A stretch of 64,000 nucleotides of DNA from Erwinia sp. 198. Lineage in GTDB: Bacteria > Pseudomonadota > Gammaproteobacteria > Enterobacterales > Enterobacteriaceae. The notes beneath the pieces are model-generated. The model did no database searches and was not told where the DNA came from. It was given only the letters and a program-made list of their open reading frames with translations. Numbering within the stretch: the first letter of the stretch is position 1; each line of letters begins with the position of its first letter. Below are positions 1 through 64,000 of this stretch, one piece after another. A program made the translations under genes and the position numbers. The DNA lies in contig NZ_RHUM01000012.1 of NCBI RefSeq assembly GCF_003937915.1, positions 62,001 to 126,000 of the forward strand, written 5' to 3'.

Positions 1-2
1 TC

Positions 3-941
3 AGTACGCCGGAAACGCTGGCGCAGCTGAAAGCCATTCCGGGATTAACCTTGCGCGTTATGCCTTTCGCCCGCCTGGCTGGCGGTATTATTCATGCAAA
101 ATACCTGTTGGTGGATGGCAGGCAGAGCTTTGTCGGCAGCCAGAACTTCGACTGGCGGGCGCTGGAGCATATCCAGGAAACCGGCCTGCTGATTAACGAC
201 GCGCCTGTTGTAGCGCAAATTGCCGCCATCTTTGATCACGACTGGGCCGCGCAGCCGTTGCTGGAGGCGGGCGAAAAGGTACCCGAAACCGGTACGGATG
301 CTCTGCCTGCCGATCTTCGCGCCGGCCGTTATCTGATCGCCAGCCCGCGCGCCTGGAATCCGGCAGGTATTCCCGATTCACAGTTGGTGCTGCCGCAGCT
401 GCTTGCTTCCGCCAGAAAGCGTATTCGGGTGCAGGTAATGGAATATGCGCCGCTGTCGTTTGGCGAAAATCGCACCCGCCCCTTTTATGCCGTAATTGAC
501 AATGCGTTGCGCGCAGCAGCGGCGCGTGGCGTACAGGTTGAGCTAATGGTCGCCAACTGGAATACCAAACAGCCCGACATCGCCTGGCTGAAAAGTCTGG
601 CGCTGGTACCGGGCGTGACGATAAAAATCGTGACGATACCGGAGGCGAGCAGCGGCTTTATTCCCTATGCCCGCGTCGTGCACAGTAAGATCATGACTAT
701 CGACGGCGAGCTGGCCTGGACAGGCACCAGTAACTGGAGCGGCGGCTACTTTGATAATTCACGCAACCTGGAGCTGGTGCTGAATGACGCCGTCATGGCG
801 GCACGGCTGGATGCGCTTTATCAGCAGCTGTGGCAGAGCGGTTATGCCGCGCCGTTACGTATTGATACCGACTATCCTGCGCCCGATCCGGGCGGCCTGC
901 TGCGGAAAAATGCGTTGCGCCCGGACGCACCAGAACGCTAA
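3..941 (+). CDS. Phospholipase D-like protein, 5' end outside window
   Basis: The reading frame is open from the window edge, so the gene is partial at its 5' end; the TTG at 51 is not the start. Two HKD motifs of the phospholipase D superfamily are visible. The first begins I-H-A-K with an Asp four residues later and is followed by G-S-Q-N-F-D-W (about bases 90-150). The second is V-H-S-K-I-M-T-I-D-G followed by G-T-S-N-W-S (about 674-735). A two-HKD protein normally folds as one active site made from both motifs, acting on phosphodiesters such as phospholipids. The specific substrate and location cannot be read here because the N-terminus, where a signal peptide would be, is missing. Confidence 0.85.
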   Translation, partial: STPETLAQLKAIPGLTLRVMPFARLAGGIIHAKYLLVDGRQSFVGSQNFDWRALEHIQETGLLINDAPVVAQIAAIFDHDWAAQPLLEAGEKVPETGTDALPADLRAGRYLIASPRAWNPAGIPDSQLVLPQLLASARKRIRVQVMEYAPLSFGENRTRPFYAVIDNALRAAAARGVQVELMVANWNTKQPDIAWLKSLALVPGVTIKIVTIPEASSGFIPYARVVHSKIMTIDGELAWTGTSNWSGGYFDNSRNLELVLNDAVMAARLDALYQQLWQSGYAAPLRIDTDYPAPDPGGLLRKNALRPDAPER

Positions 942-1042
942 GCATGGGGCAACAGGAGAAACCGGTATAAAGCATCAGCAGCACTCGCTGTCGCCACAAC
1001 CCGGCCCGTAAAGGATAACCTGTCTCCAGCGGGCAGGCCCTG

Positions 1043-1219
1043 TCACCGCCAGGCAATCAGCAAAGCCAGCCCCAGAGTTGTGGGCACAATAGCGCCGAAC
1101 AGCCGGCGAAAATTTATGCGCGCTTCTTTTTTAAACTCGTGGAGGCCGCTTTTGATTTCCTGAATATCTCCCAGCATATGCCAGACATCGGTTTCCAGCC
1201 TGGTGACTCGTATCTCCAT
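1043..1219 (-). CDS. Small tail-anchored membrane protein
   Basis: This 58-residue protein starts at M-E-I-R-V-T-R-L-E. I chose that ATG because GGAGGG lies 7 bases upstream of it, whereas an upstream in-frame ATG at 1246 has no such site. Residues 1-35 are charged and heptad-like and probably form a short coiled coil. Residues 36-57 (about R-L-F-G-A-I to L-L-I-A-W) form a single membrane segment ending in W-R. The layout recalls XhlA-type hemolysin/holin-associated proteins, but I cannot assign it. It lies convergent to the phospholipase D-like gene. Function unknown. Confidence 0.6.
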   Translation of the reverse strand: MEIRVTRLETDVWHMLGDIQEIKSGLHEFKKEARINFRRLFGAIVPTTLGLALLIAWR

Positions 1220-1528
1220 CTGTTTACCCTCCATTGCGGTCTGCACGGCAAAGTTAACGCTTACGGTAATTAAGATAGCGATTTGCGGCAGCGCGATAAT
1301 CTATAGCCACATAAAAAGTGGAGAGTTTTTCTGACGGCGCAGCGGAAACACAGCGGAAAAGCATTGAGGATTCCGGCATGGCTCGCATTCGTCGTCCGAT
1401 TTTGCAGGCTGTTGCAGTATCCGTTGTGCGCTGTCCGGCAGCATTGCTGTTCCTCTTAAACAGGCGGAGCGAGGCTCAACATATTGTTGTATAGATGTTA
1501 TTCTCAGCCCGGATAAAAGGAGGAACCC
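1220..1528. other. Intergenic region, no firm gene
   Basis: These 309 bases separate the small membrane protein (leftward) from the hydrolase gene (rightward) and must carry both promoters. An AT-rich stretch with TATTGTTGTATAGATG around 1480-1497 could hold a promoter for the hydrolase. A 38-codon open frame at 1378-1494 has a possible GAGG upstream but no other support, so I do not call it. Confidence 0.4.
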
Positions 1529-2227
1529 ATGGCAATGGTTTTATTGCCGGGCGTTATGTGCGACGCCGGGCTATGGCAGGCGGTAGCGGCGGATCTGGCA
1601 CCGTTTGGCCCGCTGGTTTACGGCGATCTCGCCACTGAAAGCGAGCTTGAGACGATGGCGGCCAGCGTGCTGCGGCAGGCGCCCGAGCGTTTTACGCTGG
1701 TGGGTTTTTCAATGGGCGGTTTTGTGGCGCGCGAAGCGGTCCGCCAGGCGCCGGAGCGGGTAGAAAAGCTGATCCTGATCGCTACCTCCAGCGCGGAAGA
1801 CAGCGCGCAGCTAAAGGCTTTTAAAGCGGCCACGGCACGCTCGCTACAGTCGGCAAGCGGTGCCTTTCGCGGGCTGGGGCAGAAAAGCATTGCGCTTTCG
1901 CTCAGTAAAAAACATGCCACCGATGAACAGCTGAAAACGCAAATTTTCCAGATGAGCCTGCGAGTGGGGAAAGAGGCTTACTGTCGTCAGCTGCTGATGG
2001 CGCGCAACAGCGATAGCCATCTGCTGTCGCAAATCAGGTGCCCGACGCTGGTTATCGCCGCTGCCGAGGATCGTATGCGCACGATGCCCGAGTCGCACAC
2101 CCTGTATGAACGTATTCCGCACGCCGATTTGGAAATTATCGAGGATTCGGGCCATATGTTGCCGCTGGAACAGCCTGCCGCCCTGGCTGAAGTCATGACC
2201 CGTTGGCTACGGCGCGACGCGGTATAA
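1529..2227 (+). CDS. Alpha/beta hydrolase
   Basis: A 232-residue alpha/beta-hydrolase fold protein. The nucleophile elbow G-F-S-M-G places Ser61, the likely acid is Asp181 in A-A-E-D-R-M, and His209 lies in D-S-G-H-M-L-P. This is a complete catalytic triad in the usual order. AAAGGAGG sits just upstream of the ATG at 1529. No signal peptide is present, so the protein is probably cytoplasmic. Family members hydrolyse small esters, and the substrate cannot be told from sequence. It appears to be monocistronic: the next gene is 109 bases downstream and has its own exported-protein start. Confidence 0.85.
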   Translation: MAMVLLPGVMCDAGLWQAVAADLAPFGPLVYGDLATESELETMAASVLRQAPERFTLVGFSMGGFVAREAVRQAPERVEKLILIATSSAEDSAQLKAFKAATARSLQSASGAFRGLGQKSIALSLSKKHATDEQLKTQIFQMSLRVGKEAYCRQLLMARNSDSHLLSQIRCPTLVIAAAEDRMRTMPESHTLYERIPHADLEIIEDSGHMLPLEQPAALAEVMTRWLRRDAV

Positions 2228-2336
2228 ACATTTACCAAAAATAATGCGGAAACGGGTTCATTCAGGGCGATGAAAAGGTAAATTAACCGGCAGCGTGGAG
2301 CCGCCACGCAAAAGCGTAACGGGCAGAGATTTGTTG

Positions 2337-2768
2337 ATGAAAAAATGGATACTGGCGCTGGGTATAGCGCTACTGGCGTCGCAGGCTGGCGCGGCGGAAC
2401 AGGATCCGCAAAAGGTAAGCCAGGCTTTTTACAGCTGGTATCTTAGCGCCTTGAGCAAGGATGAAAGCCCGATCGACGAGCACGATCCGGTGTTAAATCA
2501 GTATGTCACGCCGCAGCTGCTGCAAAAGATCAACGTGCTGATTAAAAGCCCTGACGGCATGGACGACGATTTCTTTTTGCAGGATCAGGATTACAGCGAC
2601 AGCTGGGTGGATCACGTCAGCGTTAGCCGGTTTACCGTCAACGGCGAAACCGCTTCCGGCGACGTGGCGCTGGGCAAGGATCCGGAGGATCGTCAGCTGC
2701 TGCTGGTCACGATGCGCAAAGATCGCGACGGCTGGAAAATTGATGATGTGGCAAAGGAAAATCGCTAA
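2337..2768 (+). CDS. Exported DUF3828 family protein
   Basis: I place the start at the ATG at 2337, giving 143 residues. From there the protein opens with a classic signal peptide (M-K-K-W-I-L-A-L-G-I-A-L-L-A-S-Q-A-G-A, cleavage before A-E-Q); the upstream in-frame extension from 2295 would bury it. The mature part, with A-F-Y-S-W-Y-L near its start and a D-D-F-F-L-Q-D-Q-D-Y core, matches the DUF3828 fold, a cystatin/NTF2-like small domain found in periplasmic proteins and in lipoproteins such as YbjP. There is no lipobox cysteine, so it should be soluble in the periplasm. Function unknown. Confidence 0.75.
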   Translation: MKKWILALGIALLASQAGAAEQDPQKVSQAFYSWYLSALSKDESPIDEHDPVLNQYVTPQLLQKINVLIKSPDGMDDDFFLQDQDYSDSWVDHVSVSRFTVNGETASGDVALGKDPEDRQLLLVTMRKDRDGWKIDDVAKENR

Positions 2769-2812
2769 GGTGAACCGCCCGCGGGCCGGTACGGTCACCT
2801 GGGGCACGCGGA

Positions 2813-3748
2813 TCAGCGGATATGCGCGGTGAACTGCTCTGCAAGAGCGTCCAGCAGTTCGTAACGTTTCCGGTATTCCGACCGTTTCTTGCTGGCTATC
2901 TCCTCCAGCGGCTTACGCGCAAAAGTCACAGGCACGCGACAGAGCTTCGACGACAGCGGAACAGCGTTAAGCGTCTGCCAGAACTCGTCGTAGCTGGCAT
3001 GAAACAGACTTTTCTTTTTCAGGCGATAGCGCCAGCTGCGGAAAATATGGCCGGTGTCGCTGACGGCCAGAATTTGCGTCATCCCCGTTGCCTTACAGAA
3101 CAGCGCCAGGGTTTCCATCAGCAGGCGTTTCGGAAATAAACCATAGCAGGCCCTGGTCGCCGAACGGATCAGCTCGTGCGGCGTATCGCGATGCGCGCCC
3201 TGAATACCGCCGATTATCACTACCTTTTCACCTTGCTGTGCGGTTATGGCAAAGGTCACTATCGCCAGCTTGATCCCGTCCTGGCTGAAAAACAGATTAA
3301 CCTCGCCTTCTCTTTCACAGCGTCCGGTACAGGCCATGGTAATGGAAAAGCTTTCGCCGCCTTTGCCTGCAAAACGCAGCAGCTCCGCCCCTTGTTGGCT
3401 AAGCAGCGCCTGACGAAAGACCGAGTAAGGCAGGTCTCTGGCGAATCGGTAGTGCGTGATAATCGCCCCGGCCCGGTCGGCCACCGGCATACCGCTATAC
3501 AGGTAGGGTCGATGGATCTTGCTCGGCAGCGTATGCTGGACGGCCAGCATTTCACGCATTACCGGCTCATGAATAATCGCATCGGCCAGTTTCAGGGTCT
3601 GCCGCGGACAGGCGAGCGAGCGAAACAGATACTTGAGGCGATATTCCCGGTCATGCCACAGTTTGCCCGGTTTCAGCCTGCCCGTAACCAGCGACAGAAA
3701 AAAGGTCAGGCTGCTCTCCTGACCTGACGTAAATGTGATATCGGACAT
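2813..3748 (-). CDS. VirK/YbjX family protein (DUF535)
   Basis: A 311-residue protein of the DUF535 family, which includes Shigella/Salmonella VirK and E. coli YbjX. Recognisable parts are the N-terminal L-W-H-D-R-E-Y-R-L-K-Y region, H-Y-R-F near residue 100, and the C-terminal R-K-R-Y-E-L-L-D-A. Family members are cytoplasmic or membrane-associated and have been linked to PhoP-controlled envelope and virulence functions; their biochemistry is not settled. The gene is divergent from the AraC regulator at 3980. The intervening region carries a PhoP-box-like sequence and an inverted repeat (listed separately). Confidence 0.85.
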   Translation of the reverse strand: MSDITFTSGQESSLTFFLSLVTGRLKPGKLWHDREYRLKYLFRSLACPRQTLKLADAIIHEPVMREMLAVQHTLPSKIHRPYLYSGMPVADRAGAIITHYRFARDLPYSVFRQALLSQQGAELLRFAGKGGESFSITMACTGRCEREGEVNLFFSQDGIKLAIVTFAITAQQGEKVVIIGGIQGAHRDTPHELIRSATRACYGLFPKRLLMETLALFCKATGMTQILAVSDTGHIFRSWRYRLKKKSLFHASYDEFWQTLNAVPLSSKLCRVPVTFARKPLEEIASKKRSEYRKRYELLDALAEQFTAHIR

Positions 3749-3792
3749 CTTCGGCGTTCCAGTGGAAAAAACTCAGTTGAACACCGGCAACT

Positions 3793-3813
3793 TCAACATT
3801 GAGTAAATGTTGA
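3793..3813. promoter_or_regulatory. Inverted repeat upstream of the VirK-like gene
   Basis: TCAACATT (3793-3800) is separated by five bases from its exact reverse complement AATGTTGA (3806-3813). The pair sits 45 bases upstream of the VirK/YbjX start, where an operator would be expected. The binding protein is unknown; the adjacent AraC-type regulator is one possibility. Confidence 0.4.
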
Positions 3814-3839
3814 TTTACAAGTTAAGAGCATTGCCTGTC

Positions 3840-3856
3840 GGTTGAATGATTGTTTA
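3840..3856 (+). promoter_or_regulatory. PhoP-box-like direct repeat
   Basis: GGTTGA, five bases, then TGTTTA. The PhoP box is a direct repeat of (T/G)GTTTA with a 5-base spacer. The left half matches 5 of 6 positions and the right half all 6. It lies between a VirK/YbjX-type gene, whose Salmonella relative is PhoP-controlled, and an AraC regulator. Its orientation points toward the AraC gene. A single match in an AT-rich region can occur by chance. Confidence 0.35.
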
Positions 3857-3979
3857 ATTTATTAATCACTTATGCCAAATTGATTGCATAAAACGAGCAA
3901 ATTAAAAATGACGTTGCTGATGACGTTATACTTTTGTTTTCAGCAGTAGAGATCCTCGCTTAATTTTCCGGAGGCTTGC

Positions 3980-4804
3980 TTGCAGGGTGTACCCGCGCAG
4001 TTTAATGATGAAAAAGATCGCGCCCGCTTTTGCCAGCTTGCCGGGCTGACGGGCGTGGAGCTTTATCAGGCGCATATTTCGCGCTACGCCTTTGAGCCGC
4101 ACACGCATGAGGCATTCGGCATCGGTACGATAGACGCAGGCGCGGAGCGTTTTCGCTATCGCGGCGCTGTGCATATGGCGCCCGCGCAATCGCTGGTGTT
4201 AATGAATCCGGACGAGCTGCATACCGGCGAATCGGCCAGCGAAGAAGGGTGGCAGTATCGTATGCTCTATCTCGATCCGCTGCGGCTGGCCGCCATAACG
4301 GGCGAGCAGGGCTGGTGGTTTACCGAGGCAGTGCGCTTCGATCCGCCACGAGCGGCCCGGCTTTCCGCGCTGTTGGCTATGCTCTGGCAGGTGCGGGATC
4401 CGCTGGCGAGAGACGGCATTTTACTGACCGCGATCGATCTTTTACGTCCCTGCGCCCGGATTGGCGATAAGGCGGCAGCCGCGCCCCGGCACCGCTTCGA
4501 CCTCATAAAAGAGTATTTACGCGACAACCTTGCTGACAGTATTACCCTGAACGAGCTGGCGGCGCTGGTCTCGCTCAGCCCCTGGCATTTTCAACGACAG
4601 TTTAAGGCGCAGTATCACGTTACGCCCCATCAGATGCTGATGGCGTTTCGCCTGTGGCGCGCAAAAGAGCTGCTGGCCTCGGGCCGCCCGGCCGCTGACG
4701 TTGCGCTGGCGGTAGGCCTGACCGATCAGGCTCATCTGACCCGCAGTTTCGCTAACCGCTACGGCACTACCCCGGTGCGCTATCAGAAGCAGATAAGAGG
4801 CTAA
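3980..4804 (+). CDS. AraC family transcriptional regulator
   Basis: This 274-residue regulator uses a TTG start preceded by GGAGG five bases away. Residues of about 20-100 form an AraC-type cupin sensing domain (H-T-H-E-A-F-G-I-G-T-I-D-A-G). Residues of about 170-270 form the paired helix-turn-helix domain (L-N-E-L-A-A-L-V-S-L-S-P-W-H-F-Q-R-Q-F-K and G-L-T-D-Q-A-H-L-T-R-S-F), ending in the usual T-P-x-x-Y motif. An EamA exporter starts 77 bases downstream on the same strand. Cupin-AraC proteins next to EamA transporters often control them, so a small-molecule efflux switch is a reasonable inference. Confidence 0.85.
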   Translation: MQGVPAQFNDEKDRARFCQLAGLTGVELYQAHISRYAFEPHTHEAFGIGTIDAGAERFRYRGAVHMAPAQSLVLMNPDELHTGESASEEGWQYRMLYLDPLRLAAITGEQGWWFTEAVRFDPPRAARLSALLAMLWQVRDPLARDGILLTAIDLLRPCARIGDKAAAAPRHRFDLIKEYLRDNLADSITLNELAALVSLSPWHFQRQFKAQYHVTPHQMLMAFRLWRAKELLASGRPAADVALAVGLTDQAHLTRSFANRYGTTPVRYQKQIRG

Positions 4805-4881
4805 GCGCAATCTGCTACAATCTTTTCCCCTGACGGCGCGTCAGAATAGCGTTTTCGCTTTAATTAACGGGATCGCTGTTT

Positions 4882-5841
4882 ATGTTTGCTGGTGTCATTT
4901 TTGCCCTGAGCGCGGGACTGATGTGGGGACTTATTTTCGTCGTGCCTCTGCTGGTGCCGGATTATCCGGGCGCGCTACAGTCGGTAGGCCGCTATGTGGC
5001 TTTCGGCCTGATTGCTCTTCCGCTGGCGTGGCAGGATCGACGCCGGTTGCGTCAGCTGTCGCGCGACGACTGGAGAGAAGCACTCAAACTGGCGCTGGTC
5101 GGTAACCTTCTTTATTACACCTTTTTAGCCAGCGCTATTCAGCGTACCGGCGCACCTGTTTCCAGTATGATTATCGGCACGTTGCCGGTAGTTATTTCCG
5201 TCAGCGCTAACCTGTTTTATGGGCACCATGAAGGGCGGCTGCCGTGGCGAAAGCTGATGCCGGTACTGCTACTGATCGCGCTGGGATTAGGCTGCGTTAA
5301 CGTTGCGGAATGGCAGGACAGCGCTCAGCATGGCGATCTGCCACGCTACCTGAGTGGTGTAGGGCTGGCGGTAATGGCAATGATTTGCTGGACATGGTAT
5401 CCGCTACGTAACGCGCGCTGGTTACGCGCGCATCCGCAGAGAAGCGCGACGACCTGGGCGACGGCGCAGGGCATAGCCACGCTGCCGCTGGCGCTGGTGG
5501 GCTATCTGCTGGTGAGCATCCAGCTGCACGTTACCCGTCCCGACTTTTCGCTGCCTTTTGGTCCTCATCCCGCTCTTTTTATCGCCTTAACGATCGCGCT
5601 GGGCCTGCTCTGCTCCTGGCTGGGCGCTTTGTGTTGGAACGAAGCCAGCCAGCGTTTACCCACCGTATTGGTTGGCCCACTGATTGTTTTTGAAACGCTG
5701 GCGGCATTGGCTTACACCTTTTTATTAAGGCAGGGCTGGCCTTCGGCAGTCACGATCTGCGGCATTTTGGCCCTGATAGTGGGCGTAGTGCTGGTGACGC
5801 GTATCAAACCTGAACCGGTTAAAAAATCCGTCTTTTCTTAA
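4882..5841 (+). CDS. EamA/DMT family transporter
   Basis: A 319-residue inner-membrane protein with about ten hydrophobic segments arranged as two five-helix halves, typical of the drug/metabolite transporter superfamily. The start F-A-L-S-A-G-L-M-W-G-L-I-F and the late G-P-L-I-V-F-E-T-L-A-A-L-A-Y-T-F-L motif support EamA. These proteins usually export amino acids or other metabolites; the substrate here is unknown. It follows the AraC regulator on the same strand and is closed by an intrinsic terminator about 50 bases downstream. Confidence 0.85.
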   Translation: MFAGVIFALSAGLMWGLIFVVPLLVPDYPGALQSVGRYVAFGLIALPLAWQDRRRLRQLSRDDWREALKLALVGNLLYYTFLASAIQRTGAPVSSMIIGTLPVVISVSANLFYGHHEGRLPWRKLMPVLLLIALGLGCVNVAEWQDSAQHGDLPRYLSGVGLAVMAMICWTWYPLRNARWLRAHPQRSATTWATAQGIATLPLALVGYLLVSIQLHVTRPDFSLPFGPHPALFIALTIALGLLCSWLGALCWNEASQRLPTVLVGPLIVFETLAALAYTFLLRQGWPSAVTICGILALIVGVVLVTRIKPEPVKKSVFS

Positions 5842-5893
5842 GAGACTGGCCAAAAAGGGCACGTTGGTTGGCGGGTTATTTTGATTAAGGTAA

Positions 5894-5922
5894 AAAAAAG
5901 AGCGATTTTTGTGCTCTTTTTT
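5894..5922 (+). terminator. Intrinsic terminator after the EamA gene
   Basis: An A-rich arm ending in AGAGC (5894-5903) pairs with GCTCT followed by a T run (5913-5922) across a 9-base loop. The symmetrical A/T flanks mean it could work in both directions. Confidence 0.75.
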
Positions 5923-5963
5923 ATTGCCGCTGGCAGCAATTTCCGGAAATTTTTAGCTCTATG

Positions 5964-5979
5964 TGTGATTTTTATCACG
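5964..5979. promoter_or_regulatory. CRP-type binding site
   Basis: TGTGA, six bases, TCACG. This matches the cAMP-CRP consensus TGTGA-N6-TCACA at 9 of 10 defined bases, with favourable A/T flanks. No recognisable gene follows within 700 bases on the + strand, and on the - strand it lies behind the EamA terminator. The target is therefore unclear. Confidence 0.55.
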
Positions 5980-6483
5980 TTTTTTTTCGATGCGGCGAAG
6001 AAAAAAAGCGGTTTCCCTCAAACAACGCTATGACACAGCGACCGATTGTTCCGCTATAAGAATAATCGCTAATCGGATTTCGTTATTTTCAAATACAGTC
6101 AACGCTTACTACACATTCAATATTTCTTCTTTTTTGAGACTGTTTTAGCGACAACAAACCATTTTTAACTCAAATTTTAATGAGCAGCGGCGGATGAAAA
6201 GACAAAGCCCGGTAGATTGATACATTAATAAATCACAGAAAAAGATTAGCTTTTCACATCAAAGCCGGTCGTAAAGGTTGTTAATGTTAAGTTGTGTTGC
6301 ATTATCATTGGTCTTGAACGCAGCGTGGCGAAGCGGGAGGGGCAGTGGCGGCGGGCTTTTCGCGAAAAACGACGCTCAGCGAACCGCAGGAAACAGTGAG
6401 AAATGTAAACCATTCGTAAACCGAGAAGTATTACCATTACTGAAGCTGACACGGGATTTTCGGGCTGATTTGTAAGAAGGTTT

Positions 6484-6543
6484 TATGTCAGAATTGGCGC
6501 ATTTATCGTTGACCCAAAAGATAAATGCGCTGTTAACTGTATG
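6484..6543 (+). CDS. Possible 19-residue small ORF over a hairpin
   Basis: An ATG at 6484 is preceded by AAGAAGG five bases upstream and opens a 19-codon frame reading M-S-E-L-A-H-L-S-L-T-Q-K. A perfect 11-base-pair inverted repeat (6497-6507 with 6520-6530, 12-base loop) lies inside it. It could be a leader peptide or a structured RNA, or a chance frame. Support comes only from the ribosome-binding site and the hairpin. Confidence 0.2.
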
Positions 6544-6719
6544 AAAGTAATGTAATTTTTCTGGTGACGATCAATTGTGGTGGCCTGGCGAGGCGGGTTT
6601 ATAGGAATAAACTCATCACCGAATCAGGTCGCCATAAAAAGGAACGGTACTTTTTAATTAAAGATCGGAATATTTTAATTTGGTCCTGAACAGTAAAAAA
6701 ATTGCGCGCTGCGTCGCAA

Positions 6720-7115
6720 TTATTGGTTCTCGCAGTTGTAAGGATAATGATAAACGCTGCGGCTAATATCCAACAAGCGGCAGCTCCGGCGCGTGCCGAT
6801 ATCAAAAGTGTCCTGAAGAAAATTAACCGCCTGACGCTTATCATTGGTAGTAAAGAAGTTTTTCAGTACGCTCTGTAGCATTTCTTTATCAGAAGAGAGC
6901 ATCTGGAGTTCGCGTTCCATACTGTGTACGCGCTCCTCTAACTCTTTGATTTTTCTTCCTTCTTCAGAGAATAATCCGGCGTATTTCTTTTTCCAGCTGT
7001 AGAATGTGGCCTCAGAAATCCCCAGTTCTTCACAAATCTCCTTAACCTTTACGCCGCATTCAGATGCTTTAATGGCACTGGTGATTTGCTCTTCTGTATA
7101 TCGTGACTTTCTCAT
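6720..7115 (-). pseudogene. IS3-family transposase remnant (OrfA fused to start of OrfB)
   Basis: The 131-residue frame begins M-R-K-S-R-Y-T-E-E-Q-I, the typical OrfA start of IS3-family elements. A helix-turn-helix follows (E-L-G-I-S-E-A-T-F-Y-S-W-K-K-K-Y) and then a leucine-zipper-like coiled coil (about residues 50-85). It continues without the usual frameshift into an OrfB-like N-terminus (R-R-S-C-R-L-L-D-I-S-R-S-V-Y-H-Y). It then stops: the whole DDE catalytic domain is absent, so it cannot transpose. I could not find matching terminal inverted repeats. It sits just upstream of the flippase/ATP-grasp locus and marks past insertion there. Confidence 0.8.
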
Positions 7116-7656
7116 GGATGCTATTACCTTTCTTAACTATAAAGTGATGAGAATGGCTGCACTAAAGAATGGATCTAATTTATCCATTAATCAGGACAGC
7201 GACGTTAAGTTCGCGATTTGAATTGCAGGCTTTAAGTTAAGGGATTATGAATAAATATCATCATGGGATTTCTCCTATTTTATTTGCAAAGCACCTGGTT
7301 AGCTTTCGATAAAGCGCTTTTTGTTATAAATTCGATTCATGCCAGCAGCAAGGCCAGTTGGTAATTCAGAATGATCCAGCATGCGGAAGAAAAAAACTGT
7401 GCCAGGATATTCTCCAGCGTTGTTCGTGCTGAGGTACATTGCTAACCAGTATCAAGTCCAGGAAGAATCAGACGGTTCGTTAAAAAAACGATCTGATAAA
7501 ATAAAATCTTTTAAATAAGAACGGTGCGCTATCGCCCGTAAAATAATATTCCGGACGCTTATTTTTGCCGGGCCCAGGCCAGGTTTACTTTCTCTGTGAT
7601 AGACAAGGATGTACTGACTTTCGTTATAAGTTATTAGTTTTACGAAGGAAGCTTCA
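7116..7656. other. AT-rich region upstream of the flippase
   Basis: About 540 bases without a supportable gene between the transposase remnant (leftward) and the flippase (rightward). I looked for the JUMPstart/ops element that precedes many enterobacterial polysaccharide clusters and do not see it. The promoter for the flippase operon should lie here but I cannot point to it with confidence. Confidence 0.5.
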
Positions 7657-8913
7657 ATGAAACACAGTGTCGTCACGAACGCTGCCTGGATGATGTCAGA
7701 GAAGGTAGTTTCGGTATTTGGTGTAATTTTTGTTACATCCTATGTTGCAAAATCTTTTGGGCCATCTGTTTTTGGGCAAATCGCATTTTCTGCATCCATT
7801 TTTTCCATTGTTCAAACCGTAGCGATTTTTGGTACGGAAACCATCCTGTTTAAAAGCATCAGCAAAAGCGCGGCGAAAGGCCTGCGGCTGATGGCCGTGG
7901 CAAAACAGCTACGTATGGCGTTGTTATTACTGCTTTCTTTTCCGGTGCTGGCGTGGGTCTGGCTGGAGATGCGTGAAAACTTTTTGATTTTTGCCGTGGC
8001 GTCGTTTCTGTCGGCTATTTTCGTGACTCAGGATATTTTTAGCGTTTATAACAACGCGCGACTGGAATCGCGGATGAACACGGTTGCTAACGCAACGGGA
8101 ATGATTATCAGTTTCGCCATTAGCTTTGCTATTGCGTGGTTCAAGCTTAATCCGCTACTGCTGTCCTTCTCGATTGTTGCGGTGACCTTGGTGCCGTACC
8201 TGATTAAGCGGACGATGTTTTATCAAAAAAATACCATCAGTCCGCCAGCCAGGCGCAAGCACCGCAGCTATCTGCGCTATCTGTTCCATGCGGGACTGCC
8301 GCTGGCAATCTCCAGCGTGTTTATTTCTGTTCAGGTAAAGCTGGCGCAGTTTTTCCTGGTCGGCGTGGGATCGGCACACGAGCTGGGGCTGTTTACCGCT
8401 GCGAATACGATTTCTGCCTCATGGATATTTATCCCGGTGGCGATTATCACCTCCAGCTTCTCGGAAATTTTCCGTGAGCGGGCGGATGTGGCTTTGAGAC
8501 TGGCGGCCAGGCTTAACGGCTACGTTATGGCTGTTTCACTGTTTATGCTGCTGGTGGTTGCGCTGTTCGGCGAAAAAATTGTTAGCCTGCTGTACGGCCA
8601 TGACTATCAGCAGTCGGGCGATCTGGTCACGTTGCTTTCCCTTGCGACCTGCTTTTCCGCAATGGGCACCGTCGCCTATCGCTACATGGTGAAAGAGGGT
8701 GGTTTTAATTATCTGCTGGTGAAAATTATTTTACTGGTGGCGGTCAGCGTAGTAACCAACTGGTTTTTCATTCGTTTTTGGGGCTTGACGGGTGCCGCGT
8801 GGAGCGTGCTGGTCACGGAGCTGTTATCCCTGACGCTGATGAATTATTTCTTTAAGAATGGGATCATTCTTAAGATGCAGCTTTCCTCACTCAACTACAA
8901 AACCTATAGGTGA
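7657..8913 (+). CDS. Polysaccharide flippase (Wzx-like, MOP superfamily)
   Basis: A 418-residue inner-membrane protein with about 12 hydrophobic segments and the N-terminal pattern of Wzx/RfbX flippases (N-A-A-W-M-M-S-E-K-V, S-Y-V-A-K-S-F-G-P, F-G-T-E-T-I-L-F-K). These proteins move undecaprenyl-linked oligosaccharide units across the inner membrane. A Shine-Dalgarno-like GAAGG lies 6 bases before the ATG. The stop overlaps the region just before the first ATP-grasp gene, so the two are almost certainly co-transcribed. No glycosyltransferase, polymerase or initiating transferase is nearby, which is unusual for a Wzx gene. Confidence 0.85.
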   Translation: MKHSVVTNAAWMMSEKVVSVFGVIFVTSYVAKSFGPSVFGQIAFSASIFSIVQTVAIFGTETILFKSISKSAAKGLRLMAVAKQLRMALLLLLSFPVLAWVWLEMRENFLIFAVASFLSAIFVTQDIFSVYNNARLESRMNTVANATGMIISFAISFAIAWFKLNPLLLSFSIVAVTLVPYLIKRTMFYQKNTISPPARRKHRSYLRYLFHAGLPLAISSVFISVQVKLAQFFLVGVGSAHELGLFTAANTISASWIFIPVAIITSSFSEIFRERADVALRLAARLNGYVMAVSLFMLLVVALFGEKIVSLLYGHDYQQSGDLVTLLSLATCFSAMGTVAYRYMVKEGGFNYLLVKIILLVAVSVVTNWFFIRFWGLTGAAWSVLVTELLSLTLMNYFFKNGIILKMQLSSLNYKTYR

Positions 8914-8921
8914 GTAAGAAA

Positions 8922-9872
8922 ATGGTAGACGCAAAAAAACAACTTAAAAAGGCCGCTCTGAGTTGCATCCGAATTATGCCGTGGTCTTGCCAGGACAGAA
9001 TATATTATTTTCATCGCTTTAAACGGATGCCGCATATTCGCCATCCCGGTTCCTTTAATGAAAAGGTACTGTTTCGCAAGTTTATTAAAGGCGATTACGA
9101 TTGTTACGCCGTGTTATCAGATAAAATCCTGGTGCGGGATTATATTTCCCACAAGATAGGTGGGGAATACCTGATCCCGTTGCTACACACCACGGATAAT
9201 CCTGAGACGCTGTTTGAGCTGGAAACGTTAAAAGATACGGTTATTAAGCCAAATCACGGTTCAGGAATGGTTAAAGTCTTTGTAGAAGAACCTGATTTTG
9301 TCGAAAAACATCAGCTGATTGAACGCTGTGGCGAGTGGCTGACAAAAGATTATTCGCATGAAGCGCGTGAAATCCATTACCGCGATATCAAACCGCAGAT
9401 CATGGTTGAGCAGCGGGTAGGAGACGGTAAGTCTACGGCGATTGACTACAAGTTTCATATGTTTAACAAGCAGGACGGCCACTTTGAGTATGTGCTACAG
9501 GTGGTGTTTAACCGTAGCGATAATCAGCCGCTGTCGATGTTGTTCTATGTCAATAATCTTGATAGCTGCTTCTACCGCCGCTTTGACAATGCCGGACTGG
9601 ATATCAGCCACAACCGGGCCGCGCTGGAGAAGGCACTCGCGCTCAGCAAAAAGCTGGCCAGTGATTTCGATTACGTACGGGTTGACTGGTATATCAGCCA
9701 GGGCGACGTCTACTTCGGCGAGCTGACCTTTACGCCAGGCGCAGGCCTGATGCCGGTGCTGAAGCACGGGCTGGACGAAATGATGGGTAAGATGTGGCTG
9801 CAGGATGGTCAATCAGCCGCTCTGGCGGAGCGGCTGGAAAGCGCGCCGTCGACGTCGCAGAAAAAACAGTAA
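8922..9872 (+). CDS. TupA-like ATP-grasp protein, copy 1
   Basis: A 316-residue protein of the TupA-like ATP-grasp family. Seen features are M-P-W-S-x-Q-D-R-I-Y-Y near residue 19, F-N-E-K-V-L-F-R-K, the nucleotide-binding V-I-K-P-N-H-G-S-G-M-V loop, D-Y-K-F-H-M-F-N, and the C-terminal R-V-D-W-Y...Y-F-G-E-L-T-F-T-P-G-A-G metal/ATP motif. ATP-grasp enzymes ligate a carboxylate to an amine via acyl phosphate. TupA relatives act in cell-surface polymer synthesis (teichuronopeptide in Bacillus). I chose ATG 8922 over GTG 8910 because it leaves 18 residues before M-P-W-S, exactly as in the second copy. It begins 8 bases after the flippase stop. Confidence 0.85.
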   Translation: MVDAKKQLKKAALSCIRIMPWSCQDRIYYFHRFKRMPHIRHPGSFNEKVLFRKFIKGDYDCYAVLSDKILVRDYISHKIGGEYLIPLLHTTDNPETLFELETLKDTVIKPNHGSGMVKVFVEEPDFVEKHQLIERCGEWLTKDYSHEAREIHYRDIKPQIMVEQRVGDGKSTAIDYKFHMFNKQDGHFEYVLQVVFNRSDNQPLSMLFYVNNLDSCFYRRFDNAGLDISHNRAALEKALALSKKLASDFDYVRVDWYISQGDVYFGELTFTPGAGLMPVLKHGLDEMMGKMWLQDGQSAALAERLESAPSTSQKKQ

Positions 9873-10213
9873 TAAAACCCAGGACGGCCGCTGGCCGCTC
9901 TGTTCGGTAAAAACGGAGTTGTCGTCCCGCGAAGGGCACTACCGCAAGCAGAAATCTGCTCAGCGCGTCCTTAACGGGCTTTTCGTCAGTGAGTTTTCTC
10001 TCTTCTGATGCCAGAGGCATGAATCTGGTGTTGTCTTGCAGGAAGCAGAGACCGTGAGCAGGAAAACTGCATAAACGGGTAAAGCAGCTGACGGATTTTT
10101 TATGTCTGCCGGGAAAAATGAGACGCGGGTTTCGCGATTTCGGATGGCGAAAAAACGCTATTTTGAAGACATTTTTCCTCAAACAATTATAAAGCCTGCA
10201 TATGAGGTCGAAA
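9873..10213. other. Gap between the two ATP-grasp genes
   Basis: The gap is 341 bases, with mixed composition and no recognisable gene. It is unusually long for two genes of one operon, so the second copy may have its own promoter. The AT-rich stretch at about 10150-10200 is the likeliest site. I see no intrinsic terminator after copy 1. Confidence 0.45.
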
Positions 10214-11167
10214 ATGCTAAAACTCAAAGCAGAAATAAGAAAAGGTTTCCTGTTCCTTTTCAAAAAAATGCCCTGGTCCTACCAGGACAGAATTTATTAT
10301 CTGCATAAATTTAAAAAACTACCCAACATACACCAGCCGAAACTTTTTAATGAGAAAGTTCTGTACCGCAAATTCGTCACCGGCGACTACCTGCGTTATG
10401 GCATGCTATCCGATAAGTTATTGGTTCGTGACTATATTTCTCAGACCATTGGGGATGAATATTTAATCCCGCTGCTGCATGAAACGGCCGATCCTGTCAC
10501 GCTGCTGGGGCTTAGCTCGCTGAAGAACACCGTTGTGAAACCCAATCACGGGTCAGGCATGGTGGAAATTTTGCTGGAAGAGCCGGACTGCTTGCAGAAA
10601 CAGCTGCTGATCAAGCGCTGCGAAGAGTGGCTGAGCCGGGATTTCTCGCACGAAGCGCGTGAGATCCACTATCGCTATATTAAACCGCGCATTCTGGTTG
10701 AGCAGTACGTCGGCGACGGTAAATTTGCCGCCGTTGACTACAAGTTTCACATGTTTAACAAGAAAGACGGTACTTTCGAGTACGTTTTGCAGATTATCTA
10801 TAACCGCTGCGGCAACGCGCCGCTGTCGATGAACTTCTACGTTAACACGTTAAAATCCTGCTTCTATAAGATCCGCGATACGGGACTGGATATCAGCGGC
10901 GACCTGGAAACGCTGGAAAAAGCGTTGGCGCTGAGCAAAAAGCTGGCCAGCGACTTCGATTACGTGCGCGTTGACTGGTATATCAGCGAAGGGCAAATCT
11001 ACTTCGGCGAGCTGACCTTCACGCCGGGTGCAGGCATGGTAACCGGTCTGGATCAGGGGCTGGACAAGATCATGGGCGACATGTGGCTACAGGAACGTAA
11101 GCCAAAAACGCTGAAGGCTATTGGCGGCGAAGCGGCGGCCATGGCCGGGACGCTGAAGAAAGTTTAA
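10214..11167 (+). CDS. TupA-like ATP-grasp protein, copy 2
   Basis: A 317-residue paralogue of the preceding ATP-grasp protein, close along its whole length: the same M-P-W-S-Y-Q-D-R-I-Y-Y, V-V-K-P-N-H-G-S-G-M-V, D-Y-K-F-H-M-F-N and Y-F-G-E-L-T-F-T-P-G-A-G-M motifs. All ATP-grasp signature residues seen in copy 1 are kept, so both copies should be active. The ATG at 10214 has GAGG six bases upstream and aligns with the copy 1 start; the ATG at 10202 has no ribosome-binding site. A perfect 12-base-pair terminator follows within a few bases of the stop. The differences at the C-terminus and substrate half suggest different acceptors. Confidence 0.85.
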   Translation: MLKLKAEIRKGFLFLFKKMPWSYQDRIYYLHKFKKLPNIHQPKLFNEKVLYRKFVTGDYLRYGMLSDKLLVRDYISQTIGDEYLIPLLHETADPVTLLGLSSLKNTVVKPNHGSGMVEILLEEPDCLQKQLLIKRCEEWLSRDFSHEAREIHYRYIKPRILVEQYVGDGKFAAVDYKFHMFNKKDGTFEYVLQIIYNRCGNAPLSMNFYVNTLKSCFYKIRDTGLDISGDLETLEKALALSKKLASDFDYVRVDWYISEGQIYFGELTFTPGAGMVTGLDQGLDKIMGDMWLQERKPKTLKAIGGEAAAMAGTLKKV

Positions 11168-11172
11168 AGAAG

Positions 11173-11199
11173 AAAGCCGCATGATCTTCATGCGGCTTT
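11173..11199 (+). terminator. Intrinsic terminator after ATP-grasp copy 2
   Basis: A perfect 12-base-pair stem (AAAGCCGCATGA with its complement) with a 3-base loop. It closes the flippase/ATP-grasp unit and, read on the other strand, lies just beyond the yjcB stop, so it may serve both. Confidence 0.8.
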
Positions 11200-11205
11200 A
11201 CGCTT

Positions 11206-11487
11206 TTATGGCAGAGGATAATCGGCTGGGGTATGGCTCATGACGTCAACAAACACGTCTTTGGTGATATGCCAGAAGTTAAGCAGGTTATCCATGCTCA
11301 GCGTGATACCTAACAGGCCGGTAACGAACCAGCACGACATGCCTATGCCAACGCCGGTAAAAATGAAGGCCATGCCGTTGCGGCTGGACTGACGACATTT
11401 TACGTTAAAGGTGCTGGCGAGAAACATCATGACTGCACTAACCAGTTCCCATCTCATCAGCACCAGGCTAGCGGTTAAGGTACCCAT
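11206..11487 (-). CDS. yjcB: YjcB family membrane protein
   Basis: This 93-residue inner-membrane protein has two or three hydrophobic segments. The start M-G-T-L-T-A-S-L-V-L-M-R-W followed by A-V-M-M-F-L-A-S-T matches E. coli YjcB, which opens M-A-T-L-T. I therefore chose the ATG at 11487 over a TTG start 7 codons upstream. Function unknown. Its place beside the soxRS-ghxP-yjcE block matches the E. coli gene order and anchors the left end of that conserved block. Confidence 0.85.
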   Translation of the reverse strand: MGTLTASLVLMRWELVSAVMMFLASTFNVKCRQSSRNGMAFIFTGVGIGMSCWFVTGLLGITLSMDNLLNFWHITKDVFVDVMSHTPADYPLP

Positions 11488-12291
11488 ATCTCTGAAACTC
11501 CGCGTCAATCAGGCCTGGCAATAGAAAAAGCGTCATCTTTCCGGACGAAAAGGCCAGGATTGCTTTTCATCGGGGCGGATACAGGGAGTAAGTGTGATGA
11601 CGGTCACATTATAGCATTGCGTCAGGCGAGTTTTGAACACTTTTAAGACCGCCTGTGGGCGTTTTTTGATCGCGCACAATAATCACATTTATTTCCCGTA
11701 AGTTAGCGATGATATTGCGCGGCAGGTGCTAAATAGCGCCTTAAAAAGTTAATATCTTGAAGTTGCATTCAAACTCAGGTTATTTTTGAGACAAGGAATG
11801 ATAGTAATTTACATCATCCCTCCCGCCGTTTCGGAATTGGCTTAACGCTTTAACCTATTTATCCACGCCGTTATTTTTATCTGCTCGCTGAATTATGCCA
11901 AATTATCCGGCAATAGTTGGCTCCTTTGGGATGAATCTGACCTGTTAAAAGTTGTATGGGATGAAGAGGAGTTGTAGGATTTTTGAAAACTAATTTTTGC
12001 TATTTTATTTCCTGCATAAGCTATTAGCGCTAAACGCGCGCAGGATAGCAACAGCGGAAATTTTACGTCAGATAACCGGAGCCTGCCTGTTTGCCTGTGG
12101 CTGTTCAGGGTCGAAAAGCCATTTTTTGCCCGCAAACAACATTCCCCTCGTGTGCAGCTTGCTCTTTACCTCAGATCGGGGCAGCAGCCTGGTCCCGGCA
12201 GCATCACTGCTACGGGCGGTCGCCAACGCAAGCCCCCCAATGCAGAAGCGCTGCATGAGCGGAGATCCGTTCGGTTGGCGTGGGAGGAATC
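11488..12291. other. Long intergenic region between yjcB and the diguanylate cyclase gene
   Basis: About 800 bases. The half nearest yjcB is AT-rich; the half nearest the cyclase is GC-richer and contains only short unsupported frames. DgcN-type cyclases are usually encoded with a periplasmic regulator, YfiR. I looked for a yfiR-like frame here and found none, intact or broken. Confidence 0.5.
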
Positions 12292-13587
12292 ATGGATCAT
12301 GACCGTCCCGCGGGAAATATTACCGCGCAACCGGCAGCTAAGCCGCTGCCTACGCTACGCAAGTCGCTACAGCGTATTCATCTAACTATTATTCTTGTCT
12401 CGCTAACGTTCAGCGGCATCTCGCTCTCGCTGCTTTCGGTGCTGGCTTTGCGTAACTATGCCGAAAACAATTCCGAGCTGCTGGCAACGACCATCAGCTA
12501 CAGCGCCCAGCAGGCGGTAGCGGCAGGCGACGGCACGGCGGCGCGCGCTATTCTCCAGGATATCGGCGCGAAAACGCAGTTTGGTCAGGTGCGGATCCTC
12601 GATGCGGATCGACGTTTGCTGGCAAGCTGGGCCGCAAACGATAATCGCGACAAGAGCGCCTTCAGCAATCTGGTGTCGCGCTGGTTATTTCCCAAACCGG
12701 TGCAGATCCCCGTCCTGCGCGGCGGCAAAGAAATTGGCACCATCTGGCTGACCGGCGATGGATGTCGGGTAATGCATTATCTTTATCAGGCGCTGACGTG
12801 GTTGGGATGCAGTATGTTGCTCTCCGCCCTGCTGGCCTTTTATCTGTCGCGCCGAATGCATTCAGGCATCGTCAGCGCGTTGTCAAACATCGCCTGCGTG
12901 GCGCATGAGGTGCGCAAGCGACGAGCCTTTTCATTGCGTGTGCCTTCTTCTTCTATTGCCGAATTAAACAAGCTGAGCGGCGACTTTAACAGCCTGCTGG
13001 ACGAGCTGGCCGACTGGCAGCGCCATCTGCAAAGCGAGAACGCTACGCTGGCGCATCAGGTGCGGCACGATGCATTAACCGGCCTGCCAAACCGCACGGC
13101 TTTCGAGCAGGAGCTGCACAAACAGCTGAACAATTCTTTGACCGCCGCGCGGGTGGCGGTGCTGTTTATCGACGGCGACCGTTTTAAAGAGGTAAACGAT
13201 CGCTACGGCCATGCTGCTGGCGACAGGGTACTGACCATTACCGCACAGCGCCTGCGCGCGCGCTTGCGCAAAGGCGATTTGGTGGCGCGGCTGGGCGGAG
13301 ATGAGTTTGCGGTACTGCTGTCTGCGATTGACAGCGGCGAGCAGGCAGGCTGCGTCGCGCAAAGCATTATCGAAGCAATGCGTGAACCCATACGGCTGGA
13401 CGACGGCACGATCCTTACCCAGTCGCTGAGCATCGGCATCGCGCTGGCGAAAAATCATCACACCGGCGAGGCAACCATTGCCCAGGCCGATGCGGCGATG
13501 TACCACATCAAAGCGCTGGGCGGCGGCTGGTATTTTTCGCCCGCGCTCTGGAGCGCGCCAGCGGCGCTGGAGTGCGAAAGCGTTTAG
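12292..13587 (+). CDS. Diguanylate cyclase, DgcN/YfiN-like
   Basis: A 431-residue membrane protein that should make c-di-GMP. It has two membrane segments (about residues 32-55 and 170-188) flanking a periplasmic CHASE8-like domain, then a HAMP-like linker (about 188-245) and a GGDEF domain. The active-site motif G-G-D-E-F is intact at 335-339, and an inhibitory-site R-x-x-D lies five residues before it (326-329). The architecture and the motif F-S-N-L-V-S-R-W-L-F-P match E. coli DgcN. GGAGG precedes the ATG by four bases. Its 3' end overlaps the soxS 3' end by four bases, tail to tail. In E. coli this slot holds pdeC, the opposite enzyme. Confidence 0.85.
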   Translation: MDHDRPAGNITAQPAAKPLPTLRKSLQRIHLTIILVSLTFSGISLSLLSVLALRNYAENNSELLATTISYSAQQAVAAGDGTAARAILQDIGAKTQFGQVRILDADRRLLASWAANDNRDKSAFSNLVSRWLFPKPVQIPVLRGGKEIGTIWLTGDGCRVMHYLYQALTWLGCSMLLSALLAFYLSRRMHSGIVSALSNIACVAHEVRKRRAFSLRVPSSSIAELNKLSGDFNSLLDELADWQRHLQSENATLAHQVRHDALTGLPNRTAFEQELHKQLNNSLTAARVAVLFIDGDRFKEVNDRYGHAAGDRVLTITAQRLRARLRKGDLVARLGGDEFAVLLSAIDSGEQAGCVAQSIIEAMREPIRLDDGTILTQSLSIGIALAKNHHTGEATIAQADAAMYHIKALGGGWYFSPALWSAPAALECESV

Positions 13588-13973
13588 CCGTTGGTGCTGA
13601 CCGCTGACGGGAACTCAGAGCAGTCAAAATAGAGCGGGCGCTTTTGCTGACGGCGCATGGTGTTGCGCCAGGCCGTTGGCGTTTGGGAAAACTGGCGGCG
13701 AAAAACGCGCGAGAAAGTCTGCTGCGAATCATAGCCATACTGCATGGCGATATCAAAAACCGGACGCTGCGTCTGGCGCAGCTCTTTCGCGGCCAGCGTC
13801 AGGCGACGCTCACGAATATAGTTGCCCAGCGTCTGTTTGGTCACGGCGCGGAACATACGCTGCAGGTGCCATTTTGAATAGCCGGATCGCGCTGCAACGT
13901 CATCAATAGAAAGCGTCTTGTCCAGATTGCTGTCAATCCAGTCGGTAAGCGCGTGAATAATCTCATCATGCAT
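13584..13973 (-). CDS. soxS: SoxS, superoxide-response AraC-type activator
   Basis: This 129-residue AraC/XylS-type activator consists of the two-helix-turn-helix DNA-binding unit only. The helices S-I-D-D-V-A-A-R-S-G-Y-S-K-W-H-L-Q-R-M-F and F-D-I-A-M-Q-Y-G-Y-D-S-Q-Q-T-F-S-R-V-F match SoxS closely. E. coli SoxS has 107 residues; this one carries a C-terminal tail of about 20 more (after T-P-T-A-W-R). It switches on redox-defence genes when SoxR is oxidised. It is divergent from soxR and shares the canonical SoxR-controlled promoter. The stop overlaps the end of the diguanylate cyclase gene. Confidence 0.93.
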   Translation of the reverse strand: MHDEIIHALTDWIDSNLDKTLSIDDVAARSGYSKWHLQRMFRAVTKQTLGNYIRERRLTLAAKELRQTQRPVFDIAMQYGYDSQQTFSRVFRRQFSQTPTAWRNTMRRQQKRPLYFDCSEFPSAVSTNG

Positions 13974-14045
13974 ACTGGTCTTCTCCCTGGGGCTGGCGGC
14001 CGATCGCTATGGCGAAAAAGAGGGGTTCGCCTTCTTAAGGGCTGG

Positions 14046-14076
14046 AGTATAATTCCTCAAGTTAACTTGAGGTAAA
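14046..14076 (-). promoter_or_regulatory. soxS promoter with SoxR operator
   Basis: Reading on the minus strand, the -35 box TTTACC and the -10 box TATACT are separated by 19 bases. That over-long spacing is the hallmark of MerR-family-activated promoters. Within the spacer sits the 18-base palindrome CCTCAAGTTAACTTGAGG (14055-14072), the SoxR site. Oxidised [2Fe-2S] SoxR distorts this spacer to start soxS transcription. From memory it looks identical to the E. coli element. Confidence 0.93.
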
Positions 14077-14083
14077 GTGCAAA

Positions 14084-14557
14084 GTGAAAAAAAATCCCGT
14101 ATTGAATAAGCGCGAGCTGACGCCCGGCGACGTGGCCGCACGCTGCGGCGTCGCTGTCTCGACGCTGCATTTTTATGAAAGCAAAGGCCTGATCGTCAGC
14201 TTTCGCAACGGCGGCAACCAGCGCCGCTATCATCGCGATGTCCTGCGCCGGGTGGCGGTTATTAAAATTGCCCAGCGGATCGGCATTCCGCTGGCGACCA
14301 TCGGCGAGCACCTGGTGCAGTTTCCGCCGGGCAAGCGGCTGTCGCCCAAAGAGTGGGCGCTGCTGACCCGTAAATGGCGCGAGGAGCTGGACAGCCGTAT
14401 TGATACCCTGACCCGACTGCGTGACGATCTGGATGGCTGTATCGGCTGCGGCTGTTTATCGATGGAGGACTGCCCACTGCGCAACCCGGATGACCGCCTG
14501 AGCGAACGCGGCACGGGCGCCATCCTGCTGGAGTCTGAACGCGGCCGTCTATACTGA
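14084..14557 (+). CDS. soxR: SoxR, redox-sensing MerR-family regulator
   Basis: A 157-residue regulator. The N-terminal winged helix ([21 protein letters not shown]) is followed by a dimerisation helix. The [2Fe-2S] cluster ligands are C-I-G-C-G-C-x5-C at residues 119, 122, 124 and 130, the same numbering as in E. coli SoxR. Oxidation by superoxide or redox-cycling drugs activates it. The GTG start at 14084 aligns the N-terminus with E. coli SoxR; the GAGG of the operator is the nearest ribosome-binding-like sequence. Divergent from soxS. Confidence 0.95.
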
Positions 14558-14587
14558 TAGCACTTCGTTTACGCACAAGGAAAGGTC

Positions 14588-15250
14588 ATGATCACCATTC
14601 ACCACCTGAACAATTCCCGTTCGCAGCGTATTCTCTGGCTGTTGGAAGAGCTGGAAACGCCTTATCAAATCAAACTGTACCAGCGCGAAAAAACGATGCT
14701 GGCGCCCGAGTCGCTGAAAAAAGTGCATCCTCTCGGCAAATCGCCGGTGATCACCGATGGAAATCGGGTGATTGCAGAGTCCGGCGCGATCCTTGAATAC
14801 CTGGCTGAGCACTATGACGCAGAAAATCGTCTGAAACTCGCTACGGAAGACGAGCGTATTGAGTCTCGTTACTGGCTGCACTATGCGGAAGGTTCACTGA
14901 TGCCGCTGCTGGTGATGAAGCTGATTTTCAGCCGCATGGGCGAGGCGCCGGTGCCGTGGCTGCTGCGGCCAGTAGGCCGCGCCTTTGGCAAGGGCGTGCA
15001 GAAGGCGTTCCTGGATAAGCAGCTTGCCACTCATCGTGAATTTATCGAGCGACACCTTGCGGGCAACGACTGGTTTGCGGGATCGCATTTCAGCATTGCC
15101 GACGTGCAGATGAGCTTTCCGCTTCAGGCGCTCAGCGCGCGCGGCGGCGCAGGCGATTTACCTGCCATCCAGGGCTGGCTGAAGAAAGTCCAAAGCCGTG
15201 CGGCCTGGCAGCGGGCGCTGCAGAAAGGCGGTGCGCTCACGCTTGAATAA
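14588..15250 (+). CDS. Glutathione S-transferase
   Basis: A 220-residue GST. The thioredoxin-like N-terminal domain (residues 1-80) includes N-N-S-R-S-Q-R-I-L-W-L-L-E-E-L with a likely catalytic Ser, P-L-G-K-S-P-V-I-T-D and the glutathione-binding E-S-G-A-I-L-E-Y-L. The helical C-terminal domain carries W-F-A-G-S-H-F-S-I-A-D-V-Q-M-S. It conjugates glutathione to electrophiles in the cytoplasm. It starts 30 bases after soxR with AAGGAAAGG before the ATG, so it may be co-transcribed with soxR, consistent with an oxidative-defence role. Confidence 0.88.
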   Translation: MITIHHLNNSRSQRILWLLEELETPYQIKLYQREKTMLAPESLKKVHPLGKSPVITDGNRVIAESGAILEYLAEHYDAENRLKLATEDERIESRYWLHYAEGSLMPLLVMKLIFSRMGEAPVPWLLRPVGRAFGKGVQKAFLDKQLATHREFIERHLAGNDWFAGSHFSIADVQMSFPLQALSARGGAGDLPAIQGWLKKVQSRAAWQRALQKGGALTLE

Positions 15251-15605
15251 ATTATCGCGCGGCGGCCCCTGACGTTTCATCGCGCCCGCGACCATAAGAA
15301 AGTGCTATGACCGCGCTTGTCAGCGAGCCAGCTAAAGTCTGCTCAGGCAGGCGCGGACGTAAAAGCGACGAAAATCTGTCGCCTTCCCGGCATCAGCAGT
15401 TGAAAAGGCGGCCTTAAAGGCAGGATAATCGTTTGCCTTTATAAAAAGGGCATTATGCCTGTCGGGTTAAACGTTTGCTTTTTTCCGATCGCGGCTTCTT
15501 TACGAAGTTTTGGCGATCTGCAATAGCGCTATCAGGGATGTAAACGTGGTACCAACCCGCCATCAGGCATCGATAATTCATAAGAAAGTTCAGGGGATTT
15601 CCATT
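15251..15605. other. Leader region of ghxP
   Basis: About 355 bases with no gene. It contains one good and one weaker PurR-like box (listed). An upstream in-frame extension of ghxP from 15510 is not supported by homology. Confidence 0.6.
15465..15480. promoter_or_regulatory. PurR-box-like operator upstream of ghxP
   Basis: The core AAACGTTTGC matches the centre and right half of the PurR consensus (ACGCAAACGTTTGCGT type). A second, weaker relative with AATCGTTTGC lies about 40 bases upstream (15427-15436). E. coli ghxP is a purine-repressor target as I recall it, so guanine/hypoxanthine-responsive repression is likely here. Confidence 0.6.
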
Positions 15606-16955
15606 ATGTCGACTCATCATCAGACCGGCGGAACGTTAGACGCCTGGTTTAAAATCTCTGCGCGCGGCAGCAGCGTTCGTCAGGAGATTTTAGCCGGACT
15701 TACCACCTTCCTCGCCATGGTCTATTCGGTGATTGTTGTGCCGTCCATGCTCGGCAAGGCGGGCTTTCCTCCCGCCGCCGTTTTTGTCTCTACCTGTCTG
15801 GTGGCGGGCTTCGGCTCGGTGATTATGGGGCTGTGGGCCAATCTGCCGATGGCGATCGGCTGCGCCATTTCGCTGACCGCCTTTACGGCCTTCAGCCTGG
15901 TGCTGGGCCAGCATATCAGCGTGCCCGTGGCGCTGGGGGCCGTGTTTCTGATGGGGGTACTGTTTACGCTGATCTCCGCAACCGGCATCCGCGCCTGGAT
16001 TTTACGCAACCTGCCGATGGGCGTGGCGCACGGTACCGGCGTCGGCATCGGCCTGTTTCTGCTGCTGATCGCCGCTAACGGCGTGGGTCTGGTGGTAAAA
16101 AATCCCGTACCCGGTGCGCTGCCGGTCGCGCTGGGCGATTTCGCTTCCTTTCCCGTATTGATGACGCTGGCAGGCCTTGCGGCGATCTTCGGTCTGGAAA
16201 AGCTGCGCGTGCCGGGCGGGATCCTGCTGACTATTATCGCCATCTCCGTGCTCGGACTGATTTTCGATCCGGCCGTAAAATATCAGGGGCTGTTTGCCAT
16301 GCCTTCACTGTCGGATGCGCAAGGCAACTCGCTGGTGTTCAGCCTGGATATTCTGGGCGCGCTGAAGCCTGCGGTATTGCCAAGCGTGCTGGCGCTGGTG
16401 ATGACCGCCGTGTTTGACGCCACCGGCACCATCCGTGCGGTAGCGGGCCAGGCGAACCTGCTGGATAAAGATCATCAGATCCTGAACGGCGGCAAAGCGC
16501 TGACCACCGACTCGGTCAGCAGCATCTTTTCCGGCCTGATCGGCGCTTCGCCTGCGGCGGTGTATATCGAATCCGCAGCGGGCACGGCGGCGGGCGGCAA
16601 AACGGGCCTGACCGCTATCGTGGTAGGCGTGCTGTTTCTGCTGATCCTGTTCCTGTCGCCGCTGGCTTATTTAGTGCCGGGCTATGCTACCGCGCCTGCG
16701 CTGATGTATGTCGGCCTGCTGATGCTGAGCAACGTCTCTAAAATCGACTTTAGCGATTTTGTAGACGCCATGTCTGGCCTGCTTGCCGCCGTGTTTATCG
16801 TGCTGACCTGCAATATCGTTACCGGTATTATGCTGGGCTTCGGCTCGCTGGTCATTGGCCGCGTCTTTGCGGGCGAGTGGCGCAAGCTCAACGTCGGCAC
16901 CGTGGTTATCGCTGTCGCGCTGGTGGCTTTTTACGCCGGCGGCTGGGCGATCTGA
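15606..16955 (+). CDS. ghxP: Guanine/hypoxanthine permease GhxP (NCS2/AzgA-like)
   Basis: A 449-residue proton-coupled purine permease of the inner membrane, the same length as E. coli GhxP. It shares long identical stretches with it, such as L-D-A-W-F-K-I-S near the start, the [10 protein letters not shown]-like early helix and the [10 protein letters not shown] motif about residue 310. The ATG at 15606 gives the E. coli-like M-S-T start. The gene sits between soxR/GST and yjcE as in E. coli. A hairpin (16967-16987) follows the stop, and PurR-like boxes lie upstream. Confidence 0.93.
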
Positions 16956-16966
16956 TCCCCTTTTGC

Positions 16967-16987
16967 GAGGCCGGTTTTTCCGGCCTC
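16967..16987 (+). terminator. Hairpin after ghxP
   Basis: GAGGCCGG pairs with CCGGCCTC across a T5 loop directly after the stop. The downstream T-tract is interrupted, so it may be a weak terminator or an mRNA 3' end. Confidence 0.55.
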
Positions 16988-17130
16988 TGTTCCGAATTTT
17001 CGCTTTTTTCCACGCAATAGCACACTTCAGCTTTTTCAAGCCATCCCATTTTTGCTTTACTATCATGCAGGGCATTATTTGTTCCGGGCCTGATATTTTT
17101 GTCGCTATCTGGAAGCTATGAAAGGACAAC

Positions 17131-18780
17131 ATGGAAATCTTTTTTACTATTCTCATCCTCACGCTGGTGGTCTCGCTCTCTGGCGTAGCCGCACGCATTA
17201 TTCCTTTTCAAATCCCCCTACCGCTGGTGCAAATCGTGATGGGCGCGCTGCTGGCGTGGCCGACTTTCGGCCTGCATGTCGACTTCGATCCCGAGCTGTT
17301 CCTGGTCCTGTTTATTCCGCCGCTGCTGTTTGCTGACGGCTGGAAGACGCCAACCAGCGAGTTTTTGCATCACGGACGCGAGATTATTGGCCTGGCGCTG
17401 GTGCTGGTGCTGATCACCGTGGTCGGCATCGGTTATCTGATTTACTGGCTGGTGCCGGGTATTCCGCTGCTACCCGCTTTCGCGCTGGCGGCCGTGCTGT
17501 CGCCGACCGACGCCGTGGCGCTCTCCGGGATTGTTGGAGAAGGGCGCATCCCGAAAAAAATTATGTCGATACTGCAGGGCGAGGCGCTGATGAACGACGC
17601 TTCGGGCCTGGTGTCGCTGAAGTTTGCCGTTGCGGTCGCGATGGGCACCATGGTGTTCACGGTTTCCGGCGCGTCGCTGGAGTTCGTGAAGGTCGCCGTC
17701 GGCGGTCTGGTGGCCGGTATCGCTATCTGCTGGCTGTACGGCAAGTCGCTGCGCCTGTTCAGCCGTTGGAGCGGCGACGATCCGGCTACGCAGACGGTGC
17801 TGCTGCTGCTGCTGCCTTTTGCCTCCTACCTGATTGCTGAACATATTGGCGTATCGGGGATCCTGGCCGCCGTGGCGGCAGGCATGACCATCACCCGTTC
17901 GGGCATTATCCGTCAGGCGCCGCTGGCGATGCGTCTGCGTGCCAACAGCGTCTGGCAGATGCTGGAGTTTGTCTTTAACGGCATGGTGTTCCTGATGCTG
18001 GGCCTGCAGCTGCCGGACATCTTACAGCTGTCCGTGGCCCAGGCGGAGGCCGATCCTAACGTCGATCTGTGGATGCTGGTGCTGTCGGTGGTACTGATTT
18101 ACGCCGCGCTGATGATCGTCCGCTTCGCCTGGCTATGGACGATGCGCCTGATCAGCCAGCGCCTGCTGAAAAAGCGGCCGATGGAGTTCAGCAGCTACAG
18201 CCTGCGTGAGCTGCTGATTGCCTCTTTTGCCGGTGTACGCGGGGCTATCACCCTGGCCGGCGTGCTGTCCATTCCGCTGTTTCTGACCAACGGAGACGCT
18301 TTCCCGGCGCGCTACGAGCTGGTTTTCCTGGCAATGGGCGTGATCCTGTTCTCGCTGCTGGTCGGCGTAGTGTTGCTGCCGCTGCTGCTGCGCGGCGTGG
18401 CGGGCAGGGATAAGACGGCGCACCGCCATGAGATCCAGATGGCGCGCGCGGCGATGGCGGAAACGGCTATCGATAGCCTGCACAAGATGGAAGAGCGCCT
18501 GGCGGCCGATACCGAAGAGAATATCGACGCTGACCTGGTCAAGGAAATCGCTTCGCGAGTGATTGGCAATATGCGCCGTCGCGTGGACGGTAAGGACGAT
18601 CTGGAGCGGGCGCTGTATGCGGAAAATCTGGAACGCCGCTTCCGTCTGACCGCGCTGCGCGCCGAGCGCGGCGAGCTGTATCATCTGCGCGCCACGCAGA
18701 AAATCAGCAACGAAACCATGCAGAAGATGCTGCACGATCTCGACCTGCTGGAAACGCTGCTGATCGAGAAAGAAGAGTAG
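17131..18780 (+). CDS. yjcE: CPA1-type Na+/H+ antiporter YjcE
   Basis: A 549-residue protein. Residues 1-410 hold about 12 membrane helices of the CPA1 sodium/proton exchanger family, with the helix-5-like F-A-L-A-A-V-L-S-P-T-D-A-V-A-L and N-D-A-S-G-L-V ion-binding motifs. Residues of about 410-549 form a soluble, charged helical tail with predicted coiled coil. It exchanges cations for protons across the inner membrane. The place directly after ghxP is as in E. coli. AAAGGA precedes the ATG by five bases and a perfect terminator follows. Confidence 0.9.
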   Translation: MEIFFTILILTLVVSLSGVAARIIPFQIPLPLVQIVMGALLAWPTFGLHVDFDPELFLVLFIPPLLFADGWKTPTSEFLHHGREIIGLALVLVLITVVGIGYLIYWLVPGIPLLPAFALAAVLSPTDAVALSGIVGEGRIPKKIMSILQGEALMNDASGLVSLKFAVAVAMGTMVFTVSGASLEFVKVAVGGLVAGIAICWLYGKSLRLFSRWSGDDPATQTVLLLLLPFASYLIAEHIGVSGILAAVAAGMTITRSGIIRQAPLAMRLRANSVWQMLEFVFNGMVFLMLGLQLPDILQLSVAQAEADPNVDLWMLVLSVVLIYAALMIVRFAWLWTMRLISQRLLKKRPMEFSSYSLRELLIASFAGVRGAITLAGVLSIPLFLTNGDAFPARYELVFLAMGVILFSLLVGVVLLPLLLRGVAGRDKTAHRHEIQMARAAMAETAIDSLHKMEERLAADTEENIDADLVKEIASRVIGNMRRRVDGKDDLERALYAENLERRFRLTALRAERGELYHLRATQKISNETMQKMLHDLDLLETLLIEKEE

Positions 18781-18785
18781 CGGGA

Positions 18786-18818
18786 AGACCGCGAGCCGCC
18801 CGGCTCGCGGTCTTTTTA
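18786..18818 (+). terminator. Intrinsic terminator after yjcE
   Basis: A perfect 12-base-pair GC-rich stem (AGACCGCGAGCC with its complement) with a 4-base loop, followed by five T. It marks the right end of the conserved soxRS-ghxP-yjcE block. Confidence 0.93.
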
Positions 18819-18838
18819 CATTCTATACCGCATCAAAC

Positions 18839-19324
18839 TCAGTGTTCTTCCCGTATCAGCGGGCCGTTTGGCCTTTGGTAATAAGAGGCGCCTTCCATGC
18901 TGTAGCTCATGGTTCCCGTTGTCGCTCTGGTAACCTGCATCAACCAGTTTACTTTTTTAATACATCTTTCCTCCGCTTTTATATCCTCAAAACAGAGCAG
19001 ATGGTCGGTACTATGACTGGGGAAAAAAGTAGTGTCATCGGGTTTTTCTTGCTGATAACCGTCTTTAAAGTCCCAGATAGTTACCCAAAAATTCTCGCCT
19101 TTTCTATTTAAAAGAAAAGGGTGTTGTTTATCCAGTTTCCGGGCATTTTCTTTCCACCATTCAATCTTTCCTTTGTTGGTTAGAGGAAAGTTTTTCACCA
19201 AAATATCTGTGACGGAATGATTCTGGTGAACAGCTATAACCTCTACAGGCCGTAGCATCATAACGATGACGTACAGCCAGCTGACTACGACCAGAGCCGG
19301 GAAAAATCTATTCATCTTTTTCAC
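18839..19324 (-). CDS. DUF943 family membrane-anchored protein
   Basis: This 161-residue protein has one N-terminal membrane segment (residues 6-25, F-F-P-A-L-V-V-V-S-W-L-Y-V-I-V-M-M). The conserved opening of the family follows (R-P-V-E-V-I-A-V-H-Q, then V-K-N-F-P-L-T-N-K-G-K-I-E-W-W). The rest should face the periplasm. DUF943 proteins are common in Pantoea, Serratia and relatives, often next to DUF3289, and their function is unknown to me. Its ATG overlaps the stop of the upstream DUF3289 gene by four bases, so they are translationally coupled. A membrane-anchored partner of a soluble protein fits an immunity-like role, but that is inference. Confidence 0.75.
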   Translation of the reverse strand: MKKMNRFFPALVVVSWLYVIVMMLRPVEVIAVHQNHSVTDILVKNFPLTNKGKIEWWKENARKLDKQHPFLLNRKGENFWVTIWDFKDGYQQEKPDDTTFFPSHSTDHLLCFEDIKAEERCIKKVNWLMQVTRATTGTMSYSMEGASYYQRPNGPLIREEH

Positions 19325-20151
19325 TTTTTGCTTCCCGTCAGCGTGATGGTCGCTGCCATATTGGTAAAGAAGGGCTTGTACGCGTACCTTCTCCAGCGCT
19401 GTAGCACAAACCAGATTCGGAAAATATTCAAATGATGAAAACGAGGAACCATGATATCGCGGTCATCAAGGCCAAAGTGATCCTGGCCTTTGTAATGCAG
19501 GGTGGCTTTGTATTTATCTCCGTTAACTTCCAGAGACTTTAGCGTGATTTTTGTCGCGTATATACCGTGCACTGACATACCCAGACCATTCATCTTGTCT
19601 TGTAATCTATTAAATGTCGGAAGAAAACTTTCTCCGATAACTTTTCTTAAAGCCTGTTTTTTATTTTCGGCAAGAAAACCATTATTCCAGTCTATATTTT
19701 CTCGTATGAATTTATCGATAACCTTTGACGAGTTTGCGTTATCTGAATGCGCGCTTTCTATCAACCTCTTATAAGCCCCATTTAATTCACTGCTGGAAGA
19801 GGGTTTTCCATCGCCATATTGAAAATGGTCGATTAGTGCCATAAACAGCCCGCGATGGCCGAAAAAAGAGAAGGGCCGCGACTCGCGGCGGAATTCGTTG
19901 AATAGTTTGGCTGCCACTTCATGATGGCGCATCTTATGACGTATCACGGCGTAATTGCTGATGGGAAAATCCGTTCTCTCTGCCCGCCAGGGATCGTACT
20001 GACCGGATACTTTCTCCAGCCGATAGAAGTTCTTCAGCTGCAGCTCGCTTAAATCGCCGCACTGCATATCATCGGCACCGTAATCATCCATGCGTTTCTG
20101 CGTCTGAAAAACATCGAAGGGCAGGCGTAAAGCCTGTAGAGAAGGTGACAT
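19321..20151 (-). CDS. DUF3289 family protein
   Basis: A 276-residue soluble protein with no signal peptide. I recognise the DUF3289 family by D-D-M-Q-C-G-D-L near residue 27, the central H-x-Y-A-T-K-I-T-L region and the C-terminal D-H-F-G-L-D-D-R-D-I followed by F-R-x-W-F-V-L-Q-R-W. The family is uncharacterised; members often lie in secretion or toxin-like contexts. It is the first gene of a two-gene unit with DUF943. Composition is visibly more AT-rich than the yjcE block, consistent with acquisition. Confidence 0.75.
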   Translation of the reverse strand: MSPSLQALRLPFDVFQTQKRMDDYGADDMQCGDLSELQLKNFYRLEKVSGQYDPWRAERTDFPISNYAVIRHKMRHHEVAAKLFNEFRRESRPFSFFGHRGLFMALIDHFQYGDGKPSSSSELNGAYKRLIESAHSDNANSSKVIDKFIRENIDWNNGFLAENKKQALRKVIGESFLPTFNRLQDKMNGLGMSVHGIYATKITLKSLEVNGDKYKATLHYKGQDHFGLDDRDIMVPRFHHLNIFRIWFVLQRWRRYAYKPFFTNMAATITLTGSKK

Positions 20152-20708
20152 GCAATATTCCTTTTGCTGGTCGACGAGCGCTATTGCCCGGTTTTCTGTT
20201 AGTTTATCAGCTTAATTTATGTTCGTCATGCTGCGTTAAGAAAATCGCCTCTGTCATCTGATGTTATTCAACCGTACAGCGAAAGTTAAATTCGTCATAT
20301 AACGATAATTATATTTTGGAGGGAAGGGAAATATTATGATAAGGGGGGTAGTCGGTGGTTTATTCTGCTTGCTGCTGTTCTGATGAAATGAGAGGTTCCG
20401 CCAGGCTAATACTATTTTCTTTTGCTTTTGTTTTGTAAACGGCAGGAAAACGCGCTTTAAGGCTCAGGGTTGGGTCTGGTAAATATCAGGCCAGTCTCTG
20501 ACGTAACAGTTCTGCTAATTATTGCTGATGAAGTCATACGCTTTCATCCGTGCCGATCTATATCTTCTTCGGCATTCTTTTCCAGAACGCAGAGGCAGCA
20601 GACAAGCTGAATAGCAATATCCGTAAGAGGCAGAACGAATAAGATTAAAAGACAAGTAAAAATGCGCCTGTTTAGCGTCTCCGGGGCCGCTGCCAGCGCC
20701 CCCGTTTT
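20152..20708. other. AT-rich intergenic region with possible small transcript
   Basis: About 557 bases between the DUF3289 gene and the cidR-like gene, both leftward. No ordinary gene is seen. A plus-strand intrinsic terminator (20682-20710) has no matching plus-strand gene other than a 15-codon hydrophobic frame at 20336. Confidence 0.5.
20336..20383 (+). CDS. Possible 15-residue hydrophobic peptide
   Basis: The ATG at 20336 follows GGAGGGAAGGGA at good spacing and opens a frame reading M-I-R-G-V-V-G-G-L-F-C-L-L-L-F then TGA. Very short hydrophobic peptides of this kind occur as type I toxins or small membrane peptides. There is no homology evidence. The orphan plus-strand terminator about 300 bases downstream is the only other support. 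Confidence 0.22.
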   Translation: MIRGVVGGLFCLLLF

Positions 20709-20710
20709 TT
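20682..20710 (+). terminator. Plus-strand terminator with no assigned gene
   Basis: A GC-rich stem with one mismatch (CGGGGCCGC pairing to GCGCCCCCG around a TGCCA loop) followed by six T on the plus strand. The minus strand has no T-tract, so it does not look like the terminator of the leftward cidR-like gene, whose stop it touches. Confidence 0.6.
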
Positions 20711-21611
20711 ATAACGACAGCGTCGGCGTCTGACCGGGCCAGAACTGGCGACAGCAGGCGATCCAGGCCTGCGCACTCTTTGACAGGTAGCTGCCTTCCC
20801 GCCAGATCAGGCCCAGCTGCCAGACCAGCTCCGACTCCAGCGGCAGCCACAGCAGATGGCTTTTATCCAGCCGCTGGCAGATCGGCTCCGGCAGGATTGC
20901 CACGCCCATGCCGGCCTGCACCATCGCCGCGAGAAAATCCCACTGGCCGCTGCGTACCGCGATCTGTGGCGTAAAGCCGCTGGCCTGAAAGGCGCGCATC
21001 AGCTGGCGATTCAGCGAAAACTCTTCGTTATAAATCAGGATAGGGTGCCCGGCCAGCTCGGCCAGTGGAATATGGGTACGGCGCAGCCATTCTCGGGTTT
21101 TCGGCACCAGCACGCAGAGCGGGTGGCTCATTAGCGGCAGTGCGTTCAGCGGCAGATCTTCTGCTACCGGCAGCGCGGTCATCGCAATATCCAGCGTGCC
21201 GGAAAGCACCGCCTGCTGCACGGTCAGGCCGCCAAATTCGGAAATTTTCAGCTCGACGCCGGGATAACGCTGGCGGAAAGCGGAGATCGAACCGGCTATC
21301 TGCATCCCGACCATTGGCGGAATGCCTAAACGCAGCTCGCCCGTTTTCAGGTCGTTGATATCGCTGATTTCCGCTTCCAGCTGCTTAAATTCCTGAAGGA
21401 TAGTCAGTCCGCGCTGATAAACGGCCTGTCCGGTATCGGTCAGATGCAGCTTGCGTCCTTCACGGATCAGCAGCGTACAGCCCAGTTCCTCCTCCAGCTG
21501 GCGCAGCATTTTACTGATGGTCGGCTGCGTGACGTACAGCTGCTCCGCCGCGCGAGTAAAGCTTTGCTGGCGCACCACTTCCACAAAATAACGCAGGGCT
21601 CTGACGTCCAT
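20709..21611 (-). CDS. cidR: LysR-type regulator of cidAB (CidR-like)
   Basis: A 300-residue LysR-type regulator. The N-terminal winged helix (L-R-Y-F-V-E-V-V-R-Q-Q-S-F-T-R-A-A-E-Q-L) is followed by a substrate-binding domain with L-R-L-G-I-P-P-M-V-G. It is divergent from cidAB, the standard arrangement for CidR, which activates these genes during overflow carbon metabolism. I chose the ATG at 21611 (M-D-V-R-A-L) because AGGA lies six bases upstream; the ATG at 21617 is too close to it. Confidence 0.85.
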   Translation of the reverse strand: MDVRALRYFVEVVRQQSFTRAAEQLYVTQPTISKMLRQLEEELGCTLLIREGRKLHLTDTGQAVYQRGLTILQEFKQLEAEISDINDLKTGELRLGIPPMVGMQIAGSISAFRQRYPGVELKISEFGGLTVQQAVLSGTLDIAMTALPVAEDLPLNALPLMSHPLCVLVPKTREWLRRTHIPLAELAGHPILIYNEEFSLNRQLMRAFQASGFTPQIAVRSGQWDFLAAMVQAGMGVAILPEPICQRLDKSHLLWLPLESELVWQLGLIWREGSYLSKSAQAWIACCRQFWPGQTPTLSL

Positions 21612-21714
21612 AAACATTCCTGTAAGGCATAGTTCAGATAATATTAAGTCATTTTTTTCACCCTTTGGTACGGCTTTATACTCTCTTTACGCATTATTCA
21701 GAGAGAGACCCATC

Positions 21715-22140
21715 ATGAAGCTGGCGATACGCCCGCAAAGCACGTGGCAGCAACGCATTCAGATCCCGTTACAGGTAGTGCTGTATATCGCTTTTTTCCT
21801 TGCCGCGCAGCGGCTGGTGGACTGGCTGCGGCTGCCGTTGCCCGCCAATATCGTGGGCATGGTGCTGCTGCTGGCGCTGATTATGCTGCGGGTGCTGCCG
21901 CTGAACTGGGTAAAAGCCGGATCGCGCTGGCTGCTGGCGGAAATGCTGCTGTTTTTTATTCCTGCCGTGGTGGCGGTGGTTAACTATTCGCAGCTGCTGC
22001 GCGTGGACGGCTGGCGGATTATGCTGGTGATTATGATCAGTACACTGCTGGTGCTGTCCGCTACCGCGCTGGTGGTGGATCGCGTTTATCGTTTTGAAAT
22101 GCGGCTGGCGGCACGAAAAAAGGAGCGTCAGGGTGAATAA
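21715..22140 (+). CDS. cidA: CidA/LrgA family holin-like protein
   Basis: A 141-residue inner-membrane protein with about four helices and the family motif L-P-L-P-A-N-I-V-G-M-V-L-L. CidA/LrgA proteins are holin-like modulators of murein hydrolase activity and programmed lysis, and form oligomers with their CidB/LrgB partners. GAGAGA lies before the ATG. The stop overlaps the start of the next gene by eight bases, so the two are co-translated. Confidence 0.88.
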   Translation: MKLAIRPQSTWQQRIQIPLQVVLYIAFFLAAQRLVDWLRLPLPANIVGMVLLLALIMLRVLPLNWVKAGSRWLLAEMLLFFIPAVVAVVNYSQLLRVDGWRIMLVIMISTLLVLSATALVVDRVYRFEMRLAARKKERQGE

Positions 22141-22831
22141 CTTTTTTATCAGCCTGCTCTGTCTGCTGGCGACGCTGCTGGTCTATTTTCTCAATAAACG
22201 TCTCTATCGGCGCTGGCACAGGCTGCTGCTGATGCCGCTGGTAATGACCCCTGTGGTGCTGGTAGCGCTGCTGCTGCTGACCCATATCTCCTGGCAGAAC
22301 TATATCGACGAAAACCGCTGGCTGCTGTGGCTGCTTGGCCCGGCCACGCTGGCCTTCGCCGTGCCCGTGTACGAAAATATGGCGATTATTCGCCGCCACT
22401 GGCTGTCGCTTAGCGCGGGCGTACTGACCGCCACGCTGGTTGCCGTTTGCAGCTCGGTATGGCTGGCAAGGCTGCTGACGCTGCCAGAGGCAATCCAGCG
22501 TAGTCTGGCGGTGCGCTCTATCACTACGCCCTTTGCGCTGGCGGCGGCGAAGCAGCTGGGCGGACAGCCCGATCTGGTGGCGCTGTTTGTGGTGATCACC
22601 GGGGTATTCGGCATGGCCGTCGGCGATCTGCTTTTTATGCGGCTTGCCGTCAAGCAGGGGTTGGCGAAAGGCGCCGGGTTTGGCGCGGCCTCACACGGCG
22701 CAGGCACCGCTCGCGCCTATGAAATCGGCCAGGAGGAGGGCGTGGTCGCCAGCCTGGTGATGATGCTGTCAGGCGTGGTGACAGTCGTTATCGCGCCGCT
22801 AATTGGCCGCCTGATGTGGACAATGGTTTGA
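22133..22831 (+). CDS. cidB: CidB/LrgB family autolysis modulator
   Basis: A 232-residue membrane protein with seven or more hydrophobic segments. The LrgB family motifs are P-A-T-L-A-F-A-V-P-V-Y, K-x-x-T-T-P-F-A-like (S-I-T-T-P-F-A-L-A) and G-A-A-S-H-G-A-G-T-A-R-A near the end. I set the start at GTG 22133 with AAGGAG upstream; the longer frame from 22094 has no support. It works with CidA in export of a murein-hydrolase-regulating signal or metabolite; the exact mechanism is debated. Confidence 0.88.
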   Translation: MNNFFISLLCLLATLLVYFLNKRLYRRWHRLLLMPLVMTPVVLVALLLLTHISWQNYIDENRWLLWLLGPATLAFAVPVYENMAIIRRHWLSLSAGVLTATLVAVCSSVWLARLLTLPEAIQRSLAVRSITTPFALAAAKQLGGQPDLVALFVVITGVFGMAVGDLLFMRLAVKQGLAKGAGFGAASHGAGTARAYEIGQEEGVVASLVMMLSGVVTVVIAPLIGRLMWTMV

Positions 22832-22973
22832 AGCCTGTAGGGTTGCCCCTTAACAGCAACATTTACTAAACGAACCTTAAGATTCGTCGCATTCCCATTT
22901 TATTTTCTGTATTGATAACCTATCCTCCGCTGCCGTCGGGAAACGGCGTGAGTAAATTCATCAGGAGAATAAA

Positions 22974-23519
22974 ATGAAAGCAGCGGCAACTACCGCAGGC
23001 GCTCTGGCGCTGCTGGCGCTGGCCGGTTCAGCGCAGGCGATTGAAGGCGGTGTCGACGTAGGTCGTGATTATACTAATGTACACGCGGGTATGGGCGCTG
23101 ACTCGCCTGGTCTGGCGCTGACCGGTAACTGGTTGCGTAGCGATCACGACGGCAGCATGGGTAGCCTGGGTCTGGGTTACAATGTGGGTCTGGGCGATAT
23201 CTTTATCACGCCTGGCGTGAAAGCGATTTCCACCAACCCAACCGATAGCAAAGATGGCTATGCCGTTGCGGTCGGCATTGGCGCAAGCGTTCCAGTCACC
23301 AATATGTTCAACGTATTTGGTCAGTATTACTACTCGCCGGATTCTTTCTCCAGCCACATTGATGACTACCAGGAAGCTTCCGCTGGCGTGAGCTTTAAGC
23401 CAATCTCTCTGGTTGACGTGCGCGTGGGCTATCAGTACCTGGCGATGAACGGTAAAGACGGTCGTAAAGACAACGTCATTGCCGACGGTGCATACGTAGG
23501 TGCATCCCTGCATTTCTGA
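22974..23519 (+). CDS. YfaZ family outer-membrane protein
   Basis: A 181-residue protein with a clear signal peptide (M-K-A-A-A-T-T-A-G-A-L-A-L-L-A-L-A-G-S-A-Q-A, cleavage before I-E-G-G). The rest alternates polar and hydrophobic residues and ends in A-S-L-H-F, with the C-terminal aromatic typical of outer-membrane beta-barrels. The pattern matches the YfaZ family. It probably forms a small barrel; its substrate and role are unknown. It stands alone between cidAB and the fimbrial operon, with AGGAGA before the ATG. Confidence 0.8.
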   Translation: MKAAATTAGALALLALAGSAQAIEGGVDVGRDYTNVHAGMGADSPGLALTGNWLRSDHDGSMGSLGLGYNVGLGDIFITPGVKAISTNPTDSKDGYAVAVGIGASVPVTNMFNVFGQYYYSPDSFSSHIDDYQEASAGVSFKPISLVDVRVGYQYLAMNGKDGRKDNVIADGAYVGASLHF

Positions 23520-24173
23520 TGTCAAAGGCGGCAACCCGTAAAGGGTGACCTGCCGCTGAACGCGTCCGGCTTCTGGCCGGATCTGCCTGCTCCCGGTACG
23601 GCTGATGCCCTGATCCAGGCCGGGAACAGGCTTATTATGCTGAAGTTTTATAAAGTTGTTGCCGCTAATGTGCGAACAGGTGCTCTATATTAAAATATAG
23701 CAGATTATATTAACGCCTTTATCTGACATCATTAATATTCCGATAAAGATAAATGCTATATATTTAAACCACTCCGTTTATTGCTTCTTTTTTTACATTT
23801 TCGCCTGTAGAGTGACGGCGTGGGAAATGGGGTTTATTTGGTTTTTTATTCTTAATTGTAGCTCTTCCTGACGTTTTTTTAGCATTTATCCCCAGTTACG
23901 CCTTTCTGTTTAAATTTTCATTTTTTTGTGTAATTTTCTAAGAAAAAATACCTTTCATCTGTAAAAGTCTTCTGTAAGAATAATCTTGCCGCCCTGAGTA
24001 GGGGTTTATTATTAATTTTATTTACCTTATGGTGTAAATGGTCATTAATAAACTGAGATACTGTTAATGCGTTATTGAATCATCTGTTTTTACAGGGGGC
24101 TTTTCTCAGCAAAGAGAATAATGTTGTAAATAAATCACAAACGGAAAGATTTATAATCAAAGGAATGTATTTT
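23520..24173. other. AT-rich region upstream of the fimbrial operon
   Basis: About 650 bases. From about 23640 on it is strongly AT-rich, with runs of T and a small palindrome CTATATT-AA-AATATAG (23681-23696). This resembles H-NS-silenced fimbrial promoters. I see no long inverted repeats or site-specific recombinase that would indicate a fimS-type switch. The fimbrial promoter should lie here. Confidence 0.5.
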
Positions 24174-24683
24174 ATGCAAATTAATAAAATCGTACTGTCA
24201 GCTATCGCCATTTTCGGCATGACTTCTCTGGCTTATGCCGACCAGGGAAATGGTTCAGTGACTTTTTCGGGATCCGTCATTGAGGCTCCTTGCTCAATTA
24301 ATCCTGATTCTGTTTATCAGGACGTGCCTCTTGGGCAAATCTCGACTGTTACCCTGAAGGATGGCGGAACCTCCAATCCCCGTCCTTTCCAGATTAAACT
24401 GGAAAACTGTACGGTTGCGACCGCCGCAGTGGTAACGGCCATGTTTAGCGGATCGGAAAGCGCTACCGGTCTGTTGGGCATGACCGGGACAGTTAAGGGC
24501 GCGAGTATCGCCATCACTGATGGTACTGGCGCAGTGCTTAAGCTCGGCAGTCCGAGCGCTAAGCAGGGCTTGCAGACTGGTTATAATACCTTGAGTTTTT
24601 CTGCCTATGTGCAAGGTGATGGCAAAGACGTAACGCCTGGCGAATTCCAGAGTATTGCTGATTTCACACTCGCATATCAATAA
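24174..24683 (+). CDS. Major fimbrial subunit
   Basis: A 169-residue pilin. The signal peptide (M-Q-I-N-K-I-V-L-S-A-I-A-I-F-G-M-T-S-L-A-Y-A) is cut before D-Q-G-N-G. The mature protein starts G-S-V-T-F-S-G-S-V-I-E-A-P-C-S-I, has the pilin disulfide cysteines (A-P-C-S and E-N-C-T) and ends A-D-F-T-L-A-Y-Q, the donor-strand-complemented C-terminus. I chose the ATG at 24174, with AGGA nine bases upstream, because it gives a correct signal peptide. First gene of the chaperone-usher operon; a terminator-like hairpin follows and should reduce read-through. Confidence 0.88.
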   Translation: MQINKIVLSAIAIFGMTSLAYADQGNGSVTFSGSVIEAPCSINPDSVYQDVPLGQISTVTLKDGGTSNPRPFQIKLENCTVATAAVVTAMFSGSESATGLLGMTGTVKGASIAITDGTGAVLKLGSPSAKQGLQTGYNTLSFSAYVQGDGKDVTPGEFQSIADFTLAYQ

Positions 24684-24704
24684 GTCGATTTGACAAACCT
24701 TGTC

Positions 24705-24734
24705 CACTCCCGGCGTTTCTGCCGGGAGTGTTTT
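24705..24734 (+). terminator. Attenuator hairpin between major pilin and usher
   Basis: A 10-base-pair stem (CACTCCCGGC with its complement) with a 6-base loop followed by four T. Such a partial terminator after the main pilin gene is a common way of making pilin in excess over the usher. Confidence 0.75.
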
Positions 24735-24863
24735 CTGCCTGGGGCAAAACAGGTTCATGTTTGTCGGCAGAATGGCGGAGTTATTTTTATGCTTATTTTC
24801 CTCCGGCAAGAAATTATTAAATCGGTTATGAAAGGCTTACCCAGGGATTAGCTTCTCGCAAGG

Positions 24864-27365
24864 ATGCCGCTGTCAGTGAATATTATCTTAAAAAAAGATA
24901 TTTTATGGCTATGGTATGCCATATTTCTGCTAGTTATTTGCTTTTTCGCGCGGTCTGTCGGGGCGAATGGAATAGAATTTAATACCGATCTTTTAGATGT
25001 GAAAGACAGAGTGAATATCGATCTCAGCCGTTTTTCTCAGGCGGGATACATCATGCCAGGTAACTACACTCTGAAACTTCAGATTAATGATAACGAGCTA
25101 CCCGAGCAGCCGGTGGACTGGTTTACGACAGAAGATAACGAAAAAGAAAGCAGACCCTGTCTGACTACCGCTCTGGTCAATTTTATTGGCCTGAAGCCTG
25201 AGCTACGCCCGCAGTTAACGTGGTGGCATGAGGGCCAGTGTCTGAATATCGACAGTTTGCCGGGTATGAGCCAGCGCGCTGATTTAGGCGCCAATACGCT
25301 CTATTTAACTATTCCACAAATTTATCTGGAATACCGCGCGCCCAACTGGGATCCGCCGGCGCAGTGGGATGAGGGGATACCCGGCCTGTTGTTCGATTAT
25401 TACGCCAGTGCCCAGACCCGACATGAGCACGAGAAGAAAACGGACAACACGTTCACGGGGAACGGGACGGCAGGGGGCAACGTTGGTCCCTGGCGCCTGC
25501 GTGCCGACTGGCAGGGGCGCTATGACAGTCAGACCAGTAACAACCTTAACTGGGACTGGACACGCTTCTATGCCTGGCGCGCTTTACCGCACAGGCACGC
25601 CAGGCTGGGCGTGGGTGAACATGCGCTCTTTTCAGATATCTTCGACAGTTTTACCTATACCGGGCTGAGCCTGCGGTCAGATGACAATATGCTGCCGCCT
25701 AATCTGCGTGGCTATGCCCCGCAAGTCAGCGGGGTTGCGAAAACCAGCGCCAGAGTGGTGATCGTCCAGAAAGGGCGGGTCATCAAGGAAACGCGGGTTG
25801 CCGCCGGGCCGTTTCGTATTGAGGATCTTAACGAAACGATCGGCGGCGAGCTGGATGTGCGCGTAGAAGAGCAGGATGGCTCAGTACAAACTTTCAGCAT
25901 TAATACGGCCAGCGTGCCCTATCTGACGCGGCCGGGCGTGGTGCGCTACAAGCTGGCGGCCGGCAGGCCTTCCAACACTCAGCACCATATGGAAGGCGAG
26001 GGCTTCGTAAACGGCGAGTTCTCATGGGGCGTCAGTAACGGCTGGTCCCTGTACGGCGGGACGATAGCCAGTGAGGAATACCAGGCGCTGGCGCTGGGCA
26101 CAGGGCGCGATCTGATGGCTTTCGGCGCGCTCTCTTTGGATTTTACTCAGGCGTTTGCGCGGCGTTTACCCGCTCCGCTGCCGGATACGCAAAAAGGGGC
26201 CTCGTGGCGCGTCAGCTACTCAAAAAGGTTCGACGAGACCGACAGTGAAATGACCTTTGCAGGCTACCGCTATTCAGAGCAGGGCTATATGAGTATGCAG
26301 GATTACCTTAACGCGCATAAATACGGCAGGGCCTACGGCAACGGTAAAGAGATGTATACCGCCATATTCAGCCAGCAGCTGCGCGACTGTCGGGCAAGCT
26401 TTTATCTGAATTACTCTCATCAGACCTGGTGGGATAAACCGGACAATGACCGTTTTACCCTGACGGCGACGAAATATTTTGACGCCGGGCGCTTGCGTAA
26501 TATCAGTCTGTCAGCCACCGCCTGGCGTAATAAATATGAAGGCAGCAATGATGATGGGATTTACCTGTCGCTGTCACTACCGTGGGGCAATAGCGGCACG
26601 CTGAATTACAACGGATCTTTCAATCAGGGTAATAACACTCATCAGGCCAGCTACTTCAATACGGTGGATGAGCGTAACAACTATCAAATCAGCGGTGGGG
26701 CTGCGGGACAGGAGACGCTGGCAAGCGGCTATTACACCTATCGTGGAGACAGCGCGCGGATAAACGTTAATGCCGGCTATCAGGGCAACAGCTATTCAGC
26801 TTTAAGCCTTTCGGCGCAGGGCGGCGTAACGGCTACCGCACAGGGTGCGGCGCTGCATCGTATCAGCAGGCCGGGCGGCACCAGAATGCTGATCGACACC
26901 GCGGTAAAAGATATTCCGGTAAAAAGCTACGGCGCGGATACCTTAAGTAACCGCTTTGGCAAAGCCGTTATCGCGGATATCAGCAGCTATTACCGTAACC
27001 GCATCAGTATCGATATCAATGCGTTGCCGGACAATGCTGAAGCGAGCGCTTCGGTTATCCAGCGCACCTTAACCGAAGGCGCGATTGGCTACGGTGGCTT
27101 TAAAGTAGTGACCGGGAGCAAAACCATGGCGGTACTGCGCCTGGAAAACGGCGAAGCCCCGCCGTTTGGCGCTACGGTAAAAAACAGCCAGCGTCAGGAA
27201 GTGGGCATTGTGAATGATGACGGCAGCATCTATCTGAGCGGTATCCAGCCAGGCATAACGATGCGGGTAAGCTGGAGCGGCAAAGAGCAGTGCGAATTTA
27301 AACTGCCGGAGAGCTTGTTCGGTGATATTTCTCAGCGTCTTTTGTTGCCGTGCCGCCTGTTATAA
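24864..27365 (+). CDS. Fimbrial outer-membrane usher
   Basis: An 833-residue FimD/PapC-family usher, of usual length. An N-terminal hydrophobic signal (about residues 14-33) is followed by the typical I-E-F-N-T-D-L-L-D-V-K-D-R and D-L-S-R-F-S-Q-A-G-Y-I-M-P-G. The 24-strand barrel with plug follows, and the C-terminal domain ends with the conserved cysteine pair (about residues 811 and 829). It exports and assembles chaperone-bound pilins. AAGG touches the ATG at 24864, so the GTG at 24876 is an equally plausible start. Followed closely by the chaperone gene. Confidence 0.9.
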   Translation: MPLSVNIILKKDILWLWYAIFLLVICFFARSVGANGIEFNTDLLDVKDRVNIDLSRFSQAGYIMPGNYTLKLQINDNELPEQPVDWFTTEDNEKESRPCLTTALVNFIGLKPELRPQLTWWHEGQCLNIDSLPGMSQRADLGANTLYLTIPQIYLEYRAPNWDPPAQWDEGIPGLLFDYYASAQTRHEHEKKTDNTFTGNGTAGGNVGPWRLRADWQGRYDSQTSNNLNWDWTRFYAWRALPHRHARLGVGEHALFSDIFDSFTYTGLSLRSDDNMLPPNLRGYAPQVSGVAKTSARVVIVQKGRVIKETRVAAGPFRIEDLNETIGGELDVRVEEQDGSVQTFSINTASVPYLTRPGVVRYKLAAGRPSNTQHHMEGEGFVNGEFSWGVSNGWSLYGGTIASEEYQALALGTGRDLMAFGALSLDFTQAFARRLPAPLPDTQKGASWRVSYSKRFDETDSEMTFAGYRYSEQGYMSMQDYLNAHKYGRAYGNGKEMYTAIFSQQLRDCRASFYLNYSHQTWWDKPDNDRFTLTATKYFDAGRLRNISLSATAWRNKYEGSNDDGIYLSLSLPWGNSGTLNYNGSFNQGNNTHQASYFNTVDERNNYQISGGAAGQETLASGYYTYRGDSARINVNAGYQGNSYSALSLSAQGGVTATAQGAALHRISRPGGTRMLIDTAVKDIPVKSYGADTLSNRFGKAVIADISSYYRNRISIDINALPDNAEASASVIQRTLTEGAIGYGGFKVVTGSKTMAVLRLENGEAPPFGATVKNSQRQEVGIVNDDGSIYLSGIQPGITMRVSWSGKEQCEFKLPESLFGDISQRLLLPCRLL

Positions 27366-27411
27366 ACCGCGCAGGGCTGCCGCTGATAGTTGACATGGTG
27401 TAAGGGGAAAA

Positions 27412-28161
27412 ATGAGATCATATAAAGCAGGTTTATCACGCATCGCCGTTTTACTCACCGTTCTGGTGGCCGTACAAAGCCACGGCGCTGTTTCACTCGA
27501 TCGTACGCGCGTGATATTTGAGGGCGGCCAAAAGTCTGTCAGCCTGGTCGTCAGTAACGATAATAAACAATTACCCTATCTGGCGCAGGGCTGGATAGAA
27601 GATAGCCAGGGTAAAAAAATCCAGCAGCCGCTGACCGCTCTGCCGCCGGTACAGCGCATTGAGCCGGGCAGCAAGAGCCAGGTAAAAATAGAGACGTTGC
27701 CTTCCGTGGGCGCGCTGCCGCAGGATCGTGAAACCTTATTCTACTTTAATCTGCGTGAGATCCCGCCGCGATCCGAACGCCCCAACACGCTCCAGCTTGC
27801 CTTGCAGACAAAGGTAAAATTATTTTATCGCCCGCAGGCGCTGGTGCCCAAAAGAAACGCGGTGCCCTTTCAGGCGCAGCTGACGCTGACTCGCGTCGGC
27901 GATCGCTATCAGGTAAACAATCCCACGCCCTATTTCGTGACGCTGATCGATGGCCGCAACGCCGCCAGGAATAGCGGCATCAGGAATTTCAAGCCGCTGA
28001 TGATCGCGCCGAAAAGCAAAGACGTGCTTGAGGTCAGCGCTGCAGCGTTGGGAAGCCGCCCGCTGCTCACCTATATCAACGATTACGGCGCCCGTCCGCA
28101 GTTGCAGTTTACCTGTAGCGGGGATCATTGTAAGGCCACGGCGGTCAGGCCCGCTGGCTAA
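27412..28161 (+). CDS. Periplasmic fimbrial chaperone (PapD-like)
   Basis: A 249-residue protein with a signal peptide ending about H-G-A and two immunoglobulin-like domains. The first begins V-S-L-D-R-T-R-V-I-F and includes the chaperone signature around Y-L-A-Q-G-W-I-E-D and F-Y-F-N-L-R-E-I-P-P. The tail after residue 235 contains two Cys (F-T-C-S-G-D-H-C). It binds pilin subunits by donor-strand complementation and delivers them to the usher. AAGGGG lies before the ATG. Confidence 0.9.
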   Translation: MRSYKAGLSRIAVLLTVLVAVQSHGAVSLDRTRVIFEGGQKSVSLVVSNDNKQLPYLAQGWIEDSQGKKIQQPLTALPPVQRIEPGSKSQVKIETLPSVGALPQDRETLFYFNLREIPPRSERPNTLQLALQTKVKLFYRPQALVPKRNAVPFQAQLTLTRVGDRYQVNNPTPYFVTLIDGRNAARNSGIRNFKPLMIAPKSKDVLEVSAAALGSRPLLTYINDYGARPQLQFTCSGDHCKATAVRPAG

Positions 28162-28285
28162 GCGCATAGGGTCTTGCCGCTTCGCCAGAGCAGCCGCGCA
28201 ACGCTTCTTTGCTCAACCGCGTCTTGCCCGGGCTGCGGCAGGTTTATGTTGGATAAGCCGTCATGAACGGCGGCAGGATAAACAG

Positions 28286-28789
28286 ATGGACAGCACAACC
28301 ACCTTTGCAAAAGCGGTGCTCTGCACGCTAACAGGATTAACGCTATTTTCAGGCCGGGTGACGGCAGCGCCCGAGGTATTCACCTTCACCATGACGGCCA
28401 ACGTGCTGCAGTCCGCCTCCTGTCAGCTTAATGAAGGCAAAAACGTTGAGGTTTCCTTTGGCGATCGGGTAGATATTGCAAAAATCAACGGCACCAATTA
28501 CCAGAGCGAGATTGCTTATAACTTTAGCTGCAAGCAGCAGGGTAAAAATACGGTAACGCTGCAAATCGACGGCACGGGCGCAGATTTTGGCCAGGGGATG
28601 CTGTATGTCCAGCCCGGCCTGGCGATTAAAATAATGAACGAGGGTAAAGCCCAGCCGGTAAATACCTCGTTTGCCATTGATGGCACGGATCCCCCCGTTC
28701 TGATGGCCGTGCTGGTGAAAAATCCAGCGGCCTCGTTAACGCCCGGATACTTTGAGGCGACGGCGACAATTAAGGCGGTCTACCAATGA
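28286..28789 (+). CDS. Minor fimbrial subunit
   Basis: A 167-residue pilin-like protein. The ATG at 28286 has AGGA seven bases upstream and yields a signal peptide ending V-T-A-A before P-E-V-F-T-F. The mature protein has the pilin cysteine pair (A-S-C-Q-L and F-S-C-K-Q) and ends E-A-T-A-T-I-K-A-V-Y-Q. It is probably a tip-fibrillum or adaptor subunit. The next gene starts within its stop (four-base overlap). The 124 bases between it and the chaperone gene hold no other gene. Confidence 0.8.
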   Translation: MDSTTTFAKAVLCTLTGLTLFSGRVTAAPEVFTFTMTANVLQSASCQLNEGKNVEVSFGDRVDIAKINGTNYQSEIAYNFSCKQQGKNTVTLQIDGTGADFGQGMLYVQPGLAIKIMNEGKAQPVNTSFAIDGTDPPVLMAVLVKNPAASLTPGYFEATATIKAVYQ

Positions 28790-29334
28790 AAAGGAAATTA
28801 ATGCGCTGCCTGGGAGCAGGCCTGGGGATAACGCTGTTCGTTGCGTTCGGCTATGCCGCGCCTGCAGAGGTAGCGGTGAAGGCAACATTCAGCGGTACGC
28901 TGGTTGAAAATCTCAGCCCCTGTACGATACGGCCCGGTGATGAATACATCACGCTCCCGCTGGCGGCCGTCACGCTGAACATGCTGCAGAGCTCGCAGGA
29001 AAGCCCGCGTTACCCGTTTGCCGTTCATCTGGAAAACTGCGAGTTTGATGCGACAACGCCAGGCCGAATTGAAGTTTTCCTGCGCGGGAATGGGGACAGT
29101 AACGGGATGCTGCAACCGGATGCGGGCAGTACCGCTACCGGCATCGTTATCGGCATCGAAAATGCGCGGGGCGCGCCGCTGGCGGTCAATGCCACCTCGC
29201 CGGGGCTGACGCTGTCCCTGAACGCTGCTGATATCGTTATCCCGATGCAGGCCTGGCTACGGGCGGACGGCGCGACGCCGCCGACGGCAGGAGAATTCAC
29301 CGCCAGCCTGAATTACATCATCGAATACCCCTGA
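28786..29334 (+). CDS. Minor fimbrial subunit
   Basis: A 182-residue pilin-like protein overlapping the previous gene by four bases. The signal peptide ends G-Y-A-A before P-A-E-V. The mature part shows V-K-A-T-F-S-G-T-L-V-E-N-L-S-P-C-T-I, a second Cys in H-L-E-N-C-E, and a C-terminus E-F-T-A-S-L-N-Y-I-I-E-Y-P. The sequence is close to MrpG/PapF-type minor subunits in layout. Probably an adaptor below the adhesin. Confidence 0.8.
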   Translation: MKRKLMRCLGAGLGITLFVAFGYAAPAEVAVKATFSGTLVENLSPCTIRPGDEYITLPLAAVTLNMLQSSQESPRYPFAVHLENCEFDATTPGRIEVFLRGNGDSNGMLQPDAGSTATGIVIGIENARGAPLAVNATSPGLTLSLNAADIVIPMQAWLRADGATPPTAGEFTASLNYIIEYP

Positions 29335-29392
29335 ACCGCCGAAACCGCCGCCGCCGTACGGGGTGCTGGCTGGCTCATAACAAGGAGATAAA

Positions 29393-30163
29393 ATGAAAAG
29401 GATTATGTTCGCGCTGAGCCTGATCTGTTTTTCAACGTCGGCGCTGGCGTGGTACTACAATTCCGTGCCGGGCATTACGACCGGCCTGACGGTCAGAAAT
29501 AATATGATTACGGTGGAGGCCGGCACCGACGTCTGGCTCTGCTCCAGCAGGGGCAGTAACCGCAACCTGGTATTCCATATCTATGGCCTTACCGTCCGCA
29601 ATCCTGAAGTAGCCGCCACGTTTATCGGGATGAGCGATGCGCCCGGCGGTGTGCCAACCGTACAACAATGCCAGAACGCCACCGACGAACCAGCAAGGCG
29701 AATAAAAGTCGCGCAATACCGCTTAACGCAAACGGTGATCGTGTCGGTACAGGAAGGCGATTATAGCGCCTGCTGGTCAGGATGGGATGGCCTGGGTAAA
29801 GATGCGCGCTGCAGCGGCGGCATACCGATCACGCCGATCGACGACTGCCATGCGGAGCTGGTGAGTTATCCCAACGATCTGGGTACGGTTATCGTCGGCG
29901 AGCCCATTAACCGTAACCACAAAGTAGGGGACCTCACGTTAATATGCAAAACGGTGCCGTCGACTACGGTGGAGATTACGCAGCAGGCATCGGCGGGGAA
30001 CGTGCTCGATCAGCAGATCCTGGATGAAAGCGGTAAAAAATTGGAAGGGCTGAAATTTTTTACCAGCGACGTAACCGAGGCGCTGTATATGCAAACAACC
30101 GGAACGCCGAAAGCGGCACAGCGTATAGAGGATAGCGTGGTCGTGGTGCTGAACTATCACTGA
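29393..30163 (+). CDS. Putative fimbrial tip adhesin
   Basis: A 256-residue protein with signal peptide M-K-R-I-M-F-A-L-S-L-I-C-F-S-T-S-A-L-A. It looks two-domain. An N-terminal part (about 20-148) has four Cys at 50, 93, 127 and 140. A pilin-like C-terminal part (about 150-256) has Cys 152 and 185, K-V-G-D-L-T-L-I-C and the final V-V-V-V-L-N-Y-H. As last gene of the operon with a pilin domain at its C-terminus, it fits a receptor-binding tip adhesin of the MrpH size class. The two His-x-His-type zinc residues of MrpH are not evident. Ligand unknown. Confidence 0.7.
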   Translation: MKRIMFALSLICFSTSALAWYYNSVPGITTGLTVRNNMITVEAGTDVWLCSSRGSNRNLVFHIYGLTVRNPEVAATFIGMSDAPGGVPTVQQCQNATDEPARRIKVAQYRLTQTVIVSVQEGDYSACWSGWDGLGKDARCSGGIPITPIDDCHAELVSYPNDLGTVIVGEPINRNHKVGDLTLICKTVPSTTVEITQQASAGNVLDQQILDESGKKLEGLKFFTSDVTEALYMQTTGTPKAAQRIEDSVVVVLNYH

Positions 30164-30180
30164 GCGCGGCGCGTCACTGC

Positions 30181-30208
30181 GCTGCAGGGCGGCTAGCCGC
30201 CCTGCAGC
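30181..30208. terminator. Perfect 28-base palindrome between convergent genes
   Basis: The 28 bases form an exact palindrome with arms starting GCTGCAGGGCGGCT. It lies between the adhesin stop (rightward) and the actP stop (leftward), so it can protect or end both mRNAs. There is no T-tract on either side, so it is not a standard intrinsic terminator. Confidence 0.6.
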
Positions 30209-30215
30209 TCGCTAC

Positions 30216-31865
30216 TTAGTGACTTTTCCCGCTTTCAATGCCCACGCCGGTTTGCGAACGTACAAACTGCGCCTGAAAACGCTGCCGCTCCTGCTGACCT
30301 TCCTGAGAGTGGTCGGTCACGGAAAACAGCCAGGTGCCGATAAAGGCGACCAGCATAGAAAACAGCGCCGGATATTCGTAAGGGAAGACCGGTTTCGCGT
30401 GGCCCAGCACCTGAACCCATACCGTAGGGCCTAAAATCATCAGCACTACTGCCGTCAGTAACCCCAGCCAGCCGCCTGCCATCGCGCCTCTTGTGGTCAG
30501 TTTCGACCAGTACATCGACAGCAGAATAATCGGGAAGTTACAGCTTGCCGCAATCGAGAAGGCCAGCCCGACCATAAAGGCGATATTCTGTTTCTCAAAC
30601 AAAATACCCAGCGCGATAGCGACCACCCCCAGCACCAGCACGGTGATTTTCGAGACGCGCAGCTCCTGTTTCTCGGTGGCCTGGCCCTTTTTCACCACGC
30701 TGGCGTAAAGATCGTGCGATACTGCCGACGCGCCCGCCAGCGTCAGCCCGGCGACCACCGCCAGAATCGTGGCGAAGGCCACTGCGGAAATAAAGCCCAG
30801 GAACAGGCTGCCGCCAACGGCATCGGCCAGATGTACCGCCGCCATGTTATTACCGCCGATCAGCAAGCCGGTCGCATCCTTGAACGCGGGATTAGCGCCG
30901 ACCAGTAGAATCGCGCCGAAGCCGATAATAAAGGTCAGGAAGTAGAAGTAGCCCATAAACCCGGTAGCGTAAAACACGCTTTTACGCGCCTCGCGGGCGT
31001 CGCTGACGGTAAAGAAACGCATCAGGATATGCGGCAGGCCAGCCGTCCCAAACATCAGCCCCAGCCCGAGCGACAGCGCGGAGATCGGGTCGTGTACCAG
31101 CCCGCCGGGGCGCATGATCGCCACGCCTTTTGGATGCACCGCCATCGCCTGGGTAAAGAGATTATTAAAGCTGAAGCCCACGGTTTTCATCACCATGATC
31201 GCCATAAAGCTGGCGCCAAACAGCAGCAGCACCGCCTTGATAATCTGCACCCAAGTGGTCGCCAGCATGCCGCCGAACAGCACGTACAGCACCATCAGGA
31301 TCCCCACCAGCACCACGGCGACGTGATAGTCCAGACCAAACAGCAGCTGGATAAGCTTACCCGCGCCGACCATCTGTGCGATCAGATACAGCGCCACCAC
31401 CACCAGCGACCCGCAGGCGGAAAGCGTGCGAATAGGCAGCTGTTTCAGACGATAGGAGGCGACGTCTGCAAAGGTATAGCGTCCCAGGTTGCGCAGCCGT
31501 TCGGCGATCAGAAACAGGATAATCGGCCAGCCGACCAGAAAACCCAGCGAATAGATCAGGCCGTCGTAGCCGGAGGTATAAACCAGCGCGGAGATCCCCA
31601 GGAATGAGGCGGCCGACATAAAGTCGCCCGCCATCGCCAGGCCGTTCTGAAAACCGGTAATATTGCCGCCAGCGGTATAATAATCGCTGCGCGAACGGGT
31701 GCGTTTGGAGGCCCACCAGGTGATACCCAGCGTGGCGGCCACGAAGATCAGGAACATCACGATCGCTTCAACGTTGGTGGGCTGTTTTTCAACCGCGCCG
31801 CTAATCGCATCGGCGGCGCGGGAAGAAACAGGCAGCAGCAGGGCGAAATAAAGGAAAAGTTTCAT
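30216..31865 (-). CDS. actP: Acetate/glycolate permease ActP
   Basis: A 549-residue sodium:solute symporter, the same length as E. coli ActP and nearly collinear ([33 protein letters not shown] near the end). About 13 membrane helices follow an N-terminal signal-like segment. It takes up acetate and related short-chain acids at low concentration. Its ATG overlaps the yjcH stop by four bases, as expected for the acs-yjcH-actP operon. Confidence 0.95.
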
Positions 31866-32170
31866 CCTTTCACCTCATCCAGCAGCGCTTTGGTTAAGCG
31901 GTCGAATTCGCCATTGGCCCGCCAGACATAAATACCGGTTAAAAGAAAAGAAATAACGATCAGCCCAATGCCAATCGGAATACCACGGGTAACATTGGTA
32001 TTAGCGTCAAGCGGCGTACCCAGCCAGCCTGGCGCAAAGGCGATTAATAAAATAAAGCCGACGTAGAGAATAAGCATTATTACCGAGAGCAGCGTGGCGA
32101 AAGCCTGGCGTTTTCTTACCAGCTCTTTAAAACGCGCGCTTTTTTCAATCCGCTGATATCTATCGTTCAT
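31862..32170 (-). CDS. yjcH: DUF485 membrane protein YjcH
   Basis: A 102-residue inner-membrane protein with two helices, matching E. coli YjcH (R-Y-Q-R-I-E-K, then [13 protein letters not shown] and R-G-I-P-I-G-I-G). I set the start at the ATG at 32170, with GGAG eight bases upstream; an upstream extension has no homology. It is co-transcribed between acs and actP and is thought to assist the permease; its exact role is unknown. Confidence 0.93.
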
Positions 32171-32263
32171 CACAGAGTCTCCAGAGATAATTGCAAGAGC
32201 TGTTATGAGATCCGGCTTGACTGAGCGACCGCGCCGGTAATGCCTCATCATCGGGAAGCTGAT

Positions 32264-32298
32264 AAATAAAGGGCAGCGTGGTAATAATTACGCTGCCC
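32264..32298 (-). terminator. Hairpin between acs and yjcH
   Basis: Read leftward, GGGCAGCGT pairs with ACGCTGCCC across a 10-base loop, followed by TTTATTT. It lies 30 bases after the acs stop and may partly end transcription, giving more Acs than YjcH/ActP. Confidence 0.6.
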
Positions 32299-32327
32299 GC
32301 TAAAGCCAGACTGCCTTTTACTTATTT

Positions 32328-34280
32328 TCAGGGCATGGCAATATCCTGTTTCTCCTCCAGCAGTTTTTCCACGACGCCCGGATCGGCCAGCGTCGAGGTA
32401 TCGCCTAAATTGGTAGTATCGCCAGCGGCAATTTTGCGCAAAATACGGCGCATAATTTTCCCGGAGCGGGTTTTCGGCAGGGAATCCGTCCAGTGCAGCA
32501 CGTCCGGCGTGGCGATAGGGCCAATCTCTTTGCGCACCCAGCCGCGTACCTCGCTGTAAAGCTCGGGCGTCGGCTCTTCGCCGCTGTTCAGCGTGACGTA
32601 GGCGTAAATGGCCTGGCCTTTAATGGCGTGAGGAATGCCGACCACGGCCGCTTCGGCGATTTTAGGATGCGAGACCAGCGCGGATTCTATCTCCGCCGTG
32701 CCCAGCCGATGGCCAGAAACGTTCAGGACGTCGTCCACGCGGCCGGTGATCCAGTAATAGCCGTCCTCGTCGCGCCGCGCGCCGTCGCCGCTGAAGTACA
32801 TGTTTTTAAAGGTAGAGAAGTAGGTCTGTTCAAAGCGCTCGTGATCGCCGAACAGCGTGCGTGCCAGGCCAGGCCAGGCGTCAACGATCACCAGGTTGCC
32901 CTCGCAGGCCCCCTCCAGCGCGTTGCCTTCGTTATCGACCAATGCAGGCTGTACGCCGAAGAAGGGTTTGGTGGCCGAACCGGCCTTCAGCTCCGTCGCG
33001 CCAGGCAGCGGCGCGATCATAAAGCCGCCCGTTTCCGTCTGCCACCAGGTATCGACAATCGGGCAGCGGCTGTTGCCGATTTTCTGGTAATACCACTCCC
33101 AGGCTTCCGGGTTAATCGGTTCGCCGACGGAACCCAGAATGCGCAGCGTGGAGCGATCGGTGCCGCTAATGGCTTTGTCGCCCTCCGCCATCAGCGCACG
33201 AATTGCCGTAGGTGCGGTATACAGCAGCGTGACTTTATGTTTATCCACCACTTCCGCCATCCGGCTGGGCTTCGGCCAGTTCGGCACGCCTTCAAACATT
33301 AGCGTGGTCGCGCCCAGCGCCAGCGGGCCGTACAACAGATAGCTGTGGCCGGTGATCCAGCCAACGTCGGCGGTGCACCAGTAGATATCGTCGGCATGAT
33401 AATCAAAAACGTATTTGAAGGTGGTCGCCGCGTAAACCAGATAGCCGCCGGTAGTATGCAGCACGCCCTTCGGCTTGCCGGTGGAGCCGGAGGTATAAAG
33501 GATAAACAGCGGATCTTCCGCGCCCATCTCTTCCGGCTGGTGGTGCGCGCTGGCCTTGTTCACCAGTTCGTGCCACCACAGATCGCGGCTGTGCCAGGCG
33601 ATATCCGCGCCGGTGCGGCGGAAAACCACCACGTTGCTTACCGTGGTGACGCCGGGATTAGCCAGCGCCTCGTCGACGTTTTTCTTCAGCGGGATGGCGC
33701 GCCCGGCGCGAATGCCCTCATCGGCGGTCACCACCAGCTTCGCGGCGGAGTCAACAATGCGTCCGGCAACGGCTTCCGGCGAGAAACCGCCAAAAATTAC
33801 CGAGTGCACCGCGCCGATCCGCGCGCAGGCCAGCATGGCGACGGCGGCTTCCGGCACCATTGGCATATAGATCGCCACCACGTCGCCTTTACCTATGCCC
33901 AGCTCTTTCAGCGAGTTGGCGAAGCGGCAGACTTCCCGATGCAGTTCGCGGAAGGTCAGCGTCTTGCTTTCACTGGCGTCGTCGCCTTCCCAGATAATCG
34001 CCGGATGGTCGCCCCGGCTGTGCAGATGGCGATCCAGACAGTTGGCCGCCAGGTTGAGCGTGCCGTCTTCAAACCAGCGGATATTAATATTGCCCGGCGC
34101 AAATGAGGTGTTCTTCACGCTGGTGTACGGCTTTATCCAGTCGAGGATTTTACCCTGTTCGCCCCAGAACGCCTCGGGATCCTGTACGGACTGCTGGTAC
34201 ATCGACTGATACTGCGGGGCAGCGATCAGCGTATTTTCCGCGATATTCGCGGGAACGGGATGTCGGTGTTGTTGGCTCAT
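32328..34280 (-). CDS. acs: Acetyl-CoA synthetase Acs
   Basis: A 650-residue AMP-forming synthetase converting acetate, ATP and CoA to acetyl-CoA. Visible motifs are [11 protein letters not shown] (P-loop-like, about residue 265), [22 protein letters not shown], and [11 protein letters not shown], whose Lys is the acetylation-controlled catalytic residue. The start at 34280 gives M-S-Q-Q-H as in E. coli (M-S-Q-I-H), and AAGGAG precedes it. First gene of acs-yjcH-actP. In E. coli it is activated by CRP; I could not find a convincing CRP site upstream here. Confidence 0.96.
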
Positions 34281-34809
34281 GGCTACTCTCCTTGAAGATG
34301 TTAATAATATGTCAATCAAAGGTTGGATGGAGCGTGCCGCCGGGCTTTGTTTGCTTTTTGCGCCATGGATCACGCCATAACGTCAGGTGATGAAAATGGT
34401 CAAAAAGTTGCCGTAATACGGTGGAACTTTCCGCAACCGTCGGCCACTCATTCGCCGCATAACGCAAACGGGCTGTACAAAAGCCGCACAACTAAACCTG
34501 GCTGTTCGGCTGGCGCCTGGTGAGTAACTGCATAGCTATGCGCAGATATGGAGATATATTTCTAATTATAACAAAGAGTTAGTAGTACGCGTCGATTCCA
34601 GAGCTTTATCCTGTTCGACGATGATAGTTTAGCCGTATATCACTTAGGGTTGCATTTATACCCGTGAAAATGGTACTGATTACGCGCCTGTAAATCAGGT
34701 ATCAACCATCCATTATCCGCGCATTCGCCGACATCGGCCTGCTTCCCTTGAGAGTGATCGCTCCGCATTAAAGACGCGGAGAGCGGGTTTTGTTAAGGAA
34801 AAAACTATT
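34281..34809. other. Divergent promoter region of acs and gltP
   Basis: These 529 bases must drive acs leftward and gltP rightward. There is a small hairpin in the gltP leader (CTCCGC 34761-34766 pairing with GCGGAG 34776-34781). AT-rich segments around 34550-34580 and 34630-34680 are the likely promoter areas. No gene is seen. Confidence 0.6.
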
Positions 34810-36105
34810 ATGAAAGCTGCAAAATTCAGCCTTGCCTGGCAAATATTGACGGCGTTGGTACTGGGGATCGTCGTTGGCGCGATACTGCATAATCAACCGG
34901 AGGATCGTGAATGGTTAATCGCTAACATTCTAAGTCCTGCCGGGGATATCTTTATCCATCTGATCAAGATGATTGTGGTTCCCATCGTGATTTCCACGCT
35001 GATCGTCGGTATCGCCGGCGTGGGCGATGCGAAAAAACTGGGACGGATCGGCGTCAAAACCATCCTCTATTTTGAAGTGATAACCACCATTGCCATTGTG
35101 GTAGGGATTACCCTGGCGAATGTGTTTCAACCTGGCTACGGCATTGATATGTCGACGCTGGCAACGGTGGACATCTCTAAGTATGAAGCCACCACGGCAC
35201 AGGTTCAGGGCGGCCCGCACAGCCTGGTGACCACTATCCTGTCGCTGATCCCGCAGAATATTTTCGCGGCGATCGCGAAAGGCGAGATGCTGCCGATCAT
35301 CTTCTTCTCGGTGCTGTTTGGGCTGGGGCTGTCATCGCTGCCTGCGGAACATCGCGAGCCGCTGGTGAAGGTGTTTCGCTCCACCTCGGAAACCATGTTT
35401 AAAGTCACCAATATGATTATGCGCTACGCGCCGATTGGCGTGTTTGCCCTGATCTCGGTGACTATCGCCAACTTTGGTTTCGCCTCACTGTGGCCGCTGG
35501 CTAAGCTGGTGATCCTGGTGTACGTCGCCATTCTGTTCTTTGCCTTTGTGGTGCTCGGAACGGTCGCGCGCATCTGTAAGCTGCGCATTACCACGCTAAT
35601 GCGCATTCTGAAGGATGAGCTGATCCTCTCTTATTCTACCTCCAGCTCTGAAACGGTGCTGCCGAAGATCATGGAGAAAATGGAGGCTTACGGCGCGCCT
35701 AAGTCCATCACCAGCTTCGTAGTGCCGACCGGCTATTCGTTTAACCTGGACGGCTCCACGCTCTATCAGAGCATCGCGGCGATCTTTATTGCGCAGCTGT
35801 ACGGCATTGACCTCTCTATTGGTCAGGAGATCGTGCTGGTGCTGACGCTGATGGTGACATCGAAAGGGATCGCGGGCGTGCCTGGCGTTTCCTTTGTGGT
35901 GCTGCTGGCTACGCTGGGCAGCGTGGGCATTCCGCTGGAAGGCCTGGCGTTTATCGCCGGCGTTGACCGCATCATGGACATGGCGCGTACCGCGCTGAAC
36001 GTAGTCGGCAACGCGCTGGCGGTGCTGGTGATCGCCAAGTGGGAAAACCAGTTTGATGCCAAACAGGCGGTGGCCTACGAGGCGCGTCTGGCATCCGCTT
36101 CCTGA
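34810..36105 (+). CDS. gltP: Glutamate/aspartate:proton symporter GltP
   Basis: A 431-residue DAACS-family transporter, near-collinear with E. coli GltP. The family motifs are present: the serine-rich loop S-T-S-S-S-E-T-V-L-P, the N-L-D-G-S-T-L-Y-Q motif and the G-I-P-L-E-G-L-A-F-I-A-G-V-D-R-I-M-D-M-x-R-T substrate-binding helix. It imports glutamate and aspartate with protons. AAGGAAA precedes the ATG. As in E. coli it lies beyond acs and is divergent from it. A strong terminator follows. Confidence 0.95.
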   Translation: MKAAKFSLAWQILTALVLGIVVGAILHNQPEDREWLIANILSPAGDIFIHLIKMIVVPIVISTLIVGIAGVGDAKKLGRIGVKTILYFEVITTIAIVVGITLANVFQPGYGIDMSTLATVDISKYEATTAQVQGGPHSLVTTILSLIPQNIFAAIAKGEMLPIIFFSVLFGLGLSSLPAEHREPLVKVFRSTSETMFKVTNMIMRYAPIGVFALISVTIANFGFASLWPLAKLVILVYVAILFFAFVVLGTVARICKLRITTLMRILKDELILSYSTSSSETVLPKIMEKMEAYGAPKSITSFVVPTGYSFNLDGSTLYQSIAAIFIAQLYGIDLSIGQEIVLVLTLMVTSKGIAGVPGVSFVVLLATLGSVGIPLEGLAFIAGVDRIMDMARTALNVVGNALAVLVIAKWENQFDAKQAVAYEARLASAS

Positions 36106-36135
36106 TCGCCCCGGCGCGACAGAACAGCAAAAATT

Positions 36136-36160
36136 AAAATGGCCTTCGGGCCATTTTTTT
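36136..36160 (+). terminator. Intrinsic terminator after gltP
   Basis: AAAATGGCC pairs with GGCCATTTT around a stable TTCG tetraloop, followed by a run of T. Confidence 0.93.
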
Positions 36161-36165
36161 TGCTT

Positions 36166-37049
36166 TTTTCCATGCCAGAGCGCAGCAGCTATTTTTATAA
36201 TTATAAATCACATTATTTAAGCGGGGGGGGAAATAACCGTTAGTCTGTTTTTTAATAAAACTATTTCTGAAGTTGACTTCTAAAATCCTATCCCCTGAGT
36301 TTTTCTCTTATCTGTTCATTCAGGAATAATATTTTTTTATTTTACGCTAACGCGAAAAGCAGTGGGTATCCTTTTAGCGATAAAAGGAAAATAAGTTAAC
36401 AGACTTCCGCTAATTAATAGGGTTATTTACGGCGCCATTATATTTTTTTGGGAGTGTCGTTTGTCGCCATAATTTTATATGGATCTTTTGTTGCAGTAAC
36501 GATGTGATTGTTGTTAACCATTTTTAATTGTTCGTCACGTCGCCTGCCATCGCATTTTTACGGCGGGATTTTTTACTTTTTTCTTCAACGCTGGAGGAAA
36601 TATCCTTTTTAAATTACATCTCCTTTTGCGAAGACTTATTGCGGCACAGGGCGCGATAGCGCCTGCTTTTTACAGCCGGGCGGCAACGCTGAAATCCTTT
36701 TTACCCTGTGTTGCCTTAAGCAGAGCTTCCGCAGCGGCAAGCTTGGTCAGAGGTGGGAAGCCGGCATTGGCACCACCCCCGTCTTTAAAAAATAAGGTGT
36801 TGCTCTGTGCGGAAGCGGACTATCGGAAAGAAATCGACGGCAACGACCGGGCTATAACGCAGGCGTAAGGGGGGGGGTTAACCTTTCGCCGGGCGTGATC
36901 CGTTCACCATACTAAAACATCTCTGCATATTAATGGCTTGTCATCGACAGGGTTTTGCGGGCAGCTGGAACCGGTTCTTTTCTCGCCAGACGGCTGTCCG
37001 TAAGGCTTTGCGATTTTTTACCGTTTGCACGGAATTTAGCTTTAGCAAC
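36166..37049. other. Long gltP-aer intergenic region with two poly-G tracts
   Basis: Nearly 900 bases with no convincing gene. The first part is very AT-rich. It contains a run of eight G (36223-36230), and a run of nine G (36869-36877) lies about 170 bases before the aer promoter. An 80-codon frame at 36626-36868 ends at the second run but has low-complexity, non-protein-like content. The aer promoter follows at 37050. Confidence 0.55.
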
Positions 37050-37076
37050 TAAAGTTCAGGCGGGACGGGCCGAAAA
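37050..37076 (+). promoter_or_regulatory. FliA (sigma-28) promoter for aer
   Basis: TAAA (37050-37053), 15 bases, then GCCGAAAA (37069-37076). The sigma-28 consensus is TAAA-N15-GCCGATAA. The -35 and spacing are exact and the -10 matches 7 of 8. Transcription would begin near 37083, giving a leader of about 60 bases before aer. E. coli aer is also FliA-dependent. Confidence 0.85.
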
Positions 37077-37140
37077 TATAACGAATGATAATTTATCCAC
37101 TCAAAGCCCAATCCTGGTCACCGCTTCAAGGATTTACGCC

Positions 37141-38685
37141 ATGCGCAGCAATCAACCCGTAACACAACAGGAATTTGCGTTTGATGAGAACGCCACGCTG
37201 ATGTCAACCACCGACGCCAGCAGCCATATCACCTACGCGAACGACGTATTCATCAAAGTCAGCGGCTTTACGCCGGAAGAGATCAACGGGCAGCCTCACA
37301 ATATAGTGCGCCATCCTGATATGCCGCCGGAAGCGTTTGCCGATATGTGGGCGACGCTGCAACAGGGCGAACCCTGGTCCGCGCTGGTGAAAAACCGTCG
37401 TAAAAACGGCGATCACTACTGGGTACGCGCCAATGCCGTGCCGATCGTGCGCAACGGCCAGATACAGGGCCATATGTCGGTTCGCACCCGTCCCGCCGCG
37501 CAGGAGATTGCGCAGGCTGAAGAACTGTATAAAGAGTTTCGCGAAGGCAAGCGTAAGGGCTGGCGCTTCCATAAAGGATTGCTGGTGCGTACCGGGGCGC
37601 TGCGCTGGGCCTCGCTGCTGAAAACCATGCCGCTGCGCTGGCGCATTCGCTCTGCGCTGCTGGCGCTGTGGCCGCTCTCCGTGGCGGGTGTCTGGGCGCT
37701 GGGGCTGCCGGCCCAGCCGCTGGCGATATTCAGCGCCATCATGGCCGTGCTGCTGCTGCTGGCCACGGGCTGGCTTGAGCAGCAGATTTCCCGTCCCGTT
37801 GAACGGCTGTGCAAACAGGCGCTGAGCGTGGCAACCGGCGCCTGTCAACAGGTCGACCAGATGGATCGCGTGGATGAAATCGGCACCACGCTGCGGGCGG
37901 TCGGGCAGCTGGGGTTGATGTTCCGCTGGCTGCTGGAAGACGTCAGCGGCCAGGCGGTCAACGTGATGAGCGCCAGCGATGCTATCGCGCACGGCAATAA
38001 CGAGCTGAGCCGTCGTACCGAACAGGCGGCGGCCAACGTTCAGCAAACGGCTGCAACCATGAATGAACTGACCGCCACGGTGAAAAGCAATACCGACACG
38101 GCGCAGCAGGTTAATACGCTTTCCGCCAGCACGCGCGATGCCGCGACCAAAGGCGGCGTGGTGATGAAGGATATGGTCGGCATGATGGCGGAAATTGCCG
38201 ACAGTTCGAAGAAGATAGCCAACATCACCAGCGTCATTGATGGCATCGCGTTCCAGACCAATATCCTGGCGCTAAATGCTGCGGTGGAAGCCGCACGCGC
38301 GGGCGAGCAGGGCAAGGGCTTTGCCGTGGTGGCCGGAGAAGTGCGCAGCCTGGCGCAGCGCAGTGCCAAAGCCGCCAGCGAAATCAAAAGCCTGGTGGAG
38401 AACAGCGCGCTGAAGGTGGAGTCCGGCAGCGTTCACGTTAACGACGCGGGCAAAACGATGGAGGATATCGTTTCTCAGGTGCAGAACGTTACCTCGCTGA
38501 TTGCGCAGATCAGTTCCGCCACCGCCGAGCAGGCTACGGCGCTGAGCGAGGTCAGTCTGGCGGTAGAAGACCTGGACAATATCACTCATCAGAACGCCGA
38601 GCGGGTGGAAGAGGGCGCACAGGCGGCTGGCCGAATGACGCATCAGGCCACCCGTCTGGTGGAAGCGATCAGCGTGTTCCGCTAG
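37141..38685 (+). CDS. aer: Aerotaxis receptor Aer (PAS-containing chemoreceptor)
   Basis: A 514-residue energy-taxis receptor, close to the 506 residues of E. coli Aer. The N-terminal PAS domain (about 15-110; [23 protein letters not shown]) should bind FAD and is cytoplasmic. A membrane anchor lies at about 165-215, followed by a HAMP region and the signalling helices with the conserved tip [26 protein letters not shown]-like segment. There is no C-terminal N-W-E-T-F pentapeptide. I set the start at 37141, consistent with the FliA promoter; the frame extends upstream without homology. Confidence 0.92.
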
Positions 38686-38692
38686 TGGCGAT

Positions 38693-38745
38693 GCAGGCTT
38701 CGTTCGCGCCACGTTTTGGCGAGCAGCGAACGGAGCCTGCTTTTT
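38693..38745 (+). terminator. Intrinsic terminator after aer
   Basis: A 15-base-pair stem with one G-T pair (38693-38707 with 38726-38740) and an 18-base loop, followed by five T, ten bases after the aer stop. Confidence 0.88.
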
Positions 38746-39465
38746 GAACGGCATACTTTTAGACGGTAAGACAAAATTCCCGCTCGCTTTCCTTACGCTT
38801 CTGTCCGGGGTTACCGGCCCCGCTTTGCCGAAAAAGGCTGTTGCAACTCCTGTTTTACGCCCTCTCCACGGATATAACGCTTTAAGGCGTGCGGCCTCTC
38901 CGGGCTATGTATAGCTAAAACAGCGATAAAAAAGAGCAGGTCTTTCGACCTGCTCCGCATAACGCCCTGGTGGTGGCGTGGTGAGGCTTATCCTGCTACA
39001 GAGGGGGATCGTCTGCGTAAAGGGGGAAAAGCGCTGTCAGATACAAGAGGTTTTCCCGGACGCCGCAGAACGATAACCAAAACTGTATAATAATTGACTG
39101 ATATACTGCAATCTCAAAACCAGTACAGGGAAACAATTAGGATTAATACCGGGTTTTCTAATAATAAATCCTTTAATAATCATGGTACTGTTTTTGTTCA
39201 TTCGGAGTTTTCCTATGGCGGGTGCGCAGAGGCCCGACCAGAAGGGTCAGGAGTTTTCTTCGGTAAAAAGTGATAAAAAATATAAAATATTCTGTTGTTT
39301 TTCCGTTAGCTTTTACCCACGCTTGTTGCCGGTAAAAGGGAAATTACGCCCATTTTAAGCTGCTACTTTTCTCCCCGCTCTGCCTGTTTCCTGCGCGACC
39401 GCAGCAGGAATTCAACTACAGTTAGTGACTCAGTCCGCTCTTTTCAGCCAGGAGAAAACAGATTT
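38746..39465. other. Intergenic region between aer and dhaK
   Basis: About 720 bases with no protein gene. A minus-strand terminator at 38928-38955 belongs to no annotated gene and suggests a small leftward RNA (listed). The right half is AT-rich and should carry the dhaK promoter. Confidence 0.5.
38928..39080 (-). ncRNA. Candidate small RNA, leftward
   Basis: On the minus strand a textbook terminator occurs at 38928-38955: a 9-base-pair stem (GAGCAGGTC with its complement), a GAAA loop and six T. No minus-strand gene ends there; the nearest upstream minus gene is sbmA, 2 kb away beyond dhaK. Possible minus-strand promoter boxes are TTGAGA (39112-39117) and TATTAT (39087-39092), with a long 19-base spacer, giving an RNA of about 150 bases. 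I do not recognise it as a known family. The plus strand also has a TATAAT at 39086, so the promoter call is weak. Confidence 0.35.
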
Positions 39466-41109
39466 ATGAGTCAGTTTTTCATGCATCAAAAAAGCGATCT
39501 GGTCAGTGAAGCCATTGAAGGCGCGCTGATCGGCAACCCGTGGCACAGCCTTAGCCTGCTTGACGCCGGCCCCGATATTCGGGTGGTGGTGCGTAACGAC
39601 TGGGATAAAAAGGACGTAGCGCTGATTTCCGGCGGCGGCTCCGGGCATGAACCGGCGCATGTGGGCTTTGTCGGAAAAGGAATGCTTACCGCCGCCGTCT
39701 GCGGCGATATTTTTGCCTCGCCGAGCGTGGAGGCGGTACTCAGCGCCATCATCAACGTCACGGGTGAAAAAGGCTGTCTGCTGATCGTCAAAAATTACAC
39801 GGGCGATCGGCTGAACTTTGGCCTGGCGGCGGAAAAAGCCAAAAAGCTGGGCTTTAAGGTCGAGCTGGTGATGGTGACCGATGATATCGCGCTGCCGGAT
39901 AATCCGCAGCCGCGCGGGATTGCCGGTACGGCACTGATCCATAAAGTCGCCGGCTATGCCGCCGCCAGCGGAAAATCGCTGGAAGAGGTGATGGCGGCGG
40001 CCAACGAAGCCATTGCCGCCACCGCCAGTCTCGGCCTGGCCTTCAGCAGCTGCCATGTACCCGGCGAAAAGCGGGACGAGCGGGTTAAAGAAGGCCAAAG
40101 CGAGTTAGGCATGGGCATTCATGGCGAACCGGGCGCCTCCACGCTGAAAACGCAGGACAGCCGCGAGATCGTTGCACTGATGGCGGAGAAGCTGGCGGAG
40201 CACAATCCGGACAACAAAAAAACGGCGCTGTTAATCAATAACCTGGGCGGATTCTCTTCGCTGGAAATGGCAGTGCTGACGCGTGAGGTGCTGCGTTCGC
40301 CGCTGGGAAAACAGGTCGATCTGCTGATTGGCCCGGCGACGCTGGTCAGCGCGCTGGATATGAAAGGCTTTTCGCTGTCAACGCTGCTGCTTACCGATGT
40401 GCTGGCGGAAGCGTTGAAGGCGCCGGTTGAGGCCAGCGGCTGGCAGCCCGCGAGCAAGCCTGCTCCGCTTAATACGCGCCGTGGCGAAAAGGTCGCGCGG
40501 CAGCAGCAATTTGCGCCTTCGGAAAATGCATCAGCCGCCGCCATAGTGGCCAGCGTTTGCCGCACGCTGGCAGAGCTGGAGACCGAGCTTAACCAGCTGG
40601 ATGCGAAAGTGGGCGATGGTGACACCGGCTCGACCTTTGCCGCCGGAGCGAAAAAAATCCTGGCCGAGCTGGAAGCGAACAGACTGCCGCTGAACGAGCC
40701 GGAAAATCTGCTAACGCTAATTGGCGAAGAGCTGGCGGTGGTGATGGGCGGCTCCAGCGGCGTGCTGATGTCGATTATGTTTACCGCCGCCGGACAGAAG
40801 CTGGAAGAAGGCGAGGCGTTGCCGCAGGCGCTGAGCTACGGGCTGGAACGGATGCAGCACTACGGCGGCGCACGGCCGGGCGATCGCACCATGATTGACG
40901 CGCTGGATCCGGCCTTCGCCGCGCTGGCGGCGGGCAAAAGTAAAGAAGAGGCGGCGCAGGCGGCAAAAGCGGGCGCGGAGAAAACGGCGCAGATGAGCAA
41001 AGCGCAGGCGGGCCGCTCTTCTTACCTTAACCAGGAAAGCCTGCATGGCGTGAAGGATCCGGGTGCTTATGCGGTAGAACAGGTCTTCGCCAGGCTGGCC
41101 GCGCAATAA
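39466..41109 (+). CDS. dhaK: ATP-dependent dihydroxyacetone kinase
   Basis: A 547-residue single-chain enzyme (about 550 is usual) phosphorylating dihydroxyacetone to its phosphate. The DhaK domain (about 1-335) shows A-L-I-S-G-G-G-S-G-H-E-P-A-H, whose His forms the covalent hemiaminal with substrate. The DhaL ATP-binding domain (about 360-547) shows D-A-K-V-G-D-G-D-T-G-S-T with metal-binding Asp residues. The fused form uses ATP directly, unlike the PTS-dependent DhaKLM of E. coli. AGGAGA precedes the ATG. It stands alone and converges on sbmA. Confidence 0.92.
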   Translation: MSQFFMHQKSDLVSEAIEGALIGNPWHSLSLLDAGPDIRVVVRNDWDKKDVALISGGGSGHEPAHVGFVGKGMLTAAVCGDIFASPSVEAVLSAIINVTGEKGCLLIVKNYTGDRLNFGLAAEKAKKLGFKVELVMVTDDIALPDNPQPRGIAGTALIHKVAGYAAASGKSLEEVMAAANEAIAATASLGLAFSSCHVPGEKRDERVKEGQSELGMGIHGEPGASTLKTQDSREIVALMAEKLAEHNPDNKKTALLINNLGGFSSLEMAVLTREVLRSPLGKQVDLLIGPATLVSALDMKGFSLSTLLLTDVLAEALKAPVEASGWQPASKPAPLNTRRGEKVARQQQFAPSENASAAAIVASVCRTLAELETELNQLDAKVGDGDTGSTFAAGAKKILAELEANRLPLNEPENLLTLIGEELAVVMGGSSGVLMSIMFTAAGQKLEEGEALPQALSYGLERMQHYGGARPGDRTMIDALDPAFAALAAGKSKEEAAQAAKAGAEKTAQMSKAQAGRSSYLNQESLHGVKDPGAYAVEQVFARLAAQ

Positions 41110-41121
41110 CAGCGGCCCTTG

Positions 41122-41147
41122 CAGGGCGCGGCTCCTTCCGCGCCCTG
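41122..41147. terminator. Hairpin between convergent dhaK and sbmA
   Basis: A 10-base-pair GC-rich stem (CAGGGCGCGG with its complement) with a 6-base loop fills the 38-base gap between the two stops. There is no clear T-tract. It probably serves both genes. Confidence 0.6.
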
Positions 41148-42350
41148 TTAAAGCTCTCCTTCCGCTTCCCTGTCCAGTACCTGTTCAAACAGCCGCAGAC
41201 GTTTATAGATAGACAATAGCTCAACCAGCGTACTCCACGAATAAACCAGATATTGAAAGGCGCCGCGCACCTGTTCAAATACGTTATTGATTTGCTGGAG
41301 CAGCCCGAAGGTAATGGCGGCGGTGACAATAGAAGGAAACAGCACCACCAGACCGAAAACGGCGTCCAGCTGCAAATAGAGCGAGCGGGCGATATTGAAA
41401 TAGAGATAGTGAAAGTAGAGCCGGAAATAGTTCTTACGGATAAGCCCGAACAAATTTTGCACCGTGGGCGGACTGGCGCGCGCGGGATCGTCTTCGCCAT
41501 AGACCAGTTCTTTACGGTAGCCCGCCTCCACCCGCTGATTACGAAACGACAGGCCCGGCAGCCTGATGCCGACGGTGGCCAGCAGCCCGGTGCCCAGTAG
41601 CGACCAGAGCACCACGGCAATCACCAGCGCGTAGGGCAGGTCACCCAGCAGCGGCACGTTTTTCACATGTACCGATAGCCCAATCAGCACCGGCAAAAAA
41701 GCGATAAGCGTCATCACGGCGTTAATCAGGCTGACGCCCATATCCTCCAGCGTCGAGGCAAAGCGCATGGTGTCTTCCTGCACGCGCTGCGCTGCGCCTT
41801 CGATGCCGCGCAGCCGTGACCAGTGCGCCATGTAATAGTTGTTCATCGCCGTGCGCCAGCGGAAAACATAGTGACTGATAAAGAACATATTCAGCACATC
41901 CACCAGCACGGCAATCAGCGCAATGCTGAGAAAGCCGATCAGCTGCTGATAAAGCGTGGCGATCGGCACCGAATTAGGATGGGTCAGCGCACGCTGGATC
42001 AGATCGTAAAACGGCTCATACCAGGCGTTGATAGCAACGTTCATCTGCACCGAAAACCAGGTCACAAAGATAATCAGCGCCGAACCGTTTACCGACCAGT
42101 TTTGCCAGGGATGCGGACTGAACACGCGCCAGAACCCGGCGAACACGGCGAAAGCCGCAAAATAGTACAGGTAAAAAGCGAGGGCGGAAGGCGCGATAAA
42201 GCGCAGGGCGTTATTCGGCAGCGGGCCGGAATGGGCCAGGGAGGTCAGAAACTGCCTGCCGCCGGCAAACCAGACAACAATGGCGATCGCACACCAGACG
42301 GCTGCGCTGCTGAAGAACAGCGCGGGGCGGGGAAAAAAGGATTTAAACAT
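41148..42350 (-). CDS. sbmA: Peptide antibiotic transporter SbmA
   Basis: A 400-residue inner-membrane protein of the SbmA/BacA family (E. coli SbmA has 406). Eight or so helices are visible, with family motifs [25 protein letters not shown]-like and [13 protein letters not shown]. It is a proton-driven importer of microcins, bleomycin and proline-rich peptides, and lacks the ATPase domain of related ABC transporters. The yaiW/iprA gene that follows sbmA in E. coli is absent here. Confidence 0.92.
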
Positions 42351-42811
42351 AGCGACTCCAGAACGGTAAGCCCACCATCTAACGCGATTACTCGTTAATG
42401 GTCTTACCGGTTTTGTATCCGCTGATGTCTGACCGCCGCCTTTGCAACAGGCGGGTGTTTCCGTTACGCCAGTAGTTAACGTGAATAGCGGTTGCGAAGC
42501 GTTAATAAATTGAAGGTCATTATTTTAATACTCTGCAAACATCTTATCCCGGAATTGTAGCGAACGTGGGTTGCAGCCACGCGTTCAACCCTGCATAGTC
42601 CCCCCGCTCTGGCCCGGTGAAATAAATGCTGAATGTTATTTAAACGAGGCCGATAACGATAAGGCACTTTCAGGCAGCGGAGCCTGATAAAGCAAGGTTT
42701 TACAGGGAATAGCGGCGCGGGATCGCTTCAGAAAAGGCGGGCTTGTAGCGGAGGGCTGTTTATCTGCAGGCCAGGTCTTGTTCGGGGCAGCGTCTCTCAG
42801 GCGGAAAGAAA
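42351..42811. other. Divergent region between sbmA and the GGDEF-EAL gene
   Basis: These 461 bases hold the sbmA promoter (left) and a sigma-28-like promoter (42630-42656) for the rightward gene. No protein gene is seen. Confidence 0.6.
42630..42656 (+). promoter_or_regulatory. FliA (sigma-28)-type promoter
   Basis: A perfect -10 GCCGATAA (42649-42656) lies exactly 15 bases after TGAA (42630-42633), one base off the TAAA consensus. Transcription would start near 42663, about 150 bases before the GGDEF-EAL gene. This would tie the enzyme to the flagellar regulon. Confidence 0.65.
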
Positions 42812-45694
42812 ATGAACGAAAATAATGATGTGATGTACCGGCTGCTGGTGCAAAGCGTGGTCGGCTACGCCATTTATATGCTCAAACCTGACGGCACCGT
42901 AGCCAACTGGAACGCGGGCGCGGAGCGGGCGAAAGGCTATCTGCCGGACGAAATTATCGGCAAAAATTTTGACTGTTTTTACAGTGCGGCAGACAGAGAA
43001 AAAGGACTGCCGCAGCGCGGTCTGGCCATCGCCCGCGAAAAAGGACGTTTTGAAACCGAAGGCTGGCGCTACCGCAAAGACGGCAGCGCTTTCTGGGCGC
43101 ACGTGGTGATTGATGCCGTGCACGACGACGACGGCAAGCTAATTGGCTTCGCCAAAATTACCCGCGACTGTACCGAACAGCAGGCTCAGTTTGCCGAACA
43201 GCGCGCCCAGGAGCAGAAATTTCGTTTGCTGGTCGAAGGCGTGGTCGATTACGCCATCTATATGCTCGATCCCGACGGCTATGTTGTGAACTGGAATGAA
43301 GGCGCAAGGCGTTCCAAAGGCTATACGGCGGAAGAAATCGTCGGCAAACACTTCTCCTGCTTTTACAGCACGCAGGCCCAGCAGGCCAGGCTCCCGGAAA
43401 ACAACCTGAAAACCGCCTACCGCACCGGCCGATTTGAAGAGCAGGGCTGGCGCTATCGCAAAGACGGCACCTCTTTCTGGGCGCACGTGGTGATTGACGC
43501 CGTGCACGACGACGACGGTAAGCTAATCGGCTACGCCAAGATCACCCGCGACTGCACTGAACAACAGCGCGTGTTGCAAGAACAGCGCGAAAGGGAACAG
43601 GTATTCCGCCTGCTGGTGGAGGGCGTCACCGACTACGCCATCTATATGCTCGATCCTAAAGGCCATGTGGTGAACTGGAACGCCGGTGCGCATCGTGCCA
43701 AAGGCTATACGGCAGAGGAAATCGTCGGCGAACACTTCTCCTGTTTTTACAGCGCACAGGATCGCTTTGCCTGCCTGCCCGACAAAAACCTGGCTATTGC
43801 GCAAAGCGCCGGGCGTTTTGAAGATCAGGGCTGGCGCTATCGTAAAGACGGCAGCGCCTTCTGGGCGCACGTGGTGATCGAAGCAATTCATACTAAAGAA
43901 GGCCGCCTGCTTGGCTTTGCCAAAATTACCCGCGACTGCACTGAACTGCGCGAGTACGAACAGCAGATCCTGCGGGCAAAAGATCTGGCAGAGCAGAACA
44001 GCAATAAGATGGCCGCGCTGTCGAAGTTTCTCGACACCATTATCGGCAATATTCCCTGCTGCGTGATAGTGGAAGACGTGGTATCGCGCGAGGTGCTGCT
44101 GCTGAACAGCAAAGCGGAGCAGCTGCTGGGCGTAAAAATGAAGGAGCTTGCCGGTAAAAGGCTGGACGATTACATGCCCTCAGAGCTGAGCGGCTATTTT
44201 TCCCAGCTGGCCACCGCCGCACAGCGTAATGAAGGCGTGCATAAAAACGAGCAGCTGTTGCGTACCCGTGGCGGCGAGCGGATCATCAACGCCTCGGCCT
44301 CGATTATTAACGGCAACGACGCCCACACTAACTACGTGCTGCTGATTGCTGACGACATCACCGATCAGCGCGCGGCTGATGCGCGCATTCATCATATGGC
44401 GCATCATGATAACCTGACCAGCCTGCCGAACCGCGTGCTGTTCAGCCAGCGGCTGAACGAGGCGCTGCGCTGCGATTTCGATAATGGTAAACAGACGGCG
44501 GCGCTCTGTCTGGATCTGGATAACTTCAAGAACGTCAACGACGCGCTGGGCCATCAGGTCGGTGACGATCTGCTGCGCGCCGTCGCCAGCCGTTTGCGCG
44601 GCGTGCTGCGTGAACAGGATACGCTGGCGCGCAACGGCGGCGATGAATTCTCTATCGTACTGCCGGGCCTGACGCATTTACAGGAGGCCGAAGCGGTGGC
44701 GCAAAGGCTGATTGAGGCGATCCGCCCGATCTTCAACGTCGACGGGCATAGCCTGACGGTCGGGTTGAGCATCGGCATTTCTATTGTCGCAGGCGGCCTG
44801 AGCACCCCCGCCGAGCTGCTGCGCTGCGCTGATATGGCGCTGTACGAAGCCAAACGCAACGGCCGCAACCGCTTTGAGCATTTCTCCAGTGAAATGGGCG
44901 AAGCCGCCAGCAAACGCCGTATGATTGAAACCGATCTGCGCGAGGCGATGACCCATCGCCATCTCAAGCTGTATTACCAGCCGATTACCGATAGTCTGGG
45001 TCAGGAGATTATCAGCTACGAAGCGCTGATGCGCTGGCACCATCCGAAACGGGGGCTGATTATGCCGCTGGACTTTATTCCCGTAGCGGAAGAAACCGGG
45101 CTGATCCACTCGCTGGGTGCCTTCGCGCTGTACGAAGCCTGCCGCGAGGCGGCGAAGTGGCCGGCGCATCAGAGCGTGGCGGTCAATCTTTCGCCGCTCC
45201 AGTTTAAAAACAGTTCGCTGGTGTCGGTGGTGGAAGCGGCGCTGAAGGATTCCGGGCTGGCGCCGCACCGGTTGGAGGTGGAGATCACGGAGTCGGTGCT
45301 GCTGGACAACACCCTGGTCAATATCCGCATTCTGCAAAAGCTGAAGAAGCTGGGCGTACGCATCGCGCTGGATGACTTCGGCACCGGCTACTCGTCGCTC
45401 AGCTATTTGCGTTCTTTCCCGTTCGATAAGATTAAAATCGACAAGTCGTTTATCAACGATATGAAAGAGAGCCGCGAGGCGCTGGCCATTATCCGGGCCA
45501 TTACGGGCATGAGCCGCAGCCTGGATATTCAAATCACGGCGGAAGGGGTGGAGAGCAGCGAGCAGTTCGAACAGCTGAAAGTCGAAGGCTGCACGCTGTT
45601 CCAGGGGTATTATTTTGGCCGCCCGCAGCCGTCGGAAACACGGCTGAAGCTGTTTGGCCTGGACGAAAAGCACGACGGGCAGGTTCACCCTTAG
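42812..45694 (+). CDS. Four-PAS GGDEF-EAL c-di-GMP enzyme
   Basis: A 960-residue cytoplasmic protein with no membrane segment. Three nearly identical PAS-PAC units start at residues 10, 138 and 266 (period exactly 128), joined by short coiled coils. A fourth, different PAS spans about 400-520. The GGDEF domain has intact G-G-D-E-F at 609-613 and an inhibitory R-E-Q-D five residues before it. The EAL domain has E-A-L at 737-739, D-D-F-G-T-G-Y-S-S and the A-E-G-V-E motif. Both c-di-GMP synthesis and breakdown look possible. AAAGAAA precedes the ATG, and the upstream promoter is sigma-28-type. Confidence 0.93.
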   Translation: MNENNDVMYRLLVQSVVGYAIYMLKPDGTVANWNAGAERAKGYLPDEIIGKNFDCFYSAADREKGLPQRGLAIAREKGRFETEGWRYRKDGSAFWAHVVIDAVHDDDGKLIGFAKITRDCTEQQAQFAEQRAQEQKFRLLVEGVVDYAIYMLDPDGYVVNWNEGARRSKGYTAEEIVGKHFSCFYSTQAQQARLPENNLKTAYRTGRFEEQGWRYRKDGTSFWAHVVIDAVHDDDGKLIGYAKITRDCTEQQRVLQEQREREQVFRLLVEGVTDYAIYMLDPKGHVVNWNAGAHRAKGYTAEEIVGEHFSCFYSAQDRFACLPDKNLAIAQSAGRFEDQGWRYRKDGSAFWAHVVIEAIHTKEGRLLGFAKITRDCTELREYEQQILRAKDLAEQNSNKMAALSKFLDTIIGNIPCCVIVEDVVSREVLLLNSKAEQLLGVKMKELAGKRLDDYMPSELSGYFSQLATAAQRNEGVHKNEQLLRTRGGERIINASASIINGNDAHTNYVLLIADDITDQRAADARIHHMAHHDNLTSLPNRVLFSQRLNEALRCDFDNGKQTAALCLDLDNFKNVNDALGHQVGDDLLRAVASRLRGVLREQDTLARNGGDEFSIVLPGLTHLQEAEAVAQRLIEAIRPIFNVDGHSLTVGLSIGISIVAGGLSTPAELLRCADMALYEAKRNGRNRFEHFSSEMGEAASKRRMIETDLREAMTHRHLKLYYQPITDSLGQEIISYEALMRWHHPKRGLIMPLDFIPVAEETGLIHSLGAFALYEACREAAKWPAHQSVAVNLSPLQFKNSSLVSVVEAALKDSGLAPHRLEVEITESVLLDNTLVNIRILQKLKKLGVRIALDDFGTGYSSLSYLRSFPFDKIKIDKSFINDMKESREALAIIRAITGMSRSLDIQITAEGVESSEQFEQLKVEGCTLFQGYYFGRPQPSETRLKLFGLDEKHDGQVHP
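42839..43990 (+). repeat. Three 384-base in-frame tandem repeats
   Basis: Units 42839-43222, 43223-43606 and 43607-43990 each encode a PAS-PAC module. Long stretches are nearly identical at the DNA level, for example the segment coding F-W-A-H-V-V-I-D-A-V-H in units 1 and 2. This indicates recent duplication or ongoing gene conversion. Confidence 0.88.
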
Positions 45695-46011
45695 CGGCCC
45701 GGTTCTGAACAGCGCTATGGGTACGATCGCGCAGAGCTTATCCGCCACGTATTGCGTGCTGGCCTTGCGCATTTCTCTGGCTAAAGCACCCGCGCGTAAT
45801 GTTACAGGCTGGCTCTCTGCGGCCTGACCACCGTAAAGGCAGGCTGCGCGCTGGTTCTGCTGTGGCCGCACGTTCTTCTGCTGCTTAACCCTTACCACCG
45901 TCTGCTGCGCGCTGACCCTCTCTGTTGGCGCGCATCTCTCTTTTCGTCTGCCTGATTGTTAATGAAATTGTGCCATTTTGTTTATTTACGCTAATTCTTT
46001 GCGCGGATTCC

Positions 46012-46020
46012 TGTTAAAAT
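46012..46020 (+). promoter_or_regulatory. Extended -10 promoter of the gluconate dehydrogenase operon
   Basis: TGTTAAAAT contains an extended -10 (TGn plus TAAAAT). No good -35 is seen 17 bases upstream, as is usual for extended -10 promoters or activator-dependent ones. The start would fall near 46027, right at the GntR operator. Confidence 0.5.
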
Positions 46021-46028
46021 ACATAAAT

Positions 46029-46042
46029 TGTTACCGGTAACA
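46029..46042. promoter_or_regulatory. GntR-type operator
   Basis: The perfect palindrome TGTTACCGGTAACA matches the gluconate repressor (GntR) operator core known from the E. coli gnt genes. It overlaps the expected transcription start, so GntR should repress until gluconate binds. Confidence 0.75.
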
Positions 46043-46057
46043 TTGATTCAGATCACG
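46042..46057. promoter_or_regulatory. CRP-type site
   Basis: ATTGA, six bases, TCACG: 7 of 10 positions of the TGTGA-N6-TCACA consensus. It abuts the GntR operator. A position downstream of the predicted start is unusual for activation, so either another promoter lies downstream or the site is not functional. Confidence 0.35.
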
Positions 46058-46150
46058 CTAGCGCCCGATTTTTATAAAAAAACAGGTTAGCGGGTCGTCC
46101 ATCACGAATGCTTACAGCCGAACAACCAGGCCATTTTAAAAGGCAATGTC

Positions 46151-46885
46151 ATGTCAAAAGAAACGATCGGAAGCTCCCGCAGGGACTTTCTGCTGAGAAC
46201 CATTACGCTTGCGCCCGCCGTGGCGATTGGCAGCACCGGCCTGGGGGCGTTAACCGCGCCTGCCGCAGCCGTAGCCGCGCCCGAACCCGCAGGGCCGCAG
46301 CAGGCCCGCGATTACCAGCCCACCTGGTTTACCCCGGAAGAGTACGCTTTTATTAAGGCGGCCGTGGCGCGCCTGATCCCTGCCGACGAACGCGGCCCCG
46401 GCGCGCTGGAAGCGGGCGTGCCGGAATATATCGATCGACAGATGAACACGCCTTACGCGACCGGTTCCAACTGGTATATGCAGGGGCCTTTCCATCCCGA
46501 TGCCGACAAAGAGCTGGGCTATCAATACCCACTGATCCCGCGCGATATTTACCGCCTGGGCCTGGCGGACGCGGATGCCTTCGCCAAAGCGCAGCACGGC
46601 AAAGCGTTCGCCGACCTGAGCCACGACCAGCAGGACGCGTTGCTACAGGCCTTTGAAGCCGGCAAAGCAGAATTCAAACAGGTTCCGGCTAAGGTTTTCT
46701 TCTCTTTCCTGTTACAGAACACGCGCGAAGGCTTCTTCAGCGATCCTGTGCATGGCGGCAATCAGAATATGGTCGGCTGGAAGCTGATCGGCTTTCCGGG
46801 CGCGCGCGCTGATTTTATGGACTGGGTTGAACGGGGTGAGCGCTATCCGTTCCCGCCGGTGTCGATTCGTGGGGAAAGAGCATAA
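46151..46885 (+). CDS. Gluconate 2-dehydrogenase small (gamma) subunit
   Basis: A 244-residue protein of the gluconate 2-dehydrogenase subunit 3 family. It begins with a twin-arginine signal (S-R-R-D-F-L-L-R-T followed by an Ala-rich stretch), so it is exported folded by Tat. The large FAD subunit has no signal of its own and should be carried out with it. Motifs include Y-T-P-E-E-like [10 protein letters not shown] and [12 protein letters not shown]. First gene of a three-gene operon; the next gene starts 2 bases after its stop. Confidence 0.9.
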
Positions 46886-46887
46886 GC

Positions 46888-48672
46888 ATGGCAAACGTAA
46901 TGAAAAAAGTAGATGCGGTGATCGTAGGCTTTGGCTGGGCGGGATCGATCATGGCGAAAGAGCTGACCGAAGCGGGCCTGAACGTGGTTGCGCTGGAGCG
47001 CGGCCCGCATCGCGACACCTATCCTGACGGCGCGTATCCGCAGGTTATTGATGAGCTGACCTATAACATCCGTAAAAAGCTGTTCCAGGATCTCTCCAAA
47101 AGCACCGTGACCATCCGCCATAACTCGGCGCAGACCGCGCAGCCCTATCGCCAGCTTGCCGCGTTTTTGCCCGGCACCGGCACCGGCGGCGCGGGCCTGC
47201 ACTGGTCGGGCGTGCATTTCCGCGTCGATCCGATCGAGCTGCGGATGCGCAGCCACTATGAAGAGCGCTACGGCAAAAAATTTATTCCTGAGGGCATGAC
47301 CATTCAGGATTTCGGCGTCACCTATGACGAACTGGAGCCGTTCTTTGACAAGGCCGAAAAAGTGTTCGGCACCTCCGGCTCGGAATGGCGCGTTAAGGGC
47401 AAAGTCGTCGGCCAGCAGGGACGCGGCAACCCGTTCGCACCGGATCGCTCCGACAAGTTCCCGCTGCCCGCGCAGAAGCGGACTTTTTCCGCGCAGCTGT
47501 TTGCGCAGGCCGCTGAATCCGTTGGCTATCATCCTTACGATTTGCCTTCCGCCAATACTTCCGGCCCGTACACCAACACCTACGGCGCGCAGATGGGGCC
47601 GTGCAACTTCTGCGGCTATTGCAGCGGCTACGCCTGCTATATGTATTCCAAAGCGTCGCCGAACGTTAACGTGCTGCCGGCGCTACGCCAGGAAGCAAAG
47701 TTTGAGCTGCGCGAAAACGCCAACGTGCTGCGCGTCAACCTGACCGACGACAAAAAGCGCGCCACTGGCGTGACCTATGTCGACGCGCTTGGCCGCCAGA
47801 TCGAGCAACCCGCCGACCTGGTGATCCTGTCCGCCTTCCAGTTCCATAACGTGCACCTGATGCTGCTGTCCGGCATCGGCAAGCCTTACGATCCGGTCAC
47901 TAACGAAGGCACCGTAGGCCGTAACTTCGCCTATCAGAATATTTCCACCATCAAGGCCTTCTTTGATAAAGACGTCTTTACCAACAACTTTATCGGCGCG
48001 GGCGGCGCGGGTGTCGGCGTGGACGACTTCAACGCGGATAACTTCGACCACGGCAAATATGGCTTTGTCGGCGGCTCGCCGTTCTGGGTCAACCAGGCAG
48101 GCGTGAAGCCGATCTCCGGCCTGCCAACGCCGCCGGGTACGCCAGGCTGGGGCAGCAAGTGGAAAGCGGCGGTCGCCGATCACTATACGCATCATGTCTC
48201 GATGGACGCGCACGGCGCGCACCAGTCCTATCGCAACAACTATCTGGATCTGGATCCTAACTACAAGGATGCCTTCGGCCAGCCGCTACTGCGTATGACT
48301 TTCGACTGGCAGGAAAACGACATCAAGATGTCGCAGTTTATGCATGGCCGGATGCACAAAATCGCCGAAGCGATGAACCCGAAACTGATCAGCGGCGCGC
48401 CAAAAATGCCGGGCACGCATTTCGACACCACCGTGTATCAGACCACGCATATGAACGGCGGCGCGATCATGGGCGAAGATCCGAAAACCAGCGCGGTTAA
48501 CCGCTATCTGCAAAGCTGGGATGTGCCGAACGTGTTTGTTCCAGGCGCGTCTGCCTTCCCGCAGGGTCTGGGCTATAACCCGACCGGCATGGTGGCGGCG
48601 TTGACCTACTGGTCAGCGAAAGCGATTCGTGAACAGTACCTGAAGAATCCGGGTCCGTTGGTGCAGGCGTAA
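46888..48672 (+). CDS. Gluconate 2-dehydrogenase FAD subunit (GMC family)
   Basis: A 594-residue GMC oxidoreductase. The N-terminal FAD-binding fold shows V-I-V-G-F-G-W-A-G-S, and the middle has L-P-G-T-G-T-G-G-A-G-L-H-W-S-G. A cysteine-rich segment follows (C-N-F-C-G-Y-C-S-G-Y-A-C, about residues 235-246), as in membrane-bound gluconate and fructose dehydrogenases, where it may hold an iron-sulfur cluster. The C-terminal catalytic His region is H-M-N-G-G-A. It oxidises gluconate to 2-ketogluconate in the periplasm. GGGGAAAGAG lies upstream within the previous gene. Confidence 0.92.
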   Translation: MANVMKKVDAVIVGFGWAGSIMAKELTEAGLNVVALERGPHRDTYPDGAYPQVIDELTYNIRKKLFQDLSKSTVTIRHNSAQTAQPYRQLAAFLPGTGTGGAGLHWSGVHFRVDPIELRMRSHYEERYGKKFIPEGMTIQDFGVTYDELEPFFDKAEKVFGTSGSEWRVKGKVVGQQGRGNPFAPDRSDKFPLPAQKRTFSAQLFAQAAESVGYHPYDLPSANTSGPYTNTYGAQMGPCNFCGYCSGYACYMYSKASPNVNVLPALRQEAKFELRENANVLRVNLTDDKKRATGVTYVDALGRQIEQPADLVILSAFQFHNVHLMLLSGIGKPYDPVTNEGTVGRNFAYQNISTIKAFFDKDVFTNNFIGAGGAGVGVDDFNADNFDHGKYGFVGGSPFWVNQAGVKPISGLPTPPGTPGWGSKWKAAVADHYTHHVSMDAHGAHQSYRNNYLDLDPNYKDAFGQPLLRMTFDWQENDIKMSQFMHGRMHKIAEAMNPKLISGAPKMPGTHFDTTVYQTTHMNGGAIMGEDPKTSAVNRYLQSWDVPNVFVPGASAFPQGLGYNPTGMVAALTYWSAKAIREQYLKNPGPLVQA

Positions 48673-48680
48673 GGATGACC

Positions 48681-49997
48681 ATGATGAAAATGCTGATCCC
48701 GGCTCTGATGCTGGGTATGACCACCTTTGTTGCGACGGCTGCGGATAACGGCGCCGATCTGATCAAGCGCGGCGAATATCTGGCGCGCGCGGGCGACTGT
48801 GTGGCCTGCCATACCAAAATGGGCGGCGAATCCTTTGCCGGCGGGCTGGCGATGGCGACGCCCATCGGCAAGATTTACTCCACCAATATCACGCCCGATA
48901 AGAAAACCGGCATTGGCGATTACAGCTATGACGACTTTCAGAAAGCGGTACGCCACGGCGTAGCGAAGAACGGCGACACGCTCTATCCGGCGATGCCTTA
49001 TCCTTCCTATGCCGTCGTTAACGATGAGGATATGCACGCGCTTTACGCTTACTTTATGCATGGCGTGAAGCCGGTCGAGGCCGAAAACAGGAAAAGCGAT
49101 ATTCCGTGGCCGCTGTCGATGCGCTGGCCGCTGTCGATCTGGCGCGGGCTGTTTGCGCCGGACGTAAAAGCTTTCCAGGCGATTAAAGGGCAGGATGCGG
49201 TGCTGGCTCGCGGTCAGTATCTGGTGGAGGGGCTGGGCCACTGCGGCGCCTGCCATACCCCGCGCAGCCTGACCATGCAGGAAAAAGCGCTGAACGACAG
49301 CGAAGGCAGCGACTACCTTTCCGGCAGCAGCTCGCCGATTGACGGCTTTACCGCAAACAACCTGCGCGGCGACAGCCGTGACGGATTGGGCCGCTGGAGC
49401 GAAGACGATCTGACGCAGTTCCTGCGCTATGGCCGCAACGATCATACCGCGGCCTTTGGTGGCATGACCGAAGTGGTGCAGCACAGTTTGCAGCATTTAA
49501 GCGACGAAGATATCACCGCCATTGCGCGCTATCTGAAATCTCTGGGCGCGAAAGACTTAAACCAGGTCGGTTTTACGTCGGATGACAAGGTAGCAAAAGC
49601 GCTGTGGAAGGGCGACGACAGCAAACCGGGCGCGTCGGTATATGTCGACAGCTGCGCGGCCTGCCATAAAACGGACGGTAGCGGCTATAAGCGCTTCTTC
49701 CCGCAGCTGAGCGGTAATCCTGTGGTGTTGGCGGAAGATCCAACCTCGCTTATCCATATCGTTATCAGCGGCGCGACGCTACCGGGCGTGAAGGGTGCCC
49801 CTTCCGCCATCACCATGCCGGCTTTCGGCTGGCGGCTGAACGACCAACAGGTCGCCGACGTGGTGAATTTTATCCGCACCAGCTGGGGCAATACGGCTAA
49901 AGAGCAGGTCAGCGCCAGCGACGTGGCGAAAGTGCGTAAAAATGACGCTGAACAGCAGGGCAGCGCGGATATCGAGAAGCTGACTGAAGTGAAATAA
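48681..49997 (+). CDS. Gluconate 2-dehydrogenase triheme cytochrome c subunit
   Basis: A 438-residue exported cytochrome with a signal peptide ending V-A-T-A-A. Three heme c sites are visible: C-V-A-C-H (about residue 37), C-G-A-C-H (about 187) and C-A-A-C-H (about 332). It takes electrons from the FAD subunit and passes them to ubiquinone, anchoring the complex to the inner membrane. I prefer the ATG at 48681, six bases after AAGG, over the ATG at 48675. A strong terminator follows, closing the operon. Confidence 0.92.
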   Translation: MMKMLIPALMLGMTTFVATAADNGADLIKRGEYLARAGDCVACHTKMGGESFAGGLAMATPIGKIYSTNITPDKKTGIGDYSYDDFQKAVRHGVAKNGDTLYPAMPYPSYAVVNDEDMHALYAYFMHGVKPVEAENRKSDIPWPLSMRWPLSIWRGLFAPDVKAFQAIKGQDAVLARGQYLVEGLGHCGACHTPRSLTMQEKALNDSEGSDYLSGSSSPIDGFTANNLRGDSRDGLGRWSEDDLTQFLRYGRNDHTAAFGGMTEVVQHSLQHLSDEDITAIARYLKSLGAKDLNQVGFTSDDKVAKALWKGDDSKPGASVYVDSCAACHKTDGSGYKRFFPQLSGNPVVLAEDPTSLIHIVISGATLPGVKGAPSAITMPAFGWRLNDQQVADVVNFIRTSWGNTAKEQVSASDVAKVRKNDAEQQGSADIEKLTEVK

Positions 49998-50012
49998 GCG
50001 AGTTTACGATCG

Positions 50013-50042
50013 AAAACGGCCAGCAAACTGGCCGTTTTTTTT
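50013..50042 (+). terminator. Intrinsic terminator of the gluconate dehydrogenase operon
   Basis: AAAACGGCCAG pairs with CTGGCCGTTTT across a CAAA loop, followed by more T. Confidence 0.93.
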
Positions 50043-50344
50043 GCTTTATTTTTTAGTTCTCTCGCTATTTTTAGCGTACTGCTTCAGAAAGTGTCTGTTA
50101 TTTCCGAAAAGACGTGCCTCTTAATTTTTGCGTCAGATTAGATGCAATCTGGTTAGTTGCACATTGTAATAGTTTCCCTGGTGTCGGCATTGACTGAAAA
50201 TTAAATGACTACTTATTTTATAATTTATTTCCGTATAATAAAGACGAACCCGCATTGAATAACACGGTAGAAAATCCTCTTGAATTACTATCGACAAGAT
50301 GTTATTGGCTGCGGACTGAACGTTAATTTGCGCCGGGAGAAATA
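50043..50344. other. AT-rich intergenic region
   Basis: About 300 bases before the acetyltransferase gene. There is a small inverted repeat CAGATT-N6-AATCTG (50134-50151) and TATAAT-like sequences around 50235. No gene is seen. Confidence 0.45.
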
Positions 50345-50755
50345 ATGAAAATCGTTGTCACGGATAATCCTTCTTTACCGGATGAAGAGTTCGTTATTGA
50401 TAATTTATGGAAACATAACAGCCAGTTTGACGAAGTGGATATTACACCGCTTTTCCTTACGCTGCGGGACGAGCAAAACCAGATCCTCGGCGGCCTGGTG
50501 GCGCGGACGTGGTGGCAGGGCTTAGAAGTGCAGTATCTCTGGGTTGGCGAAGCCGCACGCGGGCAGGGTAAGGGTCGGGAGCTGATGATAAAAGCGGAAG
50601 AGGTCGCCAGAAATCGCGGTTGTCGCATGGCCTATGTGGATACCTTTGATTTTCAGGCGAAAGGCTTTTACGAGAAACTGGGCTACAGCGTCTATGGCAG
50701 CATGGAAGGCTACCTGGGCAAACATACGCGGTTCTATTTACAGAAAATGTTCTGA
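50345..50755 (+). CDS. GNAT family N-acetyltransferase
   Basis: A 136-residue acetyltransferase of the GNAT fold. The acetyl-CoA-binding motif appears as L-W-V-G-E-A-A-R-G-Q-G-K-G-R-E-L-M, followed by A-Y-V-D-T-F-D-F-Q-A-K-G-F-Y-E-K-L-G-Y. It transfers acetyl to an unknown small molecule or protein amine. GGGAGAAAT precedes the ATG. A broken LuxR-type regulator begins 17 bases downstream on the same strand. Confidence 0.85.
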   Translation: MKIVVTDNPSLPDEEFVIDNLWKHNSQFDEVDITPLFLTLRDEQNQILGGLVARTWWQGLEVQYLWVGEAARGQGKGRELMIKAEEVARNRGCRMAYVDTFDFQAKGFYEKLGYSVYGSMEGYLGKHTRFYLQKMF

Positions 50756-50771
50756 TAATACGGAAAAAGCT

Positions 50772-51458
50772 ATGCCGCCCACTAATGCGAAAATTAGCGC
50801 TTTTCGGAGCTTTATCGCTATGATGGAGCATCTGAACGAGCCCTGGGGTATTAAAGACCTTGATTCCAGACATCTTTATATGAACAAGGCCGCTTACCTT
50901 TATACCAATACGCCTGCATCATTCACGGTTGAAGGTGCCCGGGATGATGAGTTCCCGGCTGGTTGGGCGGAATGTTCGGCAGCGCTGCAGGAGCACGATC
51001 GCCGGACAGAAGAGCATTTGGGAAGAGTCGCGGTCATTGAAACGCATTATTGGTATGGCCGGGAAACGCTTTCACCTTATATCAGCGAAAAACTGCCGGT
51101 ATTCGATGAATAGGGAAACTGTATCGGCACTATCTGGAATGCAAGACCGCTCGATACGCTGACGCCGCTGAAGTTTATTAATCACAAAAAGCCTGGCGTA
51201 CTGACGACCGCTACGGAAAATAAATTATTTACGCCGTCCGAGCTGGATATTATCTTTCTGATGCTGCAAAGGTATACGGCAAAAGAGATCGCTAGTATCT
51301 TTAACGTCAGCGTAAAAACAATTGAAAATCGGGTATATACGATATATCAGAAAGCTGACGTGCATTCGTTGAAGCAATTTGAAGAATATTGTATCGCTCA
51401 TAGTCTGGAAAACTATATCCCTGCCCGTTTGATGAAGAAAGGGATTAACTTTATTTAA
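50772..51458 (+). pseudogene. PAS-like/LuxR regulator interrupted by one amber codon
   Basis: The frame runs M-P-P-T-N-A-K... for 113 codons to a TAG at 51111-51113 (after L-P-V-F-D-E). It then continues in the same frame, G-N-C-I-G-T-I-W-N-A-R-P-L, to a LuxR-type helix-turn-helix (Y-T-A-K-E-I-A-S-I-F-N-V-S-V-K-T-I-E-N-R-V) and a natural stop at 51456. Read through, it is a normal 228-residue enterobacterial PAS-LuxR regulator. No base is gained or lost; a single substitution at the TAG explains the break. It lies 13 bases before the permease pseudogene, so the pair formed a regulator-transporter unit. Confidence 0.85.
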
Positions 51459-51471
51459 TACGGAATGTTCT

Positions 51472-52763
51472 ATGCAACACAATGATTTTCCTCTGGAACG
51501 CGTGCCACAACACAGCCGCGTTTCTTTTCTGAGCGTGGCTATCGTCCATATGGGAATGCTTACCGCGTTGGATCAATTTATGTTAGGCGCGGTATTGGGC
51601 GACAGCATGAGCCTGTCGGCGGCGCTGGCGGCCATTCTGGTAGGCAGCCTGTTATTTGGCCTGGTCACCTTTGGTTTTGGCTATATCGGTATGAAAGAAG
51701 GGTTGTCCGGCAGCTTGCTGGCGCGCTGGTGCGGATTTGGCCGAACGGGGTCGGCACTGATCGGCGTCGTGGTGGCGATCAGTTTATTAGGCTGGTTTGG
51801 TATACAGAATGCGATTTTTGCGAAATCGCTGAGCGCTGCGTTTTCCGATACGCTTAACTTCCGGACAGCAGCAACGATCTCCGGCCTGTTTCTTACCGTG
51901 CTGGTGGCGTTTGGTTTCAAAGCGCTGCGCTTTACGGCACGCATCGCCGTACCGGTTTTTATTGCGCTGATCGCCTGGATTGCCTGGCAGACGCTGGCTA
52001 CCGATCATGTGCAGGCAATGGCCGTTTCCCTGGCAGGTAAAGAGGTGCTGTCGGTGAACGCGGGCATTACGCTGGTGGTAGGCGGCGCCATTCTTGTCAG
52101 CCTGATGACGCCCGATCTGACGCGCTACTCGCGAAAAGGCAGCCACGTTTCGGCGTCACCCTGGCGACCATTGTTCTGGGCGAGTTCATTATCAACGGCC
52201 TGGCGATCTTTATCGCGCGTAAGCTGAATACAGGCGACGTGATGTCTATCATCACGCTGGCTTCCGGCACGGCTGGCCTGTTTGCCGTTATTTTTTCTAC
52301 GCTAAGGGTAAACGATTTGAATCTTTACTCCTCGGCGCTTGGCGTGATTAATGCCGTAGAAAGCCTTAGCGGCATAAAATTAAATTATCGACCCGTCACG
52401 CTGGCCCTGGGCGTGCTGGGCACTACGCTATCGGTGCTGGGCATTCTGGATCACTTTGTCGATTTTCTGAATTTGCTCGGCGTTATTGTGCCGCCAGCGT
52501 TGGGCGTGATGCTGACGGAGTATTTCCTGCTGAAGAAGTACAGCCTTGCCTTACGACGTTCCGGTCACGACGGCAGTTTGCCTGCGGAAGCGACATTTAC
52601 CGGCTGGCCCGCGATCCTGGCCACGCTGCTGGGCGGTTATATTGGACTGAACATGGCATGGGGCGTGTCTACCATTAATTCCTTTGTGGCGGCGTGCGCC
52701 GGCTATCTGTTGCTGGAGCTGCTGACGGAAAAAGTTATCGCTCGTCGGACAAGAAAAGCCTGA
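51472..52763 (+). pseudogene. NCS1 cytosine-permease-like gene with one-base frameshift
   Basis: The first part (51472 to about 52150) encodes an NCS1/CodB-type permease through M-T-P-D-L-T-R-Y-S-R-K-G-S-H-V. The protein then resumes one frame over with F-G-V-T-L-A-T-I-V-L-G-E-F-I-I-N-G-L and continues to 52763. Adding one T to the TTT at 52148-52150 restores a continuous protein of about 430 residues, the normal length of the family. As read, the product stops after 251 residues with a nonsense tail. It is either a recent pseudogene or a sequencing error in a T run. Confidence 0.85.
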
Positions 52764-52769
52764 GGCCAC

Positions 52770-52801
52770 GACGACAAAGCGCCGTGACGCGCTTTGTCGT
52801 C
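52770..52801 (+). terminator. Long hairpin after the permease pseudogene
   Basis: A 13-base-pair stem (GACGACAAAGCGC with its complement) with a 6-base loop, a few bases after the stop. The T-tract is weak (CCTTTC), so termination may be partial. Confidence 0.6.
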
Positions 52802-52974
52802 CCTTTCGGACTACTGTTACCGTGCTGCTTTAAGGCATTCATAAACCGCTTATCCTTTGTCTTCTTTGCATATGTTATTAACCTGTAACATGTAATTAAG
52901 CGCCAGATCTCAGTCGCCTGCTACACTTTCTTCGAGCTTGTTCTTCAGCACATACCTCAAACGAAGGAGATGTT

Positions 52975-53415
52975 ATGCAACTTTCGCCTTATTTATACTT
53001 TTCGGGAAACTGTGAAGAGGCTATCGCTTTTTATCAGCAGGCCACGGGAGCCGAACTGACGGTTAAAATGACCTGGGGTGACGTGCCTGCGGAAAAAAAA
53101 CAGCAGCCGCAGAAACAGAACAGCCCAAGCGCGGAGCAGCCAGCGGATGATAAAATCATGCACGCCTTGCTGCATATCGGCGATGGCGAGCTGCAAATGA
53201 GCGACAGCGCGGAAGCGGTAAGCTACAACGGTTTTGCCGTCAGCCTGTCGAGCAACGATCCTGCCGAAGGCAAACGCTGGTTCGATAATCTTTCCGCTGG
53301 CGGTAAAGTCACGCTGGAATGGGAAGAAACCTTCTGGGCGGCCGGTTTCGGTACGCTGATCGATAAGTTCGGCGTGCCGTGGCGCATCAACGTAAACAAA
53401 CCTGCTACTGACTGA
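52975..53415 (+). CDS. yjdN: PhnB-like VOC-fold protein (YjdN family)
   Basis: A 146-residue glyoxalase/VOC-fold protein. L-S-P-Y-L-Y-F-S-G-N-C-E-E-A-I-A-F-Y at the start, G-K-R-W-F-D-N-L in the middle and the late E-T-F-W-A-A-G-F-G-T-L-I-D-K-F-G-V-P-W-x-I-N-V match E. coli YjdN. Members are dimeric cytoplasmic proteins of unknown reaction. A Gln/Lys-rich low-complexity stretch occupies residues 40-57, where YjdN has a different loop. The 3' end overlaps the convergent LysR gene by 11 bases. Confidence 0.83.
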   Translation: MQLSPYLYFSGNCEEAIAFYQQATGAELTVKMTWGDVPAEKKQQPQKQNSPSAEQPADDKIMHALLHIGDGELQMSDSAEAVSYNGFAVSLSSNDPAEGKRWFDNLSAGGKVTLEWEETFWAAGFGTLIDKFGVPWRINVNKPATD

Positions 53416-54313
53416 TTTTCAGCCGATCCAGCGTGGCAAGCAGCGCGTCGACCTTCGGCAGCAGCTGCTTTCTGCGCGGCCAGATGATAAATAGCGGCAG
53501 GCCTTCTACCGCTAACTCTGGCAGGATCGGCACCAGCGCGCCGCTGGCTAACTCTTTTTCCAGCAGCCAGGTCGCCATCTGCGCCACGCCGAGTCCGGCT
53601 ACTACGGCGGCGACCTGGGCTTCTCCATCTCCCAACGCCATCCGATAAGGCAGGGTTCGGGTTATCGTTCGTCCATCCGGCGAGCGGATATGCCACGGAC
53701 TGGTGCTGCCATCTACCCGATTGTAAACAATGGCCCGCCTTTCGGTCAGCGCCTGCAAAGAGCCAGGCACGCCGTGCTGCGCCAGATAGTCCGGCGAAGC
53801 GCAGAAGATCAGCCTTTCATTACCCAAAAAGCGGCAGCCCAGCGAGGGCGGAAAATCTGTCGAGCCGCCAATGCGTATCGCGATATCCACGCCTTCCTCA
53901 AACAGATCGACAAAGCGATCGGAGAACGAGAGGGCAATCTGCATCTCAGGGTTCTGCCGGCAAAATTCGTTGATTAGCGGCATCACCCGCATCCGGCCAA
54001 AGGTGTTGGGCACGGCAATCCGCAGCCGTCCGACCGGAATGGCGCGTTGGGCGGCCAACACGGATTCCGCTTCCGCCAGCTCGCTCAGCACGCGCGTACA
54101 GGTTTCATAAAAGGCCTGGCCGGCATCCGTCAGCGCCAGTCGTCGCGTGGTGCGCTCAAACAGCCGCGAGCCGAGCCGGGCTTCCAGCCTTGCCACGCTT
54201 TTGCTGATGGCTGAACTGGTCAGATGCAACGAATCGGCGGCGGCGGTAAAACTGCCGTGCTCCACGCTGGCGACAAAGGGGGTGATATCTTTAAGGCGGT
54301 CCCGACCGATCAT
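53405..54313 (-). CDS. LysR-type transcriptional regulator
   Basis: A 302-residue LysR-type regulator. The N-terminal winged helix is F-V-A-S-V-E-H-G-S-F-T-A-A-A-D-S-L-H-L-T-S-S-A-like, followed by a co-inducer domain with G-R-L-R-I-A-V-P-N-T-F-G-R. It belongs to the large group often paired with divergent oxidoreductases, and it is divergent from a PRISE-type reductase gene 99 bases away. An inverted repeat between them (54324-54344) is a likely binding site. The effector is unknown. Confidence 0.87.
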   Translation of the reverse strand: MIGRDRLKDITPFVASVEHGSFTAAADSLHLTSSAISKSVARLEARLGSRLFERTTRRLALTDAGQAFYETCTRVLSELAEAESVLAAQRAIPVGRLRIAVPNTFGRMRVMPLINEFCRQNPEMQIALSFSDRFVDLFEEGVDIAIRIGGSTDFPPSLGCRFLGNERLIFCASPDYLAQHGVPGSLQALTERRAIVYNRVDGSTSPWHIRSPDGRTITRTLPYRMALGDGEAQVAAVVAGLGVAQMATWLLEKELASGALVPILPELAVEGLPLFIIWPRRKQLLPKVDALLATLDRLKISQ

Positions 54314-54323
54314 TATTTATGAC

Positions 54324-54344
54324 TCATATTCTTAAATAATATGA
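54324..54344. promoter_or_regulatory. Inverted repeat in the LysR/reductase divergent region
   Basis: TCATATT, seven bases, AATATGA. A 7-7-7 palindrome just upstream of the LysR start is typical of a LysR-type operator controlling both divergent genes. Confidence 0.5.
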
Positions 54345-54412
54345 ATTTATACCTCTAATAGGATTTTAATTCTCTATTAAGCTTAATGAATTAGTAATCA
54401 GGAGGAAAATTT

Positions 54413-55480
54413 ATGCAACAACGCGCACTTATTGTCGGCGTCAGCGGCGTTATCGGTACCGCACTGGCAGAGCAGCTGACCGGCGACGGTTGGGAAGTTT
54501 ACGGCCTTTCACGCGGTCGCACAGCGGTTCCGGCGGGCTGCACGGCATTGACCGCCGACCTTACCGATGCTGGATCCGTTAAGAAAGCGCTGGCTGACCT
54601 GAAGGTTGATAAGGTCTTCTTCAGTGTCTGGTCGCGTCAGGCCAATGAAAAAGAGAATATTCGGGTGAACGGCGCGATGGTACGTAATGTGATTGACGCG
54701 CTGGGCGACGGTCTGAAAGGCGGTCACGTGGCGCTGGTCACCGGGCTTAAACACTATCTGGGGCCGTTCGACGCCTATGGCAAAGGCGCGGTGCCAATGA
54801 CGCCGTTCCGCGAAGAGCAGGGCCGTCAGCCGGTCGATAACTTCTATTATGCGCAGGAAGATGAAGTCTTTGCGGGCGCAGAAAAATATGGCTTCACCTG
54901 GAGCGTGCACCGCCCGCATACCATTATCGGCTTTGCGCTGGGCAACGCCATGAACATGGGCCAGACGCTGGCCGTTTATGCCAGCCTCTGCAAGCAGACC
55001 GGCCAGCCGTTTATCTTCCCCGGCTCAAAAGCGCAGTGGGAAGGCGTGACCGATATGACCAGCGCAAGCGTGCTGGCGCAGCAGCTGGAATGGGCCGCGA
55101 CCACGCCGTCGGCGCAGAACGAGGATTACAACGTGGTCAACGGCGACGTGTTCCGCTGGAAATGGATGTGGGGCCAGATCGCCGACTATTTTGGCGTGGA
55201 AGCCGCGCCTTACCCGGACGAGATGCAGCCGCTGGAAGGGCGGATGGATGCGGCGGCAGAGCAGTGGAAAGCCATCGCGCAGCAGTTCGACCTGAAGGAA
55301 GCGGATATCAACCGGCTGGTTTCCTGGTGGCATACCGACGCCGATCTGGGCCGCCCGATGGAGGTCTTTACCGACGTCAGTAAAAGCCGCAAGGCGGGCT
55401 TTACCGGCTACCAGCCCACCCGCGACGCGTTTTTCGCGCTGTTTGACAGGCTGAAGGCGGAAAAACTTATCCCGGCCTGA
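54413..55480 (+). CDS. PRISE-type short-chain reductase
   Basis: A 355-residue extended short-chain dehydrogenase. The NAD(P)-binding glycine motif is G-V-S-G-V-I-G (residues 9-15). The motifs T-G-L-K-H-Y-L-G-P-F (Lys113) and N-F-Y-Y (143-146) are the catalytic Lys and Tyr signatures of the PRISE family (progesterone 5-beta-reductase/iridoid synthase-like). These enzymes reduce activated C=C bonds in enones; the bacterial substrate is unknown. AGGAGG precedes the ATG. It is probably controlled by the divergent LysR. Confidence 0.88.
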   Translation: MQQRALIVGVSGVIGTALAEQLTGDGWEVYGLSRGRTAVPAGCTALTADLTDAGSVKKALADLKVDKVFFSVWSRQANEKENIRVNGAMVRNVIDALGDGLKGGHVALVTGLKHYLGPFDAYGKGAVPMTPFREEQGRQPVDNFYYAQEDEVFAGAEKYGFTWSVHRPHTIIGFALGNAMNMGQTLAVYASLCKQTGQPFIFPGSKAQWEGVTDMTSASVLAQQLEWAATTPSAQNEDYNVVNGDVFRWKWMWGQIADYFGVEAAPYPDEMQPLEGRMDAAAEQWKAIAQQFDLKEADINRLVSWWHTDADLGRPMEVFTDVSKSRKAGFTGYQPTRDAFFALFDRLKAEKLIPA

Positions 55481-55507
55481 TGCTACAGGCGCCGCGCGTG
55501 ACGGCCA

Positions 55508-56038
55508 TTACGCGCGGCGCGCTGCTTCAGGCTGCACGTATTCCTGACGCAGCATGCCATAGAGCGCGCAGTCCCAGCGCGCTTCTCCTACCGCCACGCC
55601 CTGCCGCTGTACGCCTTCCCGCACAAAACCCAGCTTCTCGTAGGTACGTATCGCCGCCTGATTAAAGGTGTAGACGCGCAGCTCAATACGCTCGATGCCT
55701 TCCTGCTGAAAAGCCGTCGCAATCAGTTGACGCAGCATGTGCTCCGCCAGATTTTTTCCCCGCATCGCTGGATTGACCACCACGCGACAGAGGCAGGCCA
55801 GATGGTTGTTCCAGTCAAAGCCTGTCTGCGCCACGGCAGCCAGTTCGCCCGCCTGTTTTCCGGCAAAAGTAAGCAGGCTGGCAGGCTTCTGGCTGGCGGA
55901 ATCCAGCAGCGTGGCGAGAAATGACTCTTCCAGCGGCCAGGCGACGCCCGGCCCGGCCCACTGCGTAACGTCGGCCTGTGACGTAAACCAACTGCTTAAG
56001 GCAAGCCGATCTTGCTCGGCGAAAAAGGCAATCTGCAT
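55508..56038 (-). CDS. GNAT family N-acetyltransferase
   Basis: A 176-residue acetyltransferase. V-V-V-N-P-A-M-R-G-K-N-L-A-E-H-M-L-R is the acetyl-CoA loop, followed by I-E-L-R-V-Y-T-F-N-Q-A-A-I-R-T-Y-E-K-L-G-F-x-x-E-G, the RimJ/RimL-like ending. The substrate may be a protein N-terminus or a small amine. It stands alone, convergent with the PRISE reductase. Confidence 0.85.
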   Translation of the reverse strand: MQIAFFAEQDRLALSSWFTSQADVTQWAGPGVAWPLEESFLATLLDSASQKPASLLTFAGKQAGELAAVAQTGFDWNNHLACLCRVVVNPAMRGKNLAEHMLRQLIATAFQQEGIERIELRVYTFNQAAIRTYEKLGFVREGVQRQGVAVGEARWDCALYGMLRQEYVQPEAARRA

Positions 56039-56282
56039 AGGGTGCTCGCTCAGGCTAAAAAAGGTGAGTGGCGAAAATCCACGAAGGGTTCAACTTTCTT
56101 TGTTCCGCCGGTCTGGCGGCGCTATCCGGCCTCATTTTGCAACAATTGTTTCCTGGTGGAAACAATAGCCGAAAGATGCGCCTGACTGTTGCGAAAAAAG
56201 CCGCCTGCGTTAGGATGAAGCTATCCGGGCAGGCCAAAAAGGCGCTGACCCCAACATGACTCTTATACTGGCAGGGGAAACC

Positions 56283-57062
56283 ATGAGCAATAAAACCATT
56301 CACTGGAACGGCGGCTTGCAGCCGGAAGCGGTAAATATCCTGTCTGCCGACGGCGGCATGATCGTCTGCCCGACCAAAGTGGGCTACATCATCATGACTT
56401 CCGATGCAAAAGGCCTGGAGCGCAAGTTCGACGCCAAGCAGCGCAACCGCAACAAGCCGGGCGTGGTGCTGTGCGGCTCGCTGGAGCAGCTGAAAGAGCT
56501 GGCGCAGCTGAACCCGGAAATTGAATCGCTGTATCAGCAGCACTGGGACAAAGACGTGCTGCTGGGCTGCATCCTGCCGTGGAAAGAAGAGGCGGTGGCG
56601 CGTATCCCGGAAGACGGTTCAAAAGATCTGATGATGGATCGCCGTCAAACCAGCTGCTTCGTGATTAAATTCGGCGTGCCCGGCGAGAAACTGGCGAAAG
56701 AGCTGTGGGAAAACCACGGTAAATTCTCCTTCGCCAGCTCGGCTAACCCATCAGGCAAAGGCAACCGCGGTCTGGTCGAAGGCATCGGCGAGCGTATTGA
56801 ATCCCAGGCGGATCTGATTATCGAAGCCAACGACTACGTGAAGTCTATCCAGCCTAACGAATCAGAGAAAACCCGCTACGAGCAGGGCGTGATGGTGGCG
56901 ATGGTGGACGAAAACGGCAAGCTGGTGCCGGAGCAGAAGGGCGAACGCAACATCACGCCTTGTCCGGTACTGATCCGTAAAGGGCTGGACGTGGATAAAA
57001 TCATGTCGATGCTGTCAGATACCTTCACTACCTGGGATTACCGCCACGGTAATTACTACTAA
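56283..57062 (+). CDS. Sua5/YciO/YrdC-domain protein
   Basis: A 259-residue YrdC-fold protein. It has the nucleotide-binding C-P-T-K-V-G-Y, the K-x-R-x3-K-P motif (K-Q-R-N-R-N-K-P) and the S-x-N motif (S-S-A-N-P-S-G), the residues that bind ATP and carbamoyl groups in threonylcarbamoyl-AMP synthases. It differs from the housekeeping TsaC and YciO and has its own C-terminal tail (T-W-D-Y-R-H-G-N-Y-Y), so it may be a secondary paralogue with another substrate. I chose ATG 56283 with AGGGGA upstream. A terminator follows. Confidence 0.82.
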   Translation: MSNKTIHWNGGLQPEAVNILSADGGMIVCPTKVGYIIMTSDAKGLERKFDAKQRNRNKPGVVLCGSLEQLKELAQLNPEIESLYQQHWDKDVLLGCILPWKEEAVARIPEDGSKDLMMDRRQTSCFVIKFGVPGEKLAKELWENHGKFSFASSANPSGKGNRGLVEGIGERIESQADLIIEANDYVKSIQPNESEKTRYEQGVMVAMVDENGKLVPEQKGERNITPCPVLIRKGLDVDKIMSMLSDTFTTWDYRHGNYY

Positions 57063-57084
57063 ACGCACGTTAATCTTTAGTCTG

Positions 57085-57106
57085 AGCCCGCGCTGGCGGG
57101 CTTTTT
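57085..57106 (+). terminator. Intrinsic terminator after the Sua5-like gene
   Basis: AGCCCGC pairs with GCGGGCT around GCTG, followed by a short T run. It lies between convergent genes. Confidence 0.83.
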
Positions 57107-57527
57107 ATCTTTGAACAACCGAGACGGCTACAGTATCCGGTTCAGAATAGAGACCTACTGTTATAACCTCTTTTGGATCCTGACCTTGCCAGCAGGCCGC
57201 TTCTACAAAACAGGTTGTCTGTTTTGCATAACCCTTTAAATCGAGGTAACGATTTATTTCTCTGGTGTCCCTGGTACCATAAAATTTTACCGTGAAGGCA
57301 AAAAATGACGCCGGGCCAGAAACATTCGCATAGTCAAAATCATAGCGTGCAGAAATTCTGGGCATGTTTTTCAATATATCGGGCGTGTAGTAACCATATT
57401 CTCGCTTATCCCGTTCAGTATAATGAGCGCTACTCGCCGAGCCCATCTTAAGCCAGGGCCAGACAGAGATAAGGGCTGCGCCCGCAACGATAGCGAGACA
57501 GCTGAATATTTTGCAAGCGTTACGCAT
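57105..57527 (-). CDS. Membrane-anchored protein, second gene of overlapping pair
   Basis: A 140-residue protein I do not recognise. Residues 8-27 (F-S-C-L-A-I-V-A-G-A-A-L-I-S-V-W-P-W-L) form one membrane anchor or signal; the rest would lie in the periplasm and has two Cys close together (C-F-V-E-A-A-C-W). Its start overlaps the end of the upstream gene by eight bases, so the two are translationally coupled. The arrangement mirrors the DUF3289/DUF943 pair at 18839-20151. An immunity-like role is possible but inferred. Confidence 0.6.
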   Translation of the reverse strand: MRNACKIFSCLAIVAGAALISVWPWLKMGSASSAHYTERDKREYGYYTPDILKNMPRISARYDFDYANVSGPASFFAFTVKFYGTRDTREINRYLDLKGYAKQTTCFVEAACWQGQDPKEVITVGLYSEPDTVAVSVVQR

Positions 57528-58224
57528 AGGGCAAGGTGCCTCCTTTCGCTTTGTCCAGGTAGGAGCCGTCAGCCGTGGCGATTTTTACCTTACCGGATTG
57601 AAAATCACTCCAGGGCCGTACGGTCAGCATAAAAGCAGGCAGTACACCTTCGTGTGGCCGGGCATGGGGATATTTATCGGGATCGGGAAATAAAATCGGC
57701 GTAAAACCTCTGTTCTTCCAGGCGCCAATTTTGCCGTAGTGGTCCCATCTTTTAAGTGCCTCTTTTTTGCTGACCGGCTTAAGGCACGTGAAAACATTAT
57801 GGTCGGATATAACCCGATAAAAACCCAACAAATCCGAGACTAAATCTTCTCCGCTAAAGCCGCTGTCAGTCACCATGTTGAGGGGAAAAGAGGCCTGAAG
57901 ACCTTCGAATTTTTGGACCAGGGAAACCATCATTCCGAGCGCGATACTTTGACGTTCATGATGCGAATGTCCATGTTTAATACGCCAGGTAATAAACTTG
58001 CCTGTTTTAGTGTTGAAAATATAACTTCTCATAGACTGCGAATAAGTTACATCGTAGTAAGCTTGTCCAGACGCTTCTCCTGCTTCAATTGCCCGGAACA
58101 AATTTCTAATATCTTTTCCTTGCGCATGGCCGAGATCTATCCAACGCAAAACTTCTGTATAGATCAGTCCATAGAAAGCTGTTTCTGCCACGTTCCCTTC
58201 AATAATTTCGCTGCGCTTGCTCAT
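57520..58224 (-). CDS. Unassigned soluble protein, first gene of overlapping pair
   Basis: A 234-residue protein with no signal peptide or membrane segment; I do not recognise its family. Notable features are a His-rich segment H-G-H-S-H-H-E-R-Q at about residues 84-92 that could bind metal, an A-Y-Y-D-V-T-Y-S-Q-S-M-R-S-Y stretch before it, and P-D-P-D-K-Y-P-H-A-R-P-H near the C-terminus. Base composition is more AT-rich than the neighbours. Paired with the overlapping membrane-anchored gene, it could be an effector-like protein; this is inference. Confidence 0.6.
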   Translation of the reverse strand: MSKRSEIIEGNVAETAFYGLIYTEVLRWIDLGHAQGKDIRNLFRAIEAGEASGQAYYDVTYSQSMRSYIFNTKTGKFITWRIKHGHSHHERQSIALGMMVSLVQKFEGLQASFPLNMVTDSGFSGEDLVSDLLGFYRVISDHNVFTCLKPVSKKEALKRWDHYGKIGAWKNRGFTPILFPDPDKYPHARPHEGVLPAFMLTVRPWSDFQSGKVKIATADGSYLDKAKGGTLPYA

Positions 58225-58337
58225 CCTGAGCCTCTTTTCTGTAGGAGTAAAAAACAGACGAATAGCCCGATAATAGGCTTTCTCGCCCGGCTGTAAACTT
58301 CAACCAGCCGGGCTATTATCTGAAACGTCAGCCGTAT

Positions 58338-59228
58338 TTACCGTAGCGCCTTCTGCAACGCAGCGATAAACAGCCTGACGCGTGGGGAAATTAATCCATC
58401 GTCTTTGGTCAGGATCCAGGATTGATAAAGATCCATTTCCCATTCCGGCAGTATCCGGCAGAGCTTGCCTTCCTCCATCGCCTGTAGGGCAACGTAATCC
58501 GGCAGATAGGCTATGCCCGTTTGCGCCACCGCTGAATTGACCAGCGCGGTACTGTTATTGGCGCGGAACCGGCTGCGCACCTCAATATCCCGCTTCTGCT
58601 TTTCCTTGCGAAACGGCAGCGAAATCGTATGGGCCGGGCCGCGAAACAGGATAAAGTCGTGGCGCGTCAGATCTTCCGGCTTGCTGATGGGCTTAAACTG
58701 CTTCAGATAGTCGGGCGCGGCATAAAGGCCCCAGCTGATATCCATCAGCGGCAGGCAGTGCGGATGCTCCGGTCTGTCGCGGCGGATGACGATAGCCAGA
58801 TCGATATTATCGTCCACCAGATTCACCGGCCTGTCGGTAAGGTCAAGATCCACGCTGACGTGCAAATTGTCCGCCACGAACTGGTTCAGCACCGGCACGA
58901 TGCACTGGCAGCCGAAGGTAACTGGCGCGACGACGCGCAGATTGCCGGTCGGCTCTTCGTGGAAGCGGCGAATAAAAAGTTCGGCGCTTTTTACCTCGCT
59001 GAGAATGCGCGCGCAGTAGTGATACCAGGTCATGCCGACCTCGGTCACGGCGATCCTGCGCGTGGTGCGCAACAGCAGCTTTGCGCCCAGGCGTATTTCC
59101 AGCGCGGCGATCTCTTTGCTGACCGCCGACTTGGATATCCCCAGCTGTTTTGCCGCTTCGGTATAGCTCAGCGTTTCTACCACGCGGGCAAAAATCACCA
59201 TCGCGTGCAGGTTTTCGACGTCGCTCAT
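58338..59228 (-). CDS. LysR-type transcriptional regulator
   Basis: A 296-residue LysR-type regulator with the helix-turn-helix S-Y-T-E-A-A-K-Q-L-G-I-S-K-S-A-V-S-K-E-I and a co-inducer domain with G-N-L-R-V-V-A-P-V-T-F-G. Its ATG shares one base with the stop of the upstream LysE gene (TAATG), so it is translated by coupling from the exporter mRNA rather than being divergent as is usual. It probably regulates this two-gene unit. Confidence 0.87.
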   Translation of the reverse strand: MSDVENLHAMVIFARVVETLSYTEAAKQLGISKSAVSKEIAALEIRLGAKLLLRTTRRIAVTEVGMTWYHYCARILSEVKSAELFIRRFHEEPTGNLRVVAPVTFGCQCIVPVLNQFVADNLHVSVDLDLTDRPVNLVDDNIDLAIVIRRDRPEHPHCLPLMDISWGLYAAPDYLKQFKPISKPEDLTRHDFILFRGPAHTISLPFRKEKQKRDIEVRSRFRANNSTALVNSAVAQTGIAYLPDYVALQAMEEGKLCRILPEWEMDLYQSWILTKDDGLISPRVRLFIAALQKALR

Positions 59229-59857
59229 TAGCGCGCGGAGAGGGCCAGCGCGCTGCCCGCAAAGACAAACAGGCTGCCGACGGCACGGTTAAGCAGGCGC
59301 AGGCGCGACGGGTTGGCAAATACGCCAGAAAGGCGGCGACCGGCACAGGCGTAAGCGAACATCAGGCCGCAGTCCGTGACGGCCCAGGTGACGGCCAGCG
59401 TGGCGAACTGAACAGCGTGCGGCTGGCTGGCCTCCACAAAGTTAGGAAACAGCGCGGCGAAAAACAGCAGGTCTTTGGGGTTACTGATGCCGACCATATA
59501 GCCTTTACGAAACAGCCTGAGCAGGCCGGGCATCGCCTGCGGCTGGCCGCTGATAACGATGCTTTCTGCCGGCGTGCTGTTGCGCCAGGCGCTGATGCCC
59601 AGCCAGACCAGATAGGCGGCGCCGACCACTTTCAGCACGGTAAAGGCGGTAGTGGAAGCCGCCAGAATCGCGCCCAGCCCCAGTGCCGATGCGGTCATCA
59701 GCGTCATGGCCGCCATTACGCCGCCGATCACCGTCGCCAACGCGCGGCGGCGGCCATAGCGCAGCCCGTGCGTCATGCTGACCAACGCAGAAGGGCCGGG
59801 AACGGCGATAAGCACGGCAATAATACCGGCATAGGCAAGCCAGAGGTGGAGCGACAT
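59228..59857 (-). CDS. LysE/RhtB family amino-acid exporter
   Basis: A 209-residue inner-membrane protein with six hydrophobic segments and the family motif A-V-P-G-P-S-A-L-V-S-M-T-H-G-L-R-Y-G-R-R-R near the start and G-I-S-N-P-K-D-L-L-F-F in the middle. These proteins export amino acids such as homoserine, threonine or lysine; the substrate here is unknown. AAGGA lies eight bases before the ATG. It is the first gene of a unit with the LysR gene. Confidence 0.87.
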   Translation of the reverse strand: MSLHLWLAYAGIIAVLIAVPGPSALVSMTHGLRYGRRRALATVIGGVMAAMTLMTASALGLGAILAASTTAFTVLKVVGAAYLVWLGISAWRNSTPAESIVISGQPQAMPGLLRLFRKGYMVGISNPKDLLFFAALFPNFVEASQPHAVQFATLAVTWAVTDCGLMFAYACAGRRLSGVFANPSRLRLLNRAVGSLFVFAGSALALSAR

Positions 59858-59981
59858 AACACTATTCCTTGAACAATGAGCGACAGGAACCTTTCGGGTG
59901 GCCGTAGCTTAATGGCTGCGTAGGGGGAAGTAAATTAAGCAGAAGCGGTTGGGGGCGGAGAATGCGAGCCGCCCCGTAAAA

Positions 59982-61280
59982 CTAACGCACTTTTTTCACC
60001 AGCACGGGAATTTGGCGCAGTTTGTTAGCCAGCCATAGCCCGCCCAGCAGCATCACGGCGATAAATGCGGAGACGCCAGCCCAGCCGTAGCCGTGCCAGA
60101 ACACGCCGCCCAGCGTACCCGCCACGCTCGATCCCAGGTAATAAAAGAAAAGGTAGAGCGAAGAAGCCTGGCCCCTGGCGCGACGGGCGCGGTGACCAAC
60201 CCAGCTGCTGGCAACCGAGTGCGCGGCGAAGAAACCGGCGGCGAACAGCATCAGGCCCGGCAGCACCAGCAACAGCGTGGTGAACTGGGTAGCGATCAGG
60301 CCGGCCAGCATCAACAGCAGCGAAGCCATCAGCACCACGCCGCGCCCGTAGCGAGCGGTCATCACGCCCGCCTTCGGCGAGCTGTAAGTGCCGGTCAGAT
60401 AGACGACGGAAAGCAGACCGACCACCGTCTGGCTGAGGGAAAAAGGCGCGGCCAGAAAGCGAAAGCTGACATAGTTAAACAGCGTCACGAAGCTGCCCAT
60501 CAGAATAAAGCCGACCAGGAACAGCATCGGTAATCCTGTATCCCGCCACTGGAACATAAAGTTGACCAGCAGCTGATGCGGCCGCAGCGAGCTGGCGCGG
60601 AAGTGCTGCGAGGGCGGCAACAGGCGGAAAAACAGCCCGGCGGCCGTCAGCGCGAACAGACCGACCACGAACAGCGAAACGTTCCAGGAAAAGTGATCGG
60701 CCAGCATACCGGTAGAGAGCCGCCCAACCAGCCCGCCAATTGAATTGCCGCTGATATAAAGCCCCATTGAGAAAGAGAGGAAAACCGGGTGCAGCTCCTC
60801 GCTCAGCCAGGTCATCGCCACCGCCGCGACGCCGCTTAGCGCCAGTCCGGTTAACGCGCGCATCGCCAGTACCCCTTCCCAACTGCTCATGGTGGCGCAG
60901 AGCAGCGTAAAGCAGGCGGCCAGCAGCAGTGAAACGGACATCACCGATTTACGCCCGATGGCGTCCGACAGCGGCCCGGTCACCAGCAGTCCCAGCGCCA
61001 TCATGACGGTGGTGACCGACAGCGACAGACTGCTTTGCGCAGGCGTCAGATGAAAGCTTTGCGAAAAAACCGGCAGCACAGGCTGCACGCAGTACAGCAC
61101 GGCGAAGGTGGACAGCCCGGCGCAGAACAGCGCCAGCGTGGCGTGCATAAATCTGCGCGTACCGCGTATAATATAGGTTTTATTTATGTCAGGAGAACTA
61201 ACGGGAGAAACTAAGCTGTCGTCTTCGCCAGCGAGACTTTCCGAGTGCAACGCTGCGGATTTATTTACTACCGGTGCCAC
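59982..61280 (-). CDS. ynfM: MFS transporter YnfM
   Basis: A 432-residue major facilitator with 12 membrane helices, near-collinear with E. coli YnfM (L-Y-C-V-Q-P-V-L-P-V-F-S-Q, G-P-L-S-D-A-I-G-R-K-S-V-M, M-G-L-Y-I-S-G-N-S-I-G-G, F-F-A-A-H-S-V-A-S-S-W). It is an efflux-type transporter, possibly for arabinose or drugs. The GTG start at 61280 has AAGG upstream, and the N-terminal extension before R-G-T is typical. The divergent LysR gene found beside ynfM in E. coli is missing here. Confidence 0.9.
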   Translation of the reverse strand: MAPVVNKSAALHSESLAGEDDSLVSPVSSPDINKTYIIRGTRRFMHATLALFCAGLSTFAVLYCVQPVLPVFSQSFHLTPAQSSLSLSVTTVMMALGLLVTGPLSDAIGRKSVMSVSLLLAACFTLLCATMSSWEGVLAMRALTGLALSGVAAVAMTWLSEELHPVFLSFSMGLYISGNSIGGLVGRLSTGMLADHFSWNVSLFVVGLFALTAAGLFFRLLPPSQHFRASSLRPHQLLVNFMFQWRDTGLPMLFLVGFILMGSFVTLFNYVSFRFLAAPFSLSQTVVGLLSVVYLTGTYSSPKAGVMTARYGRGVVLMASLLLMLAGLIATQFTTLLLVLPGLMLFAAGFFAAHSVASSWVGHRARRARGQASSLYLFFYYLGSSVAGTLGGVFWHGYGWAGVSAFIAVMLLGGLWLANKLRQIPVLVKKVR

Positions 61281-61790
61281 GAGATTTCCTTGGTCGTATT
61301 TGAAAGGGCTGGTTTGCTATCAGGTAAACTTATCACTGCCATTGCCATAACAGCATTTGGTTCGGGCTAGTATTCGGCCGTTTAAATATAATGTAAATGA
61401 GAAATTTAAATATTTTTCAGAGAATGAAAAAGCATCAATTTAATTTTCGATTGTCTTTATTTTATCCCGATCGCGGATAAGCCGGAAAAGGTCGCAAGCC
61501 GAAGCCCGACAGGTGGGACAAGGCGGGCGTGGAGCGGTTAAAGCGTGACGGAAAGAGGCAGCTGTTTTATTTCACTTTTTCCGAAAAGTGTAAAAGGGAT
61601 TTCACCTCTCGTCATTTTTTTAATCAACGGGGAAATAGCCATTTTCCTTCGTCTGTTTATTTTTTGAAATATTATCTTATCTTCTGTCATATTCACGCTT
61701 ATTTGCACTATGAGACGTGAGTACTATACTTAATTCTATAAAAAATTAACCGTAAACCACATTGTCAAACATCGACATCAGGAGGTTTTT
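61281..61790. other. AT-rich divergent region between ynfM and treF
   Basis: About 510 bases, strongly AT-rich except for 61470-61560. A 63-codon frame at 61529-61720 has no ribosome-binding site or protein-like character. Both flanking promoters should lie here. Confidence 0.5.
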
Positions 61791-63434
61791 ATCGCTTTTA
61801 ATCATAACGACCTGACCATTGACAATAGCCTGGCAGATTACGAAGCTTATTATCACGATTATGAAGCGCTGGATATGCTGGCCGAACCGCAGCCTGAACC
61901 CATTCAGGGGCTGCCCGCGCCGGATATTCTGACGCCGTCCGATCGTTACCAGGAACTCTTTGAAGCCGTGCAAAGCGCAAGGATTTTTGCCGACAGCAAA
62001 ACCTTTGCAGATTGCGCGCCGAAAATCGAACCGGAGAGGATCCTCTACCGCTATTTTATCCAGCGTGAGCAAGAGGATTTTAACCTGCTGGCCTTTGTGC
62101 TGGAGAACTTCAATCTGCCGAAAATTAACGACAGCCGCTACGTGGCCGATCCGGCAAAAAGCATGGGCGAGCATATCGACTCGCTGTGGCCGGTACTGAC
62201 GCGCAAGCCGGAAAAGCATTCTGAGTTTTCTTCGCTGCTGCCGCTGCCGGAACCTTATGTCGTGCCGGGCGGCCGCTTTGGTGAAACCTACTATTGGGAT
62301 TCGTACTTCAGCATGCTGGGCTTTGCGGCTGGCGGCCAGACCGATCTGCTGCGTCAGATGGCGGATAACTTTGCATGGATGATCGACACTTACGGTCATA
62401 TTCCAAACGGCAACCGCACCTACTATTTGAGCCGCTCGCAGCCGCCGGTGTTTGCGCTGATGGTCGAACTGTTTGAAAAAGATGGCGTTAGCCAGGCCCA
62501 GCGTTACCTTCGCCAGCTGAAGCGTGAATATGCTTTCTGGATGGACGGCATGGAGTCGCTTACGCCTGGCGAGGCATGGCGTCACGTGGTGATGATGCCG
62601 GACGGATCGGTACTGAATCGCTACTGGGACGATCGCGATACGCCGCGCGACGAATCCTGGATTGAAGACGTGGAAACCGCCAGAAATTCGGCGCGGCCTG
62701 CCAGCGAGGTTTATCGCGATCTGCGAGCGGGCGCGGCCTCCGGCTGGGACTTTTCCTCCCGCTGGTTAAGCGAGACAGGCCGGCTGGAAAGTATCCAGAC
62801 CACCAGCATTGTGCCGATCGATTTGAACGCGTTTCTCTATAAGCTGGAAACTACGATCGCCCGTCTGTCTGCCCGTAAAAACGATCGTGCGACGGCAGAA
62901 CTGTTTCAGCAAAAAGCCGTGCGCCGCCGGCAGGCGGTCGATGCCTGGCTGTGGGACGCGCAGGCCGAGCTGTACCGCGATTACAACTGGCGTGAGCGCG
63001 AAAAAGGCGCCTTCTCGGCCGCCGCGGTAACGCCGCTTTACGTAGGAATGGCCAGCCTGGAGCAGGCGGCAGCTACTGCGGCGGCGGTGCGCTCGCATCT
63101 GCTGGCGCCGGGGGGCGTGCTGACCACGGTAGAAGAAACCGGCGAGCAGTGGGATAAACCCAACGGTTGGGCGCCGATGCAGTGGATGGCGATCAAAGGT
63201 TTCAATAACTACGGTGAAGAGCTGCTGGCCAAGGAAATAGCCGCACGCTGGCTTCAGGTAACGGGCGCCACCTATCATCGTCACCATAAGATGGTGGAGA
63301 AATATAACGTTGCCGGTCGCGCGCCGGTATTAGCGGGCGGCGGGGAATATCCGTTGCAGGATGGATTCGGCTGGACAAACGGCGTTACGCGTCGCCTGTT
63401 GGCGATGTATCCGGACGCGGCGCCAAAGCGATAA
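61791..63434 (+). CDS. treF: Cytoplasmic trehalase TreF, apparent ATC start
   Basis: A GH37 trehalase hydrolysing trehalose to two glucose. Both family signatures are present: [15 protein letters not shown] and [10 protein letters not shown]. There is no signal peptide, so this is the cytoplasmic enzyme. The first in-frame ATG (61875) would give 519 residues and has no good ribosome-binding site. Homology to the acidic TreF N-terminus runs upstream, and AGGAGG sits 5 bases before an in-frame ATC at 61791. Starting there gives 547 residues (E. coli TreF: 549). No ATG, GTG or TTG lies between 61791 and the upstream in-frame stop at 61731. The exact start is therefore uncertain. Confidence 0.88.
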
Positions 63435-63452
63435 ACGGCGCGCTTAATTATT

Positions 63453-63480
63453 AAAGGCCCTCATTACGAAGGCCTTTTTT
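63453..63480 (+). terminator. Intrinsic terminator after treF
   Basis: AAAGGCC pairs with GGCCTTT across an 11-base loop, followed by more T. Confidence 0.88.
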
Positions 63481-63574
63481 ATTGATTATCGCTGAAAGAA
63501 ATATGCCATCAGGGGACAGGATGAACTTTACTAACCGTTTGGGCGGGAAGGCTTTGGCCGATACCGAATACAGG

Positions 63575-63976
63575 TTATTTCTCTGCTGAAAACTGGCGGC
63601 GGTTATCAATAATCTGATGCAGATTAACCTCGATCCAGTCGGCCAGACCTACGATCTTATCGCGCGCCTCGTAGCCCAGCGCAGTAAGTTTGTATTCAAC
63701 GTGCGGCGGTATCACTTCATAAGCGATACGCTCCACAAAGCCGTCTTCCTCCATAAAACGCAGGGTTTGCGCCAGCATTCTTTCACTGACGCCGCCTATT
63801 TTGCGGCGCAGTTCGCCAAAGCGCAGCGTGTCGTTCTCCAGCGCAATCAGCACCAGCAAACTCCAGCGGCCGGTCAGGCGTTTTAACACTTCGCGAGATG
63901 GACAGTCGCGGTTCAACAGTTCGCCGCGTTGCAGCCTGTCGCGGAGCGAAAAGATCGGCGGGCTATTTTTTTTCAT
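63575..63976 (-). CDS. HxlR family transcriptional regulator
   Basis: A 133-residue winged-helix regulator. N-R-D-C-P-S-R-E-V-L with the conserved redox-type Cys25, then the DNA-binding wing region F-G-E-L-R-R-K-I-G-G-V-S-E-R-M-L-A-Q-T-L-R and L-T-A-L-G-Y-E. HxlR proteins with this cysteine (YodB, QorR type) sense electrophiles and usually repress a divergent quinone reductase or nitroreductase. That partner gene would lie just beyond the window's right edge. Confidence 0.88.
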   Translation of the reverse strand: MKKNSPPIFSLRDRLQRGELLNRDCPSREVLKRLTGRWSLLVLIALENDTLRFGELRRKIGGVSERMLAQTLRFMEEDGFVERIAYEVIPPHVEYKLTALGYEARDKIVGLADWIEVNLHQIIDNRRQFSAEK

Positions 63977-63988
63977 ACTAACAAACCT

Positions 63989-64000
63989 GTAAGTACTTAC
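63989..64000. promoter_or_regulatory. Palindromic operator candidate at window edge
   Basis: The last 12 bases, GTAAGTACTTAC, are a perfect palindrome 13 bases upstream of the HxlR start. It is a likely autoregulatory operator and may extend beyond the window. Confidence 0.55.

What the first reader, a model, noticed from the sequence alone, without database searches (positions are those of the whole stretch)
7657..11167. Orphan flippase with twin TupA-like ATP-grasp enzymes
A Wzx-type flippase is followed by two ATP-grasp ligases of the TupA-like family, closed by a perfect terminator. No glycosyltransferase, polymerase or initiating transferase is present in the window. Known Wzx genes sit inside full polysaccharide clusters. 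This three-gene unit could attach amino acids or peptides to a lipid-linked glycan made elsewhere (for example enterobacterial common antigen or O-antigen precursor) and flip it. That would be a surface-modification cassette I have not seen described.
Basis: partly seen in the sequence, partly recalled or inferred. Interest (0 to 1): 0.78.

Follow-up and report, generated by a model that had tools for sequence, protein, structure and literature searches.

The report
Orphan flippase–amidoligase surface-glycan editing cassette
A plant-associated bacterium and many of its relatives carry a small gene unit, kept far from known sugar-polymer genes, that probably adds a chemical group to one of the cell's surface sugars and carries the altered sugar across the membrane; similar two-gene units also ride on small plasmids of other bacteria, so surface coats may be edited by moving just two genes.

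Summary
A Wzx-like flippase (7657-8913) is followed by two TupA-type ATP-grasp ligases and a perfect 12-bp terminator stem, with no GT2 or GT4 glycosyltransferase match in the window. It is not the edge of a cluster: flippase plus ATP-grasp occurs in own + 24 of 35 same-genus genomes, and 56 of 65 loci from a scan of named genomes (mostly Erwinia and Pantoea) have the intact pair, the same flank and a divergent IS3-derived DNA-binding gene. dN/dS is low. The 'twin' is a local duplication (own + 2 genomes). Three genomes near E. piriflorinigrans hold only remnants. Diverged flippase/ATP-grasp pairs occur elsewhere in the genus, on Pantoea plasmids and on 9-11 kb Klebsiella plasmids. Best reading: the ATP-grasp amidates a uronic-acid carboxyl of a lipid-linked repeat unit made elsewhere, most likely the AmsG-type exopolysaccharide, and the dedicated flippase moves the edited unit. 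Precedents: the unlinked wceO-wzx pair of stewartan and a glucuronate-amidating TupA domain of Campylobacter. Glycan, amine and function are untested; the published Pantoea gene rfbX3 may be this flippase. New variant of a known kind.

The parts
7657..8913 (+). Wzx-like MOP flippase (418 aa), first gene of the unit
   Evidence: (only PF01943, E 7e-5); full-length at 65% identity or more in own + 24 of 35 same-genus genomes; dN/dS 0.04-0.12
8910..9872 (+). TupA-type ATP-grasp ligase, copy 1: diverged duplicate, GTG start overlapping the flippase stop
   Evidence: PF14305 106 bits; copy-1 clade 100/100; 20 of 162 conserved columns changed, charged conserved residues kept
10202..11167 (+). TupA-type ATP-grasp ligase, copy 2: orthologue of the single-copy gene of relatives
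   Evidence: (PF14305 110 bits)
11173..11199 (+). intrinsic-terminator-like perfect 12-bp stem, shared with convergent yjcB
6720..7115 (-). 131-aa IS3-transposase-derived HTH protein (OrfA-like part plus OrfB start, no catalytic core), divergent from the unit; probable local regulator (role inferred)
   Evidence: NF033516 positions 1-121 of 369 only; own + 32 of 35; dN/dS 0.02-0.08
7253..7275 (.). conserved non-coding block in the 541-bp HTH-flippase spacer, candidate operator (inferred)
7318..7333 (.). second conserved non-coding block in the same spacer, candidate promoter element (inferred)
   Evidence: not called by the consensus promoter scan

Best explanation
The unit is a two-gene repeat-unit editing cassette (one gene duplicated here). 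Inferred: in the cytoplasm the ATP-grasp uses ATP to form an amide between the carboxyl of a uronic acid in an undecaprenyl-PP-linked repeat unit and an amine (amino acid or small amino compound). The dedicated flippase then translocates the edited unit, which the ordinary Wzx of the main cluster would handle poorly, and the polymerase and export machinery encoded elsewhere do the rest. The likeliest target is the AmsG/WbaP-initiated, glucuronate-containing exopolysaccharide of Erwiniaceae (amylovoran/stewartan type). Copy 1 probably uses a different amine or acceptor. Expression may be switched, with the conserved HTH gene as a candidate controller. Shown: gene content, conservation, duplication, orphan placement, occurrence on plasmids, kinship of the parts. 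Inferred: chemistry, target glycan, flippase specificity, regulation.
For: Conserved flippase/ATP-grasp pair with no glycosyltransferase beside it at one site and, as diverged pairs, at three other sites in the genus (L050, L140, L141), on Pantoea plasmids and small Klebsiella plasmids. Low dN/dS. Flippase relatives inside full clusters: 4 of 4 examined are PF02397/WbaP-type-initiated (L204; L211; L115 and L145); the two with gene annotation also carry uronic-acid genes (ugd; tviB and tuaD), which are common in capsule loci, so this is modest evidence. In P. stewartii the flippase profile scores the GT-linked wzx at 69.6 bits, other flippases at 15.9-22.3. The own genome has an AmsG/WbaP-type EPS cluster. 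TupA-like Cj1438C amidates the C6 carboxyl of GlcA with serinol-P or ethanolamine-P (PMC11800379, passages). Amylovoran and stewartan units contain GlcA, and Wzx preference can turn on one residue of the unit (PMC6436433, passages). Orphan modifier+flippase precedent: wceO with a wzx.
Against: No glycan from a carrier was analysed; no published amide on an Erwiniaceae EPS was seen (one search, 8 of 16 papers listed). Stewartan and amylovoran as tabulated in PMC6436433 show no amide, although the P. stewartii genome examined has a truncated flippase and three genomes near E. piriflorinigrans only remnants. No RcsAB-box-like site above chance (4 mismatches, as good in 55% of shuffles), although EPS genes of P. 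stewartii are RcsA-activated (PMC4689408, passages). Partner exchange (Klebsiella pair) shows flippase and ligase are not strictly co-inherited. One Pantoea plasmid pair has an autotransporter O-heptosyltransferase gene two genes downstream. PMC5603701 (passages) describes stewartan synthesis as depending on a single locus, unlike the three-cluster account. Fold prediction could not be run, and no PDB sequence relative was found.
Confidence: 0.5

Rival explanations
1. Same chemistry and dedicated flippase, but the target is enterobacterial common antigen (ManNAcA carboxyl) or an O-antigen repeat unit.
For: The own genome has an ECA cluster with ManNAcA synthesis genes and a PF01943 flippase in it; ECA is shared by the family (recalled). 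A different TupA type sits beside a Wzx inside an O-antigen-like cluster of G027.
Against: The four cluster-embedded relatives of the flippase that I examined are in PF02397-type, not WecA-type, clusters. The flippase profile scores the own ECA-cluster flippase only at 24 bits.
Confidence: 0.2
2. The ATP-grasp ligase makes a small peptide-like or aminoacyl-sugar metabolite and the MOP protein exports it (a secreted compound, not a polymer).
For: No polysaccharide genes among the neighbours scanned. ATP-grasp ligases also make peptides (recalled). Orphan TupA genes without a flippase lie beside envelope-type genes on Klebsiella plasmids.
Against: The flippase hits only the polysaccharide-synthesis family at E<1, and its examined cluster-embedded relatives sit in capsule-type clusters.
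Confidence: 0.12
3. The ligase amidates uronic acid or Kdo of the LPS core, or another lipid-linked sugar, lowering surface charge; the flippase moves a lipid-linked intermediate.
For: On an mcr-8 plasmid, TupA genes flank a phosphoethanolamine-lipid A transferase, a diacylglycerol kinase and a two-component system; on another Klebsiella plasmid one lies by MipA/OmpV and two-component-like genes.
Against: Those ligases are only about 26-30% identical and no flippase is annotated beside them; core sugars are not flipped by Wzx-type proteins (recalled).
Confidence: 0.1
4. A fading relic of a lost polysaccharide cluster.
For: Broken or lost in several lineages: 6 of 65 scan loci, the P. stewartii record among them, and remnants in three genomes near E. 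piriflorinigrans.
Against: dN/dS 0.03-0.12 across species and a retained diverged duplicate with conserved charged residues intact.
Confidence: 0.05

Closest known systems
wceO and its wzx (stewartan cluster III; wzx2) of Pantoea stewartii
   Same: A repeat-unit-modifying enzyme paired with its own flippase, apart from the main EPS cluster; in PMC6436433's table Ps Wzx2, not Wzx1, moves the stewartan unit (passages).
   Different: The modifier is a glycosyltransferase, not an amide ligase; the order is enzyme then flippase, at another site (I took the wceO, wzx2 and pyrD names for those ORFs by eye and recall). P. stewartii (this flippase truncated) and P. agglomerans hold both loci.
Cj1438 C-terminal TupA-like amidoligase, Campylobacter jejuni capsule
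   Same: TupA-like ATP-grasp fold, amide on a uronic-acid carboxyl (PMC11800379, passages).
   Different: Fused to a glycosyltransferase in a capsule locus; no dedicated flippase partner mentioned in the passages seen.
rfbX3 and downstream gene of Pantoea eucalypti 299R (PMC4989142, section 3 read in full)
   Same: A Wzx-like gene complemented only together with its downstream gene; lower in an lrhA mutant; a reporter was on only in cells inside capsule-covered clusters.
   Different: Identity with this unit not established: no sequence was at hand. [quoted passage not shown] The downstream gene is called a glycosyltransferase, a name that TupA genes also carry in some records (CP044369, CP044391, CP026658).
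gtrABC O-antigen glucosylation cassettes (recalled)
   Same: Few-gene, mobile, remote modification of a glycan made elsewhere.
   Different: gtr uses a small flippase, a bactoprenol glucosyltransferase and a periplasmic transferase; no GT2 match lies in the window.

Membership tests
TupA-like ATP-grasp (PF14305) | profile match above the curated cut-off | tested here: met
   106.1 and 109.7 bits against 25
TupA-like ATP-grasp (PF14305) | conserved charged/catalytic-type residues kept in both copies | tested here: met
   K113, N115, H116, E167, K181, R256, D258, E270 invariant in 45 rows including copy 1; that they are catalytic is inferred
TupA-like ATP-grasp (PF14305) | amide-ligase activity on a uronic acid | not testable with these tools
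   no biochemistry here
Wzx/PST polysaccharide flippase (PF01943) | profile match above cut-off | tested here: inconclusive
   window copy 22.8 bits against 28.2, no other family at E<1; P. agglomerans orthologue 30.8 bits
Wzx/PST polysaccharide flippase (PF01943) | relatives lie in polysaccharide clusters | tested here: met
   L204, L211, L115, L145; orphan GT2-flanked relative L143; the weaker matches L146, G029 and G059 (23-24% identity) were not examined
complete Wzx/Wzy polysaccharide cluster | glycosyltransferases, polymerase or initiating transferase adjacent | tested here: not met
wceO-wzx pair | glycosyltransferase partner of the flippase | tested here: not met
   the partner is PF14305; different locus in the same genomes
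active IS3 element (upstream gene) | OrfB/DDE catalytic core | tested here: not met
   131 aa, matches 1-121 of the 369-position IS3 model, 64.6 bits against 160

The most novel reading that the evidence does not exclude
There is a recurring, mobile class of two- or three-gene 'unit-editing' cassettes, a modifying enzyme plus its own flippase, that re-specify a capsule or exopolysaccharide whose main cluster lies elsewhere. Several partner types exist (TupA amidoligase; GT2; GT2+GT2; GT32), and the TupA form on ColRNAI-type Klebsiella plasmids would mean that two genes on a small plasmid can change capsule chemistry. In Erwiniaceae the cassette would be a resident, switched EPS modifier under an IS3-derived regulator, possibly the rfbX3 unit of Pantoea multicellular clusters.
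Probability: 0.4. Interest if true: 0.85.

Novelty: new variant of a known kind. Interest (0 to 1): 0.7.

Why it matters
If right, surface polymers can be chemically edited (charge, epitope, phage receptor) by a portable pair of genes unlinked to the polymer's own cluster. Capsule or EPS type predicted from the main locus alone would then be incomplete, and the uncharacterised Wzx/TupA genes of Erwinia, Pantoea and Klebsiella plasmids would get a directly testable role. It also explains why a flippase would be kept without glycosyltransferases.

Tried and rejected
Edge of a larger cluster: rejected. Non-polysaccharide MOP exporter: disfavoured; no phylogeny against MurJ or MATE proteins was made. 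Link to EPS type by presence/absence: not tested; the three remnant-bearing genomes match E. amylovora, E. pyrifoliae and E. tasmaniensis in contig length only by my recall. The own genome's second orphan flippase (C22, next to a GT2) as wzx2: no match in P. stewartii at E<=1e-5 (the tool warns that an empty answer without a positive control shows nothing). RcsAB box: not above chance. Leader peptide in the spacer: considered by eye on the alignment, not conserved. Strict flippase/ligase co-inheritance: distance correlation 0.92 for 15 pairs (0 of 5000 permutations) and 0.81 for 8 divergent pairs (2 of 5000), but the Klebsiella pair breaks it. Class-wide search: 8 of 368 other genomes have TupA matches at E<=1e-20, 15 places; none of the 14 regions (10-19 kb) laid out around 14 of the 15 shows this flippase type. 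Structure prediction (17 attempts, 16 for the ligase, one for the flippase) never got past a busy queue, so no pocket comparison.
Full report
CHECK. The three genes are as described. The flippase and copy 1 overlap by 4 bases, so they are probably translationally coupled. Copy 2 follows after 329 bases. A 12-bp perfect stem lies at 11173-11199. Flanking genes by Pfam are an alpha/beta hydrolase, DUF3828, DUF535, AraC regulators, EamA, YjcB, a GGDEF cyclase, an AraC/MerR pair that looks like SoxS/SoxR (gene names recalled), a GST and a permease. None of the 16 window proteins scanned (6, 10) is a glycosyltransferase or polymerase. Genome-wide, GT2, GT4 and PF02397 matches lie on other contigs or more than 22 kb away.

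DISTRIBUTION. Among 60 genomes (own, 35 same genus, 24 of other families) the flippase is found full length at 65% identity or more in own + 24 of 35 and in 0 of 24 others. The ATP-grasp family tracks it: all 24 carriers, none of the other 35 genomes above the family's cut-off. By coordinates the HTH gene lies 515-584 bases from the flippase in all 24. I laid out the surroundings of 17 of the 24: all 17 share genes of the window's flank. A pattern scan of a collection of 84,980 species genomes gave 65 loci: mostly Erwinia and Pantoea, also Mixta, Winslowiella, Izhakiella, insect symbionts, Rosenbergiella, one Pseudomonas, MAGs and two records labelled Enterobacter. Of these 65, 58 have an intact pair and 56 have intact pair, HTH gene and shared flank. 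The seven without an intact pair are L106, L109, L112, L113, L114 and L116 (broken or cut) and L115 (a 33% relative in a polysaccharide cluster, with no TupA match). The scan used two short peptide patterns, so absence elsewhere is weak evidence.

DUPLICATION. Copy 2 groups with single-copy orthologues. The copy-1 rows form one clade (100/100) on a long stem of 0.59; its place among the Erwinia rows is unresolved. Copy 1 (two rows) differs in 20 of 162 otherwise conserved columns, including 223-225 and 280-282, but keeps the conserved charged residues. dN/dS against the window copy is low (flippase 0.04-0.12, ligase 0.03-0.09, HTH 0.02-0.08, nine rows each; copy 1 0.06 in the one unsaturated pair of three); dS was saturated in 1 of 9, 2 of 9 and 4 of 9 comparisons.

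THE HTH GENE. The 131-aa divergent protein is an IS3 OrfA-like DNA-binding part running into the start of OrfB, without the catalytic core (the OrfB part by the IS3 model and by eye). It is in own + 32 of 35 same-genus genomes and, at E<=1e-20, in 0 of 24 others; it persists at 73-80% identity in 8 of the 11 that lack the flippase. In three of those (G007, G012, G014) three genes of the same sizes stand where the pair would be; in G007 they are pgaABC-type by Pfam. Of the other five, three hold remnants of the pair and two show none. The spacer to the flippase is 518-558 bases in the loci measured except L101 (412, where the ORF caller took an early start) and holds two conserved blocks. A regulator role is inferred.

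DECAY. In three genomes close to E. piriflorinigrans, ligase fragments remain in all three and internal flippase fragments in one. In the P. stewartii record the flippase is truncated and no HTH gene was found. So the species with EPS structures quoted in PMC6436433 (amylovoran, stewartan; passages) may be among those that lost the unit.

OTHER PAIRS. Flippase/TupA pairs at 34-38% (flippase) and 30-43% (ligase) identity to the window genes lie at three other sites of the genus (L050 and L140 in G030, L141 in G027), on Pantoea plasmids (L202, L209) and on ColRNAI-type Klebsiella pneumoniae plasmids of 9-11 kb. Two flanking proteins scanned per genus site were an AraC regulator and an alpha-amylase-family enzyme (L050), a FAD enzyme and an unmatched ORF (L140), an SBF transporter and DNA ligase (L141). 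L209 has an autotransporter O-heptosyltransferase two genes downstream. Of 72,556 plasmid records, 10 match the Klebsiella pair's DNA (6 Klebsiella, 4 E. coli); 5 cover at least 80% of it, and a sixth, cut at the record start, carries the ligase and part of the flippase; the E. coli records match only the flippase part, as do 4 of 5,426 E. coli genomes. In the one E. coli plasmid read the flippase sits with a GT32 gene. Plasmid gene tables are incomplete. A Klebsiella michiganensis plasmid has the pair with a split flippase. The Klebsiella small-plasmid pair combines a flippase of one lineage (59-62% to L140, L202, L209) with a ligase of another (28-29% to the same), so partners are exchanged.

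WHAT GLYCAN. Flippase relatives in full clusters that I examined (L204, L211, L115, L145) are all PF02397/WbaP-type-initiated; the two with annotation carry uronic-acid synthesis genes. In P. stewartii the flippase profile scores the GT-linked wzx at 69.6 bits and three other flippases at 15.9-22.3. The own genome has an AmsG/WbaP-type EPS cluster, an ECA cluster and further glycosyltransferase clusters. Amylovoran and stewartan contain GlcA (PMC6436433). A TupA-like domain amidates GlcA in Campylobacter (PMC11800379). Together this favours amidation of a GlcA-bearing, hexose-1-P-initiated unit, with a flippase fitted to the edited unit.

KNOWN LITERATURE. Searches for ATP-grasp+flippase+Pantoea (0 papers), TupA-like names (25 papers), amidoligase/Klebsiella/flippase terms (5 papers) and amide/uronic-acid/Pantoea terms (8 of 16 listed) showed no title or abstract opening that describes this pair; nearly all were seen only as listings, and most subscription papers are not held. 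PMC4989142 (section 3 read) reports rfbX3 of P. eucalypti: Wzx-like, needing its downstream gene, lower in an lrhA mutant, reporter on only in cells of capsule-covered clusters; RNA-Seq of clusters showed no significant change. In a P. agglomerans genome PF01943 finds four full-length flippases and one short ORF: wzx2 (GT-like ORF upstream, pyrD-like downstream), wzx1 (inside the EPS cluster), wzxE (inside the ECA cluster, with a wecF-like gene, a glycosyltransferase, downstream) and this one (names by eye and recall). Of the four only this one has both a long own upstream region and a downstream partner, so it is the likeliest rfbX3 (about 0.5). wzxE or an O-antigen wzx is not excluded.

VERDICT. 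Real, conserved, probably functional, mechanism inferred. New variant of a known kind: the orphan modifier+flippase pair, here with an amide ligase.

Noticed in passing
6720-7115: Domesticated IS3 OrfA/OrfB-start protein present in own + 32 of 35 same-genus genomes, including 8 without the flippase pair.
   Followed up: partly
L135, L136, L137: In three genomes a three-gene set (pgaABC-type by Pfam in L136) stands where the flippase pair would be, next to the same HTH gene.
   Followed up: partly
L143 (9581-10876), L144 (9694-10986): Another orphan cassette: a flippase about 30% identical between two GT2-like genes (Pfam-tested in L143), beside RecG, SpoT-type and permease genes.
   Followed up: no
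L148 7513-10073: The own genome has a second orphan pair, GT2 + 521-aa PF01943 flippase, on contig C22; no match in P. stewartii (no positive control).
   Followed up: partly
L205, L206: TupA amidoligase genes without an annotated flippase flank mcr-8.1, a diacylglycerol kinase and a two-component system, or sit near MipA/OmpV and two-component-like genes, on Klebsiella plasmids. A paper on mcr-8.6 holds the word amidoligase (PMC12708576, listing only).
   Followed up: no
L201: 8.1-kb E. coli plasmid with a GT32 gene and a flippase 96% identical in DNA to that of the Klebsiella plasmids, between IS1 copies.
   Followed up: no
L211: A record filed as Acinetobacter phage MD-2021a holds a chromosomal-looking capsule locus (wza-wzb-wzc, tviB, wcaJ, galU).
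   Followed up: no
L001 281-1177: A third TupA gene of the own genome sits on a 3-kb contig next to an ORF that looks like alkaline phosphatase (named by eye).
   Followed up: no
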